A stretch of DNA of 64,000 nucleotides from positions 1-64,000 of the forward strand of contig NZ_CVTD020000028.1 in NCBI RefSeq assembly GCF_002904165.1, in the 5' to 3' direction. This stretch comes from Herbinix hemicellulosilytica (lineage in GTDB: Bacteria; Bacillota; Clostridia; Lachnospirales; Lachnospiraceae). The notes below the pieces were generated by a model that did not search any database, was not told the DNA's origin, and was given only the letters and a program-made list of their open reading frames with translations. This document shows positions 1 to 64,000 of this stretch, in pieces (the first letter of the stretch is position 1; each line of letters opens with the position of its first letter). The translations under genes and the position numbers were made by a program.

Positions 1-2
1 TT

Positions 3-80
3 ATAATAAAAGTAATCTTCATTTTAGGTATAGTCTGCAAGATTGAACTTCGTCAGTATCGTTATAAAATTGTAAAATAA
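3..80 (+). CDS. C-terminal end of an upstream gene (partial)
   Basis: An open frame enters the window and stops at TAA 78-80. The 25 visible residues are hydrophobic at first (VIFILGIV) and end in a basic tail (QYRYKIVK), as in the end of a membrane protein. A terminator follows 30 nt later, which supports a gene end here. The family cannot be named from so short a piece. Confidence 0.4.
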   Translation: MIKVIFILGIVCKIELRQYRYKIVK

Positions 81-107
81 GAAAGTTTATAAATAAAATA
101 ATTTAAT

Positions 108-139
108 TGGGAGTCTCGCTATGGAAACTCTTTTTTTTA
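108..139 (+). terminator. Intrinsic terminator of the upstream gene
   Basis: A GAGT-c-TC / GA-a-ACTC stem with a five-base loop is followed by eight T residues. It lies between the end of the partial gene and the promoter of the sirtuin gene. Confidence 0.7.
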
Positions 140-178
140 TGTCAATATAAAAGGCTTATTAAATAAAAGAATAACTGT

Positions 179-207
179 TTGACATAGGTTTGCAAGAAAG
201 ATATTAT
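179..207 (+). promoter_or_regulatory. Sigma-A promoter of the sirtuin gene
   Basis: TTGACA (179-184), a 17-nt spacer and TATTAT (202-207). Transcription should begin near 214, giving a leader of about 80 nt. That leader contains a GGTTGTT/AACAACC hairpin (about 230-248) followed by a T-rich stretch, which may slow or terminate transcription. Confidence 0.7.
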
Positions 208-293
208 TAATAGAGTGTATATAAGAATAGGTTGTTGAAAAAACAACCGATTTTTATATTTTATGTGGATAAGTTTCAGAAAGGAGGGGTTAT

Positions 294-1013
294 ATGTTTA
301 TTAAAAAAAAAGATTTGTTGAAACAATGGATTTCAGAAAGTGATAACATTGTATTTTTCGGAGGAGCCGGGGTATCAACCGAAAGCGGAATACCGGATTT
401 TAGAAGTGTTGACGGATTATATAATCAGAAGTATGAATATCCTCCCGAAACTATTTTAAGTCACTCTTTTTTTATGGAACATACCGAAAAGTTTTATGAC
501 TTTTATAGGGACAAGATGATATATACAGATGCAAAACCGAATATAACTCATTATAAACTGGCTCAACTGGAAAGACAGGGCAAGTTGAAATCAGTTATAA
601 CACAAAATATTGACGGGCTTCATCAAATGGCCGGAAGTATGAATGTGCTGGAGCTTCACGGTTCGGTATGGCGTAATTTTTGCATGAAATGTCACAGATT
701 TTATCCTTTGGAAAAAATAATACAGACTAAAAAAGTACCACATTGTGATTGCGGCGGTATTATTAAACCTGATGTGGTTTTATATGAAGAAAGTTTGAAT
801 GATGATACTGTGTCAAAAGCAGTAAAGGCCATTTCAATGGCAGATATGCTTATAATAGGAGGTACTTCTTTAAACGTATATCCTGCAGCCGGGCTAATCC
901 GTTTTTATAAGGGCGGAAAAATGGTATTAATAAATAAGTCTGTAACTCCTTATGACAATGAGGCAGATTTACTAATTCAGACCGGTTTGGGAGAAGTTTT
1001 TAAGGAACTGTAA
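294..1013 (+). CDS. cobB: NAD-dependent protein deacylase, sirtuin (Sir2/CobB)
   Basis: Removes acyl groups from protein lysines using NAD+, releasing nicotinamide and O-acyl-ADP-ribose; a cytoplasmic enzyme. The 239-residue length is normal for bacterial class-U/III sirtuins. The NAD site GAGVSTESGIPDFR lies at residues 24-37, QNID at 104-107 and the catalytic His in ELHGSVW at 122. The four zinc cysteines are C130, C133, C151 and C153. The start has a strong AAAGGAGGGG Shine-Dalgarno. It is transcribed alone from the promoter at 179-207. Family assignment is secure; the acyl preference (acetyl or longer) cannot be told. Confidence 0.95.
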   Translation: MFIKKKDLLKQWISESDNIVFFGGAGVSTESGIPDFRSVDGLYNQKYEYPPETILSHSFFMEHTEKFYDFYRDKMIYTDAKPNITHYKLAQLERQGKLKSVITQNIDGLHQMAGSMNVLELHGSVWRNFCMKCHRFYPLEKIIQTKKVPHCDCGGIIKPDVVLYEESLNDDTVSKAVKAISMADMLIIGGTSLNVYPAAGLIRFYKGGKMVLINKSVTPYDNEADLLIQTGLGEVFKEL

Positions 1014-1228
1014 CCTGACTTTTTGTTAAATAGACTGATAGGAATATGTTTTGTAATTTTCTTTATATAAACTAATAAAGATCTTATTATTAAAGGGTTA
1101 TAAATAGGTATTCTGCCGTTTTAGAGGTATAAGTTATGTGGTATTATAGGAGTATTCTCTTTAAAAAGATACTTTAAACATAAGAGGAAGCCTAAAATAA
1201 ATTGATTTATTTACAGAAAGGAGACACT

Positions 1229-1780
1229 ATGAATAATAAAGAAAGCAATGTATATAAACTGACAGTAGGGGGGCTGCTTATTGCAATAGGGATAATACTA
1301 CCAAGGCTCTTTCATATGTTTGGAACACCAAATTTAGGAAGGATGTTTCTTCCTATGCATCTATCTGTTTTTATAGCCGGCATTTATCTGGGATCGCTAT
1401 ATGGATTGGTTATCGGCTTTATAACCCCGCTTATTAATTCTTTATTTGGTATGCCTGTGTTTCCGCAAAATATTATAATGGCATTTGAACTTGCTGCTTA
1501 CGGATTCTTTGCTGGCCTTATGATTTATTTGCTCAAGAATCAAAAAACAGCAAGGCCGGTTAAGGTATATATAAGCCTTATTACTTCAATGATTGCAGGA
1601 AGAATAGTGAATGCTTTGGTTTTACTTGTTATGGCAAAATTTTTGGGTATGAGTGTTCCTGCACCGATGTCGGTAATAAGCGCCACAGTATTCGGTATAC
1701 CGGGAATAATAATACAGCTTATTTTGGTACCTGCAATAGTGTTTGTTTTATCGTCTCTTAAAGAAAAACATAACAGATAG
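1229..1780 (+). CDS. ECF transporter S component-like membrane protein
   Basis: Likely the substrate-binding S subunit of an energy-coupling factor vitamin or cofactor importer, working with the shared EcfA/A'/T module encoded elsewhere. The 183 residues are very hydrophobic with about five or six membrane segments. The N-terminal TVGGLLIAIGIILPRLFH and the following LPMHLSVFIAGIYLG stretch are typical of S components. An upstream ATG at 1202 would add nine residues, but AAGGAG just before the ATG at 1229 decides for this start. The 215 nt upstream hold no riboswitch I recognise, so the substrate is unknown. Confidence 0.75.
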   Translation: MNNKESNVYKLTVGGLLIAIGIILPRLFHMFGTPNLGRMFLPMHLSVFIAGIYLGSLYGLVIGFITPLINSLFGMPVFPQNIIMAFELAAYGFFAGLMIYLLKNQKTARPVKVYISLITSMIAGRIVNALVLLVMAKFLGMSVPAPMSVISATVFGIPGIIIQLILVPAIVFVLSSLKEKHNR

Positions 1781-1936
1781 TTTATTATATTTTATATGTA
1801 AAAAAATTAACAATATTTTATTTGACAGTTGCCTTAAATTGCGTTTTATTGTATATTTAGTAATAAATGCGCTACAATTTAATTAATTAAGATTTTATAA
1901 TGAGGCGCACATATTATATTAAAGGAGGAAAATAAA

Positions 1937-3919
1937 ATGAGCAATATTGACACTTTGTCAGTAAATGCCATCAGAGTTTTATCTGCTGACGGTGTGCAAA
2001 AAGCTAATTCGGGGCATCCCGGACTCCCCTTGGGAGCTGCAGCAATGGCCTATGAACTTTGGGCTAAACATATGAAGCATAATCCTGCCAATCCCAAATG
2101 GGTAAACAGAGATAGATTTATATTGTCCGGCGGACACGGCTCCATGATGTTATATTCTTTACTGCACTTGTTCGGTTACGGCCTTACAACCGAAGATCTG
2201 GCTCAATTCAGACAGGACGGATCTTTGACACCCGGACATCCTGAATATGGACATACTGTAGGTGTTGAAGCAACTACCGGACCTTTAGGAGCCGGTATGG
2301 CTATGGCTGTAGGTATGGCTATGGCTGAAGCTCATCTTGCTTCCGTATTTAATAAAGAAGGTTATCCTGTTGTAGATCATTATACCTACGTTCTTGGCGG
2401 AGACGGCTGCATGATGGAAGGTATTACCTATGAAGCAATGTCCTTAGCCGGAACATTAGGACTGGGTAAATTAATAGTTCTTTATGATTCAAATAAAATT
2501 TCTATTGAAGGTAATACCGATATTGCATTTACCGAAGACGTTAAGAAGAGATTTGAGGCATTCGGTTTCCAGACCTTAGTTGTAGAAGACGGAAATAATC
2601 TGGAAGAGATCGGTGCAGCCATTGAAGCAGCAAAAGCAGACCTTTCCAGACCTTCACTGATTATCGTAAAAACCAAGATCGGTTTCGGAAGTCCAAAAGA
2701 AGGTATGGCAAGTGCTCATGGCGAACCTCTTGGTGTTGAAAATGTAAAAGCATTAAGAAAGAATCTCGGCTGGCCTTGTGAGAATCCTTTTGAGGTTCCC
2801 GAAGAAGTTTATGAGCACTACAGATCTATTGCAAAGAAAAATGCTCAGGCAGAGGAAGAATGGAATAAATTATTTGAGCGTTACTGCAAAGAGTATCCTG
2901 AAATGAAAAAATTGTGGGATCAGTATCATGATGAAAATGCTGCCAAGCATCTGATTGACGATGAGAAGTTCTGGGCTTTTGATAACAAGCCTGATGCCAC
3001 AAGAAATATTTCAGGCCAGATTATAAACAGAATTAAAGATCACTTGCCTAACTTTATCGGAGGAAGTGCCGATCTGGCTCCTTCAACAAAGACTCTTATG
3101 AAAGATGCCGGAGACTTCTCAAAAGATAATTATTCCGGACGCAATATACACTTTGGCGTCAGAGAGCTGGCCATGGCAGGTATCGGTAACGGAATGGCTC
3201 TTCATGGCGGACTTAAGCCTTTTGTATCCACATTCTTTGTATTTAGTGATTATGTAAAACCTATGGCAAGACTGTCAGCATTGATGGAAAAACCTTTAAT
3301 TTATGTATTAACCCATGACAGCATAGGTGTAGGAGAAGACGGACCTACCCATGAGCCTATTGAACAGCTGGCAATGCTTCGCGCTATGCCTAACTTTACC
3401 GTTTACCGTCCGGCTGATGCAACAGAATGTATTGCTGCATGGTACTATGCTATTACTTCAACCAAGACACCTACAGCTATCGTTCTGTCTCGTCAGAATC
3501 TTCCTCAGCTTGCGGGCTCTTCAAAGGAAGCATTAAAAGGTGCTTATATAATTTCCGATTCTGAAAAGGAAGTACCCGATGCTATTATTATTGCAACCGG
3601 TTCCGAGGTACAACTCGGCCTTGGTGCTCAGGAAGAGTTAAGAAAAGAAGGCATTGATGTAAGAGTAGTAAGTATGCCTTCTATGGATGTATTTGAACAA
3701 CAGCCTGAAGAATATAAAGAAAAAGTCCTTCCGAAGAATATAAGGGCTAGAGTTGCGGTAGAAGCCTTGTCATATTTCGGATGGGGCAAATATGTCGGCT
3801 TAGACGGAGCTGTTGTGGCTATGAACAGCTTCGGTGCTTCTGCACCTGCAGATGTACTCTTCAAGAAATTCGGCTTTACCGTTGAAAATGTTGTAAAAGC
3901 GGTAAAAAGCGTACTGTAA
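1937..3919 (+). CDS. tkt: Transketolase
   Basis: Thiamine-diphosphate enzyme of the non-oxidative pentose phosphate pathway; moves two-carbon ketol units between sugar phosphates. At 660 residues it is the usual full length, with three domains. The N-terminal domain has NSGHPGLPLGAA near residue 25 and the thiamine-diphosphate motif GGDGCMMEG with the paired Asn (YDSNKIS) near 154-188. The middle pyrimidine domain has FGVRELAMAGIGNGMALHGG around 408 and the catalytic His in THDSIGVGEDGPTHEPIEQ near 465. AAAGGAGG precedes the start. It stands alone, followed by a strong terminator. Confidence 0.96.
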   Translation: MSNIDTLSVNAIRVLSADGVQKANSGHPGLPLGAAAMAYELWAKHMKHNPANPKWVNRDRFILSGGHGSMMLYSLLHLFGYGLTTEDLAQFRQDGSLTPGHPEYGHTVGVEATTGPLGAGMAMAVGMAMAEAHLASVFNKEGYPVVDHYTYVLGGDGCMMEGITYEAMSLAGTLGLGKLIVLYDSNKISIEGNTDIAFTEDVKKRFEAFGFQTLVVEDGNNLEEIGAAIEAAKADLSRPSLIIVKTKIGFGSPKEGMASAHGEPLGVENVKALRKNLGWPCENPFEVPEEVYEHYRSIAKKNAQAEEEWNKLFERYCKEYPEMKKLWDQYHDENAAKHLIDDEKFWAFDNKPDATRNISGQIINRIKDHLPNFIGGSADLAPSTKTLMKDAGDFSKDNYSGRNIHFGVRELAMAGIGNGMALHGGLKPFVSTFFVFSDYVKPMARLSALMEKPLIYVLTHDSIGVGEDGPTHEPIEQLAMLRAMPNFTVYRPADATECIAAWYYAITSTKTPTAIVLSRQNLPQLAGSSKEALKGAYIISDSEKEVPDAIIIATGSEVQLGLGAQEELRKEGIDVRVVSMPSMDVFEQQPEEYKEKVLPKNIRARVAVEALSYFGWGKYVGLDGAVVAMNSFGASAPADVLFKKFGFTVENVVKAVKSVL

Positions 3920-3949
3920 TTAAATAAGCCAAATTAATATAAACAAGTA

Positions 3950-3989
3950 AAAACCGTCTGTTCAGTAAAACTGACAGACGGTTTTTTTA
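3950..3989 (+). terminator. Terminator after transketolase
   Basis: A stem of about 15 bp (AAACCGTCTG-t-TCAGT with ACTGACAGACGGTTT), one bulged T, and a run of seven T residues. Confidence 0.9.
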
Positions 3990-4052
3990 TCCCGAAGATA
4001 ATGTATAAAAACACTTTTGGTTCAATTTTAATGGAATTCTAACCTTGGAATG

Positions 4053-4081
4053 TTGAAAATTATTTTTATTAAATATACAAT
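4053..4081 (+). promoter_or_regulatory. Promoter of the two-component operon
   Basis: TTGAAA (4053-4058), a 17-nt spacer and TACAAT (4076-4081), about 45 nt before the response regulator start. Confidence 0.6.
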
Positions 4082-4125
4082 AGTAACTATAATTAGGATT
4101 GCTATGGATATGGGAGGGTAATTAA

Positions 4126-4803
4126 ATGGCAAAAATTTTAATAATAGAAGATGAAATGAAGATTGCCAGATTTCTGGAGCTGGAATTAAGACATGAGGGT
4201 TATGACGTATTGATATGCACAGACGGGAGAAAAGGCCTGGAAACGGCTTTAAATGAGGATGTAGATTTAATTATTCTTGATATTATGCTTCCCGGTTTAA
4301 ACGGAATAGAAGTATGCCGCAGAATTCGTCAGGAATCACAGGTACCTATCATTATGCTTACCGCCAAAGACGATGTATCTGACAAAGTAGCCGGACTGGA
4401 TACCGGTGCCGATGATTATATGACAAAACCCTTTGCCATAGAAGAACTTCTTGCAAGAATTCGTGTTGCCTTAAACAGAAAAAGGAACCAGAAAGAACCC
4501 AAAAATGACATTCTTCAGATTGGAGATTTAAAAATAAACATGGCCAGCCGCAGTGTATTTTATAAAGATGATGAACTTACCCTTACCAAAAAAGAATACG
4601 AACTACTGGAATATATGGTTCGTAATAAAAACATTGTTTTAAGCAGGGAACAGCTTTTAAATCAGGTATGGGATTATGAATATTTCGGAGATACCAATGT
4701 TGTTGATGTTTATATAAGATATCTAAGGCAAAAAATAGATGAAAAATACGGAATCCACTTGATTTCAACTGTCCGCGGAGTAGGTTATATAATTAAGGAT
4801 TAG
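4126..4803 (+). CDS. OmpR/PhoB-family response regulator
   Basis: DNA-binding response regulator of a two-component system. The 225 residues hold a receiver domain (1-120) with the acidic pocket at D9/E10, phospho-acceptor D52 in LIILDIMLPG, T78 and K100 (MTKPF). A winged-helix output domain (about 130-225) ends in the typical VWDYEYFGDTNVVDVYIRYL and STVRGVGY motifs. AGGG-type ribosome site before ATG. The sensor kinase follows at once, so the two form an operon. The genes it controls are unknown. Confidence 0.93.
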   Translation: MAKILIIEDEMKIARFLELELRHEGYDVLICTDGRKGLETALNEDVDLIILDIMLPGLNGIEVCRRIRQESQVPIIMLTAKDDVSDKVAGLDTGADDYMTKPFAIEELLARIRVALNRKRNQKEPKNDILQIGDLKINMASRSVFYKDDELTLTKKEYELLEYMVRNKNIVLSREQLLNQVWDYEYFGDTNVVDVYIRYLRQKIDEKYGIHLISTVRGVGYIIKD

Positions 4804-4825
4804 TTAATTGGCGGAAAGGATTAAT

Positions 4826-6262
4826 ATGAACTGGGATAATTTTTTAGAAATTATAAGAAGGATATTAGTCAAAATAATATTGCCTATCAGAAAAAAGAGG
4901 GAGGAATTTTTAAGTAAATTCAGGTTTTCCATAATGTTTAGAATATCCATGGGTTATTTGAGGCTTCTTATTACTCATGGCCTTCTTCTTATGGCCGGTA
5001 TCTTTCTTATATATATGTATACAGAAAAAGAAAACTTTGAAATTATGGCTGATAATATTATTGCATCCGTAAATGAAGATAATAAAATGGAATATATAAA
5101 TCCGTATTATATTCAAGGATTGTCCATGAAAATTGAGAGGACTGATACCGGCGAAGAAATATATAATGATATAGCATATCAGCCTACATCGGATAAAGCT
5201 TTTTTTCATGGTATACATTTTGACAGTAAAAGTGATAAGAACATATTGGTTATTAACGAAGACAGGCAATTTTCGGTTGGCAATATAGTTTATAAGGCTA
5301 CTTTTCAATATGATTTATCCGGCAGCTACAGAAATTTTCTTTCTATGTTATGGAAGCTTATAATTATATATGTAGTTATAGTTGCCCTTGTTATTCGTAA
5401 AGGAAGAAAAAGTGACGAAAAATTATTTGAACCTATCCGTGTTATGTCGGCAACCGCAAACCGGCTTACCGTTCATAATCTGCACAGTGAAAGATTAAAT
5501 GTTGAAGGTACCCAAAACGAGTTAAAGGATCTGGCAAACGTTATTAACGATATGCTGGACAGGATTGAGACTTCTTACGAAAGCCAGAAGCAGTTCGTAT
5601 CAGACGCTTCTCATGAACTTAGAACTCCCATAGCCATAATCCAAGGTTATGCCAATCTTTTGGACCGATGGGGCAGTACAAACAAAGAAGTTTTGGATGA
5701 ATCAATCAGGGCTATACAAAATGAAGCCAGGTCCATGCAGGATTTGGTTGAAAAACTGCTTTTCCTATCAAGGCATGATAAAAAGACTTTAAAGCTTCAC
5801 AAAAAAAGATTTAATATGAAACCTGTAGTTGAGGATATGGTCAAAGAGACCAGACTGGTTGCAGAAAACCGTATAATAAACAGCCCTGTTTTGGAAGATG
5901 TTATAGTGTACGGAGATGAGCAGGCGTTAAAGCAGGCAATAAGAGTGTTTATTGATAACGCTATAAAATATACCGAAGACGGGGACGAGATTACAATTAC
6001 GTGTGAAAATAAAAACGGTGATTGTGTTATTACAGTAAAAGATACGGGAATAGGCATGACCCGCCAGGACGCGGAGCGTATCTTTGACAGGTTTTATCGG
6101 TCTGAATATGTAAGAAATAAGAATATCAGCGGTCATGGACTTGGACTATCTCTTGCAAAGTTAATTATACTTGCCCATACCGGAAAGATAAAGGTCCGTA
6201 CTCAGTTTACAAAGGGAACCAGTTTTATTATAACCTTGCCTGACAGAAGGCTATTATCATAA
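4826..6262 (+). CDS. Membrane sensor histidine kinase
   Basis: Partner of the preceding response regulator. Of 478 residues, a short cytoplasmic N-terminus leads to membrane helix 1 (about 45-66), an extracytoplasmic sensor of about 110 residues, helix 2 (about 176-191) and a HAMP-like linker. The HisKA domain has phospho-acceptor H263 in SDASHELRTP. The HATPase domain shows N (IDNAIKYT), G1 (DTGIGMT), F (IFDRFYR) and G2 (GHGLGLSLAK) boxes. A TTG at 4808 could add six residues. GGAAAGGA (4813-4820) sits well only before ATG 4826. The ligand cannot be predicted. Confidence 0.9.
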   Translation: MNWDNFLEIIRRILVKIILPIRKKREEFLSKFRFSIMFRISMGYLRLLITHGLLLMAGIFLIYMYTEKENFEIMADNIIASVNEDNKMEYINPYYIQGLSMKIERTDTGEEIYNDIAYQPTSDKAFFHGIHFDSKSDKNILVINEDRQFSVGNIVYKATFQYDLSGSYRNFLSMLWKLIIIYVVIVALVIRKGRKSDEKLFEPIRVMSATANRLTVHNLHSERLNVEGTQNELKDLANVINDMLDRIETSYESQKQFVSDASHELRTPIAIIQGYANLLDRWGSTNKEVLDESIRAIQNEARSMQDLVEKLLFLSRHDKKTLKLHKKRFNMKPVVEDMVKETRLVAENRIINSPVLEDVIVYGDEQALKQAIRVFIDNAIKYTEDGDEITITCENKNGDCVITVKDTGIGMTRQDAERIFDRFYRSEYVRNKNISGHGLGLSLAKLIILAHTGKIKVRTQFTKGTSFIITLPDRRLLS

Positions 6263-6398
6263 TATTGAACGGACTATTAAATAATAAATTTACGGTTAGT
6301 AATATGTGCAAAACGTATTTAACGACTGTAGCAGATATCTAAAATGAATTGATTTACAGCACAAATCTGCGTAACCGGCAAAATTCAATAAAAACATA

Positions 6399-6454
6399 AT
6401 GCCGTTACCTGGGTGTCATAAAGGATATAATTTATGACATTCAAATAACGGCAT
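6399..6454. repeat. Two-tier inverted repeat in a convergent intergenic region
   Basis: Outer arms ATGCCGTTA/TAACGGCAT and inner arms TGTCATAAA/TTTATGACA are perfect and separated by 6-nt internal loops on each side, with an 8-nt apical loop. On the minus strand a T-rich stretch follows. It may be a back-up terminator or a small mobile hairpin. The rest of 6263-6575 shows nothing else I can support. Confidence 0.6.
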
Positions 6455-6570
6455 ATATTGTACGTATCAATAATTATATTAAATGTAATTAAAATCATCC
6501 TTGTTCGTTTGCCTGCAATACTAAATGGCATCTATAAGATATACTAAATATGTATAAACAGTATCCTTTT

Positions 6571-6610
6571 ATTAAAAAATGGGCTGTTGCATATATAATT
6601 TGCACAGCCC
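6571..6610 (-). terminator. Terminator of the ABC exporter operon
   Basis: On the minus strand a GGGCTGTGCA/TGCAACAGCCC stem is followed by ATTTTTTAAT. It lies about 45 nt after the stop of the second ABC gene. Confidence 0.8.
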
Positions 6611-6653
6611 CAATTAGTACATTATTCTATTTACTCAGCACAGTTCAATTTGC

Positions 6654-8429
6654 TTATATGTTCTTAAACTGAGCCATATAAAGGTTATAGTACAAACCTT
6701 TTTTGGCAAGCAGTTCTTCGGATGTGCCTTCTTCTACTATTTTTCCGTCATCAATAACAAAAATTCGGTCTGCTTTGCTTATGGTAGATAAACGGTGAGC
6801 AATTACAAAGGAAGTACGGCCTTTAAGCAAGGCTTCGATACCTTTTTGAACCAATATTTCCGTATGGGTGTCAATACTTGAAGTTGCTTCATCAAGTATT
6901 AATATTTTAGGCATGGAAACCATGGTTCTTGCAAAGGCCAAAAGTTGCCTTTGACCTATGGAAAGGCCCGTGCCTCTTTCTTTTAGTTCCGTATCGTAAC
7001 CCTTTTCAAGTTTCATTATAAAGTCATGGGCGTTAACCGCTTTAGCAGCTTCAATAATTTCCTCATCGGTAGCATCCAGTTTTCCGTATCTGATATTATC
7101 CTTGATTGTACCGGAAAAGAGGAAATTGTCCTGAGTCATGATACCCATCTGTTTTCTTAAGCTTTCTATAGACACATCCTTGACATTATAACCGTCTATA
7201 TATACATTGCCTTCCTGAACATCGTAAAATCTGCTTATCAGATTTACTATCGTAGTTTTTCCCGCACCGGTAGGGCCTACAAGGGCGATAGTTTCACCGG
7301 GTTTTACGGTAAAACTCACGTCATTTAGTACTTTGGTATCTCCGTCATAAGAAAATGATACATGTTCAAATTTTACTTCTCCTTTTATGGGCGGCATTTC
7401 TATAACATTTTCCCTGTCGGTTATGTCTGGCTTTGTATCTAAAATATCAAAAATTCTTTCTGCACCGGATATGTTTGTAATTAATTTGTTATAGAAGTTA
7501 CTTAAATTCATAATAGGGCGCCAGAACATTCCTATAAACATACCGAAAGATATTAGGGTTCCTACATTACCGGTCCCTATGCCCATTATTTTTATAGCCA
7601 CAAAGTATAAGGCAATGGTTCCGATACCCCAACTTAAATCCACTACTGAGAAAAAGGCATCGTTTATTCTTACGGCATCCATAAAAGAATCTCTGTGTTC
7701 CTTTAGTAACATATCAAAATCTTCTTCGGTTTCTTTTTCTGCCGTAAAACTTTGAATAATCCTCATTCCAGAAAGGTCTTCATGGATAAAGGCATTCAGG
7801 TTGGAGCTCTTTTTCCTGTGTATACGCCATCTTTGATGAGATCTGGTTTCGATAAACCACAAGCCGCCCATCATCAAAGGAAGGCTTATCAAAGAGGCAA
7901 GAGCCAGTTTCCAATTTTTTATCAGCATTATAACAACTACAGCACTTATGGTTACAAAATCCGGTATCAGTGTTGTGACACTGTCTGACAGCACATCTTT
8001 TAAGGAATTGACATCACCGATTATTCTGGCAAGAATTTTACCCGTTGGTCTGCTGTCAAAGAAATTGAAACTTAATTTTTGAATATGGGTATACAGCTCC
8101 TGCCGGATACGTACAAGAACATCGTTTGACATTTTTGCCATCAAATACATTCTTATTTTAACCAATAAAATAAATAACAGATTTATTGCCACTGCAAAAC
8201 CTACAAGCAACAGCAGCCTTTTTACATCTCTATTGGCTATATGAACGTCTATGGCTCTTTCTATTAACAGGGGGTTTATTATGGATATGGCTACTGTAAT
8301 CAGCATAATTATTATAACTAATGCAATAGTCCCCCTGTAAGCTAAAAGATATCTGAATAATCTGAGCAAAGTAGTCTTTTTACTCGCTGTACTTATGTGT
8401 TCGTCATCTTTAATGGCGTTTATTGACAT
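6654..8429 (-). CDS. ABC exporter half-transporter, BmrD/LmrD-like subunit
   Basis: Second subunit of a heterodimeric ABC exporter, probably for drugs or amphipathic compounds. The 591 residues have a six-helix membrane domain (about 25-315) and a nucleotide-binding domain (about 345-591). Walker A is GPTGAGKTT and Walker B is LILDEATSS with the catalytic Glu present. The signature is LSIGQ, a departure from LSGGQ. The switch His is in FVIAHRLST. The start overlaps the upstream gene by 10 nt and has GGGAGGTGG before it, so the two are translationally coupled. Together they give one consensus and one degenerate ATP site, as in BmrCD, LmrCD and TM287/288. Confidence 0.93.
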   Translation of the reverse strand: MSINAIKDDEHISTASKKTTLLRLFRYLLAYRGTIALVIIIMLITVAISIINPLLIERAIDVHIANRDVKRLLLLVGFAVAINLLFILLVKIRMYLMAKMSNDVLVRIRQELYTHIQKLSFNFFDSRPTGKILARIIGDVNSLKDVLSDSVTTLIPDFVTISAVVVIMLIKNWKLALASLISLPLMMGGLWFIETRSHQRWRIHRKKSSNLNAFIHEDLSGMRIIQSFTAEKETEEDFDMLLKEHRDSFMDAVRINDAFFSVVDLSWGIGTIALYFVAIKIMGIGTGNVGTLISFGMFIGMFWRPIMNLSNFYNKLITNISGAERIFDILDTKPDITDRENVIEMPPIKGEVKFEHVSFSYDGDTKVLNDVSFTVKPGETIALVGPTGAGKTTIVNLISRFYDVQEGNVYIDGYNVKDVSIESLRKQMGIMTQDNFLFSGTIKDNIRYGKLDATDEEIIEAAKAVNAHDFIMKLEKGYDTELKERGTGLSIGQRQLLAFARTMVSMPKILILDEATSSIDTHTEILVQKGIEALLKGRTSFVIAHRLSTISKADRIFVIDDGKIVEEGTSEELLAKKGLYYNLYMAQFKNI

Positions 8430-10219
8430 TCGGCCACCTCCCTGTCATCAAAGCCGGTGTGATCAGTCATATCGGAAGAAACAGATTTATTTTCCTGTGA
8501 TAATAATTTTTGATATTCGCCGTATTGGGCTAAATAGGTCTGATAATAGTACCCTTTTTGACTAAGCAGGGTTTCATGTGTACCCCGTTCTTTAATTTTG
8601 CCGTCTTCCAATATGATTATCTCGTCGGCATGTCTTACGGCGGATATTCTGTGGGCGATAATGATTTTTGTTGCCTTAACCTGAGCCAGTGACTGCTGAA
8701 TTAAAAGTTCGGTTTCCATATCCAGGGCGGATGTAGAGTCGTCAAGAACAAGGACCGGGGTCTTTTTGGCAATAGCTCTTGCAATGCTGATTCTTTGCTT
8801 TTGACCGCCGGAAAGGCCGACTCCCCGTTCACCGATAACCGTATCATAGCCGTCTTCCATACGTTCAATAAATTCACTGGCCTGGGAGTATTTTGCCGCC
8901 TCTATGACATCTTCCTGCCTTAACCACCGTTTTTTCCCCATTTTTACGTTTTCATTGATAGTATCTGAAAAGAGAAATACATCCTGCATAACCAGGGATA
9001 TGTTTCCTCTCAGCTGTTTGAGAGATAAATCCTTTATATTGACACCGTCAAGCCTTATTTCTCCTTCGGTGACATCATAGAATCTCTGGAGCAGATTAAT
9101 TATTGAAGATTTACCGGTTCCTGTAGCTCCCATAATACCGATAGTTTTTCCTGCATCCAGACGGAAATTAATATCGGTAAGTATCTGTTTGCCGTTTAAA
9201 GAAAATGAAACATGGTCAAATTCAATAGATCCCTTTACTTCGTCAAGAACGACAGGATTTTCCGGTTCAGTAATTTCCGGTTTCTGATCAAATATTTTCT
9301 TTATTCTCTTGTATGAAGCAAATGCTGCCGCAAAATCGTTTGAAAGCCAACCAAGCATTTCCATGGGCCAAACAATATTCATTGAATATTCTGTAAAAGC
9401 ACCTAAGGTTCCAAGTGTAATAGATCCTTTAATTACTTTGTAGCCACCGAACAAAATAATAATCATAGGAAGAAGCTTGGTAATCAGCTGAAAATAAGGA
9501 TACAGCTTTATAAATACCTTGGACTGCTTCATATTTAACTCATAATATTGCTTGTTGTGAGAAAGAAATTTATTTATTTCATATTTTTCCCTAGCAAAAG
9601 CTTTTACCGTACGGATACCCGCTAAGTTTTCCTGGGCTACGGTATTAAGTTTTGCATTTTGTTCGCTTATTTGCTCATAAATGTTACCTAGCTTATTTTC
9701 CATTAATATGGCTAGGCCTGCCACAATCGGCAGTACTATCGTGGGAATTATAGCAAGGCTGGGGCTTTCCCTGTACATAAAAAACATGGCAATTCCCGTA
9801 TGGATAGTAACTTCGAAAATAAGCATGCTGACATATCCGGTGGCTGCCCAGATCCTGTCAATATCATCTTTTACCCTGGACATCAGTTCTCCGGTATTGT
9901 TTTCGTCAAAAAAACTGATGGATAAGCCCTGTATATGAATAAACAGGCGTTTCCTTAACTGTGATGCTATTCTAGAACTTACAGTATCAAATATTAATTC
10001 CTTGAAATAAGCAAATACGGCCCTGCCCAGTCCAATTCCCAGTATGGTTAACAGTAACGAAAACAACAGGTTTACTTCGCCGCCAACGATAACATCATCT
10101 ATAATGCGTTTTGTCACCTGCGGTGAAATCATATCCAAAGTTACCGAAATGACTGTGCATAAAAGGGCGAAAGCGTAAGCATACCAGTATTTTTTTAGAT
10201 AATAAGATAATTTATTCAT
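8420..10219 (-). CDS. ABC exporter half-transporter, BmrC/LmrC-like subunit
   Basis: First subunit of the heterodimeric exporter, 599 residues, membrane domain then nucleotide-binding domain. Walker A GATGTGKSS and signature LSGGQ are intact, but Walker B ends VLVLDDSTS, with Asp in place of the catalytic Glu. This pairs with the weak LSIGQ of the partner to make the degenerate site. A TTG at 10291 would add 24 residues, but GGAGGAG directly before ATG 10219 decides for this start. Expression is probably set by the leader region 10220-10535, which holds a leader ORF and an attenuator-like hairpin. The transported compound is unknown. Confidence 0.93.
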   Translation of the reverse strand: MNKLSYYLKKYWYAYAFALLCTVISVTLDMISPQVTKRIIDDVIVGGEVNLLFSLLLTILGIGLGRAVFAYFKELIFDTVSSRIASQLRKRLFIHIQGLSISFFDENNTGELMSRVKDDIDRIWAATGYVSMLIFEVTIHTGIAMFFMYRESPSLAIIPTIVLPIVAGLAILMENKLGNIYEQISEQNAKLNTVAQENLAGIRTVKAFAREKYEINKFLSHNKQYYELNMKQSKVFIKLYPYFQLITKLLPMIIILFGGYKVIKGSITLGTLGAFTEYSMNIVWPMEMLGWLSNDFAAAFASYKRIKKIFDQKPEITEPENPVVLDEVKGSIEFDHVSFSLNGKQILTDINFRLDAGKTIGIMGATGTGKSSIINLLQRFYDVTEGEIRLDGVNIKDLSLKQLRGNISLVMQDVFLFSDTINENVKMGKKRWLRQEDVIEAAKYSQASEFIERMEDGYDTVIGERGVGLSGGQKQRISIARAIAKKTPVLVLDDSTSALDMETELLIQQSLAQVKATKIIIAHRISAVRHADEIIILEDGKIKERGTHETLLSQKGYYYQTYLAQYGEYQKLLSQENKSVSSDMTDHTGFDDREVAECQ

Positions 10220-10278
10220 TTCTCCTCCACTTCCTGCATAACCTTGATGTAGATGTTTTCTGAACTTGATGAAGTCAA
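10216..10278 (-). CDS. Possible 20-codon uORF before the ABC exporter
   Basis: A very strong GGGGGAGGT lies 2-3 nt before TTG 10278. The frame from this TTG runs 20 codons and its TGA overlaps the ATG of the exporter gene (ATGA). Spacing to TTG is short, so the Shine-Dalgarno may serve something else. If translated it would couple ribosomes onto the exporter start. Confidence 0.3.
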   Translation of the reverse strand: MTSSSSENIYIKVMQEVEEK

Positions 10279-10293
10279 TTACCTCCCCCAAAA

Positions 10294-10330
10294 AAGATAT
10301 AAAATAAGCCGTGGCAGAAACACCACGGCT
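10294..10330 (-). terminator. Attenuator-like hairpin before the ABC exporter
   Basis: AGCCGTGG and CCACGGCT form a perfect 8-bp stem with an 8-nt loop, followed on the minus strand by TATTTTATATC and then six T residues. It lies after the leader ORF and about 75-100 nt before the exporter start, the right place to terminate most transcripts. The T tract is interrupted, so strength is uncertain. Confidence 0.6.
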
Positions 10331-10356
10331 GGTAATCAGAAATTATTTTACTCGTT

Positions 10357-10381
10357 TTTCTTTTGCTGCAGACAAAAGAAA
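10357..10381 (-). promoter_or_regulatory. Additional leader hairpin
   Basis: TTTCTTTTG and CAAAAGAAA pair perfectly over 9 bp with a 7-nt loop, between the leader ORF stop and the attenuator hairpin. It may pause polymerase or take part in alternative folds. Confidence 0.4.
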
Positions 10382-10405
10382 TCGATTTTTCAAACATAAA
10401 CCGAT

Positions 10406-10507
10406 TTAATCATTACCGTGAGGTATTTCCACACAATAAAACACATATTCAGTTGATTTAAAATTACGGTTATTCATGTTGTTATTGATATTAATATTAA
10501 AGATCAT
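10406..10507 (-). CDS. Leader peptide of the ABC exporter operon (33 aa)
   Basis: A 33-codon ORF starts at ATG 10507 with AAAGTGAGGT about 8 nt upstream and ends at TAA 10406. The peptide begins MIFNINININNN and ends IPHGND. It lies between a perfect sigma-A promoter and an attenuator-like hairpin. The Shine-Dalgarno segment GTGAGGTAT (10521-10513) is exactly complementary to ATACCTCAC (10426-10418) inside codons near the end of the ORF. The plan recalls bmrB, the leader that controls bmrCD in B. subtilis when drugs stall ribosomes. There is no sequence match I can recall, so function is inferred from layout. Confidence 0.6.
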   Translation of the reverse strand: MIFNININNNMNNRNFKSTEYVFYCVEIPHGND

Positions 10508-10542
10508 GTGTTATACCTCACTTTCTATAGGATTCTTCCACC

Positions 10543-10571
10543 ATTATATCCATTAAAGAAATTATTGTCAA
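10543..10571 (-). promoter_or_regulatory. Consensus sigma-A promoter of the ABC exporter operon
   Basis: On the minus strand, TTGACA (10571-10566), exactly 17 nt, and TATAAT (10548-10543). A perfect consensus promoter implies strong constant initiation, with control exerted later in the 317-nt leader. Confidence 0.85.
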
Positions 10572-10617
10572 CCAGTAAATTTCAAAAAATAATTTTTGTT
10601 TAAAAAATAACATATAA

Positions 10618-10642
10618 AAATCTTAATTTTCAATTAAGATTT
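10618..10642. repeat. Palindrome between divergent genes
   Basis: An 11-bp perfect inverted repeat (AAATCTTAATT/AATTAAGATTT) with a 3-nt centre, between the exporter promoter and the alarmone synthetase. No terminator is needed here, so an operator is possible. Confidence 0.4.
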
Positions 10643-10750
10643 AATTTCTTAAAGGTTTGTTCATAATTTTGTGTTATACTTAATCTACAAAACTTGCATG
10701 ACGAATTATACTTTTTTGTGAATATTAACAGATTGAAGGGTTGTGATACA

Positions 10751-11566
10751 ATGGATCTGCCTGTTTTGTACAATGAAGCTGAGGAGTGGAACTATTGCTT
10801 AATGCTTTATAACGCAGCGCTTAAAGAATTAAACACTAAACTGGAAATCCTCAACAATGAATTTAAATTGTCTCATCAGTACAACCCGATTGAGCATATT
10901 ACATACAGAATTAAAACCCCTAAAAGCATTGCAAAAAAGCTCATGAGATACGGTAAAGATGTAAATATAGAAAATATAATCAAATATATTAACGACGTTG
11001 CGGGAATAAGAATAATTTGCTCCTTTGTTTCCGATATATACAGGATTGCCGATTTATTAAAAAAAATGAGTGATATTAAGGTATTGAAAATAAAAGATTA
11101 TATAGCCAATCCCAAGCCTAACGGATATACCAGCTATCATATGATAGTATCCGTACCGGTTTGTCTTTCCAATATAACTGTCGACACCAAAGTGGAAATC
11201 CAGATACGAACAATAGCCATGGATGTATGGGCAAGCCTGGAACATAAGATTTGCTATAAATTTGAAGGTGAAGCACCGGAACATATACAAAAAGAACTGA
11301 AAGAGTGCTCTGAGTTATTGGCTTATCTGGACAAGAAAATGCTTTCTTTAAGTAAGGAAATTCAAAATTACAGCCCTCATCCGGCAAATAACTATAGTTA
11401 TGATACCAAATACAAATCTCCGGTAATAGAATCAATAGGAACAATAGTGGACGAAAGCAAAAGCGACAATATCTTGGATATTGGGCCAAATAACGGTAAA
11501 AAGAAAGAGAAAAAAGAAAAGAGGCAGGCCGGAAAAAATAGATTTTTATTTGGGTTTGGAATATGA
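10751..11566 (+). CDS. Small alarmone synthetase (RelA/SpoT domain, YjbM/YwaC-like)
   Basis: Transfers pyrophosphate from ATP to GDP or GTP to make (p)ppGpp. The 271 residues hold only the synthetase domain, with no HD hydrolase, TGS or ACT domain. Visible motifs are the substrate-binding RIKTPKSIAKK near 54-64, the catalytic Asp in NDVAGIRI near 84, and the PNGYTSYH and EIQIRTIAMDVWASLEHK motifs (about 122-172). The tail (about 225-271) is low-complexity and basic. GAAGGG ten nt before ATG 10751 favours this start over a TTG at 10694. Transcribed alone, ending at the terminator near 11600. Confidence 0.9.
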   Translation: MDLPVLYNEAEEWNYCLMLYNAALKELNTKLEILNNEFKLSHQYNPIEHITYRIKTPKSIAKKLMRYGKDVNIENIIKYINDVAGIRIICSFVSDIYRIADLLKKMSDIKVLKIKDYIANPKPNGYTSYHMIVSVPVCLSNITVDTKVEIQIRTIAMDVWASLEHKICYKFEGEAPEHIQKELKECSELLAYLDKKMLSLSKEIQNYSPHPANNYSYDTKYKSPVIESIGTIVDESKSDNILDIGPNNGKKKEKKEKRQAGKNRFLFGFGI

Positions 11567-11577
11567 TAATTGTTAAA

Positions 11578-11627
11578 AAATAAAAAGGGTAACCACGGAG
11601 ATACATTCCATGGATTACCCTTTTTTA
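11578..11627. terminator. Bidirectional terminator
   Basis: A run of A residues, then AAGGGTAA-CC-A stem sequence, a loop near 11602-11608, the complementary TGGATTACCCTT arm and a run of T residues. It can serve the alarmone synthetase on the plus strand and the S1-domain gene on the minus strand. Confidence 0.85.
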
Positions 11628-11712
11628 TTAATATATTGATATCTGTTTATATCAAAAACGGGTTTATTCTTTAAATAACATAAATATATTGCAGTAACGG
11701 TTTAGGACCGAA

Positions 11713-12699
11713 TTAAAGTTTAATATTTTTTAATAAAGAAGCCAAATCGGTAGTGGCTTCGCCGCCCGTAGAATATGATACGGGCATATCTTCTACGTCT
11801 TCAACAACTGCATCTTTGTCTTCGACATCTTTCATGCTAAGGCTTATCTTGCCGTCTTTTATATCAATTATTTTTACCGTAACCGTATCACCGGCTTTAA
11901 TAACTTCATTGGGGGACTTAATTCTTTTTTCGCTGATTTGGGATATGTGAAGCAGTCCAGACAAACCTTCACCTATGCTGACAAAGGCACCGTACGGCAT
12001 AATTTTTTCCACTGTTCCTGTTGTTACAGTACCGCGGACAAGTTTTGATATTTTATTTGCTTTTTCAGTTTCTGCTTTTTGAATTTCTACTTCTTTACCG
12101 GATAAAACAAGCTTTCTGTTCTCCTTTAATGCAGTAACTATAACGGCTTCAATTTCTTTACCAACCCAAGATTCCAAATTCTCAATAAAACTTAGGGTTA
12201 ATTGTGATGCAGGGATAAAGGCACGGACGCCGTAAAGATATGCGACAACACCTCCGTTTACGGCCTGTACTATTTTAACCCTTACAATACTCCTGTTTTC
12301 AAAATCTTCATAAATTTTATCCCATGCAAGTATTTCATCTGCCCGTTTTTTTGACAGCAATATATTGCCGTTTCCGTCATCAGTGCTTAAAACCATGGCA
12401 GAGATTTCTTCTCCAACCATAATATCCTCTTTTATTGAAAAAGTAGGGTCGTTACTTAATTCCTCAAGCCGAATTACACCCTCGGTATAATATCCCAGAT
12501 CTACGTTAACTTCGGTATCCGATTTTCCGATTACAATGCCTTTTATAATATCTCCTTCGGAAATTTTTCTGAAAGACTTGTCAATAAGGTCTTTAAAATC
12601 ATCCATGGAAGGAATGGGTTCGGCCTGTTCTGTTACCATTGTATCCGGTACTGCTTCCATTTGATTATTTTCATCATATTTTTTTAATTCATCGCTCAT
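11713..12699 (-). CDS. S1-domain RNA-binding protein (ribosomal protein S1-like)
   Basis: Binds single-stranded RNA, probably mRNA at the ribosome. The 328 residues contain three S1-type OB folds at about 45-115, 130-200 and 218-290. The third is the most canonical (GTVEKIMPYGAFVSIGEGLSGLLHISQIS). N- and C-terminal ends are acidic and probably disordered. AAGGAGAA stands before the ATG. In Clostridia, short S1 proteins of this kind are annotated RpsA-like; this one is not fused to IspH. A separate regulatory role cannot be excluded. Confidence 0.88.
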   Translation of the reverse strand: MSDELKKYDENNQMEAVPDTMVTEQAEPIPSMDDFKDLIDKSFRKISEGDIIKGIVIGKSDTEVNVDLGYYTEGVIRLEELSNDPTFSIKEDIMVGEEISAMVLSTDDGNGNILLSKKRADEILAWDKIYEDFENRSIVRVKIVQAVNGGVVAYLYGVRAFIPASQLTLSFIENLESWVGKEIEAVIVTALKENRKLVLSGKEVEIQKAETEKANKISKLVRGTVTTGTVEKIMPYGAFVSIGEGLSGLLHISQISEKRIKSPNEVIKAGDTVTVKIIDIKDGKISLSMKDVEDKDAVVEDVEDMPVSYSTGGEATTDLASLLKNIKL

Positions 12700-12805
12700 A
12701 ACCGCAGTTCTCCTTATGATATTTTAAAATCAATTTTATTATAAGAGATTTTAGATAAGTTTATAGATAAATTATAGCAAAGTTAAAAACCTTTGTCTTT
12801 AATAT

Positions 12806-13543
12806 TTAATTTTTTCTCCTATATAAAATACTGTGGCCTTTTTTTCCTATTCTTTCGATGCAGCCGACATAATTTAAAATATTTAAAGCTATGGATGATG
12901 TATTTTTTGAAAGGCCGCTTGCCAGGTGAAAATCACCGGAGGTAAATTCTTTATCAAGTGTATCTGGGATAAGAAGTTTATAATCATCCGGGCCGGCTAT
13001 ATAGATTTCATCAACTATATCAGTCGGAATCCGGTCGTATCTGCTTGAGCCTTTCTTTTTGTCTTTGCTCCATCCGTTTAAAAACCGGTATTCTTCTATA
13101 TTAAGAAGCACTATTTTAAATTTGAGATTAGGTAAAGTCAGATAATTTTTTATTTTATACAATTCCCAAAAAATCATATACGGAGAGCCTTTTTTGGGCG
13201 ATTTTCTCGGAGGGCTGACCTTTTTGGTTTCGGGGTCTATCCAATAAATCCATTTTATATACGGTATGGGATATACAATAGTCAATGGATAACAGTTTAA
13301 AAACACGGGTATTTTTTTTCTTAAACGGTTGAAGCCTTGGGTTTGTATCTCTATTATCTCATGTCCGTTAAAAATATCTGCGACATATCCGTTTATTTTT
13401 ATCTCATGATTTTGTGTATTGAGATCATAATAATTTTTAAGTACGCAGTGAAGGGATTTTTCACCTAAGGTACCGATACCCATAGAAATCCTTTCATTTC
13501 CGATGACTTCGTCACATATTTTTTTAAATAATTCTTTATCCAT
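12806..13543 (-). CDS. Conserved hypothetical protein with nuclease-like and winged-helix parts
   Basis: 245 residues; I do not recognise a named family. The N-terminal half has GEKSLHCVLKNYY, then VADIFNGHEIIEIQTQGF (about 49-66). The D-(x)n-ExQ arrangement resembles the active site of PD-(D/E)XK nucleases. The C-terminal 60 residues (DFHLASGLSKNTSSIALNIL then VGCIERIG) look like a winged helix. There is no signal peptide. A start at 13594 is possible, but AGGAGGG before ATG 13543 decides for the shorter form. It faces galE divergently and stands alone. Confidence 0.7.
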   Translation of the reverse strand: MDKELFKKICDEVIGNERISMGIGTLGEKSLHCVLKNYYDLNTQNHEIKINGYVADIFNGHEIIEIQTQGFNRLRKKIPVFLNCYPLTIVYPIPYIKWIYWIDPETKKVSPPRKSPKKGSPYMIFWELYKIKNYLTLPNLKFKIVLLNIEEYRFLNGWSKDKKKGSSRYDRIPTDIVDEIYIAGPDDYKLLIPDTLDKEFTSGDFHLASGLSKNTSSIALNILNYVGCIERIGKKGHSILYRRKN

Positions 13544-13739
13544 AAGAATCCCTCCTGTAAATACAGGATACATTATATGGTCCGGATAAGGCAAGAAAAA
13601 CCTTGAAAAAGGGCGGTCGGAAGAGTATTGAAAATTACGGTATTATAAGTTATTATAAAGTGAAATAATGACAATAAATAAATTTCGTGAAGATTAAACA
13701 AGATAAAAAAATTTAATAAAAATAAGAAGGAGAAATATC

Positions 13740-14753
13740 ATGAAAATTTTGGTTACCGGCGGGGCAGGCTATATAGCCAGCCACACTAATTTGGAACTGC
13801 TTAATTCAGGATATGAAGTTGTTGCAGTAGATAACCTGTATAATTCCAGTAAAGAATCTGTAAAGCGAGTAGAAAAACTTACCGGTAAAAAAATAAAGTT
13901 TTACGAAAATGACATATTGGATAAAGATGCTTTGATAAATATATTTGATGAAGAAAAAATAGATGCGGTTATTCATTTTGCAGGGCTTAAAGCGGTTGGG
14001 GAATCCTGCAAAATACCCTTAAAGTATTATAAAAACAATGTATGCGGAACCGTTAATTTGCTTGAAGTAATGGCTGAATTTAATGTTAAAAAGCTTGTAT
14101 TTTCTTCTTCTGCCACAGTTTACGGTGATCCAAAAACCGTACCCATAACCGAAGATTTTCCTTTGTCGGCGACCAATCCATACGGAAGGTCAAAGCTAAT
14201 GATCGAAGATATATTAAGGGATCTTTATGCTTCCGATAAGGAATGGAACATAGCCATATTAAGATATTTTAATCCTATAGGAGCCCATGAAAGTGGAGAG
14301 ATCGGTGAAGATCCAAACGGTATTCCAAATAATCTGGTTCCTTATATAGCTAAAGTGGCTTTGGGGGCCCTTGATAAAATTTATGTATTCGGAAACGATT
14401 ACGATACTCCCGACGGAACCGGTGTAAGGGATTATATCCATGTGGTAGATCTGGCCATCGGACATATAAAGGCTATTGAAAAACTTAAAGAAAACCCGGG
14501 CCTGGTTACATATAATCTTGGAACCGGGCGGGGATACAGTGTTTTAGAAGTAATTCACAATTATGAAAAGGCTTGTAACAAAAAGCTTCCGTATGTTATT
14601 ACAGACAGACGGCCCGGAGATATAGCCGTTTCCTATGCAGATCCTTCAAAAGCAAATAAAGAACTGGGCTGGAAGGCTGTAAGAGATATTGAACAGATGT
14701 GCAGGGATTCTTATAACTGGCAAATAAAAAATCCTAACGGATACGGCAGATAA
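13740..14753 (+). CDS. galE: UDP-glucose 4-epimerase
   Basis: Interconverts UDP-glucose and UDP-galactose; NAD-bound short-chain dehydrogenase fold, cytoplasmic. At 337 residues it is the standard length. The N-terminal GGAGYIASH binds NAD, and the catalytic Ser/Tyr/Lys are in FSSSATVYGDP and NPYGRSKLMIEDI (about 122-160). The sugar-nucleotide region includes LRYFNPIGAHESGEIGEDPNGIPNNL. AAGGAG precedes the ATG. No other galactose genes lie nearby, so it probably supplies cell-surface polysaccharide synthesis. Confidence 0.95.
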   Translation: MKILVTGGAGYIASHTNLELLNSGYEVVAVDNLYNSSKESVKRVEKLTGKKIKFYENDILDKDALINIFDEEKIDAVIHFAGLKAVGESCKIPLKYYKNNVCGTVNLLEVMAEFNVKKLVFSSSATVYGDPKTVPITEDFPLSATNPYGRSKLMIEDILRDLYASDKEWNIAILRYFNPIGAHESGEIGEDPNGIPNNLVPYIAKVALGALDKIYVFGNDYDTPDGTGVRDYIHVVDLAIGHIKAIEKLKENPGLVTYNLGTGRGYSVLEVIHNYEKACNKKLPYVITDRRPGDIAVSYADPSKANKELGWKAVRDIEQMCRDSYNWQIKNPNGYGR

Positions 14754-14820
14754 TTTATGCAATTTGATAGTACAATATCCAAAATTTGAAATTACTATTG
14801 ACATTTTGGCTAAATTTTGA

Positions 14821-15122
14821 TATTCTAAAGGAGGTCATACTGGAGGAGGTATTACCGGTAAACTTAGCGGGGGAGAAGAGAGGGTAGATAAATATAAAAT
14901 AAGATTAGCTGAAACGTATGTCCATATATGGATGTACCTTTTCGGTTAATCTTATTTTTATTGGTCATTGCTGCTGTTATTGATATTACCTGAATTAACG
15001 GCAAGTATGTTTTTGAAGTTTCGGCATGCGGCAATAATTGTGATCTTTTTTGCACATCCTGCCTTCAAGATGAATATAAGATACATAATAAGGAAAAACT
15101 TAATACCGTAAAAGACAGTTGA
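14821..15122 (+). pseudogene. Possible remnant of a small gene, in two open segments
   Basis: Two frames without a good start codon read like coding sequence. 14821-14949 is 42 codons and Gly-rich (GGHTGGGITGKLSGGEE). 14994-15122 is 43 codons with a Cys cluster (ACGNNCDLFCTSC). The stretch is visibly richer in GC than its flanks. No ribosome site fits either frame. It may be a decayed gene or chance. The rest of 14760-15320 shows nothing else I can support apart from the hairpin at 14896-14960. Confidence 0.25.
14896..14960 (+). terminator. Long terminator-like hairpin after galE
   Basis: AAATAAGATTA and TAATCTTATTT arms with further pairing (GAAA/TTTT-side) enclose a loop containing CCATATATGG, then TTATTTTTATT. 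It could end galE transcripts. Confidence 0.55.
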
Positions 15123-15322
15123 ATTTGCATTTTTATCTTTGTTTATTTTGGTTATTCATATATATATAATTGCTTTAAATCATAACTCTATTCTTACCTA
15201 TTATAACAAATGTATAACGGTTGTCCGAAACCGATTATTAAGCAAGATTTATTGTATACTATCGTATAAATTAAATGAAATGATATATAAGAATTATCTA
15301 TTACCGGTTATAAACAGAACAT

Positions 15323-15351
15323 TTGACAAAGCAAAAAAGGCATGGTATACT
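15323..15351 (+). promoter_or_regulatory. Promoter of the metG T-box transcript
   Basis: TTGACA (15323-15328), 17 nt, TATACT (15346-15351), placing the start at about 15358, just before the T-box RNA. Confidence 0.8.
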
Positions 15352-15357
15352 TTGTCA

Positions 15358-15640
15358 TAAATATCGGGAAAACGCTGTGAAGAGAAGAGTAATCGGTGAA
15401 TGTGGTCGACAGAGAACCCCGGCAGCTGAGAAGGGGGGACTTACGGAAACCGACGAAGATGGCCTCGGAGCGGCACACCGAGGAAGTAATTCTTAGGCTG
15501 TGACGGCGGCATCCGTTATCATGCTAGGCTGTATTATTTTGCAGCGACTGAGGCCTGTATCGCGAGATATAGGCGAATTAAAGTGGTACCACGGGAAGTC
15601 CTCTCGTCTTTAAGTTTAAAGACGGGAGTTTTTTATTGGT
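15358..15640 (+). promoter_or_regulatory. T-box leader, methionine-specific
   Basis: A tRNA-sensing riboswitch controlling metG. Stem I has the apical AGAGAACCCCGGCAGCTGAG motif and the specifier region CGAAGATGGCC, where ATG at 15459-15461 reads methionine. Stem II (CCTCGG/CCGAGG) follows. The antiterminator has the T-box AAGTGGTACCACGG near 15581-15594, and the terminator is CTC-CGTCTTTAA/TTAAAGACGGGAG followed by T6. The T-box UGGU matches an A discriminator base. Uncharged tRNA-Met should favour antitermination. Confidence 0.92.
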
Positions 15641-15735
15641 TAGAAAATTCTTCCATGTAACTGCGTTTAAAATCAAGTTTCATAGCCGAATACTCCTAAT
15701 CGTTATAAATAGATTAAAGAGAAAGGAAGGAAACC

Positions 15736-17715
15736 ATGAGCAAAAAACCGTATTATATTACAACTGCCATTGCCTATACTTCCGCCAAGCCCCATATAGG
15801 CAATACTTACGAAATTGTTTTGGCGGACAGTATTGCAAGATTTAAGCGGTGGGAAGGATATGATGTGTTTTTCCAGACCGGAACCGATGAGCATGGCCAA
15901 AAAATTGAGCAAAAAGCCAAAGAGGCCGGAATCAAACCTAAGGAATATGTAGATAAAATTGCCGGAGAGATAAAAAGAATTTGGGATTTAATGAATACTT
16001 CCTATGACAAATTTATCCGTACTACCGATCCTGATCATGAAATTCAGGTACAGAAAATTTTTAAGAAACTATATGAAAAAGGGGATATTTATAAGGGATA
16101 TTACGAGGGGATGTACTGTACTCCCTGTGAATCGTTTTTTACTCCTTCTCAGCTTAAGGACGGCAAATGCCCGGATTGTGGAAGGGAAGTACATTATGCA
16201 AAAGAAGAAGCATATTTCTTTAAAATGAGCAAATATGCGGACCGTTTAATATCTCATATAAAAGAGAATCCCGAATTTATACAGCCAGAATCAAGAAAGA
16301 ACGAAATGATGAATAACTTCCTTATCCCGGGCCTTCAGGATCTCTGTGTTTCAAGAACATCGTTCAAATGGGGTATTCCGGTTGACTTTGACGATAAGCA
16401 TGTGGTCTACGTCTGGATTGATGCCTTAAGCAATTATATAACCGGTATAGGATATGATGCGGACGGTAACAGCAGCGAGCAGTTTAAGAAATACTGGCCG
16501 GCAGACTTGCATTTGATAGGAAAAGATATATTAAGATTCCATACAATTTACTGGCCTATTATGCTTATGGCACTTGATATTCCTCTTCCTAAGCAGGTGT
16601 TTGGCCATCCTTGGCTTTTAACGGGAAGCTCCGGAGATAAAATGAGTAAGTCAAAAGGGAACGTCTTATATGCCGACGAATTGGTAAAATTGTTTGGTGT
16701 AGATGCGGTAAGATATTTTGTTCTTCATGAGATGCCTTTTGAAAATGACGGAATTATTACATGGGAGCTGTTGGTTGAAAGAATTAATTCCGATTTGGCA
16801 AATACTCTCGGAAATCTGGTAAACCGTACGGTTTCCATGATAAACAAATATTTTAACGGTATTGTAAGAGATGCCAAGGTTGAAGAGCCTGTAGACGAGG
16901 ACCTGAAAAAAACGGTAACTGAAACACCGGATAAGGTAATTGCCAAAATGAATCAGCTTAGGGTAGCTGATGCCCTTACTGAGATAATAAATCTGTTTAA
17001 GCGCTGCAATAAGTATATAGACGAAACCATGCCATGGATTTTGGCAAAAGATGAGACAAAGAAAGAGCGTCTAGAAACAGTCTTGTATAATTTGGTAGAA
17101 AGCATATGTATAGGTGCAAGTTTACTGAAATCTTTTATGCCTGATACTGCCGACAAGATATTTGCACAGCTTTCTGCTAAAGAAAGGACCGTTGAGGAAA
17201 TTAAAGAATTCGGCTTATATCCTTCTGGAACCAAGGTAACCGAAAAGCCGGAGATTTTATTTGCAAGGCTTGATATAAACGAGGTATTAAAACAGGTTGA
17301 GGAAGCAAAAAAAGCTGAAAATGAAACAAAGGAAGAAGTAAGCAAAGAGGAAAAGAAGGATGAGCAGGTTATAGACCTTGAAGCAAAACCGGAAATAACT
17401 TATGACGATTTTGCAAAGCTTCAGTTCCAGGTTGGTGAAATTATTGCCTGTGAAGAAGTTAAAAATTCCAAAAAGCTTTTATGTTCCCAGGTAAAAATTG
17501 GGTCACAGGTAAAACAGATTGTATCCGGTATTAAGGCTCATTATACGCCGGATCAAATGGTAGGAAAGAAAGTCATGGTTGTAACTAATCTTAAACCTGC
17601 AAAACTGGCAGGACTTATATCTGAGGGAATGATTCTTTGTGCCGAAGATGCCGAAGGAAACCTTTCTCTTATGGTACCGGAAAGACCTATGCCTCCCGGA
17701 GCTGAAATAAGATAA
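15736..17715 (+). CDS. metG: Methionyl-tRNA synthetase
   Basis: Charges tRNA-Met with methionine; class I synthetase, cytoplasmic. The 659 residues include the HIGN motif (PHIGNTYE, about 20-27), a zinc knuckle (CTPCESFF...CPDCGRE, about 127-150), KMSKSKGN near 300, an anticodon-binding helical domain and a C-terminal EMAP-II-type tRNA-binding domain (about 555-659). An acidic, Glu/Lys-rich linker (about 525-550) joins the last domain. GAAAGGAAGG precedes the ATG. Regulated by the T-box just upstream. This is the longer, dimer-forming type with the tRNA-binding tail. Confidence 0.97.
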   Translation: MSKKPYYITTAIAYTSAKPHIGNTYEIVLADSIARFKRWEGYDVFFQTGTDEHGQKIEQKAKEAGIKPKEYVDKIAGEIKRIWDLMNTSYDKFIRTTDPDHEIQVQKIFKKLYEKGDIYKGYYEGMYCTPCESFFTPSQLKDGKCPDCGREVHYAKEEAYFFKMSKYADRLISHIKENPEFIQPESRKNEMMNNFLIPGLQDLCVSRTSFKWGIPVDFDDKHVVYVWIDALSNYITGIGYDADGNSSEQFKKYWPADLHLIGKDILRFHTIYWPIMLMALDIPLPKQVFGHPWLLTGSSGDKMSKSKGNVLYADELVKLFGVDAVRYFVLHEMPFENDGIITWELLVERINSDLANTLGNLVNRTVSMINKYFNGIVRDAKVEEPVDEDLKKTVTETPDKVIAKMNQLRVADALTEIINLFKRCNKYIDETMPWILAKDETKKERLETVLYNLVESICIGASLLKSFMPDTADKIFAQLSAKERTVEEIKEFGLYPSGTKVTEKPEILFARLDINEVLKQVEEAKKAENETKEEVSKEEKKDEQVIDLEAKPEITYDDFAKLQFQVGEIIACEEVKNSKKLLCSQVKIGSQVKQIVSGIKAHYTPDQMVGKKVMVVTNLKPAKLAGLISEGMILCAEDAEGNLSLMVPERPMPPGAEIR

Positions 17716-17734
17716 TAAATTAATAAAACACATA

Positions 17735-17790
17735 GTGAATATTCACGTAATGTTATAAACATTAGTGATTTTCACTATGTGTTTTTTAAT
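17735..17790. terminator. Bidirectional terminator after metG
   Basis: AAAACACATAGTGAA and TTCACTATGTGTTTT arms flank a second small stem (ATGTT/AACAT), ending in six T residues. Confidence 0.85.
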
Positions 17791-17917
17791 ATGCCATATA
17801 TCTATACGATTATGAAACGGTTTATCAAATATTTTTGCAATGCATTTTATTACGGCAATTATATAGCTAGGTTTATTTCGATTATAACTTATTTTGATAT
17901 TTTATATCAGCTTGCTT

Positions 17918-19675
17918 TTAATTAGCTCTTTTATTTTCCAGCCATGCATCCAAATATTTTTCTATTATTCCAAATTGGGCGGGGCCTATATCAAGTAAAA
18001 ACTGATGAAATTCTTTCAGGTTGAAATCATCGCCCAGTGCTTCCTCCGCCTTGTTTTTAAGCTCTGTTATTTCAAGATATCCTACGGCATAGGGAAGGTA
18101 TGCGGCAGGTTCTTCCAGAAGAATATCGTATATTTTAGCCGATATTTCTTCATCATTAGAAAACTTGTTAATATATGAAACGGCTTCTTTTTTGGTCCAT
18201 CCTTCGTAATGAATTCCTATATCGGCCCTGGCATACATAAGAAGCAGAATTCTGTTGTTAACCTCCAATAAATCCGCCAGATTGGGATCTATTCCGGCAT
18301 ATTTATAAGACAGAAATTCAACGTAAGTGGCCCAGCCTTCATCGTAGCCGACAAAGTCAAGGATGCTTCTTATTGGTGCAGGATTTTGACTTCTGAAATA
18401 TACGTTCTGGTATAGGTGTCCTGGATAACCTTCATGGGCAACGGTTGTATAGATGGTAGCCAATGTTTCTTCATCATTTCCGTTGATATAAATATTGTTA
18501 TTTGTATAATTATCAATGGCCGGCATAAGATACATGGCCGGACTTAAATAATCGGAAAGGGATTCGTGGACGTATTTTATTTCACAATTTACTTCTACCG
18601 GTTCAGGAAAGTCGGTTACTATGTCGTTCTTTAAATCATTAAGTATTTCTGCGGGGTCGGTTAAAGGGAAGGATGTAAAAGATTCAAGCTTATCTAAAAT
18701 CCGGTGATCTGAAATAAGCAAGCGGTTTATTTCAAGAAATCCCTTATCTATGGCAGTTTCCAGCATATTTATAATTTCTTCCATGCTTTTTGCGGAACCG
18801 GTTTTATATTTTACCAGACATTCATAGTATGCCTGGCCTTCGGGATAGTAATATAAGCCTGCATTATTTATTCCGGTTCCTTTCAGGCTTTCTAAGGCAT
18901 TTATCAGCATTTTGTAGGAAGGAATTACATATTCAAGAACCCTTTGCCTGTTTTCATTCTTATATTTTTCGGTTTCTTCCTGCGTCAAACCGGGAAAATT
19001 TTCGATTTTCTCATTAAAATATTCAATCAAGAAGTTGTTTTCAGGTTCTGCAATAAAGGCCGTACATTGTTCAATAATCCGATCGGCAACTGCATCGGAC
19101 ATAAAAAGGCCTTTTTCGGATTTTTCTTTTTCAAACTCAACTATATCTTCAAAGTAATCATAAACACAAGGGAGCAAATCCAGATATCTGTCAATATCGT
19201 CTTTGTCATAGAAATTAAATTCAGCAAGAAGAATTGGAAGCTGGGCCTGAAGTCCGGTGGTAGGTCCCAGACTTTCAAAATAGTATAAATAGTTACCCAA
19301 CTCAATTTCGGTTTCCAGATAATTGTAAAGAATGTCATATGTAAGCTGCCTGTCGGCAGACAAAGCATTATAGTCTATATTATCCAGATCTTTTAAATAT
19401 TGTTCAAATGTCATTAAGTCTTCTTTTATTTTTCTTACATTGTATTCACCCAGGGTTGCCTTGGTGTTTTTTATTCCGAAAGCCTCAGGATTAGCAAGAG
19501 AATAATTTAAGGATATGGAATCGGATTGAACCTCTTTAACAAAAAGTTCCTGTATAAAATTATCGAATTTTTTTTGATGGTATTCCGGTTTTGATGAGGA
19601 TGTGCAGCCTGCGGAAAATAAGGCAAAAATTACTATAAAGGATAGTACAGAATATAATTTAATTTTTTTAAACAT
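17918..19675 (-). CDS. DUF885-family lipoprotein, probable metallopeptidase
   Basis: 585-residue surface lipoprotein. The signal peptide ends in the lipobox FSAGC (about residue 20-24), so it is anchored outside the membrane. The DUF885 zinc signature HEGYPGH lies in TTVAHEGYPGHLYQN (about 390), with a downstream DEGWATYVEFLSY that supplies a further Glu. The family resembles M3/M32-like helical metallopeptidases, so extracellular peptide cleavage is likely; substrates are unproven. GGAGG before ATG 19675 excludes the longer start at 19705. Transcribed alone. Confidence 0.85.
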   Translation of the reverse strand: MFKKIKLYSVLSFIVIFALFSAGCTSSSKPEYHQKKFDNFIQELFVKEVQSDSISLNYSLANPEAFGIKNTKATLGEYNVRKIKEDLMTFEQYLKDLDNIDYNALSADRQLTYDILYNYLETEIELGNYLYYFESLGPTTGLQAQLPILLAEFNFYDKDDIDRYLDLLPCVYDYFEDIVEFEKEKSEKGLFMSDAVADRIIEQCTAFIAEPENNFLIEYFNEKIENFPGLTQEETEKYKNENRQRVLEYVIPSYKMLINALESLKGTGINNAGLYYYPEGQAYYECLVKYKTGSAKSMEEIINMLETAIDKGFLEINRLLISDHRILDKLESFTSFPLTDPAEILNDLKNDIVTDFPEPVEVNCEIKYVHESLSDYLSPAMYLMPAIDNYTNNNIYINGNDEETLATIYTTVAHEGYPGHLYQNVYFRSQNPAPIRSILDFVGYDEGWATYVEFLSYKYAGIDPNLADLLEVNNRILLLMYARADIGIHYEGWTKKEAVSYINKFSNDEEISAKIYDILLEEPAAYLPYAVGYLEITELKNKAEEALGDDFNLKEFHQFLLDIGPAQFGIIEKYLDAWLENKRAN

Positions 19676-19765
19676 TTTACCTCCGTTGGTTAATTTTGAT
19701 ATCATTTAAGTTTATTCACGGACCGTTTCCATAAGAAGCAGTTCTTATAATAATTTGCTTTCGGT

Positions 19766-19792
19766 TAAGTTTTAATTTATTAGAACCGATAT
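19766..19792 (+). promoter_or_regulatory. Sigma-28 (SigD/FliA)-type promoter
   Basis: TAAG (19766-19769), 15 nt, ACCGATAT (19785-19792). The flagellar sigma consensus is TAAA-N15-GCCGATAT, so the match is close with correct spacing. It lies about 80 nt before the FliK-like gene and probably also drives flagellin, which has no such promoter of its own. Confidence 0.65.
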
Positions 19793-19872
19793 ATAGACTG
19801 TAAACACTTAAAATTATATCAGATAATTGGGATTTTAAAATAAATATATGACCTTGGGAAGGTATGATATAT

Positions 19873-22800
19873 ATGAGCAGCAAAATAACAAATAACGCAA
19901 ATAACGATATTGATCTTTTATTAGAAATACTTAGAAAATCAAGAACATTAAAAGCAAGTACAGAAAAGAAAAAAGAAAATATAACTCAGACAGAAACATC
20001 TAAATATATCCGTAATTCCAAGCTATCGTCAATCAGTTCCGATATAGACGGAAAACTTATGCTTTCAGTTAAAAATAATGACTTAAACCTTAGAAAGAAC
20101 GACAAACAATTTCAGAATATAAAAAAATATATAGAAGATATTATTAACAGAATGACAAAAGAAGACTATAAGCTGCTTTATGAAGAAGGTTTTAGAATCG
20201 AAGATTTATCAATAGAAGCCCTTTCCTTGGCCCTACAATATATAAAAGAATATAATTCAACCGATAATTCCAGGGAAGATTCGGACCGTTCACAAAATTC
20301 AAAAGAATCAAAGGATAACCTGATAAGGAAAATGGAATCCTTTAACCTGCCGGTTACAAAAGAAAGTGTTGATCGGATTAATGGTGCCTTAAAGTTAAGT
20401 GAAGAGATTCCTAATTTAGAAAAAAAGGATGTATTATATCTTCTAAAAAAAGATTTACCTTTTACCATTGAAAATTTATATAAAGCAAGATACAGCCGCC
20501 AAAATAAAAGTACTGTAAAAAAACTGTCCGACAGTGACTGGCAGGAACTTCTTCCTCAGATAGAAGAAGCGATTAATAAAACCGGACTTTTTGCTGATAA
20601 CAGTACTATTGACAATGCCAGATGGCTTATTGAAAATGACCTTCCTATAACAAAAGACAATTTGAAAATCGTATCGGGAATTGATAATCTTTCAAAAAAT
20701 TATGACAAAGACCAAATTTTGAATAAGATTCTAAAAGGAATGCGGAACGGAGCATATCCTGAGGATGTAGTTTTATTGGATGATGATAAGCTATTGGACG
20801 GCGAAAGTACATATAGTACGGAGGATTTATCAGACCCTGATTGGGAAAAAGTAAAACACGTAATTGAAAATATTCATGAAAACTATGACAGTGAAATTAT
20901 AAAAGCTGTAAAAACCGATCGGGAAATGACCCTTAAAGGCCTGGAAGAACTTCGGACTAGTGACAATACCGTAGAATATACCGAAGATGAGCTTACGAAA
21001 GAGGAATTGGCAAAAGTTTTAGCCGCAAAAAGGCAGCTTGAAGAAATCAGGCTTAAAATGACCGCGGAAGCAGCGCTGCGCCTTGAAAGAAAAGGTTTCA
21101 GCATAGATACCCGGCCTTTGCAGGAAGTGGTAGAAAGGCTTCGCTATGAAGAAGAAAACTATTTTAGACAGCTTTATGAGATTGAGGGAATAAGGCCCGA
21201 CGAAAATCAGATAGAAAATCTTAGATTAACAACCCAAAGCGTACGTGAATTAAAAGTTATGCCCGCATATATTCTAGGTGCTACTCTTCATGAAAGAGAT
21301 CAGCAAACCATGACAGGTTTACTGAATGCCGGGAAAAATATGCTGGACGTACTGGAAAAAGCAAAAGAAGCGTATGAACCGTTGCTTACTAAACCCAGAT
21401 CCGATTACGGTGACAGTATTCAAAAGGCTTTTGCCAATATGGATTCCCTTATGAATGAAATGGGTATAGAAGATACGGTTTATAACAGGAGAGCCATAAG
21501 AATACTGGCCTATAACCGGATGGAAATTACTTATGAAAACATAGAACAGGTTAAGGCTTATGACCTTAAGGTTAATTATCTTCTTAATAACCTTAATCCT
21601 GCAGTCGCGGTTCAAATTATCAAGAATGGCATAAACCCTATGGACCTAAATATTGAAGAACTAAACAGCCTTATTGAAAAGCTGAAATCGCAAGGATATT
21701 CATCCTTGGAAAAGTACAGCAATTATCTTTATAAGCTGGAAAAAGAAGGTGAGATATCGCAGGCTGAGAAAAAGGCGTATATCGGTATATACAGGCTGTT
21801 ATATCAACTTGACAAGTCCGACGGGGCAGCCTTGGGAGCTGTTATTAAATCCGGCCGTGAAATGACTTTAAACCATCTTCTGTCAGCCCTAAGAACAAAC
21901 CAGAAGGTAAATACAGATTATAAGATTGATGACGAATTCGGACTTTTGAAGGATATTACATATGAAAATGAGACTATAACCGACCAGTTGGGTGCGGTAT
22001 TTGAAAACCAGGCTGACCAAGGTAATTTTGCTCAGGGTGAAATTTTGCAATCTATTGTAAAACAGCTTTTAGACAGTTTAAGCCCCGAGAAACTTTACGG
22101 ACTTCATCGAAAGATTAAGGAAAATTCACCGTATAGCACGGAAGCGGAAGTCTGGGATACTATTGGCAATATGACTGTTGAAAAGCTGTTTGATGAAATA
22201 AGGGATATGAAAACCGACACGGGAGCCAATCAGGATTTTTATTATGAAAGATTAAAAGAATTAAGGGAAATATACACTAATTGCGATCAGGCGATACGTT
22301 TCTTAAATGATTTTAAGCTTCCATGCACCACAACCAACCTGATTATGGCAGAGTATGTTCTTAGTAATAAAGATACCTTGTTCAAAAATATGAAAAAACA
22401 ACTAAAGAAAACTGACGATTTAACCGATACATTAATTGACAAGAAAACAATGAATGAGGCTTATGATGAGCTTGAGAAAGAAGTAAACGAGTTAATTGAC
22501 AGGGAATCCGAAGGTGAGGAAATAGATTCCTTTAAGCTTAACCGTTTAAGAAGCCTGGGCCTTCAAATGCAGTTTATAAGAAACCTGGCAAAACGGGAGT
22601 TTTACCATATACCGGTTGAAGTAGGGGGTAAAATAACCCATGTCAATCTGACTATAATTAGAGGAAAAGGTGAAAAAGGTAAAGTTTCCGTAAATTACAC
22701 ATCTGATAGCCTAGGCAGCATAAAGGCAGAAGCAACTATAAAAGACAATAAACTTAGCGGTTATTTCGTATGCGATAATGCCGAGGGTCTAAACTTACTT

Positions 22801-23043
22801 AAAGAACAGGCTGATAAGCTAAAAAGATACTTAGAGAATGAAAATCTCGATATTAAGCAGATTAACTTCTGCCTGCAAAGGTCACCGGAAAATATCCGGG
22901 GTTATATAAATACCGAAGAAACTCAAGAGACAGGTAATCCCGAAACCGAAAAGATATTATACAGGGTGGCGAAAGCAATATTAAATATGATTACATCAGC
23001 GGAAGAAACTGATATTGTCAGCCACAGGGAGGTTGCTGATTAA
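19873..23043 (+). CDS. Large repeat protein with FliK-like C-terminus, upstream of flagellin
   Basis: 1056 residues, very charged and helical, no signal peptide or membrane helix. At least six copies of a short module, roughly LP-x-T-x-x-N-L-x-x-A, recur near residues 158, 196, 257 and 350 and later (for example DLPFTIENLYKARY, DLPITKDNLKIVSG). The C-terminal part (about 915-1010) has the pattern of the FliK hook-length-control domain: alternating strands with GKVSVNYTSDSLGSI, then a helix LLKEQADKLKRYL and a final strand. A sigma-28 promoter and flagellin 71 nt downstream support a flagellar role. ATG 19873 fits GGGAAGG better than ATG 19864. Function as hook ruler or export-associated protein is inferred. 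Confidence 0.7.
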   Translation: MSSKITNNANNDIDLLLEILRKSRTLKASTEKKKENITQTETSKYIRNSKLSSISSDIDGKLMLSVKNNDLNLRKNDKQFQNIKKYIEDIINRMTKEDYKLLYEEGFRIEDLSIEALSLALQYIKEYNSTDNSREDSDRSQNSKESKDNLIRKMESFNLPVTKESVDRINGALKLSEEIPNLEKKDVLYLLKKDLPFTIENLYKARYSRQNKSTVKKLSDSDWQELLPQIEEAINKTGLFADNSTIDNARWLIENDLPITKDNLKIVSGIDNLSKNYDKDQILNKILKGMRNGAYPEDVVLLDDDKLLDGESTYSTEDLSDPDWEKVKHVIENIHENYDSEIIKAVKTDREMTLKGLEELRTSDNTVEYTEDELTKEELAKVLAAKRQLEEIRLKMTAEAALRLERKGFSIDTRPLQEVVERLRYEEENYFRQLYEIEGIRPDENQIENLRLTTQSVRELKVMPAYILGATLHERDQQTMTGLLNAGKNMLDVLEKAKEAYEPLLTKPRSDYGDSIQKAFANMDSLMNEMGIEDTVYNRRAIRILAYNRMEITYENIEQVKAYDLKVNYLLNNLNPAVAVQIIKNGINPMDLNIEELNSLIEKLKSQGYSSLEKYSNYLYKLEKEGEISQAEKKAYIGIYRLLYQLDKSDGAALGAVIKSGREMTLNHLLSALRTNQKVNTDYKIDDEFGLLKDITYENETITDQLGAVFENQADQGNFAQGEILQSIVKQLLDSLSPEKLYGLHRKIKENSPYSTEAEVWDTIGNMTVEKLFDEIRDMKTDTGANQDFYYERLKELREIYTNCDQAIRFLNDFKLPCTTTNLIMAEYVLSNKDTLFKNMKKQLKKTDDLTDTLIDKKTMNEAYDELEKEVNELIDRESEGEEIDSFKLNRLRSLGLQMQFIRNLAKREFYHIPVEVGGKITHVNLTIIRGKGEKGKVSVNYTSDSLGSIKAEATIKDNKLSGYFVCDNAEGLNLLKEQADKLKRYLENENLDIKQINFCLQRSPENIRGYINTEETQETGNPETEKILYRVAKAILNMITSAEETDIVSHREVAD

Positions 23044-23114
23044 AATAATGTCTGCTGTCCATTCGTCCAAGGAAGGGTTGTGGCAGCTATGAAAAGAAGG
23101 AAAGGGGACGGACA

Positions 23115-24707
23115 ATGAGAATTAATCATAATATTTCCGCTTTAAAAGCAAATAATCAGCTTGCAAAAACCAATAAATTATTAGATGCAAGTTTACAGAG
23201 ATTATCATCAGGCTATCGTATCAACAGTGCTGCTGACGATGCTGCCGGACTTGCCATATCGGAAAAAATGAGAACCCAGATTTCCGGCCTTAATATGGCT
23301 TCAAGAAACGCATCCGACGGTATTTCCGTAATACAGACGGCTGAAGGGGCTTTAATAGAAGTTGAAGCCATGCTTCAGAGAATGAGGGAACTGGCTGTTC
23401 AGTCAGCTAACGGTACATATACAATAGAAGACAGAATTGCAATTCAGGCAGAAATTGATCAGTTAAATCAAGAGATTAACCGTATCGCTGAAAATACCGA
23501 ATTTAATACAATGACCTTATTAAACGGCAATATTGACAGAAAGTCATTTTCCAATAATAACAGCGTTAATCTTATTTCTTTGTCTGATACCGTATCTGTA
23601 GGAAAATATGCAATAAAGATTACTCAGGATGCAAGACAGGCCGTATTGGTAGGAAATACTATTGACTTAGGCAAAGACGAGAATGACGTGCCGTATACTA
23701 CTACAACAAGAAAAATAAGTGCCAGTGAAGCCGGAAAAATTAATATCAACGGAGAGACCGTAGAAATAAAAGAAGGGGAAACAATAGACGAAGTATTCCA
23801 AAAGCTGAGAGATGTTTGCGATGCTGTTAATGTAACAGTATTTGCGGCAGATCCGTCCAAACCTCTTGATACGGCTAAATATCCGGAGCTTGCCGGTTAT
23901 GCCAGCGAATCTCTTTCATCAGGCAAATCTTTAGTATTTGTTTCAAAGGAATACGGCTCAGATCAGGTAATTTCGATTTATTGTGATTCGCCGGGCTTAA
24001 GCGAGCTTTTAGGATTAACCGTAGCCGGTACTGAGGTTCGGGGATATGATGCAAAAGCTGAGATAGATTTTTCCGTTGAAAAACCTGATTCGCTGTTTGA
24101 AAAAACAGCTACCGTATCCGTTCAGGGAAATAAAGTTACGGTTTCCGACCGTAATAACTTTAAGATGGTATTTGAAGTGGCTCCGGCTACCGTAGGAACG
24201 GTTTTTGAAGATACCGTGATTACAGACCCTGATAATGAGCCTACATATGGAAAGATAGACGATACGGTAACTTATACTCCGGTTGATATTACGGTAACAG
24301 TCCTTGATGCGGGTCCCATGGACCTTCAGATCGGTGCAAATGAAGGACAGACCATGTCCATCCGTATTCCAAGGGTGACTCCTGAAACTCTAGGAATAGA
24401 TAAAATTAATATTGCGACCGCAGATGGGGCTCAAAAAGCCATTTCCTTACTGGATTATGCCATAAATGAAATATCTGCCATAAGATCAAAGCTTGGAGCT
24501 TACCAGAACCGTCTGGAACACGCTATATCCAATCTTGATGTAACTTCTGAAAACATGACAGAATCTTTATCCCGCATAGAAGATGTGGATATGGCCGAAG
24601 AGATGGCAGAATACACCCAAAGGAACGTTCTTGCACAGGCAGGAACCGCCATGCTCGCTCAGGCAAATGCAAGACCGCAGCAAATCTTATCCTTATTGCA
24701 GCAATAA
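23115..24707 (+). CDS. hag: Flagellin
   Basis: Structural subunit of the flagellar filament, exported by the flagellar type III system. 530 residues. The conserved N-terminal D0/D1 region (MRINHNISALKANNQLAK, then SSGYRINSAADDAAGLAISEKM) and the C-terminal D1/D0 region (LGAYQNRLEHAISNLDVTSENM, ending ANARPQQILSLLQQ) are complete. The central variable domain is about 250 residues. The Shine-Dalgarno GGAAAGGGG is followed by two GGA motifs, possible CsrA sites. FliS, its chaperone, follows 49 nt later. Confidence 0.97.
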   Translation: MRINHNISALKANNQLAKTNKLLDASLQRLSSGYRINSAADDAAGLAISEKMRTQISGLNMASRNASDGISVIQTAEGALIEVEAMLQRMRELAVQSANGTYTIEDRIAIQAEIDQLNQEINRIAENTEFNTMTLLNGNIDRKSFSNNNSVNLISLSDTVSVGKYAIKITQDARQAVLVGNTIDLGKDENDVPYTTTTRKISASEAGKININGETVEIKEGETIDEVFQKLRDVCDAVNVTVFAADPSKPLDTAKYPELAGYASESLSSGKSLVFVSKEYGSDQVISIYCDSPGLSELLGLTVAGTEVRGYDAKAEIDFSVEKPDSLFEKTATVSVQGNKVTVSDRNNFKMVFEVAPATVGTVFEDTVITDPDNEPTYGKIDDTVTYTPVDITVTVLDAGPMDLQIGANEGQTMSIRIPRVTPETLGIDKINIATADGAQKAISLLDYAINEISAIRSKLGAYQNRLEHAISNLDVTSENMTESLSRIEDVDMAEEMAEYTQRNVLAQAGTAMLAQANARPQQILSLLQQ

Positions 24708-24756
24708 TTTAAGTTAACTGGATAAGGATGCAGAAGAACGGTGGTGGGAATAATAT

Positions 24757-25236
24757 ATGGATAAAGAAGCCATAAGGGCATTTACCGCAAGAATAACCCA
24801 GGCTTCCCGAAGTGAGCTGGTAGTTATCCTTTACGAAATAACCCTGGCTAAAATTGAAGAAGCTATAAAGGCTTTCAATGAAAACAATCCTGATATTTAT
24901 GAGAAGGAGCTTAAAGGGGCGCAAAAATGCGTAAGCGAGCTTATGGCATGTTTGGATTTCAGATATAAAATTTCCTATAATCTGATGAGTCTTTACATAT
25001 ACGTTAGTAAGCAAATCATTAGCGCTCTTATGAAGCGTGACCCGATTACCTTGCAGTATGCCAAATCAGTTATGCAAAAACTGCTGACAGGATTTGAAGA
25101 GGTAAGCAAAAACGATAACAGCGGACCTTTGATGAAAAATACCCAACAGCTTTATGCAGGATTGACTTACGGGAAAGGAACCTTAAACGAAACTTATATA
25201 AATCCTAATAATAAAAGCCGGGGTTTCATAGCGTAA
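24757..25236 (+). CDS. fliS: Flagellar export chaperone FliS-like protein
   Basis: Binds the C-terminus of flagellin in the cytoplasm and prevents early assembly. 159 residues, all-helical. The FliS pattern is visible: an N-terminal SELVVILYEITLAKIEEA helix, a KCVSELMACLDF helix, YNLMSLYIYVSKQIISALMKRD and a final helix before a flexible tail. Position right after flagellin supports the call. No FliD (filament cap) gene lies next to it, which is unusual. Confidence 0.85.
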   Translation: MDKEAIRAFTARITQASRSELVVILYEITLAKIEEAIKAFNENNPDIYEKELKGAQKCVSELMACLDFRYKISYNLMSLYIYVSKQIISALMKRDPITLQYAKSVMQKLLTGFEEVSKNDNSGPLMKNTQQLYAGLTYGKGTLNETYINPNNKSRGFIA

Positions 25237-25246
25237 TCTGACAAAC

Positions 25247-25304
25247 AAAAGGGATTGTCGCATAATTCTATATCCTCTTGATTATGCGACACTCCTTATT
25301 TTTT
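25247..25304 (+). terminator. Terminator after fliS
   Basis: GTCGCATAAT/ATTATGCGAC stem with a 14-nt loop and outer AAGG/CCTT pairing, followed by TTATTTTTTT. Confidence 0.8.
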
Positions 25305-25321
25305 TGCACAGCAGCTAATAC

Positions 25322-25549
25322 TTAAAATTTTGTTTCAATATAACTGAGATCGGATGCTTTGGCCTGCTTTAATAAATACTTATATCTGTTTTGTATGGCA
25401 TTCATTTCATAGATGCAACTGTCTATCAAATCCGGGTCAACAACATATTCAAACTGGGAATAAGCAGCCTCCAAAGCAATTTTTGTCTGATATATTTCTT
25501 TTAATAGACTATTTTCTTTTTGTGGTTTTTTTCTGAATAAAAATTTCAT
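25322..25549 (-). CDS. DUF2508 (YaaL-like) protein
   Basis: 75 residues, helical, charged. It matches the YaaL/DUF2508 pattern: ALEAAYSQFEYVVDPDLIDSCIYEMNAIQNRYKYLLKQAK, with the conserved F-x-Y-x-x-DPDLID and RYKYLL. YaaL lies beside bofA in B. subtilis; here it is divergent from a BofA homologue. Its biochemical role is not known. Confidence 0.8.
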   Translation of the reverse strand: MKFLFRKKPQKENSLLKEIYQTKIALEAAYSQFEYVVDPDLIDSCIYEMNAIQNRYKYLLKQAKASDLSYIETKF

Positions 25550-25695
25550 TTCACATCACTTTCCACCGTATTTTTTTATTAGTATAGTCAGATTTTTAAC
25601 CATTTATTCTATCAGCTAGAATATTTTGGATAAATTTATATATATATATATTATAGGTTGTATATATATTCCTATTTTGTCCTGGCGGTGAAGAT

Positions 25696-25965
25696 ATGGA
25701 AAAGATAATATTTGCTATTATAATAGCAGTTTGTATTGTTTTTATCGGGATATGTATACTAAGACGCAAGCCGGATTTAATTCTTAATTTTGTACTTCGG
25801 GCCTGTGTCGGAACGGCAGGTATATATTTTTTGGATTTTATTCTCGGATTGGGAGGGTATCAGGTTGCCGTGGGGGTAAATGCATTCACTATATTATCCA
25901 ACGGCCTACTTGGGCTTCCCGGATTTATCCTTCTTTATGGACTAGCATTTTATTATTCTCTATAA
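25696..25965 (+). CDS. bofA: BofA-like pro-sigma-K processing inhibitor family protein
   Basis: In sporulation BofA holds the SpoIVFB protease inactive in the forespore outer membrane until the sigma-G signal arrives. The 89 residues have two membrane regions (about 3-20 and 32-50) and a C-terminal hydrophobic NAFTILSNGLLGLPGFILLYGL, the diagnostic BofA motif (N-x-x-T-x-x-x-x-G-x-x-G-x-PG). Divergent from the DUF2508 gene. Some Clostridia keep BofA-like proteins without a clear SpoIVFB pathway. Confidence 0.8.
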   Translation: MEKIIFAIIIAVCIVFIGICILRRKPDLILNFVLRACVGTAGIYFLDFILGLGGYQVAVGVNAFTILSNGLLGLPGFILLYGLAFYYSL

Positions 25966-25981
25966 TTTGGTTACAATGCCT

Positions 25982-26004
25982 GCCCGGAAGGGCTTTTTTT
26001 GTTT
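25982..26004 (+). terminator. Short terminator after bofA
   Basis: GCCC-GGAA-GGGC with seven T residues. The stem is only 4 bp, so efficiency is uncertain. Confidence 0.55.
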
Positions 26005-26041
26005 ATTTTTACAAAATTCAACAAATCTCAACAGGAATATA

Positions 26042-26070
26042 TTGACAATACAGTGTTGCGGCTGTATTAT
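26042..26070 (+). promoter_or_regulatory. Promoter of the Tad locus
   Basis: TTGACA (26042-26047), 17 nt, TATTAT (26065-26070). It is about 135 nt before the first gene of the Tad operon, and no other strong promoter is visible before 37010. Confidence 0.75.
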
Positions 26071-26205
26071 ATGCTTGTTCCAAGTTCAAAAACTTCTGAT
26101 TGAATTCTTAGCTTCTTTTTAATCCCCTGCTTTTTTATAAAATCCTTCTAATAGTTTTTGTACCACTCTTACGGCTGTTTTATTGTCCTTTAAAAGGGGG
26201 TTATA

Positions 26206-27198
26206 ATGAAAAAGATTCTGGCCTTATATGATTCAGACGTACAATATGCCGGCAAATTAATGGAGTATTTAAAAAATTTGAAATGGGAAGATTTTGATAT
26301 TTTACTTTTTACAAGGCAGGAAAGTTTGGCTGATTTTATAAAATATCAGCCTGTTGAAATTTTGCTTATCGGAACTGACAGTCTTCCTGATGAAATGCTT
26401 AACAAGAACATTAAATACATAATTCATCTTACCGAAACACAAAAAGATTCTCAAAGTCAGCAATGCCAAATTTACAAATATCGGTCGGCTGGAAATATTG
26501 CATCGGATATAGTATCCTGCTACACGAAACTTGAAGACAGTAATGAAAAAAGAGCTTTTAAGGATGTTATGATTATATCCGTTTTTTCCCCTGTTGCCGG
26601 AGCAGAAAAAATATCTTTTGCCTGGTCACTTGCCAAGGAACTTTCACATAAAAGAAAAACTCTTTTCATTAATTTGGACATGTTTCCGGTAAATATTGCT
26701 GCAAAAAGTGAGCAGGCGGCTTATGCCTTGTCGGAGTATTTGTATTATTTTAAGGAAAACCGGCCGGATATGATTGAAAAATTAAAAGAATATCTTAACT
26801 ATTCGGAAAGGCTGTCATATTTGTCAGGGTTAGCGCACGGATTTGACCTTCTTTCTATTAGCAAGGAAGAAACCGAAAAGTTCATAAAAGAATTAAAAGA
26901 TCATAAGGAATATGAAACAGTCGTATTTTACCTGGGATTATATACGGAAGCTTCTATGGAGATTTTAAGGCAGAGTGATAAAGCTTACCTTGCTTATTGC
27001 AATCTGCCATACGAAGAATTGGTTATAAAGGAATGGACAAGACAGATAGATCTTATGGGCATAGCCGAGGAGATAAATTGCCAGAAAATAATTCTTCCGG
27101 CGGGTGGCACTTTAGCCGGACAAAATAAAGACCCAGAGTATATATTTAATGCGGTCAGGCCTTACGGAAAAGAAGCGGCAGAGCAGATTTATAAGTAA
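26206..27198 (+). CDS. tadZ: TadZ/CpaE-like pilus-assembly protein
   Basis: In Tad systems TadZ marks the pole or membrane site where the secretion ATPase assembles. 330 residues: an N-terminal receiver-like domain (1-115) without a clear phospho-Asp context, then a MinD/ParA-like domain (about 120-330). The deviant Walker A is degraded (FSPVAGAEKISFAW, where KGGxGKT/S is expected), so ATP hydrolysis is doubtful. LFINLDMFP keeps the Walker A'-like Asp. Good AAAGGGGG ribosome site. First gene of the Tad operon, 14 nt before tadA. Confidence 0.75.
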   Translation: MKKILALYDSDVQYAGKLMEYLKNLKWEDFDILLFTRQESLADFIKYQPVEILLIGTDSLPDEMLNKNIKYIIHLTETQKDSQSQQCQIYKYRSAGNIASDIVSCYTKLEDSNEKRAFKDVMIISVFSPVAGAEKISFAWSLAKELSHKRKTLFINLDMFPVNIAAKSEQAAYALSEYLYYFKENRPDMIEKLKEYLNYSERLSYLSGLAHGFDLLSISKEETEKFIKELKDHKEYETVVFYLGLYTEASMEILRQSDKAYLAYCNLPYEELVIKEWTRQIDLMGIAEEINCQKIILPAGGTLAGQNKDPEYIFNAVRPYGKEAAEQIYK

Positions 27199-27212
27199 CG
27201 AAAGGAGTAGCT

Positions 27213-28424
27213 ATGAGTTGGTTAAGAGAAAAACTTCGGCAAGAAGTCCTTGACAGTATAGACTTGACCTCGGATATAACTGACGAAGAGCTATTGAATG
27301 TAATAGATGAAATACTGATTGCAAAAAGCAGGGAAAATTATATTGGCATGCAGGAAAAAAGAAGGCTGCGAAGAGAAATTTTTAACTCTATCCGCAAACT
27401 GGATGTTCTTCAGGATTTGCTTGATGACCCTTCTGTTACTGAAATTATGGTAAACGGCACAAAAGACATATTTATAGAGAAAGACGGGATCATAATCCGA
27501 TATGACAAGCGTTTTGAATCGCTTGAAAAACTTGAGGATGTAATTCAGCAAATTGTGTCCCAGTCAAACCGGGCTGTCAATACTTCAAATCCGATTGTTG
27601 ACGCAAGGCTTTCTGACGGTTCAAGAATTAATATAGTTCTTCCGCCTATAGCAATAGACGGTCCGGTAATTACCATAAGAAGATTTCCCGAAAATCCCAT
27701 CACTATGGACCGGCTGATAGAATATCAGTCTATTACAAAAGAAGCGGCTTTATTTTTGGAAAAGCTGGTTATAGCCGGATACAATATATTTATAAGCGGC
27801 GGAACCGGTTCCGGCAAAACAACATTTCTTAACGTCCTGTCAAATTTTATCCCCAAGGATGAAAGAATTATAACAATCGAAGATGCGGCGGAACTGCAAA
27901 TTCGCAATATCCCAAACCTTGTCCGTCTGGAGGTTAGAAACGGTAATACCGAAGGAAATACCGCTATAACAATAAGAGATTTAATAAAGACATCCTTAAG
28001 AATGAGGCCGGACAGGATTATAGTAGGGGAGGTAAGAGATGAAGCTGCCATTGATATGCTACAAGCTTTAAATACCGGCCATGAGGGATCGCTTTCCACC
28101 GGGCATGCCAATTCTCCGGCAGATATGTTAAGCCGGCTGGAAACCCTGGTCCTTATGGGAGCTGATATTCCCCTTATGGCGGTCAGAAGGCAGATAGCTT
28201 CAGCCATAGATATTATAGTTCATCTTGGGCGGCTTCGGGATAAGTCAAGAAGAGTACTGGAAATAACCGAACTTTTGGACTTAAAAAACGGAGAATATGT
28301 ATTAAATCCTATTTATACCTTTGTCGAAAAGAGTGAAGACAAAGGAAAGATAACAGGGACATTGGAAAAGGTAGGAGATTTAAAATGGAGGGATAAACTT
28401 ATCAGGGCAGGAATTGCCTTATAG
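27213..28424 (+). CDS. tadA: TadA/CpaF-type secretion ATPase
   Basis: Hexameric ATPase that powers Flp pilus assembly. 403 residues; N-terminal helical domain, then the VirB11/GspE core. Walker A GGTGSGKTT at 196-204, Asp box ERIITIEDAAELQI near 219-231, His box and SLSTGHANSPADMLSRLETLV near 284-304. The conserved LRMRPDRIIVGEVRDEAA is intact. AAAGGAG before the ATG. It shares an operon with tadZ, tadB and tadC. Confidence 0.95.
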   Translation: MSWLREKLRQEVLDSIDLTSDITDEELLNVIDEILIAKSRENYIGMQEKRRLRREIFNSIRKLDVLQDLLDDPSVTEIMVNGTKDIFIEKDGIIIRYDKRFESLEKLEDVIQQIVSQSNRAVNTSNPIVDARLSDGSRINIVLPPIAIDGPVITIRRFPENPITMDRLIEYQSITKEAALFLEKLVIAGYNIFISGGTGSGKTTFLNVLSNFIPKDERIITIEDAAELQIRNIPNLVRLEVRNGNTEGNTAITIRDLIKTSLRMRPDRIIVGEVRDEAAIDMLQALNTGHEGSLSTGHANSPADMLSRLETLVLMGADIPLMAVRRQIASAIDIIVHLGRLRDKSRRVLEITELLDLKNGEYVLNPIYTFVEKSEDKGKITGTLEKVGDLKWRDKLIRAGIAL

Positions 28425-28436
28425 GAGAAGATAACG

Positions 28437-29180
28437 ATGATTGAAGACTACGGTACTTATAGTTTTAGCGTAAGGGAAAAAATGCGTTATTTTTTAGAAG
28501 GTCTATTAATGGCAGTTACTTTGGGATATTTGTTTTATAAAAGTATAATGGGAATTATAATGCTATGTCCTTTGATTTTAATACATTTTAAATTAAAAAA
28601 AGAGGAGCTTGCCCAAAAGAGGAAATGGCAGCTAAATATGGAATTTAAGGATGGAATAAATAGTCTTGCTGCGGCATTGGGAGCCGGGTTTAGTGTAGAG
28701 CATGCGTTTGAAGAAGCGATTAAAGATTTAAGAGGTATGTATCCCAACGGGGCTATGATTATCAGTGAATTTGCTTATATAGCCAACCAAATTCAAATGA
28801 ATATTACGGTTGAAAAAGCTTTATACAATTTCGGCCAACGAAGCGGTATGGAAGATATCATCAGTTTTGCCGAGGTGTTTTCAACAGCCAAGAGGACCGG
28901 CGGGGATTTGATACAAATAATCAAAACCACCGCCAATATAATCAGCGATAAGCTGGAAGTAAAAAGAGAAATAATGACAATGCTTGCCGGAAAGAAATTG
29001 GAAGCTAATATTATGAAATATGTACCTGCAGGTATTTTGTGTTTTTTGTCCGTTTCTTCTCCAAATCTTTTGAAACCTTTATATCATAATATTTTTGGAA
29101 TTATCCTAATGACAATACTGCTGGGGGTATATTTGTATACATCCCGATTGATAAATAAAATTATGAACATTGAAATATAG
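28437..29180 (+). CDS. tadB: TadB-like inner-membrane platform protein
   Basis: Type II secretion F-domain protein forming the platform for pilus assembly together with TadC. 247 residues: two N-terminal membrane helices (about 22-48), a helical cytoplasmic F domain (LNMEFKDGINSLAAALGAGFSVEHAFEEA, then FAEVFSTAKRTGGDLIQII) and two C-terminal helices. It follows tadA after 12 nt. Confidence 0.9.
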   Translation: MIEDYGTYSFSVREKMRYFLEGLLMAVTLGYLFYKSIMGIIMLCPLILIHFKLKKEELAQKRKWQLNMEFKDGINSLAAALGAGFSVEHAFEEAIKDLRGMYPNGAMIISEFAYIANQIQMNITVEKALYNFGQRSGMEDIISFAEVFSTAKRTGGDLIQIIKTTANIISDKLEVKREIMTMLAGKKLEANIMKYVPAGILCFLSVSSPNLLKPLYHNIFGIILMTILLGVYLYTSRLINKIMNIEI

Positions 29181-29189
29181 GGATAGGCT

Positions 29190-30677
29190 ATGTTGTACAT
29201 CAGTATATTAATATTAATTTTATTTACACTTCTTTATATCATATCTGTAAAGAAAAGAAATGAGCTGCTATCAGAGGATTTGAATAAAAAACAGCATACT
29301 CTATACTTCTTATACCCTATGGCAGCATATATATTTGAAAAGACCGGCATGGGAAAATTAATTAATAAAACAGAGATAAAAAATAAAGTCCGGTCACTTT
29401 GTGTCACAGACCAAAAAGATACTTGTATAAAACTCTATCATTATAAAAAATTATCTTACGTTTTGGCTCTTATCTTTGCTTTTTCGGGTCTCTCATTAAT
29501 AATATCCCTTCAAAACATCTTTAATAATCCTTCTTACTTTGACGGTGTCTTGACCCGTCCCGATACCGGCAGCGGCAGCATTAATATCAGGTTAAAATTT
29601 CGGATGGAAAACCGGGAAGATAGAAAAGACATTTATGAGGACGAAATAATTATACAAAATAATGCCCGAAATTTTACCGATGAAGAATGGAATCAAATAT
29701 TAGGAGAATCCATACCTTATCTTGAACGGGAAGTACTGGGGGAAAATCAAAGTCCGGATTATATTCAGACGAATCTTAATTTCTTTACCGAGATTCCGAA
29801 TACAGGGATAAGTGTTGAGTGGATGCCCGAAGACTACCGCCTTGTTTCGGCAAGCGGGATAGTCCACAATGAGGAGCTGACCGAAGAAAAGCAAACAAAG
29901 GTAAGAGCTATATTAAAATATCGGGACAGAAAAGCTGAGCATACTATTTCATTTACCGTTTGGCCTGCCGTTTTAAGCAAAAAGGAAAAATTGTATCAAA
30001 AGCTTAAGGATTCTATTGCGGAAATTGAAAAACAATCTGACAGCAAAAAAGAGTGGGTCCTGCCCGAGAAACTGGATGATTATGATATCAAATGGGAAAA
30101 GCCTGTATCTAACCCTGCAGTATCATTGTTTGTGCTTGGTTTGGTTGCTTCCCTATTGATCTGGTTTGCAACCGACAGGGACCTGGATAATAAGATAAGG
30201 CAAAGAAATACTCAAATGCAAAAAGATTATCCCGAAATAGTGAATAAATTCTGTCTGTTTGTTAATGCCGGTATGACGGTTAAACAGGCATGGACAAATA
30301 TATGTGAAGAATATGCAAATAAGAAAAAACAAAATAATACGGAAAAACGGTATGTATATGAGGAAATGATTATAACTTTATATGAACTTAAACTGGGTAT
30401 ACCGGAAGTGCAGGCTTATGAGAGATTCGGCAAAAGAACGGGCCTTTTGTCGTATATGAAATTCAGTTCTTTACTTGTTCAGAACTTAAAAAAAGGAAAT
30501 AAGGACATGGTAAACTTATTAAAAGCAGAAGCTATGGAAGCTTATCATGAACGAAAAGAATCAGCTAAAAAGATGGGAGAAGAAGCTTCTACAAAGCTTT
30601 TGGCACCAATGGTTATAATGCTTTTTATTGTTCTGATAATAATTATGGTACCGGCTTTCATGTCTTTTAGTATTTAA
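29190..30677 (+). CDS. tadC: TadC-like platform protein with a large inserted domain
   Basis: Second membrane platform protein; 495 residues against about 290-320 in typical TadC. The C-terminal part (about 320-495) is a normal F domain with YPEIVNKFCLFVNAGMTVKQAW and a final hydrophobic helix pair. Between membrane helices near 90-110 and 308-325 sits an outside domain of about 190 residues. It includes HNEELTEEKQTKVRAILKYRDRKAEHTISFTVWP (positions about 228-262), which resembles a degenerate bacterial Ig-like fold. It follows tadB after 9 nt. The insert may bind the wall or a pilin. Confidence 0.82.
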   Translation: MLYISILILILFTLLYIISVKKRNELLSEDLNKKQHTLYFLYPMAAYIFEKTGMGKLINKTEIKNKVRSLCVTDQKDTCIKLYHYKKLSYVLALIFAFSGLSLIISLQNIFNNPSYFDGVLTRPDTGSGSINIRLKFRMENREDRKDIYEDEIIIQNNARNFTDEEWNQILGESIPYLEREVLGENQSPDYIQTNLNFFTEIPNTGISVEWMPEDYRLVSASGIVHNEELTEEKQTKVRAILKYRDRKAEHTISFTVWPAVLSKKEKLYQKLKDSIAEIEKQSDSKKEWVLPEKLDDYDIKWEKPVSNPAVSLFVLGLVASLLIWFATDRDLDNKIRQRNTQMQKDYPEIVNKFCLFVNAGMTVKQAWTNICEEYANKKKQNNTEKRYVYEEMIITLYELKLGIPEVQAYERFGKRTGLLSYMKFSSLLVQNLKKGNKDMVNLLKAEAMEAYHERKESAKKMGEEASTKLLAPMVIMLFIVLIIIMVPAFMSFSI

Positions 30678-30707
30678 ATTCAGAAAAAAAGAAAGGAGTG
30701 TTTATAT

Positions 30708-30902
30708 ATGCAAGAGAGAATAAGAGATATGACAAACAAATTTAGAAGGTTTATGTCGGCTGAAGCCAGCGGAATCGGAGTAGTGGAAATTATATTAATT
30801 ATTGTGGTTCTTATAGGTTTGGTAATAATCTTTCGTGACAATATACAGGAGGTTATTCAAACATTATTTGACAGAATAGGTGAAGCTATTACCGAAGTTT
30901 AA
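30708..30902 (+). CDS. flp: Flp-type prepilin
   Basis: 64-residue type IVb pilin. A short charged leader ends at SG, then IGVVEIILIIVVLIGLVII. Cleavage after that Gly leaves Glu at position +5, the normal prepilin rule, followed by the hydrophobic assembly helix. AAAGGAGTG before the ATG. Probably processed by the A24-type peptidase encoded at 34539. Confidence 0.88.
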   Translation: MQERIRDMTNKFRRFMSAEASGIGVVEIILIIVVLIGLVIIFRDNIQEVIQTLFDRIGEAITEV

Positions 30903-30941
30903 AAATTTAAATCAGAATTTACCAAAAAAGGTGTGGTCGGG

Positions 30942-33461
30942 GTGGGATTATTAAAAGGCAATCATAAAGCATCAATAACCGTATTTTTAAGCCTTACGCT
31001 CTTACTGCTTTTATCGCTTATAATGACTGTTATAGAAGGAGCGAGGCTTACTGCTGCGAGAGTAATTGCCGAAAGATCTTTTTTGACATCTTTAGATTCC
31101 GTATTGGCGGAATTTTACGGGCCGCTTATGGATGAATATCATATACTTGGCCTTGATGCTTCCTATGGCAAAAGTGAAATTGACACTTCTTCAATTAATG
31201 AAAAAATAAAAAATTATATGTCTTATACCATTAATCCCGAACTGGACTTTAAGAAAAAACCAAACTTTAAATTATACGGAATAACCTTAAAAACGGCAGA
31301 AGTTAAAAACGTTGCAAAACTTACGGATTATCGTGGAAGTTTATTTATCCATGAAGTTACGGAATATATGAAATATAAAACTGCGGAAAATGCGGCAGAG
31401 ACTTTTCTTAAGCAAACATCATGGTTTGAGCAGCCCCAAAAAATAAGTATCCTGTATGAAGAAAAAGTAAAACTTGATGAAGAATTGGTATCTATAGATG
31501 AAGGGATACTTGCGTTGATGAAATATTTGGATGGAATATCGACCGGAAAAAAAGGCCTGCTAAGAAATAAGGGCGGAATATTAAAAACTGAAAAATTTTT
31601 TGCCAAAAAGATTCTTTTTGATATCCCCACGATGGAAAACACAGGAATAAACAATAAGCAAATATTTCTTGCCCTACAGAATAATTATGTAAATCCGTCC
31701 CCAATATTTGAATCAATTTTAAGTAACTTTGAAAAGCTTCAGCTTGTTTTAAGGAATATAGAAGAAGCCCGGGCCGAAGAAAATAATATACAGGAGCAAA
31801 TTGAACAAGCCCGATTAAACCTTTCCGGCCTGGAAAGCAATATGTCGTCTTTGGATAAAGATGATATAGAAAAAAAAGAAAGTTTATCGGCTCAAATCAA
31901 TGAGATAAAGGCTAGGATATCAGATCTTGAAGATAAAATCCGGGAAATTGAAATAAATATTTCAGAATATACGGATGAAAAAAACAAATGTATAAATACC
32001 ATAGCAGGAAATGGGTCAGAGACAAAAAGCCTTATAGCCGGATGCTTTTATGCGACAGAACAGGCAATTTATGAATTGGAACAAATTATAAAGAGTGTAA
32101 AAGAAGCTAAACCCAAAATTATATCTTATGAAGAAAATTTAAAAAATTATAAGAATGAAATCGACAAAGAAGTTTACGACAGTTTAGAAAAAGAGCTTAA
32201 TGATATAAAAACCTATCTGCCGGAAAACCGACAGGGATATGACTTTGACCGCATGAAAGCAATCCTTATAAGTAATTGTGAGATACTGAAAGAATGCGAA
32301 ACATTCCTTAACGAAGGATCTAACGCTTTATCAGCCATGAATTTTGATTTGGCAAAAGCCAAATATAAGGAAGCTTATATTAAGATTTTAGGTTATAAGA
32401 CCGACGGACTTAATCTTGATTACAGCACATTGTTTATTCAAGGGGAGGATAATCCGGATTTTCTTAAGGCAATATCAGATCTCTTTGAACAAGGCATAAC
32501 CGGTTTGGTAGTGGACAAAGACTTTATTTCATCAAAAAAATTGGGTTCGGGAAATATGCCTTCGGATCTTATATATTTTTCTGAAGATAAACAGGAATTT
32601 TCTTTTAAAGAATTTTTTAGAAAAATAAAAATAGGCAATAAAAATACCGGTTTGGACCAGTTATTCGGAAGCTTTGATTATTTGAGCCTTACAGATTTTA
32701 AGAAAAACAGCCTGGACTTGGTAGCAAAGCGGATATTATTGCTTGAGTATATTAAGGAGCATTTTTACAAGTTTACATTAAATGAAGATGAAAAAAACGA
32801 AAAAAAACCCTCTGCTTTGGATTATGAAAGAGAATATCTTATTTACGGAAAAAACGCCGATAAGGACAATCTAGATGCCATAATTATGAGATTGATCCTT
32901 ATCAGGACAGTTCTTAATTTCATTTCTATTTTGGCTGATAAGGGTAAAGTAAGTGAGGCCAAAGTCATAGCAGCTTCTTTGGTCGGATTTACCGGACTTC
33001 CTGTTCTGGTTGCAATTACTCAAAGTGTTTTGATAATATTACTGGCTTTTGCCGAAAGTCTTGTGGATATCTGTGCATTACTTTTAGGCTATAAAGTACC
33101 TTTTATTAAAAAGAAAATTGATTTAAATTATTCTGATTTGATTTTACTGACCAAAGAAAAAATAAAGAAAAAGGCCCAAGTATATAAGAATGTAAAAGGG
33201 ATATCTTATAGTGAATATATAAGCTTCTTCCTTTGCATTACCGATCAGACTAAACTTTCATACCGTATGATGGATCTGATACAGGAAAACATAAATATGC
33301 GCTACGGGGTAAATTTTATTTTTCATAACTGTATATTCGGATTGGAAGCTGAAGCTTTATATGATATTAAACCGTTATTTACGGTTTTTGGGTTTGTAAA
33401 AGAACATCTGGGCTCCGATTTTGAGCGGAATTATGCGGTCAGTTCCGGTTACAGCTACTGA
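30942..33461 (+). CDS. DUF5702-like Tad-locus protein, membrane-anchored coiled coil
   Basis: About 839 residues. The N-terminus has a single hydrophobic helix (ASITVFLSLTLLLLLSLIMTVIEGA) resembling TadE/TadG pseudopilin-type anchors, then SFLTSLDSVLAEFYGPLMDEYHILGLD, a motif I associate with the DUF5702 family of Gram-positive Tad loci. A coiled coil of about 90 residues (270-360) follows, and a hydrophobic segment lies near 680-720. Starts at GTG 30933 and GTG 30942 are both open; AAAAGG spacing favours 30942. It is probably a minor pilus or cell-envelope component; the role is unproven. Confidence 0.75.
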   Translation: MGLLKGNHKASITVFLSLTLLLLLSLIMTVIEGARLTAARVIAERSFLTSLDSVLAEFYGPLMDEYHILGLDASYGKSEIDTSSINEKIKNYMSYTINPELDFKKKPNFKLYGITLKTAEVKNVAKLTDYRGSLFIHEVTEYMKYKTAENAAETFLKQTSWFEQPQKISILYEEKVKLDEELVSIDEGILALMKYLDGISTGKKGLLRNKGGILKTEKFFAKKILFDIPTMENTGINNKQIFLALQNNYVNPSPIFESILSNFEKLQLVLRNIEEARAEENNIQEQIEQARLNLSGLESNMSSLDKDDIEKKESLSAQINEIKARISDLEDKIREIEINISEYTDEKNKCINTIAGNGSETKSLIAGCFYATEQAIYELEQIIKSVKEAKPKIISYEENLKNYKNEIDKEVYDSLEKELNDIKTYLPENRQGYDFDRMKAILISNCEILKECETFLNEGSNALSAMNFDLAKAKYKEAYIKILGYKTDGLNLDYSTLFIQGEDNPDFLKAISDLFEQGITGLVVDKDFISSKKLGSGNMPSDLIYFSEDKQEFSFKEFFRKIKIGNKNTGLDQLFGSFDYLSLTDFKKNSLDLVAKRILLLEYIKEHFYKFTLNEDEKNEKKPSALDYEREYLIYGKNADKDNLDAIIMRLILIRTVLNFISILADKGKVSEAKVIAASLVGFTGLPVLVAITQSVLIILLAFAESLVDICALLLGYKVPFIKKKIDLNYSDLILLTKEKIKKKAQVYKNVKGISYSEYISFFLCITDQTKLSYRMMDLIQENINMRYGVNFIFHNCIFGLEAEALYDIKPLFTVFGFVKEHLGSDFERNYAVSSGYSY

Positions 33462-33473
33462 AGTTAAGTTAAA

Positions 33474-33630
33474 TGGTGGCCTGGAATGTCCGTTCTTCTA
33501 TATGTTCTTAAGTCACTTCTTTAAAACATTTCATATATTCAAAATTTAAAATAAATCAAATAACTCTCTCCAGGGAATCATTTGCCGTAATAAACTTTTA
33601 ATCAGGAAGAACGGACATTCCAGGCCATCA
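33474..33630. mobile_element. MITE-like element with 22-bp terminal inverted repeats
   Basis: 33477-33498 and 33606-33627 are perfect inverted repeats of 22 nt (starting TGGCCTGGAATGTCC), extendable outward by three bases with one mismatch. They enclose 107 nt of AT-rich DNA with no ORF. It sits between two Tad genes in the operon. No clear target-site duplication is visible. It could also form a long hairpin in the operon mRNA. Confidence 0.6.
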
Positions 33631-33657
33631 ATAAAAAGGGTTTAAGGTAAATGAGGT

Positions 33658-34536
33658 ATGGAAAAAAAGAAAAAGAGTATTATAAGTGCTTCATTGACGG
33701 TCGAAACATCTTTGGTATTGCCGGTTTTTTTGATTTTCTTTGCTGTATTTTTATATTTTATCCAAATTTTTATCCTGCAGGAAAAACTGCAGCAGGTTAT
33801 TACCGATGTAGGGCTTAGTTATGCAAAAACGGCATATTTTTATTCGGATTTTTTAAATATAGACGAAGCGAAAAATTTTGATGAATCTTTCCTGGATGAA
33901 GAATTGCGGGAAGAGTTACGGATATTTCTTGATGCCGCAGGTTATGCTGGCATGATTAAATATGCCGTAAAAAGCAGACTGAATGAAATAAGTTTTAATT
34001 CATCCTGTATAGCCGGAGGATTGGAAGGAATAAATTTTGACTGCTCCAAGGTTATGCAGGGCAGCGATGACATAGATATAGTAGCCAGCTATAAGGTAAG
34101 AATACCCATCCGTTTTTTCGGTTTGCCTGAAATAGATATGATTCAAAGGGTAAGGTTAAGAGCCTGGAGTGGACTAAAGCTTCCTCCCTTATATTCGGTG
34201 GTAGAAGATGATGATAAGAGCAAGGATAAGACTGTATATGTAACCGAATCCGGTTCTGTATATCACCTGGACATAAATTGCTCCCATATAAAACTGTCGG
34301 TAAAAGCCATAAACCAAATACCCACATGGCAAAGAAACAATAATGGAGGAAAATATTATCCCTGCGAATCATGCATTAAAGGAGAACATCCGGAAACCGG
34401 AATCTATTTTATAACTGCTTACGGGGACAGATATCATATAAAAGAGGATTGTTCCCGGATAAAAAGAACCATACGGCAGGTATCCTTATCTGAAGTGGAA
34501 CATTTGCCCCCCTGTAAAAGATGTAAAGGAGGATAA
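33658..34536 (+). CDS. TadE-like protein with two C-terminal Cys modules
   Basis: 292 residues. The N-terminal SASLTVETSLVLPVFLIFFAVFLYFI is a TadE-type pseudopilin segment. The middle (about 60-180) is the extracytoplasmic TadE-like body. The last 100 residues are two tandem modules: VYVTESGSVYHLDINCSHIK...CESC and IYFITAYGDRYHIKEDCSRIK...CKRC. Each has an early Cys and a closing CxxC, plausible metal or disulfide sites. It ends 2 nt before the prepilin peptidase gene. The MITE-like element separates it from the previous gene. Confidence 0.78.
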   Translation: MEKKKKSIISASLTVETSLVLPVFLIFFAVFLYFIQIFILQEKLQQVITDVGLSYAKTAYFYSDFLNIDEAKNFDESFLDEELREELRIFLDAAGYAGMIKYAVKSRLNEISFNSSCIAGGLEGINFDCSKVMQGSDDIDIVASYKVRIPIRFFGLPEIDMIQRVRLRAWSGLKLPPLYSVVEDDDKSKDKTVYVTESGSVYHLDINCSHIKLSVKAINQIPTWQRNNNGGKYYPCESCIKGEHPETGIYFITAYGDRYHIKEDCSRIKRTIRQVSLSEVEHLPPCKRCKGG

Positions 34537-34538
34537 TT

Positions 34539-34973
34539 ATGTGGGAATATGTTTTAAAAGGCCTGATAGGGTTGTTTCTTATAACAACTGCCGCTCAGGA
34601 TATAATTTCAAGAAAAATTAAAGTCTGGGTGGTGGCACTGTATACCTTGCTGGTATGTATTTGTATCCCCTTTTGCCCCTCTTTAACCGTACTTGACAGA
34701 TTATTTGGATTGCTGCTTGGAACAGGGGTGGTATTACTAAGTAAGGCTACTAAAGGAAAAATAGGAATGGGCGACGGACTTGTACTTAGTGTAACGGGGT
34801 TAGGCTTAGGATTCTGGTGCAACCTGGAACTTTTTGCCTTGGCCCTTGCGATTGCGGCAGCCTTTTCAGTTTTTCTTCTGATACTGCGGCTTGTCAATAT
34901 GAAAAACAGTATACCTTTCATTCCTTTTATATTATTTTCTTATTTATTTTTACATATCCCCATATGGGCATAA
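34539..34973 (+). CDS. tadV: A24-type prepilin peptidase (TadV/CpaA-like)
   Basis: Membrane aspartic protease that cuts the Flp leader. 144 residues with about four or five membrane helices. The two catalytic Asp residues are in AAQDIISRKI (near 21) and GMGDG (about 78-82). The short form without a methylase domain is typical of Tad loci. GGAGG before the ATG, and only 2 nt from the preceding gene. Confidence 0.88.
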   Translation: MWEYVLKGLIGLFLITTAAQDIISRKIKVWVVALYTLLVCICIPFCPSLTVLDRLFGLLLGTGVVLLSKATKGKIGMGDGLVLSVTGLGLGFWCNLELFALALAIAAAFSVFLLILRLVNMKNSIPFIPFILFSYLFLHIPIWA

Positions 34974-35042
34974 ATCTACTTTGATATAAAATAAATTGCA
35001 ATACAAAATATTTTATAAGGTTTTCTTAAGGAGAGGAAAAGC

Positions 35043-35609
35043 TTGTCTAAAACAGTCAATGGAAAGTTTACCGTAGAGGCCGCACTTGTTATGCCGGTTG
35101 TACTGCTTGCTATAGTTTCTGTCATATTTATGTCCTTTTATCTTTATGATTATTGCAGAATTCAGGGTATTACAGATTCTTTACTTCATAAGGCTGCCTT
35201 ATATCTAAAACATGAATCTGACATAGAAAACGGGAAAATATTTTACGAAGATATAGAAAAACAGGGAGTTTTTTATCAGGCTTTTTCAATTCCCGATTAC
35301 AAAATACACAGTATGGAAAGTCTTTTATCCAAAAAATTGTCAAGAGGTCTTATTGCTACAGAAGTTACGGATGTAAAAGTATCTGCGGATAGTTTTAAGG
35401 TGATCGCATATGTTGAAGGAGTGTTTCAGTTACCCATAAAAGGTATAGGTATTTTGCCGATTAATGAAAAAACCGTAAGGGTTAAAGCCGAGAGAAAAAT
35501 TCATAACCCCGCAAATACGGTCCGCATATATGAAGTAATTTTAGAACTGGGGTCAAAGATTAATGGGCTTAATAAATTGGAAGATAAGCTGAAAACCCTG
35601 TTGCCATAA
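35043..35609 (+). CDS. TadE-like pseudopilin
   Basis: 188 residues beginning at TTG with AAGGAGAGG upstream. KFTVEAALVMPVVLLAIVSVIFMSFYLYDYCRIQ is the diagnostic TadE N-terminal anchor with Glu in the helix. The rest is a small extracytoplasmic domain. Second TadE-like gene of the locus, 6 nt before the FHA gene frame. Confidence 0.8.
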   Translation: MSKTVNGKFTVEAALVMPVVLLAIVSVIFMSFYLYDYCRIQGITDSLLHKAALYLKHESDIENGKIFYEDIEKQGVFYQAFSIPDYKIHSMESLLSKKLSRGLIATEVTDVKVSADSFKVIAYVEGVFQLPIKGIGILPINEKTVRVKAERKIHNPANTVRIYEVILELGSKINGLNKLEDKLKTLLP

Positions 35610-35621
35610 AGGAGAATGATT

Positions 35622-37010
35622 ATGGAAGCAAATTATATAAAAGACCTTAGAAGTAATTATCTTGTATTTTCTAAAGAAAACCAAAGCAGTGAAAATTCAT
35701 ATTGTATAAAAATGCTGCAGGCTAATGAGATACCCGGTATTTTAAGACCGGATTTAAGATTTATTGATAACAAGGTTTTTTATTACTATGATATAACTTC
35801 AAAACAAGCTCTGGATGTTATATATGAAAAATCTCCGATAAGTTACAGGCAGCTAAAAAATTTATTTATTAATATAACGGAGATTATGGATCAGACTTAT
35901 GAATATCTGCTTGATGAAAATGATCTTATTTTGGAGCCCAAATATATTTATACAGATCTATCTTTAGGGAACATTAGCTTATGTTATCTTCCCGGCTATA
36001 ACACGGATATAAGAAAACAGTTGGTCAATTTGATAGAATACCTTATGAACAAAGTCGATTATAAAGACAACGAGGCGGTACTATATATATATAATTTATA
36101 TGCCATAAGCAGAGAGGAAGGGTTTTCTTATAAAAAATTCATAATGCAAGCAAAAGAAGATACGCACAGTAGCCAAGCATCTGAAAATATCAGGTCAGGA
36201 AAGAGCAAAATTTCGGATAAGAATGAAGAAGAAACTAAACAGGAGAAAAAGACTGAAAATAAGGAAGCTGTTATTCAAATACCGGTCATGCAGGAGAAAA
36301 TATCAGATGACCGGGAAATATATTATTATCCCATAAAAACATACATATATACAGCTGCGTGCTGTATTGGGGCAATATCAGTTTTTTTAGCCGGCATTAA
36401 ATCAAGAATTGTTTATACATCACTGGGAACCAGGTTAGATTACAGTAAACTAGTGTTTCTGATTTTGATATTGTCTGCCGTTAGCGCTTATTTATTAAAA
36501 AGGATTTGGGACAAAAATAACCGGAAAACCAAGGTTATAAGAAAGATAGAGTATATAAACCCACCGCAAAATTCGGATGAGTTTGATGAGAGTTTTTCGA
36601 CCGATGTTAAACAGACGCAATGTACGCCATCTTTCAGTGAACCAGACATAGATCAAAATTATAAAGAAATAAATCCTACGGTTTTGCTCAATAAGGATAT
36701 GCAGTCTTACATATGCCGTCTGGAACCTATAGATGATACATGCGAGGTTATTTATATAAGGAGTTTCCCTTTTATAATAGGAAAACATAAAGATAACGTG
36801 GATTATTTCCTTAATAAAGAAATCGTAAGCAGATATCATGTAAAGATAACAAAAGAAGACAGCAAATACTATATAATGGATTTGAATTCTTTAAACGGAA
36901 CCTGCCTTAATAATAAGACTCTTTGCTGTTATCAAAGGTATGAGCTTAAAGAAGGTGACGAAATATCTATAGCCGGTATAAGATATATATTTAGGGATAG
37001 TGTTTATTAA
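35622..37010 (+). CDS. DUF6382-like protein with C-terminal FHA domain
   Basis: 462 residues. An N-terminal cytoplasmic region (1-180) with YYDITSKQALDVIYEKSPISYRQLKNLFINI, often labelled DUF6382 in Tad loci, is followed by a charged linker, two membrane helices (about 243-262 and 278-296) and an FHA domain (about 380-462). The FHA core is IIGKHKDNVDYFLNKEIVSRYHVKI then DLNSLNGT, with the expected Gly, Ser, Arg, His and Asn. It should bind phosphothreonine and may link the Tad machine to a kinase. AGGAG fits ATG 35622 better than ATG 35616. Confidence 0.8.
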   Translation: MEANYIKDLRSNYLVFSKENQSSENSYCIKMLQANEIPGILRPDLRFIDNKVFYYYDITSKQALDVIYEKSPISYRQLKNLFINITEIMDQTYEYLLDENDLILEPKYIYTDLSLGNISLCYLPGYNTDIRKQLVNLIEYLMNKVDYKDNEAVLYIYNLYAISREEGFSYKKFIMQAKEDTHSSQASENIRSGKSKISDKNEEETKQEKKTENKEAVIQIPVMQEKISDDREIYYYPIKTYIYTAACCIGAISVFLAGIKSRIVYTSLGTRLDYSKLVFLILILSAVSAYLLKRIWDKNNRKTKVIRKIEYINPPQNSDEFDESFSTDVKQTQCTPSFSEPDIDQNYKEINPTVLLNKDMQSYICRLEPIDDTCEVIYIRSFPFIIGKHKDNVDYFLNKEIVSRYHVKITKEDSKYYIMDLNSLNGTCLNNKTLCCYQRYELKEGDEISIAGIRYIFRDSVY

Positions 37011-37017
37011 AGCAGGG

Positions 37018-37076
37018 GTATGCAGATATAACCTGATAATCTCAGGTTATATCTAAAAGCCTCTGTTATTATTTTT
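37018..37076 (+). terminator. Terminator of the Tad operon
   Basis: A perfect 13-bp stem (AGATATAACCTGA/TCAGGTTATATCT) with a 5-nt loop, then a T-rich tract (TTATTATTTTT). Confidence 0.75.
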
Positions 37077-37221
37077 AAGAGAAAAATATACTGCTTTTTT
37101 ATGCATGAATTACTTTTTAAAGCCGTAATAAAGCGTAAATAGACCCAAACTGTTCTTTTACTTAAATGACGGTGGGTGTTTTGTAAAATTAGGTATATTG
37201 TTGGGTTTTTGCAGAATTATA

Positions 37222-37251
37222 TTGTAATTACAAGATTAAGAATGCTACAAT
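37222..37251 (+). promoter_or_regulatory. Candidate promoter of glpK
   Basis: TTGTAA (37222-37227), 18 nt, TACAAT (37246-37251). The rest of 37077-37288 shows nothing else I can support. Confidence 0.45.
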
Positions 37252-37288
37252 AATATTAAATTGGAAATAAAGCGGGGGTTTTTATTTC

Positions 37289-38782
37289 ATGAAAAAATAT
37301 GTGATGGCTTTTGACCAGGGAACAACCAGTTCCCGCTGTATTATATTTGACAAATCAGGAAAAATTAAAAGCATGGCGGCAAAAGAATTTACCCAGATAT
37401 ATCCGAAGCCCGGCTGGGTAGAGCATGACCCGATGGAAATTTGGTCATCTCAGATTTCTGTTGCTACTGAGGCTATGGCCAAACTGGGAATAGAAGCGGA
37501 TGAGATAGCCGCTATTGGAATAACAAACCAAAGGGAAACAACCATAGTATGGAACAAGCAAACAGGGCAGCCTGTTTATAATGCAATTGTATGGCAATGC
37601 AGAAGAACTGCGGATATGGTAGAGGATTTAAAGAAAAAGGGCTTTGAAGTCTATATCAGAAAGACAACGGGATTAATTCCGGATGCTTACTTTTCTGCCA
37701 CTAAAATTAAATGGATTCTTGATAATGTTCCCGGGGCAAGAAAAGAAGCCGAAAAAGGGAATCTTTTATTCGGAACGGTTGATACATGGCTTATCTGGAA
37801 TCTGACAAAAGGAAGAACTTTTGTAACGGATTATACCAATGCTTCCAGAACCATGCTTTTTGATATAAGAAGACTGGCCTGGGACAACAAAATCTTAAAT
37901 GCACTTGATATACCTTATGAAATGCTTCCCGAGGTTAAGCCATCCAGTTGCTTATACAGTGTAACTGACAGATCGCTTTTCGGAGAAGAAATACCCATTT
38001 CGGGAGCAGCAGGAGACCAGCAGGCAGCCCTTTTTGGTCAATGCTGTTTTTCAAAAGGGGAAGCAAAAAATACTTACGGCACCGGCTGCTTCCTTCTTAT
38101 GAATACAGGGGAAGATGCAGTTGTATCCAAGCATGGCCTTCTTACAACAATTGCAGCCTGTACAGACGACAAACCCGTATATGCCCTGGAGGGAAGCGTG
38201 TTTGTTGCAGGTGCTGCCGTACAGTGGCTGAGGGATGAGTTAAGGTTAATCCGGAATGCTGCAGAGAGCGAAAAATACGCCCTGGAAGTAGAGGATACCA
38301 ACGGGGTATATGTAATTCCGGCTTTTACCGGACTTGGAGCACCTTATTGGGATCAGTATGCAAGAGGGGCAATTGTCGGTATTACCAGGGGATGTAACCG
38401 TGAGCATATAATCCGGGCCACCTTAGAATCCATAGCATATCAGACTTTTGATGTTATAAAAGCCATGGAAAAAGATTTGGGAGAAAACATAAAATCCCTG
38501 AAAGTGGACGGAGGGGCTTGTGCTAATAACTTTTTAATGCAATTTCAGGCAGATATCCTTAATACCCCGGTGCATAAACCGGAATGCATTGAAACGACAG
38601 CCCTGGGAGCGGCATATCTTGCAGGTTTGGCAGTTGAATTCTGGAAAGACAGGGATGAAATAAAGAAGAACTGGGCTCTGTCAAAAACTTTTAAACCCAA
38701 TATGGAGCAGGAACACAGAGAAAACCTTCTTAAAGGCTGGCACAAAGCGGTCGGAAGGTCGTTTGCCTGGGCTCAGGATTAG
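37289..38782 (+). CDS. glpK: Glycerol kinase
   Basis: Phosphorylates glycerol to sn-glycerol 3-phosphate; FGGY family, cytoplasmic. 497 residues. The N-terminal phosphate site is [14 protein letters not shown]. The glycerol-binding [11 protein letters not shown] lies near 79-89 and [12 protein letters not shown] near 181. AYGTGCF-type [14 protein letters not shown] and the C-terminal [16 protein letters not shown] complete the fold. No glpF or glpD lies nearby. Followed 17 nt later by the rhomboid gene. Confidence 0.95.
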
Positions 38783-38799
38783 AATGGGATAAGGATATT

Positions 38800-39879
38800 A
38801 TGAGGATAGAAGACGGTATTATAAGGCTTTTGCTGGATAAGGAGTATAAGTGGCTTGAAACTAAATTAAATAATATAGATATGTTTTACCGTACAGATAT
38901 ATCATGTACGGATATTGTACTGATTCTACGTGTTTTAACGGCAACCGAAATTACAGCAGAAGAGTATAAATTTATTGTTGATAACATTAAAAATCTCTTT
39001 AATAAACAGGGGTTTACAGAAGTAAAACTACTGGGGCTGATTTTTACGGCCTTTGCCGATAGGGCAAGGAAATACTGTCTTGATGAGGACGATCATATCA
39101 TAGTGGATATCAGTAACAGGAGGCTTTTAGTGTATGAAAAACTTACCCCTTGTTTTTTGGAGATAATTTCATCAATAGAAGAAATTATACATGACGAGTC
39201 TTATGATGCCGACATTAATCCGGCCGGATATGCCGGAGAATATAAAGAGTACACGAATAACAAAGAACAATGGTTAACATTGATAAATACTTTATTGGTA
39301 GCGGCAAATATAATAATTTTTCTGCTTGTCCATATTTCCAATGCTTTCGGAGAAACCGACGACTTAATTCATAGGGGTGCATTGTCATGGTATCGTATAA
39401 AAATCAGAAAGGAATACTACAGAGTATTTACGTCCATGTTTTTGCACTCTGATTTTGAACACTTAATGAATAATATGCTGGTCTTGTTTTTTGTAGGAGA
39501 TAAACTGGAACGGATAGCGGGAAAAATTAAGTATTTGATTATATATTTTGGAGCCGGGATAATTGCAGCTATTTTTTCAATAGGCTATAATATGCTTAAA
39601 AATGAGCCGGTATTTTCCATCGGGGCTTCAGGAGCCATTTTTGGTATAGTAGGTGCCATGGTTTATATTTTGTTTGTAAATAAAGGGCGCCTGCAGGGTA
39701 TCAGCACCAGGCAGATTATCTTATTTACCGTATTTAGCCTATATGGGGGAATTGTTAATACGGGTATCGATAATGCTGCTCATATCGGTGGCTTTATTGC
39801 CGGAATTATATTATCATTACTTTTATACCGAAGGCCTAAAAAAATAACCAAAGAGAACAGGAGGAAGGCAGATTTATGA
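38800..39879 (+). CDS. Rhomboid-family intramembrane serine protease
   Basis: Cleaves membrane proteins within the bilayer. 359 residues: about 165 residues of soluble N-terminal domain, then six or seven membrane helices. The catalytic Ser is in SIGASGAIFGIVGAMVYI (GxSG, about 272-289) and the catalytic His in DNAAHIGGFIAGII (about 327). FHSDFEHLMNNMLVLF gives the conserved HxxxN helix. The long N-terminal domain is not a family I can name. Overlaps the next gene by 4 nt (ATGA). Confidence 0.9.
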   Translation: MRIEDGIIRLLLDKEYKWLETKLNNIDMFYRTDISCTDIVLILRVLTATEITAEEYKFIVDNIKNLFNKQGFTEVKLLGLIFTAFADRARKYCLDEDDHIIVDISNRRLLVYEKLTPCFLEIISSIEEIIHDESYDADINPAGYAGEYKEYTNNKEQWLTLINTLLVAANIIIFLLVHISNAFGETDDLIHRGALSWYRIKIRKEYYRVFTSMFLHSDFEHLMNNMLVLFFVGDKLERIAGKIKYLIIYFGAGIIAAIFSIGYNMLKNEPVFSIGASGAIFGIVGAMVYILFVNKGRLQGISTRQIILFTVFSLYGGIVNTGIDNAAHIGGFIAGIILSLLLYRRPKKITKENRRKADL

Positions 39880-40874
39880 AAGTTAATATTTACTACGGAG
39901 GAAGAGGACTGATTGAGGATCCGACTCTATATATAATCGGAAAGCTGACAGAAGTTTTGGAAGAGCTGAGAGTCAATGTTACCCGTTATAACCTGTTTGA
40001 AGAAAAAAATTCTCTGGCCTTGCTTCCCAAAACCCTGAAAGAAGCAGACGGTGTTATTTTGGCTACGACGGTGGAATGGATAGGCATAGGCGGATATATG
40101 CAGCAGTTTTTGGATGCCTGTTGGCTGTACGGTGATAAGGAAAAGCTGGAAAAACTTTATATGCTGCCTGTTGTAACCACAGGAACTTACGGTGAAAGAG
40201 AAGCCACTTTGTTTCTGATACAGGCATGGGAGATGCTTGGCGGCATACCTTATAGCGGTTTATCGGCTTATGTGGAAGACAATGTTGAATTTGAGATGAA
40301 TTCCGAATACGCAAAACTAATAGAAAAGAAAGCAGAATCATTTTACAGGGTTATTAATCAAAAACGGGTTATGCTTCCGGCCAGCAATATGGTGTTAAGA
40401 CAGAGCCTTATGAAAAGTAATTCTATCGTGCTTACACCGCAGGAAAGCGAGCAGTTGTCTATGTATGTTTCCGATGACGAATACGTAAGGAAGCAAAAAC
40501 AGGACATTGAAGAGCTTACGCAGCTATATAAAAATATGTTAAGCAACTCCGATGGTGATACCGGGCAGGAATTTATCCGTAACCTGAATGAGAACTTTCG
40601 TCCGATAGATGATTTTAAGGCTTCTTATAATATAATATTATCCGACGTAAACAGAAATCTGATAATTGAAGTTGACGGAAAACAGCTAAAATGTTATTAC
40701 GGAGATAAACCTGATGCAGATGTTATCGCAAAAACCACCAGAGAAGTAATGAATAAGCTGGTACTTGGCCGGGTTACATTTCAGGGTGCATTTATGTCCG
40801 GCGAATTAACGGCCAAAGGCAACTTTAAGACCCTTCGTACCTTCGACCAGATATTTCAGTTTAATGTATTATAA
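39876..40874 (+). CDS. Flavodoxin-like oxidoreductase fused to an SCP2 domain
   Basis: 332 residues. The N-terminal part (1-175) is a flavodoxin/NADPH-dependent FMN reductase fold (VNIYYGGRGL, ADGVILATTVEWIGIGGYMQQFLDACW). A linker of about 40 residues follows, then a C-terminal SCP2-type sterol-carrier fold (about 225-332) with DVNRNLIIEVDGKQLKCYYGDKPDADVIAKTTREV and GRVTFQGAFMSGELTAKGNFKTL. A lipophilic substrate reduced by a flavin is plausible but unproven. Translationally coupled to the rhomboid gene; convergent with the kinase gene, overlapping its end by 6 nt. Confidence 0.78.
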   Translation: MKVNIYYGGRGLIEDPTLYIIGKLTEVLEELRVNVTRYNLFEEKNSLALLPKTLKEADGVILATTVEWIGIGGYMQQFLDACWLYGDKEKLEKLYMLPVVTTGTYGEREATLFLIQAWEMLGGIPYSGLSAYVEDNVEFEMNSEYAKLIEKKAESFYRVINQKRVMLPASNMVLRQSLMKSNSIVLTPQESEQLSMYVSDDEYVRKQKQDIEELTQLYKNMLSNSDGDTGQEFIRNLNENFRPIDDFKASYNIILSDVNRNLIIEVDGKQLKCYYGDKPDADVIAKTTREVMNKLVLGRVTFQGAFMSGELTAKGNFKTLRTFDQIFQFNVL

Positions 40875-41591
40875 AACGTATATAGGCAGCAGGATATTAA
40901 AACTGGTTAAGGTTTCGCTGGATGATATGCTGATACTGCCCATGTGATTTTCTACAATCCTCTTGGCTAAGGCCAGGCCTATTCCGCTGCCTCCTTTTTT
41001 GTAAGTAACAAAAGGTTTTAAAATATTTTCTATTTGATCTTCCGGAATTTTAGGACCGTTATTATTAACTTGTATGGACAGCATGGGCCTGGATTGACCG
41101 GAGTCTATACTTATAACTACTTCTATAAAATCACCGGGTGAAGTTGCTTCCAAAGCATTTTTAATCAGATTTGAAATAACCTGTTTCATTTTGTCAGGAT
41201 CGCAGTAATATGAACTGATTATACTTTCAATATCCTCAGACATTCTAACCGAAAGCTGTTTTTGCTGGTTTTCAGCCTGTGGCTTGTAATTATTTACTAC
41301 ACCTTGAATTAGATTGAAGAGATTTGTATGATTCATATTAAGAACGGCGCAGGAATTAAGCAAAGATGCATCTGACATCATTTTTTCCATCTCGCCGATA
41401 AGTTCAAATAGCTGACCCCAGTATTTATAATCTTTGGCTTCCGGATATTTTAGTTCTATGTATTGAAGCGTTCCTTTTATAAGAGACAAGGGATTTCTAA
41501 GCTCATGGATAAACATTGAAGTAAGATTTTTATATTCGTCCCTTATTTTTTGGATGGCTTCTTCGGTTGAGAGAGTAAAGTCATGGTTCAT
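40869..41591 (-). CDS. Soluble sensor histidine kinase without input domain
   Basis: 240 residues and no membrane helix. HisKA has the phospho-acceptor His in MFIHELRNPLSLIKGTLQYIE (about 25-45). The HATPase domain shows N box (NLIKNALEAT), G1 (NNNGPKIP) and G2 (GGSGIGLALAKRIVENHMG). Similar short KinB/KinD-like kinases exist in spore-formers, where they feed Spo0F or Spo0A, but no sensor is fused here. GGAGAT before the ATG. No regulator gene next to it. Confidence 0.85.
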   Translation of the reverse strand: MNHDFTLSTEEAIQKIRDEYKNLTSMFIHELRNPLSLIKGTLQYIELKYPEAKDYKYWGQLFELIGEMEKMMSDASLLNSCAVLNMNHTNLFNLIQGVVNNYKPQAENQQKQLSVRMSEDIESIISSYYCDPDKMKQVISNLIKNALEATSPGDFIEVVISIDSGQSRPMLSIQVNNNGPKIPEDQIENILKPFVTYKKGGSGIGLALAKRIVENHMGSISISSSETLTSFNILLPIYVL

Positions 41592-41725
41592 ACTTATCTC
41601 CTTTCCGGGAATAAAAATAAACCGTTTTATTTGAAAATATTTACAGTTACATTACAAAAGTATATTATCAAAGCGTAAATAAAAATGCAATAATTAAGAT
41701 AATATTTAAAGGCTGGAGGGATAAT

Positions 41726-42139
41726 ATGGAGAATTGTATTTTTTGCAGAATTACGGCGGGGGAAATCCCATCAAACGTAATTTATGAAGATGACGATTTC
41801 AAAGTAATTTTGGATATAGCTCCCGCAGCAAAAGGCCATGCCATTATATTACCGAAAAAGCACTTTGCCGATATTTTTGAACTGGATGAGGATACGGCAA
41901 AGAAAGTACTGGTAGTAGCCAAAAAAGTAGCTGCTGCTTTGAAAAAAGAGTTAAACTGTGACGGTCTTAATCTTCTTCAAAATAACGGTCAGGCCGCAGG
42001 ACAAAGTGTGTTTCACATCCATTTTCACCTGATACCAAGATATCACGGCGACAATGTAAAGGTTCCATGGACAGCCGGTAAATATGAAGACGGTGAAGCC
42101 AAAGAACTTGCCGAAAAAATAGCAAAGCATATTATTTAA
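41726..42139 (+). CDS. HIT-family nucleotide hydrolase (HinT-like)
   Basis: Hydrolyses adenosine phosphoramidates and similar AMP-lysine conjugates. 137 residues. The N-terminal zinc-type CIFCRI and the active-site SVFHIHFHLIPRYHGD (His triad HxHxHxx, about 93-108) are intact. GGAGGG before the ATG. Transcribed alone. Confidence 0.93.
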   Translation: MENCIFCRITAGEIPSNVIYEDDDFKVILDIAPAAKGHAIILPKKHFADIFELDEDTAKKVLVVAKKVAAALKKELNCDGLNLLQNNGQAAGQSVFHIHFHLIPRYHGDNVKVPWTAGKYEDGEAKELAEKIAKHII

Positions 42140-42210
42140 GCATATAAAGAAGCGGCTGTTTTTATTATTTCATACGGGCATATTCTAATATTAATTAATA
42201 TGAGAGAAAA

Positions 42211-42266
42211 ATAGTGTATAAAACAGGTATGAATTACATTATTTGTTTTATACACTATGTTTTTTA
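42211..42266. terminator. Bidirectional terminator between hinT-like gene and murG
   Basis: AGTGTATAAAACA and TGTTTTATACACT form a 13-bp stem; a T-rich tract follows on the plus strand and an A/T-rich tract on the other side. Confidence 0.8.
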
Positions 42267-42288
42267 TCTTTGGAATAAACTAAAGCCG

Positions 42289-43353
42289 TTATAATTGCGT
42301 TTTCTTTATCAGGTCCATTATTATTTCGATAGAGTTATTTAATTTGCTTTGATTCATAGCCTCTATATATTTTTGCCTGTTTGACATTACGGTTTCTATG
42401 GCTTCCATGAGGCTGCTGACACTTAGGTCTTCTTCTTTTAGCACATAGGAATAGCCTTGCTGTTCAAATGACTCCGCGTTCAGAATTTGGTCACCCCTGC
42501 TGGCATTCTGGCCTAAAGGTATTAAAATATTTGGTATTTTAAGGGCAAGCAATTCGCATATGACATTTGCTCCGGCTCTTGATATAACAAGGGTTGATGC
42601 AGCATATAAATCGCTCAGCTCTTTTTTAATGTATTCAAATTGCGCATATCCGTTTAAATTTTCAAGTTTTGGGTCCAGGTTGCCTTTACCGCAAAGGTGT
42701 ATAATCTGGAAATCTCTCAAAAGGGTGGGAAGCATTCCCCTGATTATGTCGTTAATAGTTTTGGAACCGGTACTGCCGCCTATAATCATAATAACAGGTT
42801 TATTAGCCGTAAAACCGCAAAAATCAAGGCCTTTTATTTTATTGCCTGCAAAAAGCTCCTTCCGTATGGGGGTCCCTGTAAGTACGGCTTTTCCTTTAGG
42901 TATATAATTTAAAGTCTCGGGAAAATTTACACATACTTTTTTGGCCGCAGGAATGGCAATTTTATTTGCAAGGCCTGGAGTTATGTCCGATTCATGAATA
43001 ATAACCGGAATATGGCATGCCTTTGCGGCCAGCACAACCGGTACGGTTACAAAACCCCCTTTAGAAAATACTATATCGGGTTTTAATTCTTTCAATATTT
43101 TTTTTGCCTCAAAATATCCTTTAATAACCCTGAACGGATCGGTAAAGTTCTTTAAATCCAGATATCTTCTTAATTTGCCTGAAGATATACCGTAGTAAGG
43201 GATATTGTATTCTTCAATAAGTTTTCGTTCAATACCGTTATAAGATCCTATATAGCGAATGTCATAGCCCGCCTTGGTAAGAGCCGGCAGCAAAGCGATA
43301 CAGGGGGTTACATGTCCAGCCGTACCGCCGCCGGTTAAGACAATACGCTTCAT
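42289..43353 (-). CDS. murG: UDP-GlcNAc:lipid I N-acetylglucosaminyltransferase
   Basis: Adds GlcNAc to lipid I to make lipid II at the inner face of the membrane; peptidoglycan synthesis. 354 residues, GT28 fold. The N-terminal [13 protein letters not shown], then [41 protein letters not shown] and [23 protein letters not shown] are all present. ATG 43353 has GGAGGT at good spacing and overlaps the stop of the upstream TSCPD gene (ATGA). MurG is usually inside the dcw cluster; here it is apart from it. Confidence 0.95.
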
Positions 43354-43601
43354 TTGGAAGACCTCCATTTCTTAAGGGCTTGAGCCAACTGATCAGGACA
43401 TGAGGTAGATTTTCTTCCGCAAGTTGTTCCTTCGAGTTTTTCTATGACATCATCTACTTTCATTCCCACCAAAAGGCGGGAAAGACCGCCGGTATTCCCG
43501 GGACAGCCGTTGGTAAAACGCACGGACTTTATAATACCGCTTTCATCCTCAATTTCTATATCGATTTCTGTACAGCATACACCGGAAGTCTTATATATCA
43601 T
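43350..43601 (-). CDS. TSCPD-domain protein
   Basis: 83 residues. It carries the TSCPD-type core: [46 protein letters not shown], then [19 protein letters not shown], a Cys-rich C-terminal motif. In larger proteins this domain occurs at the C-terminus of ribonucleotide reductases; the short stand-alone form has no established role. AAAGG spacing favours ATG 43601 over ATG 43610. Coupled to murG by a 4-nt overlap. Confidence 0.85.
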
Positions 43602-43708
43602 GGAAAACATCCTTTCTTTTGCTCATCGAGAATATGTATATGGTGAATACATTTTAGCTCACCCCCGGTAATTTTGCAAACACTTTTTATATATTGCCAA
43701 ACAGATGT

Positions 43709-43737
43709 TTGAATTAAATGGAAGACTGTGGTATAAT
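43709..43737 (+). promoter_or_regulatory. Promoter of the serine hydrolase gene
   Basis: TTGAAT (43709-43714), 17 nt, TATAAT (43732-43737), about 55 nt before the start codon. Confidence 0.65.
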
Positions 43738-43790
43738 ATACATATTGACATGGCATAAATTGTCTATATTTTTAATAAGGATGGTATTAA

Positions 43791-44951
43791 ATGATTAGCT
43801 ATAAAACAATGTATGCTCCGGAAGATGTAGGTTATGATCCTTCTAGAATAGAAGTCCTTAATAAACATTTTCAGGATTTAATAGACAAAAAGAAGATTAT
43901 ATCGGCCAATTATTGTATGGCAAGGGACGGTAAAATATTTGCGGATACGGCAATAGGAAGGCTTTCTTACAGAGAGGATGATACAAGGGAACTTAAGCCG
44001 GATACAATTCAAAGAATTGCATCAATTACAAAACTTTTTACCGCCGTTGCCATATGGAAACTGGCCGAGGACGGTAAGCTTCGTGTTAACCAGAGGGTGG
44101 GGGAGATTATCGAGGAATTTGATACTCCTCCGTTTTATGAAATAACAATTGCCCAATTGCTCAGCCACACTTCAGGTTTGCAGCCTGATTCTGGATGTTT
44201 TAAAAATAAGTATTTTGTATCCCCCTGGGATTTTGTGGATAAAGACAGAAGCAAAAACTGGATTGCTGCGTCTTTACAAAGTGGTTTACGTAATAAACCG
44301 GGTGAAGAATGGGCATACAGCAGTTTCGGATATGCAATACTGGGTGAAGTTATTTCAAGAGTGAGCGGTATCCGGGCCGAAGACTACATTATAGAAAATA
44401 TTGTAAAACCTTGCGGTATGAAGGATACTTATTTTAATGTTGAAAAAGCAGAGATTGCAAATAGGCTTAATATACCTAACAAAAGGATAGAGGAGCTTAT
44501 AAAAGCTTTTTTTGAAGGAAAGCTGGAAGAACCAGATGAAGTATGGAAACAGGTGCCAAGAACCGGCGGAGGCATGTTCTCAACAGCCAGGGATCTTTGC
44601 AGGTTTGGAACTATGCTGCTTAAAGGGGGCTATATCGACGGAATACGTGTTGTCGGAAGAAAGGCCATAGAAAAAATGACAACTCTTTACACGGGGCCTA
44701 ATATTAAGGATTACTGCTGGAATGCCGGTGGAGTCTACAGGGAATACGGACTGGGGCCGGATATGAGATGCAACGAAGCCAGCCTTTATACAAAAGGATC
44801 TTACTTCCATGAGGGGGCCGGAGCCTGCTGTTTACTGATAGACCCTACTGAAAAGCTGGTTGCAGCTTGGTTTGTGCCCTTTGTAAACGAACAGTGGTGC
44901 CCTGAACCTTTGTATAATGCTGCGGCGATTATGTGGTCCGGCTTAATATAA
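43791..44951 (+). CDS. Serine hydrolase of the class C beta-lactamase/esterase fold
   Basis: 386 residues with no signal peptide, so cytoplasmic. The SxxK catalytic motif is in RIASITKLFTAVAIWKLAE (about 77-95). The Tyr motif is YSSFGYAILGEVIS (about 176), where YxN is usual, and the third motif is HEGAGACCLL near 342. Relatives include esterases, D-aminopeptidases and beta-lactamase-like proteins, so the substrate cannot be set. Transcribed alone. Confidence 0.85.
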   Translation: MISYKTMYAPEDVGYDPSRIEVLNKHFQDLIDKKKIISANYCMARDGKIFADTAIGRLSYREDDTRELKPDTIQRIASITKLFTAVAIWKLAEDGKLRVNQRVGEIIEEFDTPPFYEITIAQLLSHTSGLQPDSGCFKNKYFVSPWDFVDKDRSKNWIAASLQSGLRNKPGEEWAYSSFGYAILGEVISRVSGIRAEDYIIENIVKPCGMKDTYFNVEKAEIANRLNIPNKRIEELIKAFFEGKLEEPDEVWKQVPRTGGGMFSTARDLCRFGTMLLKGGYIDGIRVVGRKAIEKMTTLYTGPNIKDYCWNAGGVYREYGLGPDMRCNEASLYTKGSYFHEGAGACCLLIDPTEKLVAAWFVPFVNEQWCPEPLYNAAAIMWSGLI

Positions 44952-45096
44952 TGGGGATTTTTATCCTGAGAATATTTAAGCATTTTACAAAAAATGTTAT
45001 AATATCTATAAAGAAAATTTTTAAAAACCTATATTTATCAGTATAAGGTCCGGGAAATAAGTATTTTAATTACGATTATTAGGAGGAACAAACCAT

Positions 45097-45798
45097 ATGA
45101 AAAAAATCGGAATTATAGGAGCAATGGAAGAAGAGATAAAAAGGTTAAAGGATAAAATGGAAAAAGTTAAAATCAGCAACATAGCAGCCATGGATTTTTA
45201 TGAAGGGAATCTGAATAATGCATCGGTTGTTGTGGTACGAAGCGGTATAGGAAAAGTTAATGCGGCCATATGTACGCAGATACTTGTTGACAGATTCGGT
45301 ATTGATCTGGTCATTAATACAGGAGTGGCAGGATCTTTAAGAAACGAAATAGATATAGCCGATATTGTTTTATCGACGGATGCCCTTCAACATGATATGG
45401 ATGCTACCGGTTTTGGGTATAAGGTCGGAGAAATACCTCAGATGAAAAAGTCCGTTTTTGAAGCGGATAAATACCTTATTGACCTGGCAGAAAAAGTATG
45501 CAAGGAAAATCTACCGAATGTAGGTGTCCACAAAGGCAGGATTGTAAGCGGGGACCAGTTTATATCGGATGCAGATAAAAAAGAGTGGCTATTAAAAACA
45601 TTTGACGGTTATTGCACTGAGATGGAAGGGGCTGCAATTGCACAGGCTGCTTACCTGAATAATATTCCGTTTCTTATTATAAGGGCCATTTCAGATAAAG
45701 CCGATCACAGCGCAGAAATGGCATTTAATGAGTTTGAGGCTATCGCTATAGACAATTCTGTAAAATTGCTTACCGAACTGATAAAACGGATTGATTAA
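45097..45798 (+). CDS. mtnN: 5'-methylthioadenosine/S-adenosylhomocysteine nucleosidase
   Basis: Splits methylthioadenosine and S-adenosylhomocysteine to adenine and the thioribose, part of SAM recycling and AI-2 formation. 233 residues, typical. IGIIGAMEEEIKRL at the start, INTGVAGSL (about 79), IVSGDQFISD near 148 and the catalytic Asp in ISDKADHSAEMAFNEF (about 206) are intact, with CTEMEGAAIAQ binding the substrate. AGGAGG before the ATG. A candidate TATAAT lies at 44998-45003. Confidence 0.96.
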   Translation: MKKIGIIGAMEEEIKRLKDKMEKVKISNIAAMDFYEGNLNNASVVVVRSGIGKVNAAICTQILVDRFGIDLVINTGVAGSLRNEIDIADIVLSTDALQHDMDATGFGYKVGEIPQMKKSVFEADKYLIDLAEKVCKENLPNVGVHKGRIVSGDQFISDADKKEWLLKTFDGYCTEMEGAAIAQAAYLNNIPFLIIRAISDKADHSAEMAFNEFEAIAIDNSVKLLTELIKRID

Positions 45799-45899
45799 GT
45801 ATAATGTGAAAATTCCATATGATTTATAAAGGTATTATGTTTTATTGTAATATTACCGATATTATTCTAATTTAATTGTCATTTGGGGAGGTATCCGTA

Positions 45900-46838
45900 A
45901 TGGATAGTCGGAATATCATTACTGGGATATTTAATAATATTGAACAGATAATTGTGGGTAAAAGAGAAGTAATCGAGTATACGGTTACTACTTTATTGGC
46001 CGGTGGGCATCTTTTGCTGGAAGACGTTCCGGGTGTCGGCAAGACCACCCTGGCCAAAGCATTGGCTCAAACCATCGACTGCGGATTTACGAGAATTCAG
46101 TTTACACCGGATACCCTGCCCAGTGATGTAACCGGGCTATCCATATATAATATGAAAACAGGACAGTTTGAATATTCCAAGGGGGCAATATTGAATAATA
46201 TTATCTTGGCCGACGAGATAAACCGTACTTCACCGAAAACTCAGGCCAGCCTTTTGGAAGCCATGGAAGAAAGGCAGGTTACGGTTGACGGTGTAACATA
46301 TCCTCTTCCCCGGCCGTTTATGGTAATTGCCACCCAAAATCCGGTTGATTTTTTGGGAACATATAATCTGCCCGAGGCACAGCTGGATAGATTTATGATT
46401 AAGATATCCATAGGATATCCCTCCATGGCAGACGAACAGATGATGGCAGACAGGTTTATAAATAAGAAATTGACAAAAAGATTAGAGCCGGTTGCGGATA
46501 AAGATACTGTTATAAAAATGCAGGAGGAAGTTGCCGATATTAAGGTCAACCGGGATTTAATCAGCTTTGTTACAAGATTTGTGCAGGAGACAAGAAAAGA
46601 CGGCAATATTTCCCTTGGGGCAAGTCCCAGAGCAAGCCTTGCCCTGATCAGGGCCGCCCAGGCAAGAGCTTATATTAAAGGAAGGACTTACTGCATACCC
46701 GACGATATCCTTGATTTAATTGTACCGGTTATTGCCCATAGAATTATTCTTTCGCCGGAAGCAAGACTTGCCAAAACCAATACCGAAAAAGTATTAAAAG
46801 ATATTTTATTAAGGATTCCGATACCCGTATTAAGTTAA
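45900..46838 (+). CDS. MoxR-family AAA+ ATPase
   Basis: AAA+ chaperone-like ATPase working with the DUF58 partner. 312 residues. Walker A GVGKTTLAKALA near 45-56, Walker B LADEINRT near 105-112, sensor 1 IATQNP near 142-147, and the arginine-containing SPRASLALIRAAQA segment. GGGGAGGT sits correctly for ATG 45900; an upstream TTG is not needed. First gene of a MoxR-DUF58-transglutaminase operon, a conserved association in many bacteria. Confidence 0.92.
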   Translation: MDSRNIITGIFNNIEQIIVGKREVIEYTVTTLLAGGHLLLEDVPGVGKTTLAKALAQTIDCGFTRIQFTPDTLPSDVTGLSIYNMKTGQFEYSKGAILNNIILADEINRTSPKTQASLLEAMEERQVTVDGVTYPLPRPFMVIATQNPVDFLGTYNLPEAQLDRFMIKISIGYPSMADEQMMADRFINKKLTKRLEPVADKDTVIKMQEEVADIKVNRDLISFVTRFVQETRKDGNISLGASPRASLALIRAAQARAYIKGRTYCIPDDILDLIVPVIAHRIILSPEARLAKTNTEKVLKDILLRIPIPVLS

Positions 46839-46864
46839 TTTATACATATATAAAGGGATATAAA

Positions 46865-48058
46865 ATGCTGGTAAATCGTTTAATTTGTATACTTTTTATT
46901 ATCGGGAGCGGAGTTTTTGCCTCATATTTCGGAGGCAACATTTCTTATGCCCTTTTTTATGTTGCTGTTTTTGTACCGATTATATCATTTCTTTATACTC
47001 TGTATGTATATGTCAGATTTAAAATATATCAATCCCTGGACACTCATATAGTCGTCAAAGGTGACTGGAATAATTACTCATTTACCATAGGTAACGAAGA
47101 CTTTATAACATTTCGAAACGTAAAGGTCAATTTTCTCTATGACAAATCCACTATTAAGAAAACCGACGAAACAGTTGAATACTCTTTACTGCCGGGGGAA
47201 AGTGAACACCTGAAAACCCAAATACGGTGCAATTACCGGGGAGAGTATTTTATCGGAGTAGATTCTATAGAGGTTTCGGACTTTTTATATCTTTTTAAAA
47301 TAACTTATCCTATAAAATCTAAATTAAAGGTATTGGTTCTGCCCAGAGTCCTTAAATTGGAACAGCTGGGAATAGCCCCGGCATTTATAGACTCTAAAAA
47401 TCCGGTTTTTATTAGCAATACGGTAGAAGAAGAACTGGATACGGAAGTCCGCCGGTATAATCCCGGAGACAGTAAAAAGAGAGTTCATTGGAAAGCATCG
47501 GCTAAAGCAGGAGAGCTTCTTAGCAGAAAATATTACAGAAAGCCCAAGGCGGAAGCGGTATTGTTCATGGACCTTGAAAAAATAAACTCGGATGAACTAA
47601 GTATAGTAATTACCGAGGATAAAATTATAGAAAGTATTTTGGCCGTTGCTAATCACTATGCGTTAAAAAATATGCCCTCTACTATAATCTATGACATGGA
47701 CAAAATAATGCAAATACCCATATATTCAAGAGGAGATTTTAATGCCTTTTACAGGCATTGTGTAAACATTCGATTTGATGCTAAAAACTCTGTCGCAGAA
47801 CTTGTTGCAAAACGGCTTCAAAGAGGAGACAGCGGCAATTTCTATTTGATAGCGACAGGAAAGTTAAATAAGGATCTGTATCTTATTTCTCTTCAGGTCA
47901 TTAATCAAGGGAACCGCCTTTGCGTATTATATGTCAGCAATGACGTATCCGAGGAAGCAAAAACTCTAAAAGCTGACATGATAAAGGCGGGGGCTGATGT
48001 ATATCAAATCCTGCCGGGGGACGAAATCGAAAATATCCTTTCTAACAAGGCAATGTAA
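46865..48058 (+). CDS. DUF58-family protein, partner of MoxR
   Basis: 397 residues. Two membrane helices near the N-terminus (about 5-45), an Ig-like middle, then the DUF58 signature EVRRYNPGDSKKRVHWKASAKAGELLSRKY (about 196-226), and a von Willebrand A-like C-terminal region beginning AVLFMDLE, with incomplete metal site. It follows MoxR after 26 nt and leads into the transglutaminase gene. Role in envelope or extracellular polypeptide processing is inferred from family context. Confidence 0.88.
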   Translation: MLVNRLICILFIIGSGVFASYFGGNISYALFYVAVFVPIISFLYTLYVYVRFKIYQSLDTHIVVKGDWNNYSFTIGNEDFITFRNVKVNFLYDKSTIKKTDETVEYSLLPGESEHLKTQIRCNYRGEYFIGVDSIEVSDFLYLFKITYPIKSKLKVLVLPRVLKLEQLGIAPAFIDSKNPVFISNTVEEELDTEVRRYNPGDSKKRVHWKASAKAGELLSRKYYRKPKAEAVLFMDLEKINSDELSIVITEDKIIESILAVANHYALKNMPSTIIYDMDKIMQIPIYSRGDFNAFYRHCVNIRFDAKNSVAELVAKRLQRGDSGNFYLIATGKLNKDLYLISLQVINQGNRLCVLYVSNDVSEEAKTLKADMIKAGADVYQILPGDEIENILSNKAM

Positions 48059-48083
48059 ATTAACATTCAGGAGAGAATTAACA

Positions 48084-50561
48084 ATGAATCTTAAAGAAAA
48101 GGGTTATCGGATATATCTTTCCTTTTTGCAGACAGTGTTAGCTTTAGCATTTATTTTGTGGGTCAACGATTATTTTGTGCTCAGGGTGCATTTGATTGCC
48201 GCTATTTTATATTGCCTTGTTTTTTCGGCCCTTATATATTTCTTTGACACCAGCAAAAATAATGCCGCAAGATATATTGCTCTAATTAGCTTGGTACCGT
48301 CCCTCGGATTGATTTTTTTGGTATGCAGGACAAATCCGTTTTTATGGGTAAAAGGTATAATAGACTGGTGCTTGCGGTATGACCGTACAGAAGATCTGTA
48401 TGAATTTATACCTGCGTATACGGTTCTTGCGGCGGCTGCCTGCCTTTTAAGCATACTCTTTTATATATTTATGAAAAAAACCGTAACCCGGTTGCTTTTG
48501 GCAGGGATTATCTTATCCGCTTTTATAGCACTTGGTATTGTTCAAATGAATCTAAATAAGGCTGTTGTGGGAATAGGCATATTTTATATTTTATGCTGTC
48601 TTATGGAAATAAGCGGACTTATCTATGGCAGAAAGGCAGGAAAAGCAGATAAAAAAGAAAGTATTCTTTATCTTATACCTGTATGTATTCTTCTTACGGT
48701 AATATCTATAAGTCTTCCGTCCAAACCGGAACCCATACAATGGTCGGGCATTAAGAATATTTACTATGCCATAAAAAACACGATAGACAAGATGATAACG
48801 CAGTGGGAGTTTTTTACCGGAAAAGGAGACGGTACATTTTCCATATCTTTAACCGGATATTCGGATGACGGCAGCCTGGATAATGAAGATTTATACGAAA
48901 ATAATAAAATTGCGCTGACAGTACAGGGCAGAAAAGGGCTTTCTCCTTTGTATTTAACAGGATCGGTAAGCGATACATACACAGGATACAGTTGGGAAAA
49001 AAGCGACGACGGATTTCTGCCTGAGGAAAGTGAATATCTGATAGATTATGCCGAATTAATTTTTGGCTTATCAAGATTAGATCCTGTAGTGTTGGAAGAA
49101 GACAGATTTTTGGAATTAATGACTATAACGGTTTTTTATAAAAACATAAAAACAAAAACTTTTTTCTATCCGTTAAAAAGCTACCGGTTTAGTTTTGTTA
49201 ACCCTGTCAAGGGGCTTGAGACCAATAAGGCCGGCATTACCTTTCCCAAAGCCATGGGAGATAAGGCGGCTTATATGGTATCTTATTATGAATTGAATCT
49301 TGAGGGGCAGAAGTTTCGGGAAATGTTAAGATCTGCCGACTTTTTTACATATGAAAATGATAAAGAAATTAATTATGATCAGATTAAGGCTATGGAGAGT
49401 AAATTTTATGTCAGGGATAAAGATGACTTTTTCTTAAACAGAGAAGATTTTATTAAGCTGCTAAAAAAACGGGCTGAAATTATACGCAGAGTATATACGC
49501 AGCTGCCCGATAATTTGCCAAAACGGGTAAAAGACCTGGCTATTGAATTGACAAAAAATGAAGTAAATACTTATGATAAACTTAAAGCAATCGAAGCTTT
49601 TTTGCTTAAGTATACATACAGTTATAAACCGGGGAGTGTTCCCGAAGGATGGGACTTTGTGGACTATTTTCTCTTTGAAAACAAAAAAGGGTATTGTACT
49701 TCATTTGCTACTTCCATGGCTGTACTGGCAAGGTGTGCCGGAATTCCTACCCGCTATGTGGAGGGTTTTCTGGTGGATTATTCCGACCGGGCAGGTGAGG
49801 GCTATTTGGTAAGAAACAGCAACGCCCATGCCTGGGTGGAAGCATATTTCGAAGGAATAGGCTGGATTCCCTTTGAACCGACACCGGGATTTCATGAGAT
49901 AAGATACACGGTTTGGCCTGAAAAGACCGGAAAAGCAAACGTCAACAATTATGTGAATAATATACGGATTCCGCAAGAACCGCCTTCTGTGCAAACTCCG
50001 GTGATACCAAAAATTACGGAGGATGAAGAAAAAGCCGGGGATATTCTGATGTGGATTTTGACATCCTGTGCGGTAATCTTTATTTTGCTTGGGGCCATAG
50101 CCGTCTACTATCTGATATTAAAGGTTAAGTACAAAAAAGAATTTGACAGGGCCGATTACAACAGGAAGATGTATATGCTTTTTATACGGATTTTGGTGAT
50201 GCTTAAATACGAAGGTTTCGGGTTGAGCAGACAGGAAACCGTATTATTGCTGAGCGACAGGATTAAAGACAGGTACAGGTATGGTAACATTGTATTTGGT
50301 GATGTTGCTGATATTTATATGGCATACCGTTACGGGGAAAAAACGGTATCAAAAGAGGAATTTGATACCGTACAAATATTTTATAAAGGATTATCAGAAT
50401 ATCGGCAAGAAAATAACAGCAGACTAAAACAATTTATGGAGGAATTTGCCTTCCTAATAAGAAAAAACAATATAAATATATATAATCCTGAATTATTCAT
50501 GAGGGTAAAAAATCATAGATTTACCCATGGAATTATTACGACAGTTCATTTCCGAGGATAA
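48084..50561 (+). CDS. Multi-pass membrane protein with transglutaminase-like domain
   Basis: 825 residues. About six N-terminal membrane helices (1-235), an extracytoplasmic region, a transglutaminase core (about 495-620) and a last membrane helix (about 655-680) with a cytoplasmic tail. Catalytic Cys is in KKGYCTSFATSMAVLARCAGIPTRYVEGF, His in NSNAHAWVEAYFEGIGWIPFEPTPGF. AGGAGA before ATG 48084; an ORF extension upstream inside DUF58 is not translated from a good site. The gene ends about 20-30 nt before the IS1380 element; the last residues may have been altered by the insertion. Confidence 0.85.
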   Translation: MNLKEKGYRIYLSFLQTVLALAFILWVNDYFVLRVHLIAAILYCLVFSALIYFFDTSKNNAARYIALISLVPSLGLIFLVCRTNPFLWVKGIIDWCLRYDRTEDLYEFIPAYTVLAAAACLLSILFYIFMKKTVTRLLLAGIILSAFIALGIVQMNLNKAVVGIGIFYILCCLMEISGLIYGRKAGKADKKESILYLIPVCILLTVISISLPSKPEPIQWSGIKNIYYAIKNTIDKMITQWEFFTGKGDGTFSISLTGYSDDGSLDNEDLYENNKIALTVQGRKGLSPLYLTGSVSDTYTGYSWEKSDDGFLPEESEYLIDYAELIFGLSRLDPVVLEEDRFLELMTITVFYKNIKTKTFFYPLKSYRFSFVNPVKGLETNKAGITFPKAMGDKAAYMVSYYELNLEGQKFREMLRSADFFTYENDKEINYDQIKAMESKFYVRDKDDFFLNREDFIKLLKKRAEIIRRVYTQLPDNLPKRVKDLAIELTKNEVNTYDKLKAIEAFLLKYTYSYKPGSVPEGWDFVDYFLFENKKGYCTSFATSMAVLARCAGIPTRYVEGFLVDYSDRAGEGYLVRNSNAHAWVEAYFEGIGWIPFEPTPGFHEIRYTVWPEKTGKANVNNYVNNIRIPQEPPSVQTPVIPKITEDEEKAGDILMWILTSCAVIFILLGAIAVYYLILKVKYKKEFDRADYNRKMYMLFIRILVMLKYEGFGLSRQETVLLLSDRIKDRYRYGNIVFGDVADIYMAYRYGEKTVSKEEFDTVQIFYKGLSEYRQENNSRLKQFMEEFAFLIRKNNINIYNPELFMRVKNHRFTHGIITTVHFRG

Positions 50562-50579
50562 ATTTTTATGAAAGTTATT

Positions 50580-52045
50580 CACAAAAGGGTATAATATCCC
50601 CTTGGTTTATCCACATTTTAAATTTCTTGAACTGTCAAGGTACATTTTATATATCATTCAAGCTTTGGCAGAAGCCGTATGTTTTTCAATGTCTCATAAA
50701 ACTCATTTTTATAAGGACAGCTACTGCATAGCTTGAATGTTATATACCTCGCTGAATGCACTATTTTGGCGGCAACCTTCAACAACTTCAGGCGAATGGT
50801 ATCAACTTGCAGCTTTCTCATTCTTGCCGGAAGTACCAAACGCCTAAACCAGTTAAATATATTATATGCCAATACGGATATCTGCAGCCGGTTTTCATTT
50901 ATCACCATACTGTAGCTTGGCATGGTGTCCATATCAAATCCTCTTTTGGATTCTTTTATGAAGTTCTCCATCTTGCCACGGTTACAGTAAAAATGAATGA
51001 TATCCTCAGCTTTCATATACATATTGGTTACAATAAAGGTATGCATATATACAAGCTGGCCTGCCGGTTTTTCTGCCTTTACAACAACTCTTCTCGGATA
51101 GGACCAGCTGGATGCTGCATAATGGATTTCACCATATACTACTGCATAGTCAACTTTATTATTAGCAGTAAGTTCGTCAAGCTCCTTATCCAGATATGCA
51201 GCCATCTCCTTTAAGATGGCATTTTCCTTCAGCCTGATTGCATAGGATGTACCGTTGCTTTCCAACTGTTCAAACAGCTCAGGTTTTGCAAATCCGCTGT
51301 CAGCACGAAGAAAAAGCTTTACATCAGGATAATCCTCCTGATATTCGGTAAGTAAAGGCTGAAGAAATTCGCAGCAATCCGTAGAGGAATATACATTTCC
51401 CGGCCTTAAGGCAGCTTTTAGCAGGTCGCCGGTAAGCCCGTCATAACACATTAGTGCATGGTAACCATAATTGGAATAATGATAATTATATCCACTGCCT
51501 TCCTGTTTACCGAAGGTATCAAAAAGAGTGGAATCAATATCCAACAAAACCATCTCAGGCCTTTTGATGGAATAAATCCTTTGTCTAAGAAGGTAAAGTA
51601 TCCAGTCAAGCTGCATCAAAGTAACATCATCCATGCGGTTAAAGAACCGGGACATGGTAGGCTGGGAGGCCAATGCTTGTTTGCCAAGTATATTTGTAAA
51701 AACCGGGTCATCAGTCAGCTCATCCGAGTCATCATCAGAAAAGTAACCGGATATCTGCTGGTAAATTTTTTGCAACAGGTTATCAGCATCCGTATGGATA
51801 CGAATTGTTTTGTCCTTGGTCTGAAAATGTTGCTTAACAAGCGGCTTAAGACCAATTTTGTGAATGAATTCATTAAGTAACAGCAAACCTGCATCGGAAG
51901 ATAAATCGCCGCCGTGAAAATTTATTTTAAATTTACTATTGCTTTCTAAGTGAAGTGCATTTAAACTAGACATAAGGGTTTCTCCTTTGCTGATTTGTAT
52001 GTTTGGTAAACTTCATTTTAGCAAAGCTGAGACCCTTTTTCTATA
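50580..52045. mobile_element. IS1380-family insertion sequence (approximate ends)
   Basis: One intact transposase gene on the minus strand. Both ends contain AAAAGGGT in inverted orientation (about 50582-50589 and 52033-52041), the best candidate for terminal repeats. No target duplication was found with confidence, so the limits are approximate. It lies just after the transglutaminase gene and before SpoIID. Confidence 0.7.
50654..51973 (-). CDS. IS1380-family transposase
   Basis: 439 residues, DDE transposase domain group 1. The three catalytic residues are visible: Asp in LLDIDSTLFD (about 141-150), Asp in LFLRADSGFAKPELF (about 227), and Glu in CNRGKMENFIKESKRGFDMDTM (about 337-350). The N-terminal NFHGGDLSSDAGLLLLNEF is a family hallmark. 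No frameshift, so probably active or recently so. AAAGGAGAA precedes the ATG. Confidence 0.93.
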   Translation of the reverse strand: MSSLNALHLESNSKFKINFHGGDLSSDAGLLLLNEFIHKIGLKPLVKQHFQTKDKTIRIHTDADNLLQKIYQQISGYFSDDDSDELTDDPVFTNILGKQALASQPTMSRFFNRMDDVTLMQLDWILYLLRQRIYSIKRPEMVLLDIDSTLFDTFGKQEGSGYNYHYSNYGYHALMCYDGLTGDLLKAALRPGNVYSSTDCCEFLQPLLTEYQEDYPDVKLFLRADSGFAKPELFEQLESNGTSYAIRLKENAILKEMAAYLDKELDELTANNKVDYAVVYGEIHYAASSWSYPRRVVVKAEKPAGQLVYMHTFIVTNMYMKAEDIIHFYCNRGKMENFIKESKRGFDMDTMPSYSMVINENRLQISVLAYNIFNWFRRLVLPARMRKLQVDTIRLKLLKVAAKIVHSARYITFKLCSSCPYKNEFYETLKNIRLLPKLE

Positions 52046-52048
52046 GTT

Positions 52049-52116
52049 CAGTTTCACTTTTTAAGTGAAAGCAATAAGAAGATAAAAACATAGTAATTAT
52101 GCAGTGCCAGGCACTG
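52049..52116. repeat. Two palindromes beside the IS element
   Basis: TTTCACTT/AAGTGAAA around 52050-52068 and CAGTGCC-A-GGCACTG at 52101-52115. They sit between the IS end and the spoIID stop. Either may be a terminator remnant or binding site. Confidence 0.4.
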
Positions 52117-52160
52117 TTGTATATGTTACGATGAATAATTCAGGATAATTACTAATTAAG

Positions 52161-53117
52161 TTATTTAATATTTATAATTTTAACACCGGTATAATAATGG
52201 GTCAAAATGTCATCGTATGTATATCCTTCCTGAGCCATTGCATTGGCCCCGTATTGGCTTAATCCGACCCCGTGACCTACACCGGTACATATAATTCTTG
52301 CCATTCCGTCATAATTTTCTATATAGAAATTATTGGAATTAAGGCCTAAAACCTTGGCAAACTCTTCTCCGGATACAGTCAAAGAGCCAAGGTTCATTTT
52401 TGTAACATAGCCTGTACTGTCTCTTTCCGCTACGGTAACATCCTGAAAAAATGTTTTTTCATCTATATCCGCCTTAGGATATTTTTGTGTTAAAATACCG
52501 ACGAGAACGGCGGGTTCATATTCCGTAATTCTTAAATAATTGACGGAAGTTACGTCGTGCTTACTTGATACGCTGACAAGGTAAGGAATATCTACACCCC
52601 AGGCTTCTTTGGCACTCCTGGTATAACCTGTCCCCGTACCGAAAAAGACAGGCAGAACCAAATCGTCTTCATAGACCATAATTTCATCCTTAGTAGCGTA
52701 AATCGCGTTTTCCAGCTTGGAAAAATAATTTATATAATTGTCATTGCCCCAATAACGTTCCATTTCGTCCGGATCGATATAGGATAAGCCAAGTTCAGAG
52801 GTGCTAAATTCTTTTTTATACGGATTTTCCTGAGACAGCAGGGATATATTATAAAGGGCATAGGTTCTGGATATGACAGCTTGAGCCTTTAGTGCCTCTA
52901 TATGGTAAGCGGCAGGCATATTTGCGGCAACAACACCTATCAGATACCGGTCAAAATCCAATATCTGCTTATTGCCGTTTTGCTCATAATATATTTTATA
53001 ATCCATGGTTTCTATAGAAGGGAAGTTGTCTTTGTCTGATATAATTAGGGTAAGGATAAAAGGAAGCAGCAATACGAAGGTACTTACGGTCAGAAGTTTT
53101 ACTATCAGCTTCTTCAT
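52161..53117 (-). CDS. spoIID: SpoIID-family protein (Glu to Asn change in key motif)
   Basis: In sporulation SpoIID is a lytic transglycosylase that cuts stripped glycan strands during engulfment. 318 residues: one N-terminal membrane helix (about 4-28), then the SpoIID domain. The motif usually read as VVAxEMPA is here VVAANMPAAYHIEALKAQAVISRTYALY (about 65-92), with Asn where Glu is expected. The later GTGTGYTRSAKEAWG and GVGHGVGLSQYGANAMA segments are normal. AAGGAG before ATG. It is isolated, and a canonical copy may exist elsewhere. Confidence 0.88.
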   Translation of the reverse strand: MKKLIVKLLTVSTFVLLLPFILTLIISDKDNFPSIETMDYKIYYEQNGNKQILDFDRYLIGVVAANMPAAYHIEALKAQAVISRTYALYNISLLSQENPYKKEFSTSELGLSYIDPDEMERYWGNDNYINYFSKLENAIYATKDEIMVYEDDLVLPVFFGTGTGYTRSAKEAWGVDIPYLVSVSSKHDVTSVNYLRITEYEPAVLVGILTQKYPKADIDEKTFFQDVTVAERDSTGYVTKMNLGSLTVSGEEFAKVLGLNSNNFYIENYDGMARIICTGVGHGVGLSQYGANAMAQEGYTYDDILTHYYTGVKIINIK

Positions 53118-53275
53118 TATTGTTACTCCTTAATATTGATATTGATACATTATATTTGAAAAAAGACTGTTTATGTATACAACAGAGGGGTTGTTTATAG
53201 TTATTTAAAAATTGAAATAAAAGTTTATTTAACGATATTAATATTCAGGGATAAGATTTAATTAACAGGAGGATT

Positions 53276-53680
53276 ATGATCGGCATGAAAGATAAATTAA
53301 GAAGGTTTATGATGGGCCGTTACGGAATAGATGATTTGGGCAGGTTTTTACTGGGGATGGCGCTGATTATATTATTAATGTCCAGATTTTTCTTAAGAAC
53401 CGCTTTGTATGCTGTTTCTTTATCTGTTCTTATAATTGTATATTACAGAATATTTTCTAAGAACATAAACAGCCGGTACAGGGAAAACCAGGCCTTTCTA
53501 AATTATAAAAATAAATTGATCAATTTTATCCGCAAGCAAAAGTATATATTTAAACAAAGACGGATATACCGTATATATAAATGTCCCGGATGCGGGCAGA
53601 AAATACGGATACCAAAAGGAAAGGGCAGGGTTCAGATTACCTGTCCGAAATGTAAAACGGACTTTATCAGAAAGTCTTAG
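53276..53680 (+). CDS. Small membrane protein with C-terminal zinc ribbon
   Basis: 134 residues. Two short hydrophobic segments (about 22-34 and 37-56) followed by a basic region and a C-terminal CPGCGQKIRIPKGKGRVQITCPKC zinc-ribbon motif (about 100-128, two CxxC pairs). No catalytic motif. AGGAGG is close to ATG 53276 (3 nt), so ATG 53285 could be used instead. Function not known. Confidence 0.7.
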   Translation: MIGMKDKLRRFMMGRYGIDDLGRFLLGMALIILLMSRFFLRTALYAVSLSVLIIVYYRIFSKNINSRYRENQAFLNYKNKLINFIRKQKYIFKQRRIYRIYKCPGCGQKIRIPKGKGRVQITCPKCKTDFIRKS

Positions 53681-53718
53681 TAATTACCATAACATAACCG
53701 GTTAGTAAGAGGTATAAA

Positions 53719-53746
53719 AAAGTGCCGCTTTTAAAACTTGCGGCAC
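53719..53746 (-). terminator. Terminator of the nicotinamidase-like gene
   Basis: On the minus strand GTGCCGC and GCGGCAC enclose an 11-nt loop, then six T residues. Confidence 0.8.
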
Positions 53747-53754
53747 ATCCTTGT

Positions 53755-54276
53755 TTATTCATTTATTATCTGTATCTGACACATTTTCATGGCTTCCAGG
53801 GCGTTTTTATGGCTTTGAGGAGTAACACCTGCGCAGCAGGAAGCATCAACGGTTATAACGGCTTCCGGAAGGAAGGCTTTAAGCATTAAGGCATTGGATA
53901 TAACGCATATATCGGTACACAGGCCGATTATCTCAAACTCGGCATCTTTATAATTTTCAGACAAATAGGACATTAAGGATAGGGAGCCGAAAGTACCCTT
54001 ATCAAAAATTAAAGAATCGCTTGTATCCAGTTGGGGTGAAATTGCCCATCCGTCTGTTCCCTTTATGCAATGTTTTACCGGAAGATTTTTCCCTTCCTGG
54101 GACTGAAGATAATCTTTATCATGGGTATCTCTTGTAAATATTACCGTATGGCCCGCTTTCTTATATTCCTCAATCTTTCTTTTTACATTAGGCACAATGG
54201 CTACGGCCTCTTTAGTCCCCAGCGCTCCGTCTATAAAATCATTTTGCATGTCTATTACAATCAATACTTTTTTCAT
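53755..54276 (-). CDS. Isochorismatase-fold cysteine hydrolase, nicotinamidase-like
   Basis: Probably converts nicotinamide to nicotinate, feeding NAD salvage. 173 residues. The catalytic Asp is in LIVIDMQNDFIDG (residue 9-10), the metal region is FTRDTHDKDY (about 46-55), Lys in KHCIKGTDGW and the nucleophilic Cys in GLCTDICVISNA (about 118-129). AAAGGGAGG before ATG. It could be another amidase of the same fold, but the Asp-His metal pair favours nicotinamidase. Confidence 0.85.
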   Translation of the reverse strand: MKKVLIVIDMQNDFIDGALGTKEAVAIVPNVKRKIEEYKKAGHTVIFTRDTHDKDYLQSQEGKNLPVKHCIKGTDGWAISPQLDTSDSLIFDKGTFGSLSLMSYLSENYKDAEFEIIGLCTDICVISNALMLKAFLPEAVITVDASCCAGVTPQSHKNALEAMKMCQIQIINE

Positions 54277-54607
54277 CTATACAGCCTCCCTTTTTAAATT
54301 TACCGGATTTTTGTTAAGTTGATAATATGGCTAAAACCATATGATGTCAAGTTTAAAAAGAGATGACGGTCGGAGCCTCTGTCTTTGAAACCGTTTTTCT
54401 TTTTTGTTGGGATTATATTTACAAATTAATATATCTGCTAAGTTCTATTTTAATGAAGAAAATAAGATGCAGAATAAAAACTTAAAGTTTTTGCTCAAGA
54501 GTTTTTCAGTTTTTAAATTGCAATAAAAGAAGTTCAGCATATTTGGCATAGCCGTGTATTATTGAATCAAAAAACTTAAATGATTTACAAATATTATTAT
54601 ATTAATA

Positions 54608-54637
54608 TTGACAAGAGCTTAATTATATTGATATAAT
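54608..54637 (+). promoter_or_regulatory. Promoter of the trp T-box transcript
   Basis: TTGACA (54608-54613), 18 nt, TATAAT (54632-54637). The stretch 54277-54600 before it is AT-rich and shows nothing else I can support. Confidence 0.75.
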
Positions 54638-54643
54638 TCCCTT

Positions 54644-54955
54644 AATTATACAGATAATATTTGTAAATTTATATATGTAAAACCGATGAGCAAGAGTAGT
54701 AAAAATTGCTGAATGTTTTCAGAGAGCCGCCGGCGGTGGGAAAGCGGTAACAGGAGCAATTTTGAATGGACTTGTGAGGGAAGCCCGAAATCATGGGAGA
54801 GTAGGCGCTTACGGGGATCCTGCCCGTTATCAGAAGGATGCATATGATTGTATGCATAAGACGAGGTGGCCGTTTTTATTCGGCAATTAGGGTGGTACCG
54901 CAGAAGCTTAAGCTTTTGTCCCTGCGTTTTGCAGAGACAAAGGCTTTTTTTATTA
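54644..54955 (+). promoter_or_regulatory. T-box leader, tryptophan-specific
   Basis: tRNA-sensing riboswitch controlling trpBA. Stem I has the apical AGAGAGCCGCCGGCGGTGGG part. The specifier region TTTGAATGGACTTG has TGG at 54767-54769 in the usual GAA-NNN-A context. The T-box AGGGTGGTACCGCAG is at about 54889-54903. The terminator has an AGC-TTTGTC-CTGC/GCAG-GACAAA-GCT stem and T7 (54911-54952). The specifier fits the downstream Trp genes. The box has UGGU, which would pair with an A discriminator base, or by wobble with G. Confidence 0.9.
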
Positions 54956-55162
54956 ACATTTTTTGATTTTCCGGATTATTGTATCAAAGGTTTATAAATT
55001 ATAAATAAAGATGACAAATTTACTTTTTATAATATGCAGTTTAAGCAGCAACAAATTGTAAGTATTTATATTTATTTTATATATGATTTTCAGTTATAAC
55101 TATTCGGTAATATTAAGAATTTTAATATTGTAGCCATAAATATTAAAACGGGGAGTGATATT

Positions 55163-56347
55163 ATGTCAAATGGGAGATTTGGTATTTACGGCGGCAGGTA
55201 TATACCGGAGACCCTGATGAATGCAGTTATTGAGCTTGAAGCCGCTTATAATCATTATAAGAATGATGAAGAGTTTAACAGGGAATTACAGGAATTATTG
55301 ATAAATTATGCGGGCAGGCCGTCCCGTCTGTATTATGCCAAAAATATGACCGAAGATTTAAAAGGAGCTAAAATATACTTAAAAAGGGAAGATTTAAACC
55401 ATACAGGTTCTCATAAAATCAATAACGTCCTGGGGCAGGTGCTATTGGCAAAAAAAATGGGAAAAACCAGGGTGATAGCAGAGACCGGTGCCGGCCAGCA
55501 CGGAGTGGCTACGGCAACTGCAGCGGCACTTTTAGGACTTGAATGTGAAATATTTATGGGAAAAGAGGATACAGAGCGTCAGGCCTTAAACGTATTCAGA
55601 ATGAGGCTGTTAGGAGCCAAAGTCCATGCGGTTACAACGGGAACACAGACATTAAAGGATGCCGTAAACGAAGCTTTACGGGAATGGACATCCAGGGTAG
55701 AAGATACCCACTATGTTATCGGTTCGGTTATGGGGCCGCATCCTTTCCCCGAAATTGTAAGGGATTTTCAAAGTATTATAGGAAAAGAAGTTAAAGAACA
55801 GATACTTAAGGCGGAGGGAAAACTGCCGGATGTGATAATAGCCTGCGTAGGCGGAGGCAGCAATGCTATGGGTATTTTCTATGACTTTATAGATAATCCC
55901 GAAGTCAAATTAATAGGCTGTGAGGCAGCAGGGGAAGGACTTGATACCGACCGGCATGCGGCAACCATGGCTAAGGGTAAAATCGGGATATTTCACGGCA
56001 TGAAATCTTATTTTTGTCAGGATGAATATGGCCAGATAGCGCCGGTTTACTCCATATCGGCAGGGCTGGATTATCCTGGTATAGGTCCGGAACATGCTTA
56101 TCTTAAAGATATAGAAAGAGCGCAGTATGTTGCAATAACCGACCGGGAGGCGGTAGAAGCATTTGAATATCTTTCAATAACCGAAGGAATAATTCCTGCC
56201 ATTGAAAGTGCCCATGCGGTGGCATATGCTATGAAATTGGCTCCAAAAATGAAAAAGGACGAAATTATAGTTGTAAACTTGTCGGGCAGAGGAGATAAGG
56301 ATGTGGCTGCGATAGCCCGCTATAAGGGGGAGAATATATATGAATAG
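55163..56347 (+). CDS. trpB: Tryptophan synthase beta chain
   Basis: Joins indole and serine to make tryptophan; PLP enzyme. 394 residues. The PLP-lysine is in [23 protein letters not shown] (about 77-99), the phosphate-binding GGGSNAMG near 231-238 and [12 protein letters not shown] near 107-118 are intact. This is the TrpB1 type, which pairs with TrpA. It overlaps trpA by 8 nt, and expression is set by the Trp T-box. Confidence 0.97.
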
Positions 56348-57110
56348 GATTAACAGGGTATTTTCAAACGGAAAGGCATTTATTCCTTTTATTACGGCAG
56401 GGGATCCAAATTTGGAAATTACCAAGCAACTCGTATATGAACTGGCCAATTTGGGAGTTGATATGATTGAACTGGGGATTCCCTTTTCCGATCCGGTTGC
56501 GGAAGGACCTGTAATACAGGCTGCGGATAATCGTGCTCTTTTGGCAGGGACTACTACAGACCAAATTTTTGATATGGTAAAAGAAATAAGAAAGGCCTGT
56601 GATGTACCTTTGGCATTTATGACTTATATTAATCCGGTATTTTCTTACGGCACGGAACACTTCATAAAAAACAGCAAAGAAGCCGGAATAGATGCGCTTA
56701 TCATACCTGATTTGCCTTTTGAAGAACGGGAGGAAGCAAAACCCTACTGCAACAAATATGAAATTGCCTTTATTTCAATGATTGCGCCTACGTCAGGGGA
56801 AAGAATAAAAAATATAGCCGGTCAGGCGGAGGGCTTTATATACTGCGTTTCGTCTTTGGGAGTAACCGGCATCAGGGATAAAATCGGTATGGATGCGGCA
56901 GATATGATTAAAAGTGCAAAAGCCGTTAAAGATATTCCCTGTGCCGTAGGTTTCGGAATATCGACACCGGAACAGGCAAGGGCTATGGCGGAAATATCAG
57001 ACGGGATCATAGTAGGAAGCGCCATAGTCAAGATTATTGAACGATACGGCAAAGATTGTATAAAACCGGTATCAGAATATGTAAAAACTATGCTTCAGGC
57101 TATTAAATAA
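56340..57110 (+). CDS. trpA: Tryptophan synthase alpha chain
   Basis: Splits indole-3-glycerol phosphate to indole, channelled to TrpB. 256 residues, TIM barrel. The catalytic Glu is in [22 protein letters not shown] (about 41-62), the catalytic Asp in [10 protein letters not shown] (about 121), and [13 protein letters not shown] and [11 protein letters not shown] bind phosphate. Overlap with trpB suggests coupled translation. The other tryptophan genes (trpEGDCF) are not in the window. Confidence 0.96.
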
Positions 57111-57205
57111 GTTGCGCTTTTACAGGCAGATGGTAGTAGTTATAAAACGCAGCAGAATATACATACGGAGAAAATCAGAGACTAATCTTTGATTGAATAT
57201 AAGTT

Positions 57206-57310
57206 GTACGAATATAAGCAAAATACACGGTTAAAAAGTGTAATGTTAAAAAGGGGAGTTTTCTTAAGTTCGTACGAACTGTGTATTTTGATATATTCGT
57301 ACACTTTTTT
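57206..57310 (+). terminator. Long inverted repeat and terminator after trpBA
   Basis: Arms 57206-57232 and 57277-57302 pair imperfectly over about 26 bp (GTACGAATATA.. / ..ATATTCGTAC), followed by seven or eight T residues. The loop includes the 12-bp palindrome GTTCGTACGAAC (57268-57279), which overlaps the right arm by three bases. It may be a terminator of mobile origin. 57311-57515 is AT-rich and empty. Confidence 0.65.
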
Positions 57311-57519
57311 TGTCTGTCAGCCGGGATATTTTATGTCTGCTAAAAACAGCCAAATTATATAATAATCTTAAACAAAAACACTGCAGTTAATCAGATATAT
57401 ACAATCATAATACCAAGTATACATATATGTATGGTTTGAATATTATATATAAAAATAAAAGTAAACGAAGCTAAATTTTATACAAATGCAATAAATTTAC
57501 ATAACATAGCAAATACTGG

Positions 57520-57548
57520 TTGACTTTTGCATGAATAAAACATATAAT
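57520..57548 (+). promoter_or_regulatory. Sigma-A promoter of the Met/Cys leader ORF
   Basis: TTGACT (57520-57525), 17 nt, TATAAT (57543-57548). The transcript starts near 57555, about 40 nt before the small ORF. Confidence 0.8.
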
Positions 57549-57595
57549 GTTTATATGTTTAGTATGAATTATTAAACCGGAAAGGAACAGAAAGC

Positions 57596-57718
57596 ATGAA
57601 TAAAGATTTTATCCTATTTAGCAATAATAATTCTTTTGATATGGATATGCGAATGATGTGCATGCAGGGCATGTGCATGCTTTGTTGCGCCCTAAAAGAA
57701 TATCCGGATATCGGCTGA
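57596..57718 (+). CDS. Met/Cys-rich small ORF, probable leader peptide (40 aa)
   Basis: 40 codons from ATG 57596 with AAAGGA nine or ten nt upstream to TGA 57716-57718. Residues 16-31 contain seven Met and four Cys (MDMRMMCMQGMCMLCC). The ORF lies between a consensus promoter and a strong terminator. Codons for the last residues (Tyr-Pro-Asp-Ile-Gly) include CCGGATATC (57704-57712), complementary to the terminator's 3' side (57762-57771) except one bulge. I infer a leader that makes ribosomes stall when charged tRNA-Met or tRNA-Cys is scarce. A stand-alone metal-binding or RiPP-like peptide is an alternative. Confidence 0.65.
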   Translation: MNKDFILFSNNNSFDMDMRMMCMQGMCMLCCALKEYPDIG

Positions 57719-57746
57719 TAGGATAAATCTATTCTTGTATGCCAAG

Positions 57747-57781
57747 AGCAGTCAGGATAGAGATATCCTGGCTGCTTTTTA
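57747..57781 (+). terminator. Strong terminator/attenuator after the Met/Cys ORF
   Basis: 13-bp stem (AGCAGTCAGGATA/TATCCTGGCTGCT with one G-T pair), a GAGA tetraloop of the GNRA class, and five T residues. Its 3' arm can instead pair with the end of the small ORF. The following 57782-57972 holds an ACCGGA/TCCGGT hairpin (57834-57850) but no promoter I can support. Confidence 0.85.
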
Positions 57782-57972
57782 CATATATATAAATTTTTTA
57801 AGTTATAAAGGGAAATACGCAGAAGACAAACGATACCGGAGGCGGTCCGGTTATTGAATTTCAGCAAAGCATAATTAAAAGATATGTTTGGATAATTGGA
57901 CGGTAGGATAGCAAAATGTGAAAGTATGTTTCGATTACAACGAATATGAAATAAAGACTGAGAGGTGTAAAT

Positions 57973-59091
57973 ATGAAAGAGCGTTTGTGGAATACATTTA
58001 AAGAACTGGCCGATATCTATAGCCCGTCATTTGGGGAACGCCGGTTTTGTGATGTTTTGAAAGAAAAGTTTGCGGCTTTGGATATAGAGTTAATAGAAGA
58101 CGGAGCAGGCAAAGAAATCGGAGGAAATAGCGGGAATTTATACGGATTTATACCGGGAAAATTAAATGAAGCTCCTATCCTTTTTTCAGCTCATATGGAC
58201 ACGGTCGAACCTGCAAAGGGAAAAAAAGCCATCCTGCATGAAAGTGGAAATATTACATCGGAAGGAAGTACCATATTGGGCGCGGACGATGTTGCCGGAA
58301 TCACAGTAATTATAGAAGCGGTTAACAGGCTTAAAGAGCAAAATATAGCCCACAGACCGATAGAACTGCTTTTTACCGTTGCGGAGGAACGGTACGGTGC
58401 CGGATCGGCGGCCTTTGATTACAGTCTTATTAAGGCAAAAGAGGCTTATGTTCTGGATTTAAGCGGGCCTATAGGAGATGCTGCCAATGCAGCTCCCACT
58501 ATATTTTCCTTTGAAATTAACGTTTACGGCAAGGCCGCCCATGCCGGGTTTGCTCCGCAGGACGGAATCCATGCCATTGAAGTTGCGTCAAACGCCATAG
58601 CCAGACTTCCTCAGGGAAAGCTACCCTCAGGTTTGACTTTTAACATAGGCCAAATAAGCGGGGGCAAGGCAGGCAATATCGTTCCCGACTTGTGTACCGT
58701 TAAGGGAGAAATAAGAAGCCTTGACCATAAAGCCGTGATTTCCCACTGGGATAAGGTTGTTGAAGTTTTCATTGAAGAGGCAAAGAAAAAAGGGGCTGAG
58801 GTTGAAGCCAATAATAAGATAGAGATAAGAGCTTATGAAACCCCACTTCATCACAGAGTAGTACGCCGCTTTATCCGTGCCTGTGAAAATTTGAATTTAC
58901 CGTGCAATATTCATTCCACATTCGGAGGAAGTGACCAAAATAATTTTTCCCTGCATGGAATAACGGGACTTGTAATTGCCTGTGGCATGAATGAGGTTCA
59001 TAGCCTTCGGGAATACAGCAATATAAACGAGTTGGAGAAATGTGTAAAACTTGTTATGGAGTTGATAAAAGGTGGGGAGGTGAAGGAATGA
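57973..59091 (+). CDS. M20-family metallopeptidase, PepT-like
   Basis: Zinc aminopeptidase or tripeptidase acting in the cytoplasm. 372 residues. Zinc ligands are His in SAHMDTVEPAKG (about 73-84) and Asp in ILGADDVAGIT (about 97-107), with catalytic Glu in TVAEERYGAGS (about 136-146). The lid domain (AAHAGFAPQDGIHAIEVA) and the final IACGMNEVHSLREY complete the family pattern. AGAGGTG before the ATG. Its stop overlaps the start of the C39-like gene (ATGA). First structural gene after the Met/Cys attenuator, so it may release sulfur amino acids from peptides. Confidence 0.87.
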   Translation: MKERLWNTFKELADIYSPSFGERRFCDVLKEKFAALDIELIEDGAGKEIGGNSGNLYGFIPGKLNEAPILFSAHMDTVEPAKGKKAILHESGNITSEGSTILGADDVAGITVIIEAVNRLKEQNIAHRPIELLFTVAEERYGAGSAAFDYSLIKAKEAYVLDLSGPIGDAANAAPTIFSFEINVYGKAAHAGFAPQDGIHAIEVASNAIARLPQGKLPSGLTFNIGQISGGKAGNIVPDLCTVKGEIRSLDHKAVISHWDKVVEVFIEEAKKKGAEVEANNKIEIRAYETPLHHRVVRRFIRACENLNLPCNIHSTFGGSDQNNFSLHGITGLVIACGMNEVHSLREYSNINELEKCVKLVMELIKGGEVKE

Positions 59092-59708
59092 AAATACCGT
59101 TACAATACCAGCGGACCGAATATGATTGCGGACCGACCAGCCTGCTTAACGCGATAAGTTTTTTAATAGACCGGGAGGACTTTCCGCCCGATATATTAAG
59201 GCACTGCATGATGTATACACTGGACAGCTATAACGAAAAAGGGGAAGCGTATAAGAACGGCACATCTAAAATGGCTATGATTTTTCTGGCCGGTTGGCTT
59301 AACGAGTATGCCAGAGTAACAAAATTTCCTATCTATACCGAAACCTTAAGCGGTAAAGATGTTTACATAAGAGAAGGAAGCAAAATTATCGAAGCCTTAA
59401 GACAGGGTGGGGCTGTAGTTGTCAGGGTGTTTTTGGATTGCGGTCACTATATTACACTGACAGGAATTTCAGATAACGCTATAGAAGTTTTTGATCCTTA
59501 TTATCAGGAAACCCTTTCATACAAAGAAGAAATAAGCATAATACACGACAAGCCTTTTTCAGCCAACAGGCGTGTGGCGTTTGATGTTTTTAACAGGGAA
59601 GAAAATACGCCTTATGCGCTGGGGCCTGTTGAAAACAGGGAAGCAGTAATACTTTTTAACACCAATACAAGAAAAACCCCGGAAAAAACGATTGAGTATT
59701 TCTTATAA
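59088..59708 (+). CDS. C39-like papain-fold peptidase
   Basis: 206 residues, no signal peptide, no membrane or ABC domain, unlike bacteriocin-processing C39 proteins. The Cys is in RTEYDCGPTSLLNAI (residue 14), the His in DCGHYITLTGI (about 126) and the Asp in EVFDPYYQE (about 142), a full C-H-D set. The start overlaps the preceding peptidase by 4 nt. A peptidase or acyltransferase of papain fold is likely; the substrate is unknown. An upstream ATG at 59040 is inside the M20 gene and has no good ribosome site. Confidence 0.78.
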   Translation: MKIPLQYQRTEYDCGPTSLLNAISFLIDREDFPPDILRHCMMYTLDSYNEKGEAYKNGTSKMAMIFLAGWLNEYARVTKFPIYTETLSGKDVYIREGSKIIEALRQGGAVVVRVFLDCGHYITLTGISDNAIEVFDPYYQETLSYKEEISIIHDKPFSANRRVAFDVFNREENTPYALGPVENREAVILFNTNTRKTPEKTIEYFL

Positions 59709-59726
59709 ACGAAAGGGATGATTATT

Positions 59727-60893
59727 TTGGCATACTATAAGAATTTTGAAACGGCCCTTATCCATGGAGGTGTTCCCGGAGATGCTGCTACCGGGGCGGT
59801 GAACATACCTATTTATCAGACTTCTACTTTTGAACTGGACGGGATAGGTAAGCTTCGTTCCGATTGGGATTATTCAAGAACGGGAAACCCTACCCGAAAA
59901 GCTTTGGAAGACCTTATTGCCCAGTTGGAAGAAGGAACACATGGTTTTGCCTTTTCCTCCGGTATGGCTGCAATCGATGCTGTACTTCACCTCTTTAAGA
60001 CTGGAGACAGTGTAATAATTTCAAAAAACGTATACGGCGGAACGTTTCGCATCCTTGACAAAATATTTAAGCAATACGGGCTGAATTACAAAATCGTAGA
60101 TTCAACCGATCTTGCTGCGGTTAAAGAGGCTTTCACCGGGGATGTAAAGGCAGTACTGTTGGAAACTCCGGCTAATCCCCTGCTTTCAATAACAGATATT
60201 GCAGAGGTAGCTAAAATAGCAAAAGCCAATGGGGCTCTGACTGTGGTTGACAATACCTTTATGACTCCCTATTTGCAGCGGCCGTTAAGTTTGGGAGCTG
60301 ACATTGTGGTACATTCGGCAACCAAATACCTGGGAGGCCACAGCGATTTAATTGCAGGCCTGGTGGTAGTAAAAGATGAAGAACTGGCACAAAGGCTTCA
60401 TTTTATCCAAAATGCCATTGGCGCTATAGCACAGCCTTTTGATTCATTTCTGCTTATACGAAGCATTAAAACTTTGGCTGTCCGAATGGATACCCATGTT
60501 GCCAATGCGGAAAGAATAGTGGATGCCCTGCAAAAAAACGAGGCGATAAAAAAGGTATATTATCCGGGGAATTCTTCATCAAAAGGGTATGAAATTCATA
60601 AAAAACAGGCAAAAAACGGCGGTGCCATGATTTCATTTGAACTGAAGGACAATTATGACATCTATAAATTTTTTGAAAGCCTTAAACTGATTGCCATGGC
60701 GGTAAGCCTGGGAGGAGTAGAAAGCCTAATTTGCCACCCCGCCACAATGACACATGCTTCGATTCCAAAGGAAATTCGTGAAGAAATGGGGATATCTGAA
60801 AGACTGATACGTTTGTCTGTGGGTATAGAAAATTACGAAGATCTTATTTGCGATCTGTTTTCAGCCATAGAAGAAGCCCGGATAAGGGTGTAA
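59727..60893 (+). CDS. Cys/Met-metabolism PLP enzyme (cystathionine gamma-synthase/lyase family)
   Basis: PLP-dependent enzyme of trans-sulfuration or direct sulfhydrylation. 388 residues from TTG 59727, which has GAAAGGG at 9 nt; the ATG at 59718 is too close to it. The PLP-lysine is in [16 protein letters not shown] (about 195-210), with [12 protein letters not shown] and [11 protein letters not shown] binding the cofactor phosphate. YGGT is typical of cystathionine synthase, beta-lyase and gamma-lyase, and differs from the YGCT of methionine gamma-lyases. Length excludes the longer MetY type. Immediately upstream of the nitrogenase-like genes. Confidence 0.88.
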
Positions 60894-60923
60894 CGTCTAA
60901 ACTAGTCAAATGGAGGATTAAAG

Positions 60924-62399
60924 ATGGCAAATATAAATTTAACTCTTCCGGAAGTTCAGATAAGGGAAATCCGAATAAATTCGATAACAGGATATCACGG
61001 AGATGCAAAAGAATTGGTTGAAGCCGGAAAAAGCGGCCTAAAGGATAAGGACCGTTCATTCAGCCAGTGTATGGGCTGTGCGACCTCAAAAGCCGCCTGT
61101 ATGACCATACTTATTCAGGATGCGGCGGTAATCAGCCACGGACCCGTAGGATGCTCATCCTGTTTACATGAATTTGCTTTCACATACAGGGTAAATTCCC
61201 CCTTAAGAGGTATAGAAAAACCCACGCCCCGCCGCATATTTTCCACAAATTTGCAGGAAAAGGACACGGTTTACGGAGGAAATATAAAACTGGCTGCAGC
61301 CATCCGAGATGTTTATAACCGTACCAAGGCCAATGCCATATTTGTACTTACTACTTGTGCCGCCGGAATTATCGGAGATGATGTGGAAAGCGTCTGCAAC
61401 GAGGCGGAAGAGGAACTGGGGATTCCGGTAGTGGCTATTTTCTGTGAGGGCTTTCGGTCAAAAGTCTGGACTACAGGTTTTGATGCGGCCTATCACAGTA
61501 TTGCAAGAAAGCTTATCAAAAAGCCCCGCAGACGCCGTCAGGATATGATCAACGTTATAAATTTCTGGGGAAGCGACGTGTTTGCCGATTGGTTTGAGCC
61601 ATTCGGGGCAAAGCCTAATTATATTACACCCTATTCAACGGTAGATGGCCTTAAATATTCCAGCGAGGCGGCGGCAACCGTCCAGGCCTGTCAGACCCTG
61701 GGAAGTTATCTAGGAGCGGTACTGGAGCAGGAATTTGGGGTTCCCGAGGTACCTGCGGCACCTCCTTACGGGATTGCCCAAACCGACCGGTGGTTTAAGG
61801 CCTTAGGAAAGGTGCTGGGAAAAGAAGATATAGCGGAAAAAATTATTGAGGAAAAGAAAAAAGAGTATTTGCCAAAAATAGAAGCCCTAAGAGAAAAGCT
61901 GAGAGGAAAAAGGGCATATGTGACAGCCGGAGCCGCCCACGGGCACGGACTTTTGATGGTACTTAAGGAACTGGGGTTGGAAACAACCGGTGCTGCCATT
62001 TTCCACCATGATCCCATTTATGACAACAAAAGAGAAGAAAATGACCAGCTAGCCATGGGAGTAAACGATTACGGAAACGTGCCTAACTTTAATGTATGTA
62101 ACAGGCAGGAATTTGAACTTGTAAATGCCCTAAACCGTATCAGGCCCGATGTGCTTTTGGCAAGGCACGGAGGAATGACCCTTTGGGGTGCTAAGCTTGG
62201 AATACCGTCACTTTTGGTGGGAGATGAACATTTTTCAATGGGTTATGAAGGTTTAGTTAATTACGGAGAGCGGTTACTGGAAGTAATAGAAAATGATGAG
62301 TTTGTAAAAAACCTCGAAAAACATGCCATAAATCCCTATACAGAATGGTGGTTAAAACAGCCGACTTACTATTTCCTGAAAGGAGGAACCGGGATATGA
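60924..62399 (+). CDS. Nitrogenase component-1 alpha-like (NifD-like) subunit
   Basis: 491 residues, oxidoreductase nitrogenase component 1 fold. P-cluster-type cysteines are at C52 (CMGCATSK), C77 (SHGPVGCSSC) and C145 (TTCAAGIIGDD), matching NifD Cys62, Cys88 and Cys154. The FeMo-co ligand Cys275 matches C256 in VQACQTLGSYLGAVLEQEFGVP, and His442 matches H436 in DEHFSMGYEG. Extra cysteines occur at 49, 59 and 80. Sequence around these sites is far from true NifD, AnfD or VnfD. Substrate not known; a carbon-sulfur reductase like MarD is possible. ATGA overlap with the next gene. Confidence 0.85.
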   Translation: MANINLTLPEVQIREIRINSITGYHGDAKELVEAGKSGLKDKDRSFSQCMGCATSKAACMTILIQDAAVISHGPVGCSSCLHEFAFTYRVNSPLRGIEKPTPRRIFSTNLQEKDTVYGGNIKLAAAIRDVYNRTKANAIFVLTTCAAGIIGDDVESVCNEAEEELGIPVVAIFCEGFRSKVWTTGFDAAYHSIARKLIKKPRRRRQDMINVINFWGSDVFADWFEPFGAKPNYITPYSTVDGLKYSSEAAATVQACQTLGSYLGAVLEQEFGVPEVPAAPPYGIAQTDRWFKALGKVLGKEDIAEKIIEEKKKEYLPKIEALREKLRGKRAYVTAGAAHGHGLLMVLKELGLETTGAAIFHHDPIYDNKREENDQLAMGVNDYGNVPNFNVCNRQEFELVNALNRIRPDVLLARHGGMTLWGAKLGIPSLLVGDEHFSMGYEGLVNYGERLLEVIENDEFVKNLEKHAINPYTEWWLKQPTYYFLKGGTGI

Positions 62400-63742
62400 G
62401 CTTATCTGGCGGAATAATCGAACAAACCAGACTGACCTGCGCCATAGGGGCTATGCAAACGGTAGTGGCAATCCCAAGAGCCGTACCGATACTTCACTCC
62501 GGTCCCGGATGCGGGGAAATGATAGCTGGATTTTTTGAACGGTCGACCGGTTATGCCGGGGGGACTACATCTCCCTGTACAAATTTTTCGGAAAAGGAAG
62601 TAGTATTCGGCGGGATAAACAGACTCAGGCAGATAATTGAAAATACATACAAGGTACTTAATACGGATTTGCAGGTGGTTTTGACCGGATGTACGGCAGG
62701 TATAGTAGGCGACGATGTAGACAGTCTGGTAGCAGAGTTTGCCGGACAGGGAAAACCTATAGTGTCGGTTGAAACCGCAGGCTTTAAAGCAACCAACTAT
62801 GAATCCCACAGTCTCGTGGTAAAGGCCATTATAGACCAGTATGTTGATCTCTTTATAGAGGATAATGTGCCAAGATCAGAAAAAAATACGGTTAATCTGT
62901 TTGCATCCATACCCTATCAGGACCCGTTCTGGAAGGGCAATCTGGCTGAATACAAGAGGCTCCTTGCAGGTATCGGACTTAAGGCAAATGTCCTGTTCGG
63001 TCCTGAATCGGGAGGGGTAAAGGAATGGCAAAGGATTCCGAAAGCCAACTTTAATATCCTTGTGTCTCCCTGGTACGGAAAGCCCATAGCAGACCACCTG
63101 AAATTAAAATACGGGCAGGATTACACATGGTTTCCTCATGTTCCTGTCGGAGCCAACGAAACGGAAAAATTCTTAAACCAGGTACTGGAGTTTGCGATTA
63201 ATCAAGGGGCTCAAGTAGACGAAAATAAAGCCAGGACTTTTATAAAGCACCAGTCGGAAGCATATTATCAGGAAATTGATAATTTAGCCACATTCCTTCT
63301 GGAATTCAGATACGGGCTTCCGAATCATGTACATATACTTCATGACGCAGGATATGTGGTTGGACTTTCCAAATTTTTGCTTCATGAGGTAGGAATAATA
63401 CCGAAAGAGCAGTTTGTCACCGACGGCACACCGGAAAAATATCAGGATCTAATCCGCAATGATTTAAAGAGTACCAGCGAAAAGAGGGAAATTCCGATTT
63501 ATTTTGAAACGGACGGAGGAAAGGCACAGGAAATCCTAAGGAGTATCCGGCATAAAGGCAGAGGCCTTATCATAGGTTCCGGCTGGGATAGGGAGCTGGC
63601 AAAAGAAAAAGGATATGATTTTCTTTCGGCAGCCGTACCTACACCGTACCGCCTGGTCATGACCACCAACTATGCCGGATTTTCGGGCGGGCTAAGAGTA
63701 ATAGAGGATATTTATATGATGGTTCTTTCTACTTATGCATAA
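62396..63742 (+). CDS. Nitrogenase component-1 beta-like (NifK-like) subunit
   Basis: 448 residues, partner of the preceding subunit. C14 (LTCAIGAM), C39 (SGPGCGEM) and C99 (TGCTAGIVGDD) match NifK Cys70, Cys95 and Cys153, and C61 (SPCTNFSE) matches a further conserved Cys. FGGINRLRQII matches the NifK FGGxxN pattern. AAAGGAGG before ATG 62396; the start overlaps the previous stop. With all P-cluster cysteines kept in both subunits, electron transfer to a buried cofactor is likely. MarK, BchB-like and NifN-like proteins share the fold; NifN is less likely given the ligands in the partner. Confidence 0.83.
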   Translation: MSLSGGIIEQTRLTCAIGAMQTVVAIPRAVPILHSGPGCGEMIAGFFERSTGYAGGTTSPCTNFSEKEVVFGGINRLRQIIENTYKVLNTDLQVVLTGCTAGIVGDDVDSLVAEFAGQGKPIVSVETAGFKATNYESHSLVVKAIIDQYVDLFIEDNVPRSEKNTVNLFASIPYQDPFWKGNLAEYKRLLAGIGLKANVLFGPESGGVKEWQRIPKANFNILVSPWYGKPIADHLKLKYGQDYTWFPHVPVGANETEKFLNQVLEFAINQGAQVDENKARTFIKHQSEAYYQEIDNLATFLLEFRYGLPNHVHILHDAGYVVGLSKFLLHEVGIIPKEQFVTDGTPEKYQDLIRNDLKSTSEKREIPIYFETDGGKAQEILRSIRHKGRGLIIGSGWDRELAKEKGYDFLSAAVPTPYRLVMTTNYAGFSGGLRVIEDIYMMVLSTYA

Positions 63743-63918
63743 AAGATATTCTCATTCTAAATAAGTGATGTAAATAAAGATGACTGAGGTATGTTCCTTT
63801 TAAGCATAAAATAGCTTTATGTGTAATTTCACATAACAGATAGATAATAACCCTTAATCTTCAAACAGTCGGTTGTAAAGTAGTTAGTTTTTAAGTTTAC
63901 ACATAAAGAGGTGGTTAC

Positions 63919-64000
63919 ATGAGCTACCGGGTAGGATTTGCCAGCATATGCGGTGTTATTGATCAGCATTTCGGATCGGCCAGGTACTGGCAGATATATG
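63919..64000 (+). CDS. NifX/NifB-type cofactor protein, N-terminus only (partial)
   Basis: ATG 63919 with AGAGGTGG upstream opens a frame to the window end. The 27 visible residues include VGFASICGVIDQHFGSARYW. The V(D/A)QHFG-x-A motif is typical of the dinitrogenase iron-molybdenum cofactor (NifX/NafY/NifB C-terminal) domain. It follows the NifK-like gene after 176 nt and fits a cofactor-assembly role. The 63743-63918 gap shows nothing else I can support. Confidence 0.75.
   Translation, partial: MSYRVGFASICGVIDQHFGSARYWQIY

Follow-up and report, generated by a model that had tools for sequence, protein, structure and literature searches.

Positions 57520-57781 of the 64,000-nucleotide stretch of Herbinix hemicellulosilytica DNA analysed here (contig NZ_CVTD020000028.1; called the window) probably constitute a leader-peptide transcription attenuator, lying in front of an operon with a nitrogenase-like gene pair. 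Attenuation by a Met/Cys-rich leader peptide, as proposed in an earlier sequence-only reading, is well supported by the recurrence of such leaders before sulfur genes in relatives, whereas the antiterminator named in that reading is not conserved. Judged from sequence, the leader probably acts as a sensor switching on sulfur-scavenging genes, including the nitrogenase-like set, when Met/Cys is short.

Promoter, leader ORF and terminator

57520-57548, + strand: sigma-70-type promoter TTGACT-N17-TATAAT (consensus match 11/12)
57580-57587, + strand: Shine-Dalgarno-like GAAAGGAA (sequence)
57596-57718, + strand: 40-codon leader peptide MNKDFILFSNNNSFDMDMRMMCMQGMCMLCCALKEYPDIG (ORF; homologues in eight other genomes)
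57641-57688, + strand: Met/Cys run, 11 of 16 codons (sequence, shuffles)
57747-57776, + strand: intrinsic terminator, 13 bp, GAGA loop, U run 57776-57780 (folding; homologous in nine genomes)

The consensus promoter, the 40-codon ORF with its 11 Met or Cys codons out of 16 and the 13-bp GNRA-loop terminator of the sequence-only reading were all recovered. Among 32 promoter-like sites between 54000 and 64000, one scores 12 and one besides the leader promoter scores 11. The same reading had regarded a separate strong promoter for the gene at 57973 as evidence against it, and the + strand from the terminator to 57973 contains no promoter-like site scoring at least 9/12. With 11 Met/Cys residues, the leader ORF is the richest of 336 ATG-initiated small ORFs of 20-60 amino acids in the window (the next have 9 and 7), and 20,000 dinucleotide-shuffled versions of the leader contained no Shine-Dalgarno-preceded small ORF with at least 11 Met/Cys, the highest count being 10. 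The start, stop and -10 of the leader ORF are kept in the homologues described below, and the Shine-Dalgarno-like sequence and promoter are present in the window. Eleven Met/Cys after the start codon, with sulfur genes downstream, correspond to the pathway codons of leader-peptide attenuators and, as expected for an attenuator, an intrinsic terminator is located between the ORF and the first gene. Its arms (57747-57759 and 57764-57776) form 13 bp, or 14 bp if a closing G-U is counted, with an MFE of -23.1 and a z score of -6.89; equally stable shuffles were not obtained (0/200).

The downstream operon

57973-59091, + strand: PepT-like M20 peptidase, heading the operon (TIGR01883 above cut-off)
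59088-59708, + strand: C39-like peptidase (PF13529)
59727-60893, + strand: Cys/Met-metabolism PLP enzyme, cystathionine gamma-synthase/lyase-like (PF01053; best NCBIfam matches below cut-offs)
60924-62399, + strand: nitrogenase-like alpha subunit, nearest PDB entry MarD (PDB sequence search)
62345-63742, + strand: nitrogenase-like beta subunit, nearest PDB entry MarK (PDB sequence search)

Comparison with the PDB led to 9fmg_A (8.7e-128) and 9d9u_A (1.3e-127) for the alpha subunit, the next entry following at 3.4e-34, and to the chain common to 9d9u and 9fmg (8.6e-109; next 5.7e-14) for the beta subunit. 9FMG is described as the MarDK2H2 structure (PMC12552129). On sequence the pair is much nearer to MarDK than to NifDK, as expected for a methylthio-alkane reductase. 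Past the window follow FeMo-cofactor (NifX-like), radical SAM, second Cys/Met PLP, NMT1-type ABC transporter and NifH-family genes, the radical SAM gene being NifB-like as named by eye. The operon is predicted to release methanethiol from organic sulfur and use it for methionine.

Upstream of the leader, trpB and trpA (named from sequence) are preceded by a T-box at 54677-54926, and a second T-box leader lies at 15368-15614. The genome has a second, distant nitrogenase-like pair close to genes for an ABC transporter (L039:7464-10321, G000:C10). The analysis retained 80 loci from 150 alpha-subunit relatives; many of these loci are incomplete, and only L041 among them showed the M20 and C39-like peptidases that head the operon (57973-59708).

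Homologous leaders in other genomes

Covariance models of the leader (R1 and R2) were used for the homologue search. The same element was found in eight other genomes, nine including the window, the carriers being C. sporosphaeroides, F. jeddahensis, a Lachnoclostridium MAG, Acetivibrio straminisolvens, three more genomes of the A. straminisolvens family (one of which we take to be A. thermocellus) and the genome G563. The nine leaders are 31-40 codons long, of which 7-11 beyond the start codon are Met/Cys, and a homologous terminator accompanies every one. All nine also share, with changes, the -10 region plus the adjoining downstream bases, GGAT ahead of the spacer, the spacer itself and the terminator. 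The first gene behind the leader is metN-like in seven, cystathionine-synthase-like in one and the M20 peptidase gene in the window, where genes called metN or metQ are those with their best match to the NCBIfam MetN/MetQ models, below the curated cut-offs. A cis element retained in front of differing genes, as here, bears the hallmark of a regulator. As the relatives were partly found via the nitrogenase-like gene, the link of the leaders to that cluster partly reflects selection; in G563, no nitrogenase-like gene is present within the 19.5 kb read.

In its own genome the window site was the only match of R1 below E 0.1, and a DNA search of 33 other genomes of the genus yielded no leader, two short matches being inspected. 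Among 397 genomes of the family, R1 gave seven matches with the window alone real, the six weak ones in the 396 others (L123-L129 inspected) being without a leader. Real matches were 4/6 in 40 genomes holding relatives (L134-L136 inspected), 3/5 in 200 genomes of the G436 family (two already known from the 40-genome search; L138 and L139 inspected) and 4/4 in 14 genomes of the G461 family (one already known). With R2, G468 itself was the sole real match of three in 299 genomes of its family (L144 and L145 inspected), and 58 genomes of the G461 order returned the same four as the G461 family. Searches over 40 genomes use stricter filters, by which weak matches are lost.

Met/Cys-dense ORFs at relative loci

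Genes resembling metN, metI and metQ are found near the cluster in 10 of the 12 loci mapped, and Met/Cys-rich small ORFs with a ribosome-binding site and a terminator precede metN-like, cystathionine-synthase-like, sulfhydrylase-like, nflD and nflH genes. In a census over 81 loci (the 80 relatives and the window's own stretch), with at least 5 Met/Cys in 12 residues counted as dense, such a small ORF preceded a terminator at 9/214 sites, compared to a shuffled mean of 0.11 and a highest value of 2 in 100 shuffles. Ranked by excess over 60 shuffles, Met+Cys came first of 190 residue pairs (9 vs 0.08), followed by Cys+Pro (6 vs 0.23), while in the raw counts Met+Cys does not stand out (Ile+Lys 17, Cys+Ile 11, Ile+Leu 11). 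A gene matching the operon's own set, which counts any ABC ATPase, follows 8/9 of the dense sites vs 93/205 of the others (Fisher p 0.011). The census rules on genes and distances omit the window leader and the leaders in L045, L104 and L113; the nine sites include three homologues of the window leader (L049, L095, L117) and a pair of alike leaders in L050.

A second class of alike leaders with terminators, sharing SA-x-C-x-M-R in the peptide, was observed at L050:5845-5958, L050:9797-9910 and L052:2970-3083, two of them directly before a nitrogenase-like alpha subunit.

Candidate competing hairpins

57704-57712, + strand: alternative strand of the sequence-only reading, pairs with 57762-57771, not conserved (alignment of homologues)
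57721-57726, + strand: GGATAA, with GGAT unchanged in 9/9 homologues; pairing with the antiterminator strand possible (alignment)
57728-57742, + strand: candidate antiterminator, 5' strand (spacer) (folding)
57748-57761, + strand: candidate antiterminator, 3' strand, overlapping the terminator 5' arm (folding)

Read from the sequence, the earlier proposed pairing of 57704-57712 with 57762-57771 is possible in the window (9 pairs, one bulged U), but the eight other homologues have either a different segment at the aligned position or none. The pairing 57728-57742/57748-57761 appears to be the better candidate and lies at the same place in the homologues; as in classical attenuators, it would sequester the terminator 5' arm. 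GGAT continues into the stop codon in the eight homologues other than the window.

Under the assumption that a ribosome masks 13 nt from the A-site codon, a ribosome on the last Met/Cys codon leaves RNA that folds into the spacer/5'-arm antiterminator in 8/9 homologues, L095 preferring a local hairpin. When the ribosome is placed at the stop codon instead, the outer antiterminator helix is lost in 8/9 homologues, where weak folds of -1.9 to -4.7 kcal/mol (a short inner helix) remain, and in the window the antiterminator persists at -9.9 kcal/mol. There the stop codon lies 8 nt upstream of its position in the homologues, so that a ribosome at the stop would leave most of the spacer 57728-57742 free. 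Counted from the last Met/Cys codon, the stop codon comes 8th in 7/9 homologues and 10th or 11th in the other two. Spacer-plus-arm RNA alone forms the antiterminator in 9/9 homologues, but window RNAs folded with both terminator arms gave the terminator every time, and therefore the attenuation model needs kinetic control.

Twenty leaders were given to a comparison of antiterminator energies with shuffles and 18 were tested, L050a and L113 having too little free RNA. The combined p was 0.068 (duplex) and 0.088 (fold), changing to 0.095 without five near-copies and 0.033 without four; among single leaders p fell below 0.05 for none by duplex and for one by fold (L045, 0.020). Co-variation of the antiterminator arms was not seen: when arms were swapped among seven of the nine homologues, 2652/5040 permutations were as good as the own pairing. 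The L137 spacer pairs best with its own arm (-10.3 vs -3.8 to -7.1), yet four other spacers pair better with the L137 arm. From the weak shuffle p values, the failed arm swapping and the terminator-only folds, the antiterminator 57728-57742/57748-57761 is plausible but not proven, and with an energy not clearly beyond shuffles, no demonstrated co-variation and poor masking by a ribosome at the stop codon of the window leader, it is the weak point of the model.

As we infer leader translation, ribosome stalling, antiterminator and signal, transcription would begin just past the -10 and a ribosome would translate the Met/Cys-rich leader. With Met-tRNA and Cys-tRNA charged, the terminator 57747-57776 would end most transcripts. 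If Met-tRNA or Cys-tRNA were scarce, the ribosome would stall in the run 57641-57688, the spacer 57728-57742 could pair with the terminator 5' arm 57748-57761, and the polymerase would enter the sulfur-scavenging operon.

A control of the terminator by other means than the ribosome, for example an RNA-binding protein or a riboswitch of a new kind, with the ORF merely coupling translation to transcription in general, would agree with an antiterminator that is statistically unproven and with a terminator that is itself conserved in sequence. We consider it improbable, as Met/Cys-dense ORFs recur with unrelated terminators and no known RNA family matches. In Rfam no family matched the leader, and 14 relative loci gave only tRNA. 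The leader did not match the covariance models of the SAM riboswitch or T-box families; the one SAM riboswitch of the genome lies elsewhere.

A motif around the likely transcription start

57552-57566, + strand: 15-bp motif TATATGTTTAGTATG around the likely transcription start, candidate sulfur-regulator operator (sequence matches)

This motif, which lies around the transcription start of sulfur operons, looks like the operator of a DNA-binding regulator, with an Rrf2- or LysR-type regulator as candidate. In the 3.04-Mb genome, 57552-57566 is the sole perfect match to TATATGTTTAGTATG; with one mismatch 15 matches were found vs 12 for the reversed control. Exact matches to TATATGNTTARTATG number 11 in the 80 relative loci vs 0 in 10 shuffles, and a looser pattern occurs at 20 places, some near operons without this leader. 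Together with a gene of the Rrf2 family that precedes the leader in L137 and LysR genes that follow leaders in L054 and L104, these matches would suit control at initiation by a DNA-binding sulfur regulator at 57552-57566, the leader having little effect. Such a scheme leaves the Met/Cys codons and the terminators unexplained and is in our view very unlikely as the whole explanation; initiation control and attenuation may act jointly on the operon.

A functional peptide as the product of the ORF (a RiPP precursor, or a small protein that binds metals or thiols), matured by the M20 and C39-like peptidases, is most unlikely: two peptidase genes do lie directly downstream, the peptide is Cys-rich and the peptides of the homologues are partly alike, but the first gene is metN-like or cystathionine-synthase-like in the eight homologues, peptide length and sequence vary, unrelated leaders have the same Met/Cys content and a terminator separates ORF and genes in 9/9 homologues. 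The differing identity of the first gene between genomes led us to reject a RiPP precursor; a conserved link to modification, protease or export genes was not found.

Relation to known leaders

SAM riboswitches and T-boxes are the expected Met and sulfur sensors in Clostridia. In Firmicutes both also act on sulfur amino acid genes through premature termination, but the leader matches neither. It shares with trp- and his-type attenuators a promoter, a Shine-Dalgarno-led short ORF with pathway codons, a terminator before the first gene and a possible competing hairpin, and differs in its combination of Met and Cys codons, its host in Clostridia and a less clear antiterminator.

In the accessible part of a 2010 survey, leader peptides outside Proteobacteria and Actinobacteria are, the ermC type aside, only its own His leaders in bacilli (PMC2965389). 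For metL of Streptomyces lividans, the part of the report available describes a proposed Met/Cys-rich leader before metNIQ with a peptide ending in RCMCRRMCAF (PMC8079986), a short peptide before a methionine transporter operon. In contrast to the present leader, metL is described there as leaderless and its authors found no typical Rho-independent terminator (PMC8079986); from what is given of the peptide, no likeness beyond Met/Cys to the present ones was apparent by eye. Excerpts on Mycobacterium and other Actinobacteria describe short ORFs with Cys codons before cysteine genes, without terminators (PMC1262725). In mycobacteria, attenuation is reported to respond to cysteine (Canestrari 2020, cited by PMC9094748 and PMC13236596) and is called translation attenuation in PMC13236596. 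As far as these excerpts go, the actinobacterial leaders differ from the present one in being leaderless, without a conserved terminator and with Cys codons only.

None of the best-ranked literature matches listed, which cover few subscription papers, describes a clostridial Met/Cys leader combined with an intrinsic terminator. Leader-peptide attenuation is already known, and the present leader, as read from its sequence, would add this variant. The chances appear evenly balanced that a family of Met/Cys leader peptides, of several origins and transferred from one operon to another, serves Clostridia as a combined sulfur-amino-acid sensor controlling metNIQ and methylthio-alkane-reductase-like operons, in the role that SAM riboswitches and T-boxes play elsewhere and atop a DNA-binding regulator. 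If so, charged Met-tRNA and Cys-tRNA would join the signals read by classical terminator-based attenuation, and a control for nitrogenase-like sulfur-salvage operons would be proposed. Four carriers fall in the A. straminisolvens family (A. straminisolvens itself and three others, probably including A. thermocellus), so the idea can be tested in a workable anaerobe.

Other Met/Cys-rich small ORFs, with MCSDCDM or MKDDCDMCDMCDM, were observed at L040:9435-9524, L095:14274-14384, L050:13307-13480 and L075:18645-18809. Each overlaps the beginning of a gene resembling a sulfhydrylase or metQ; terminators were not seen there, and the arrangement perhaps reflects translational coupling.
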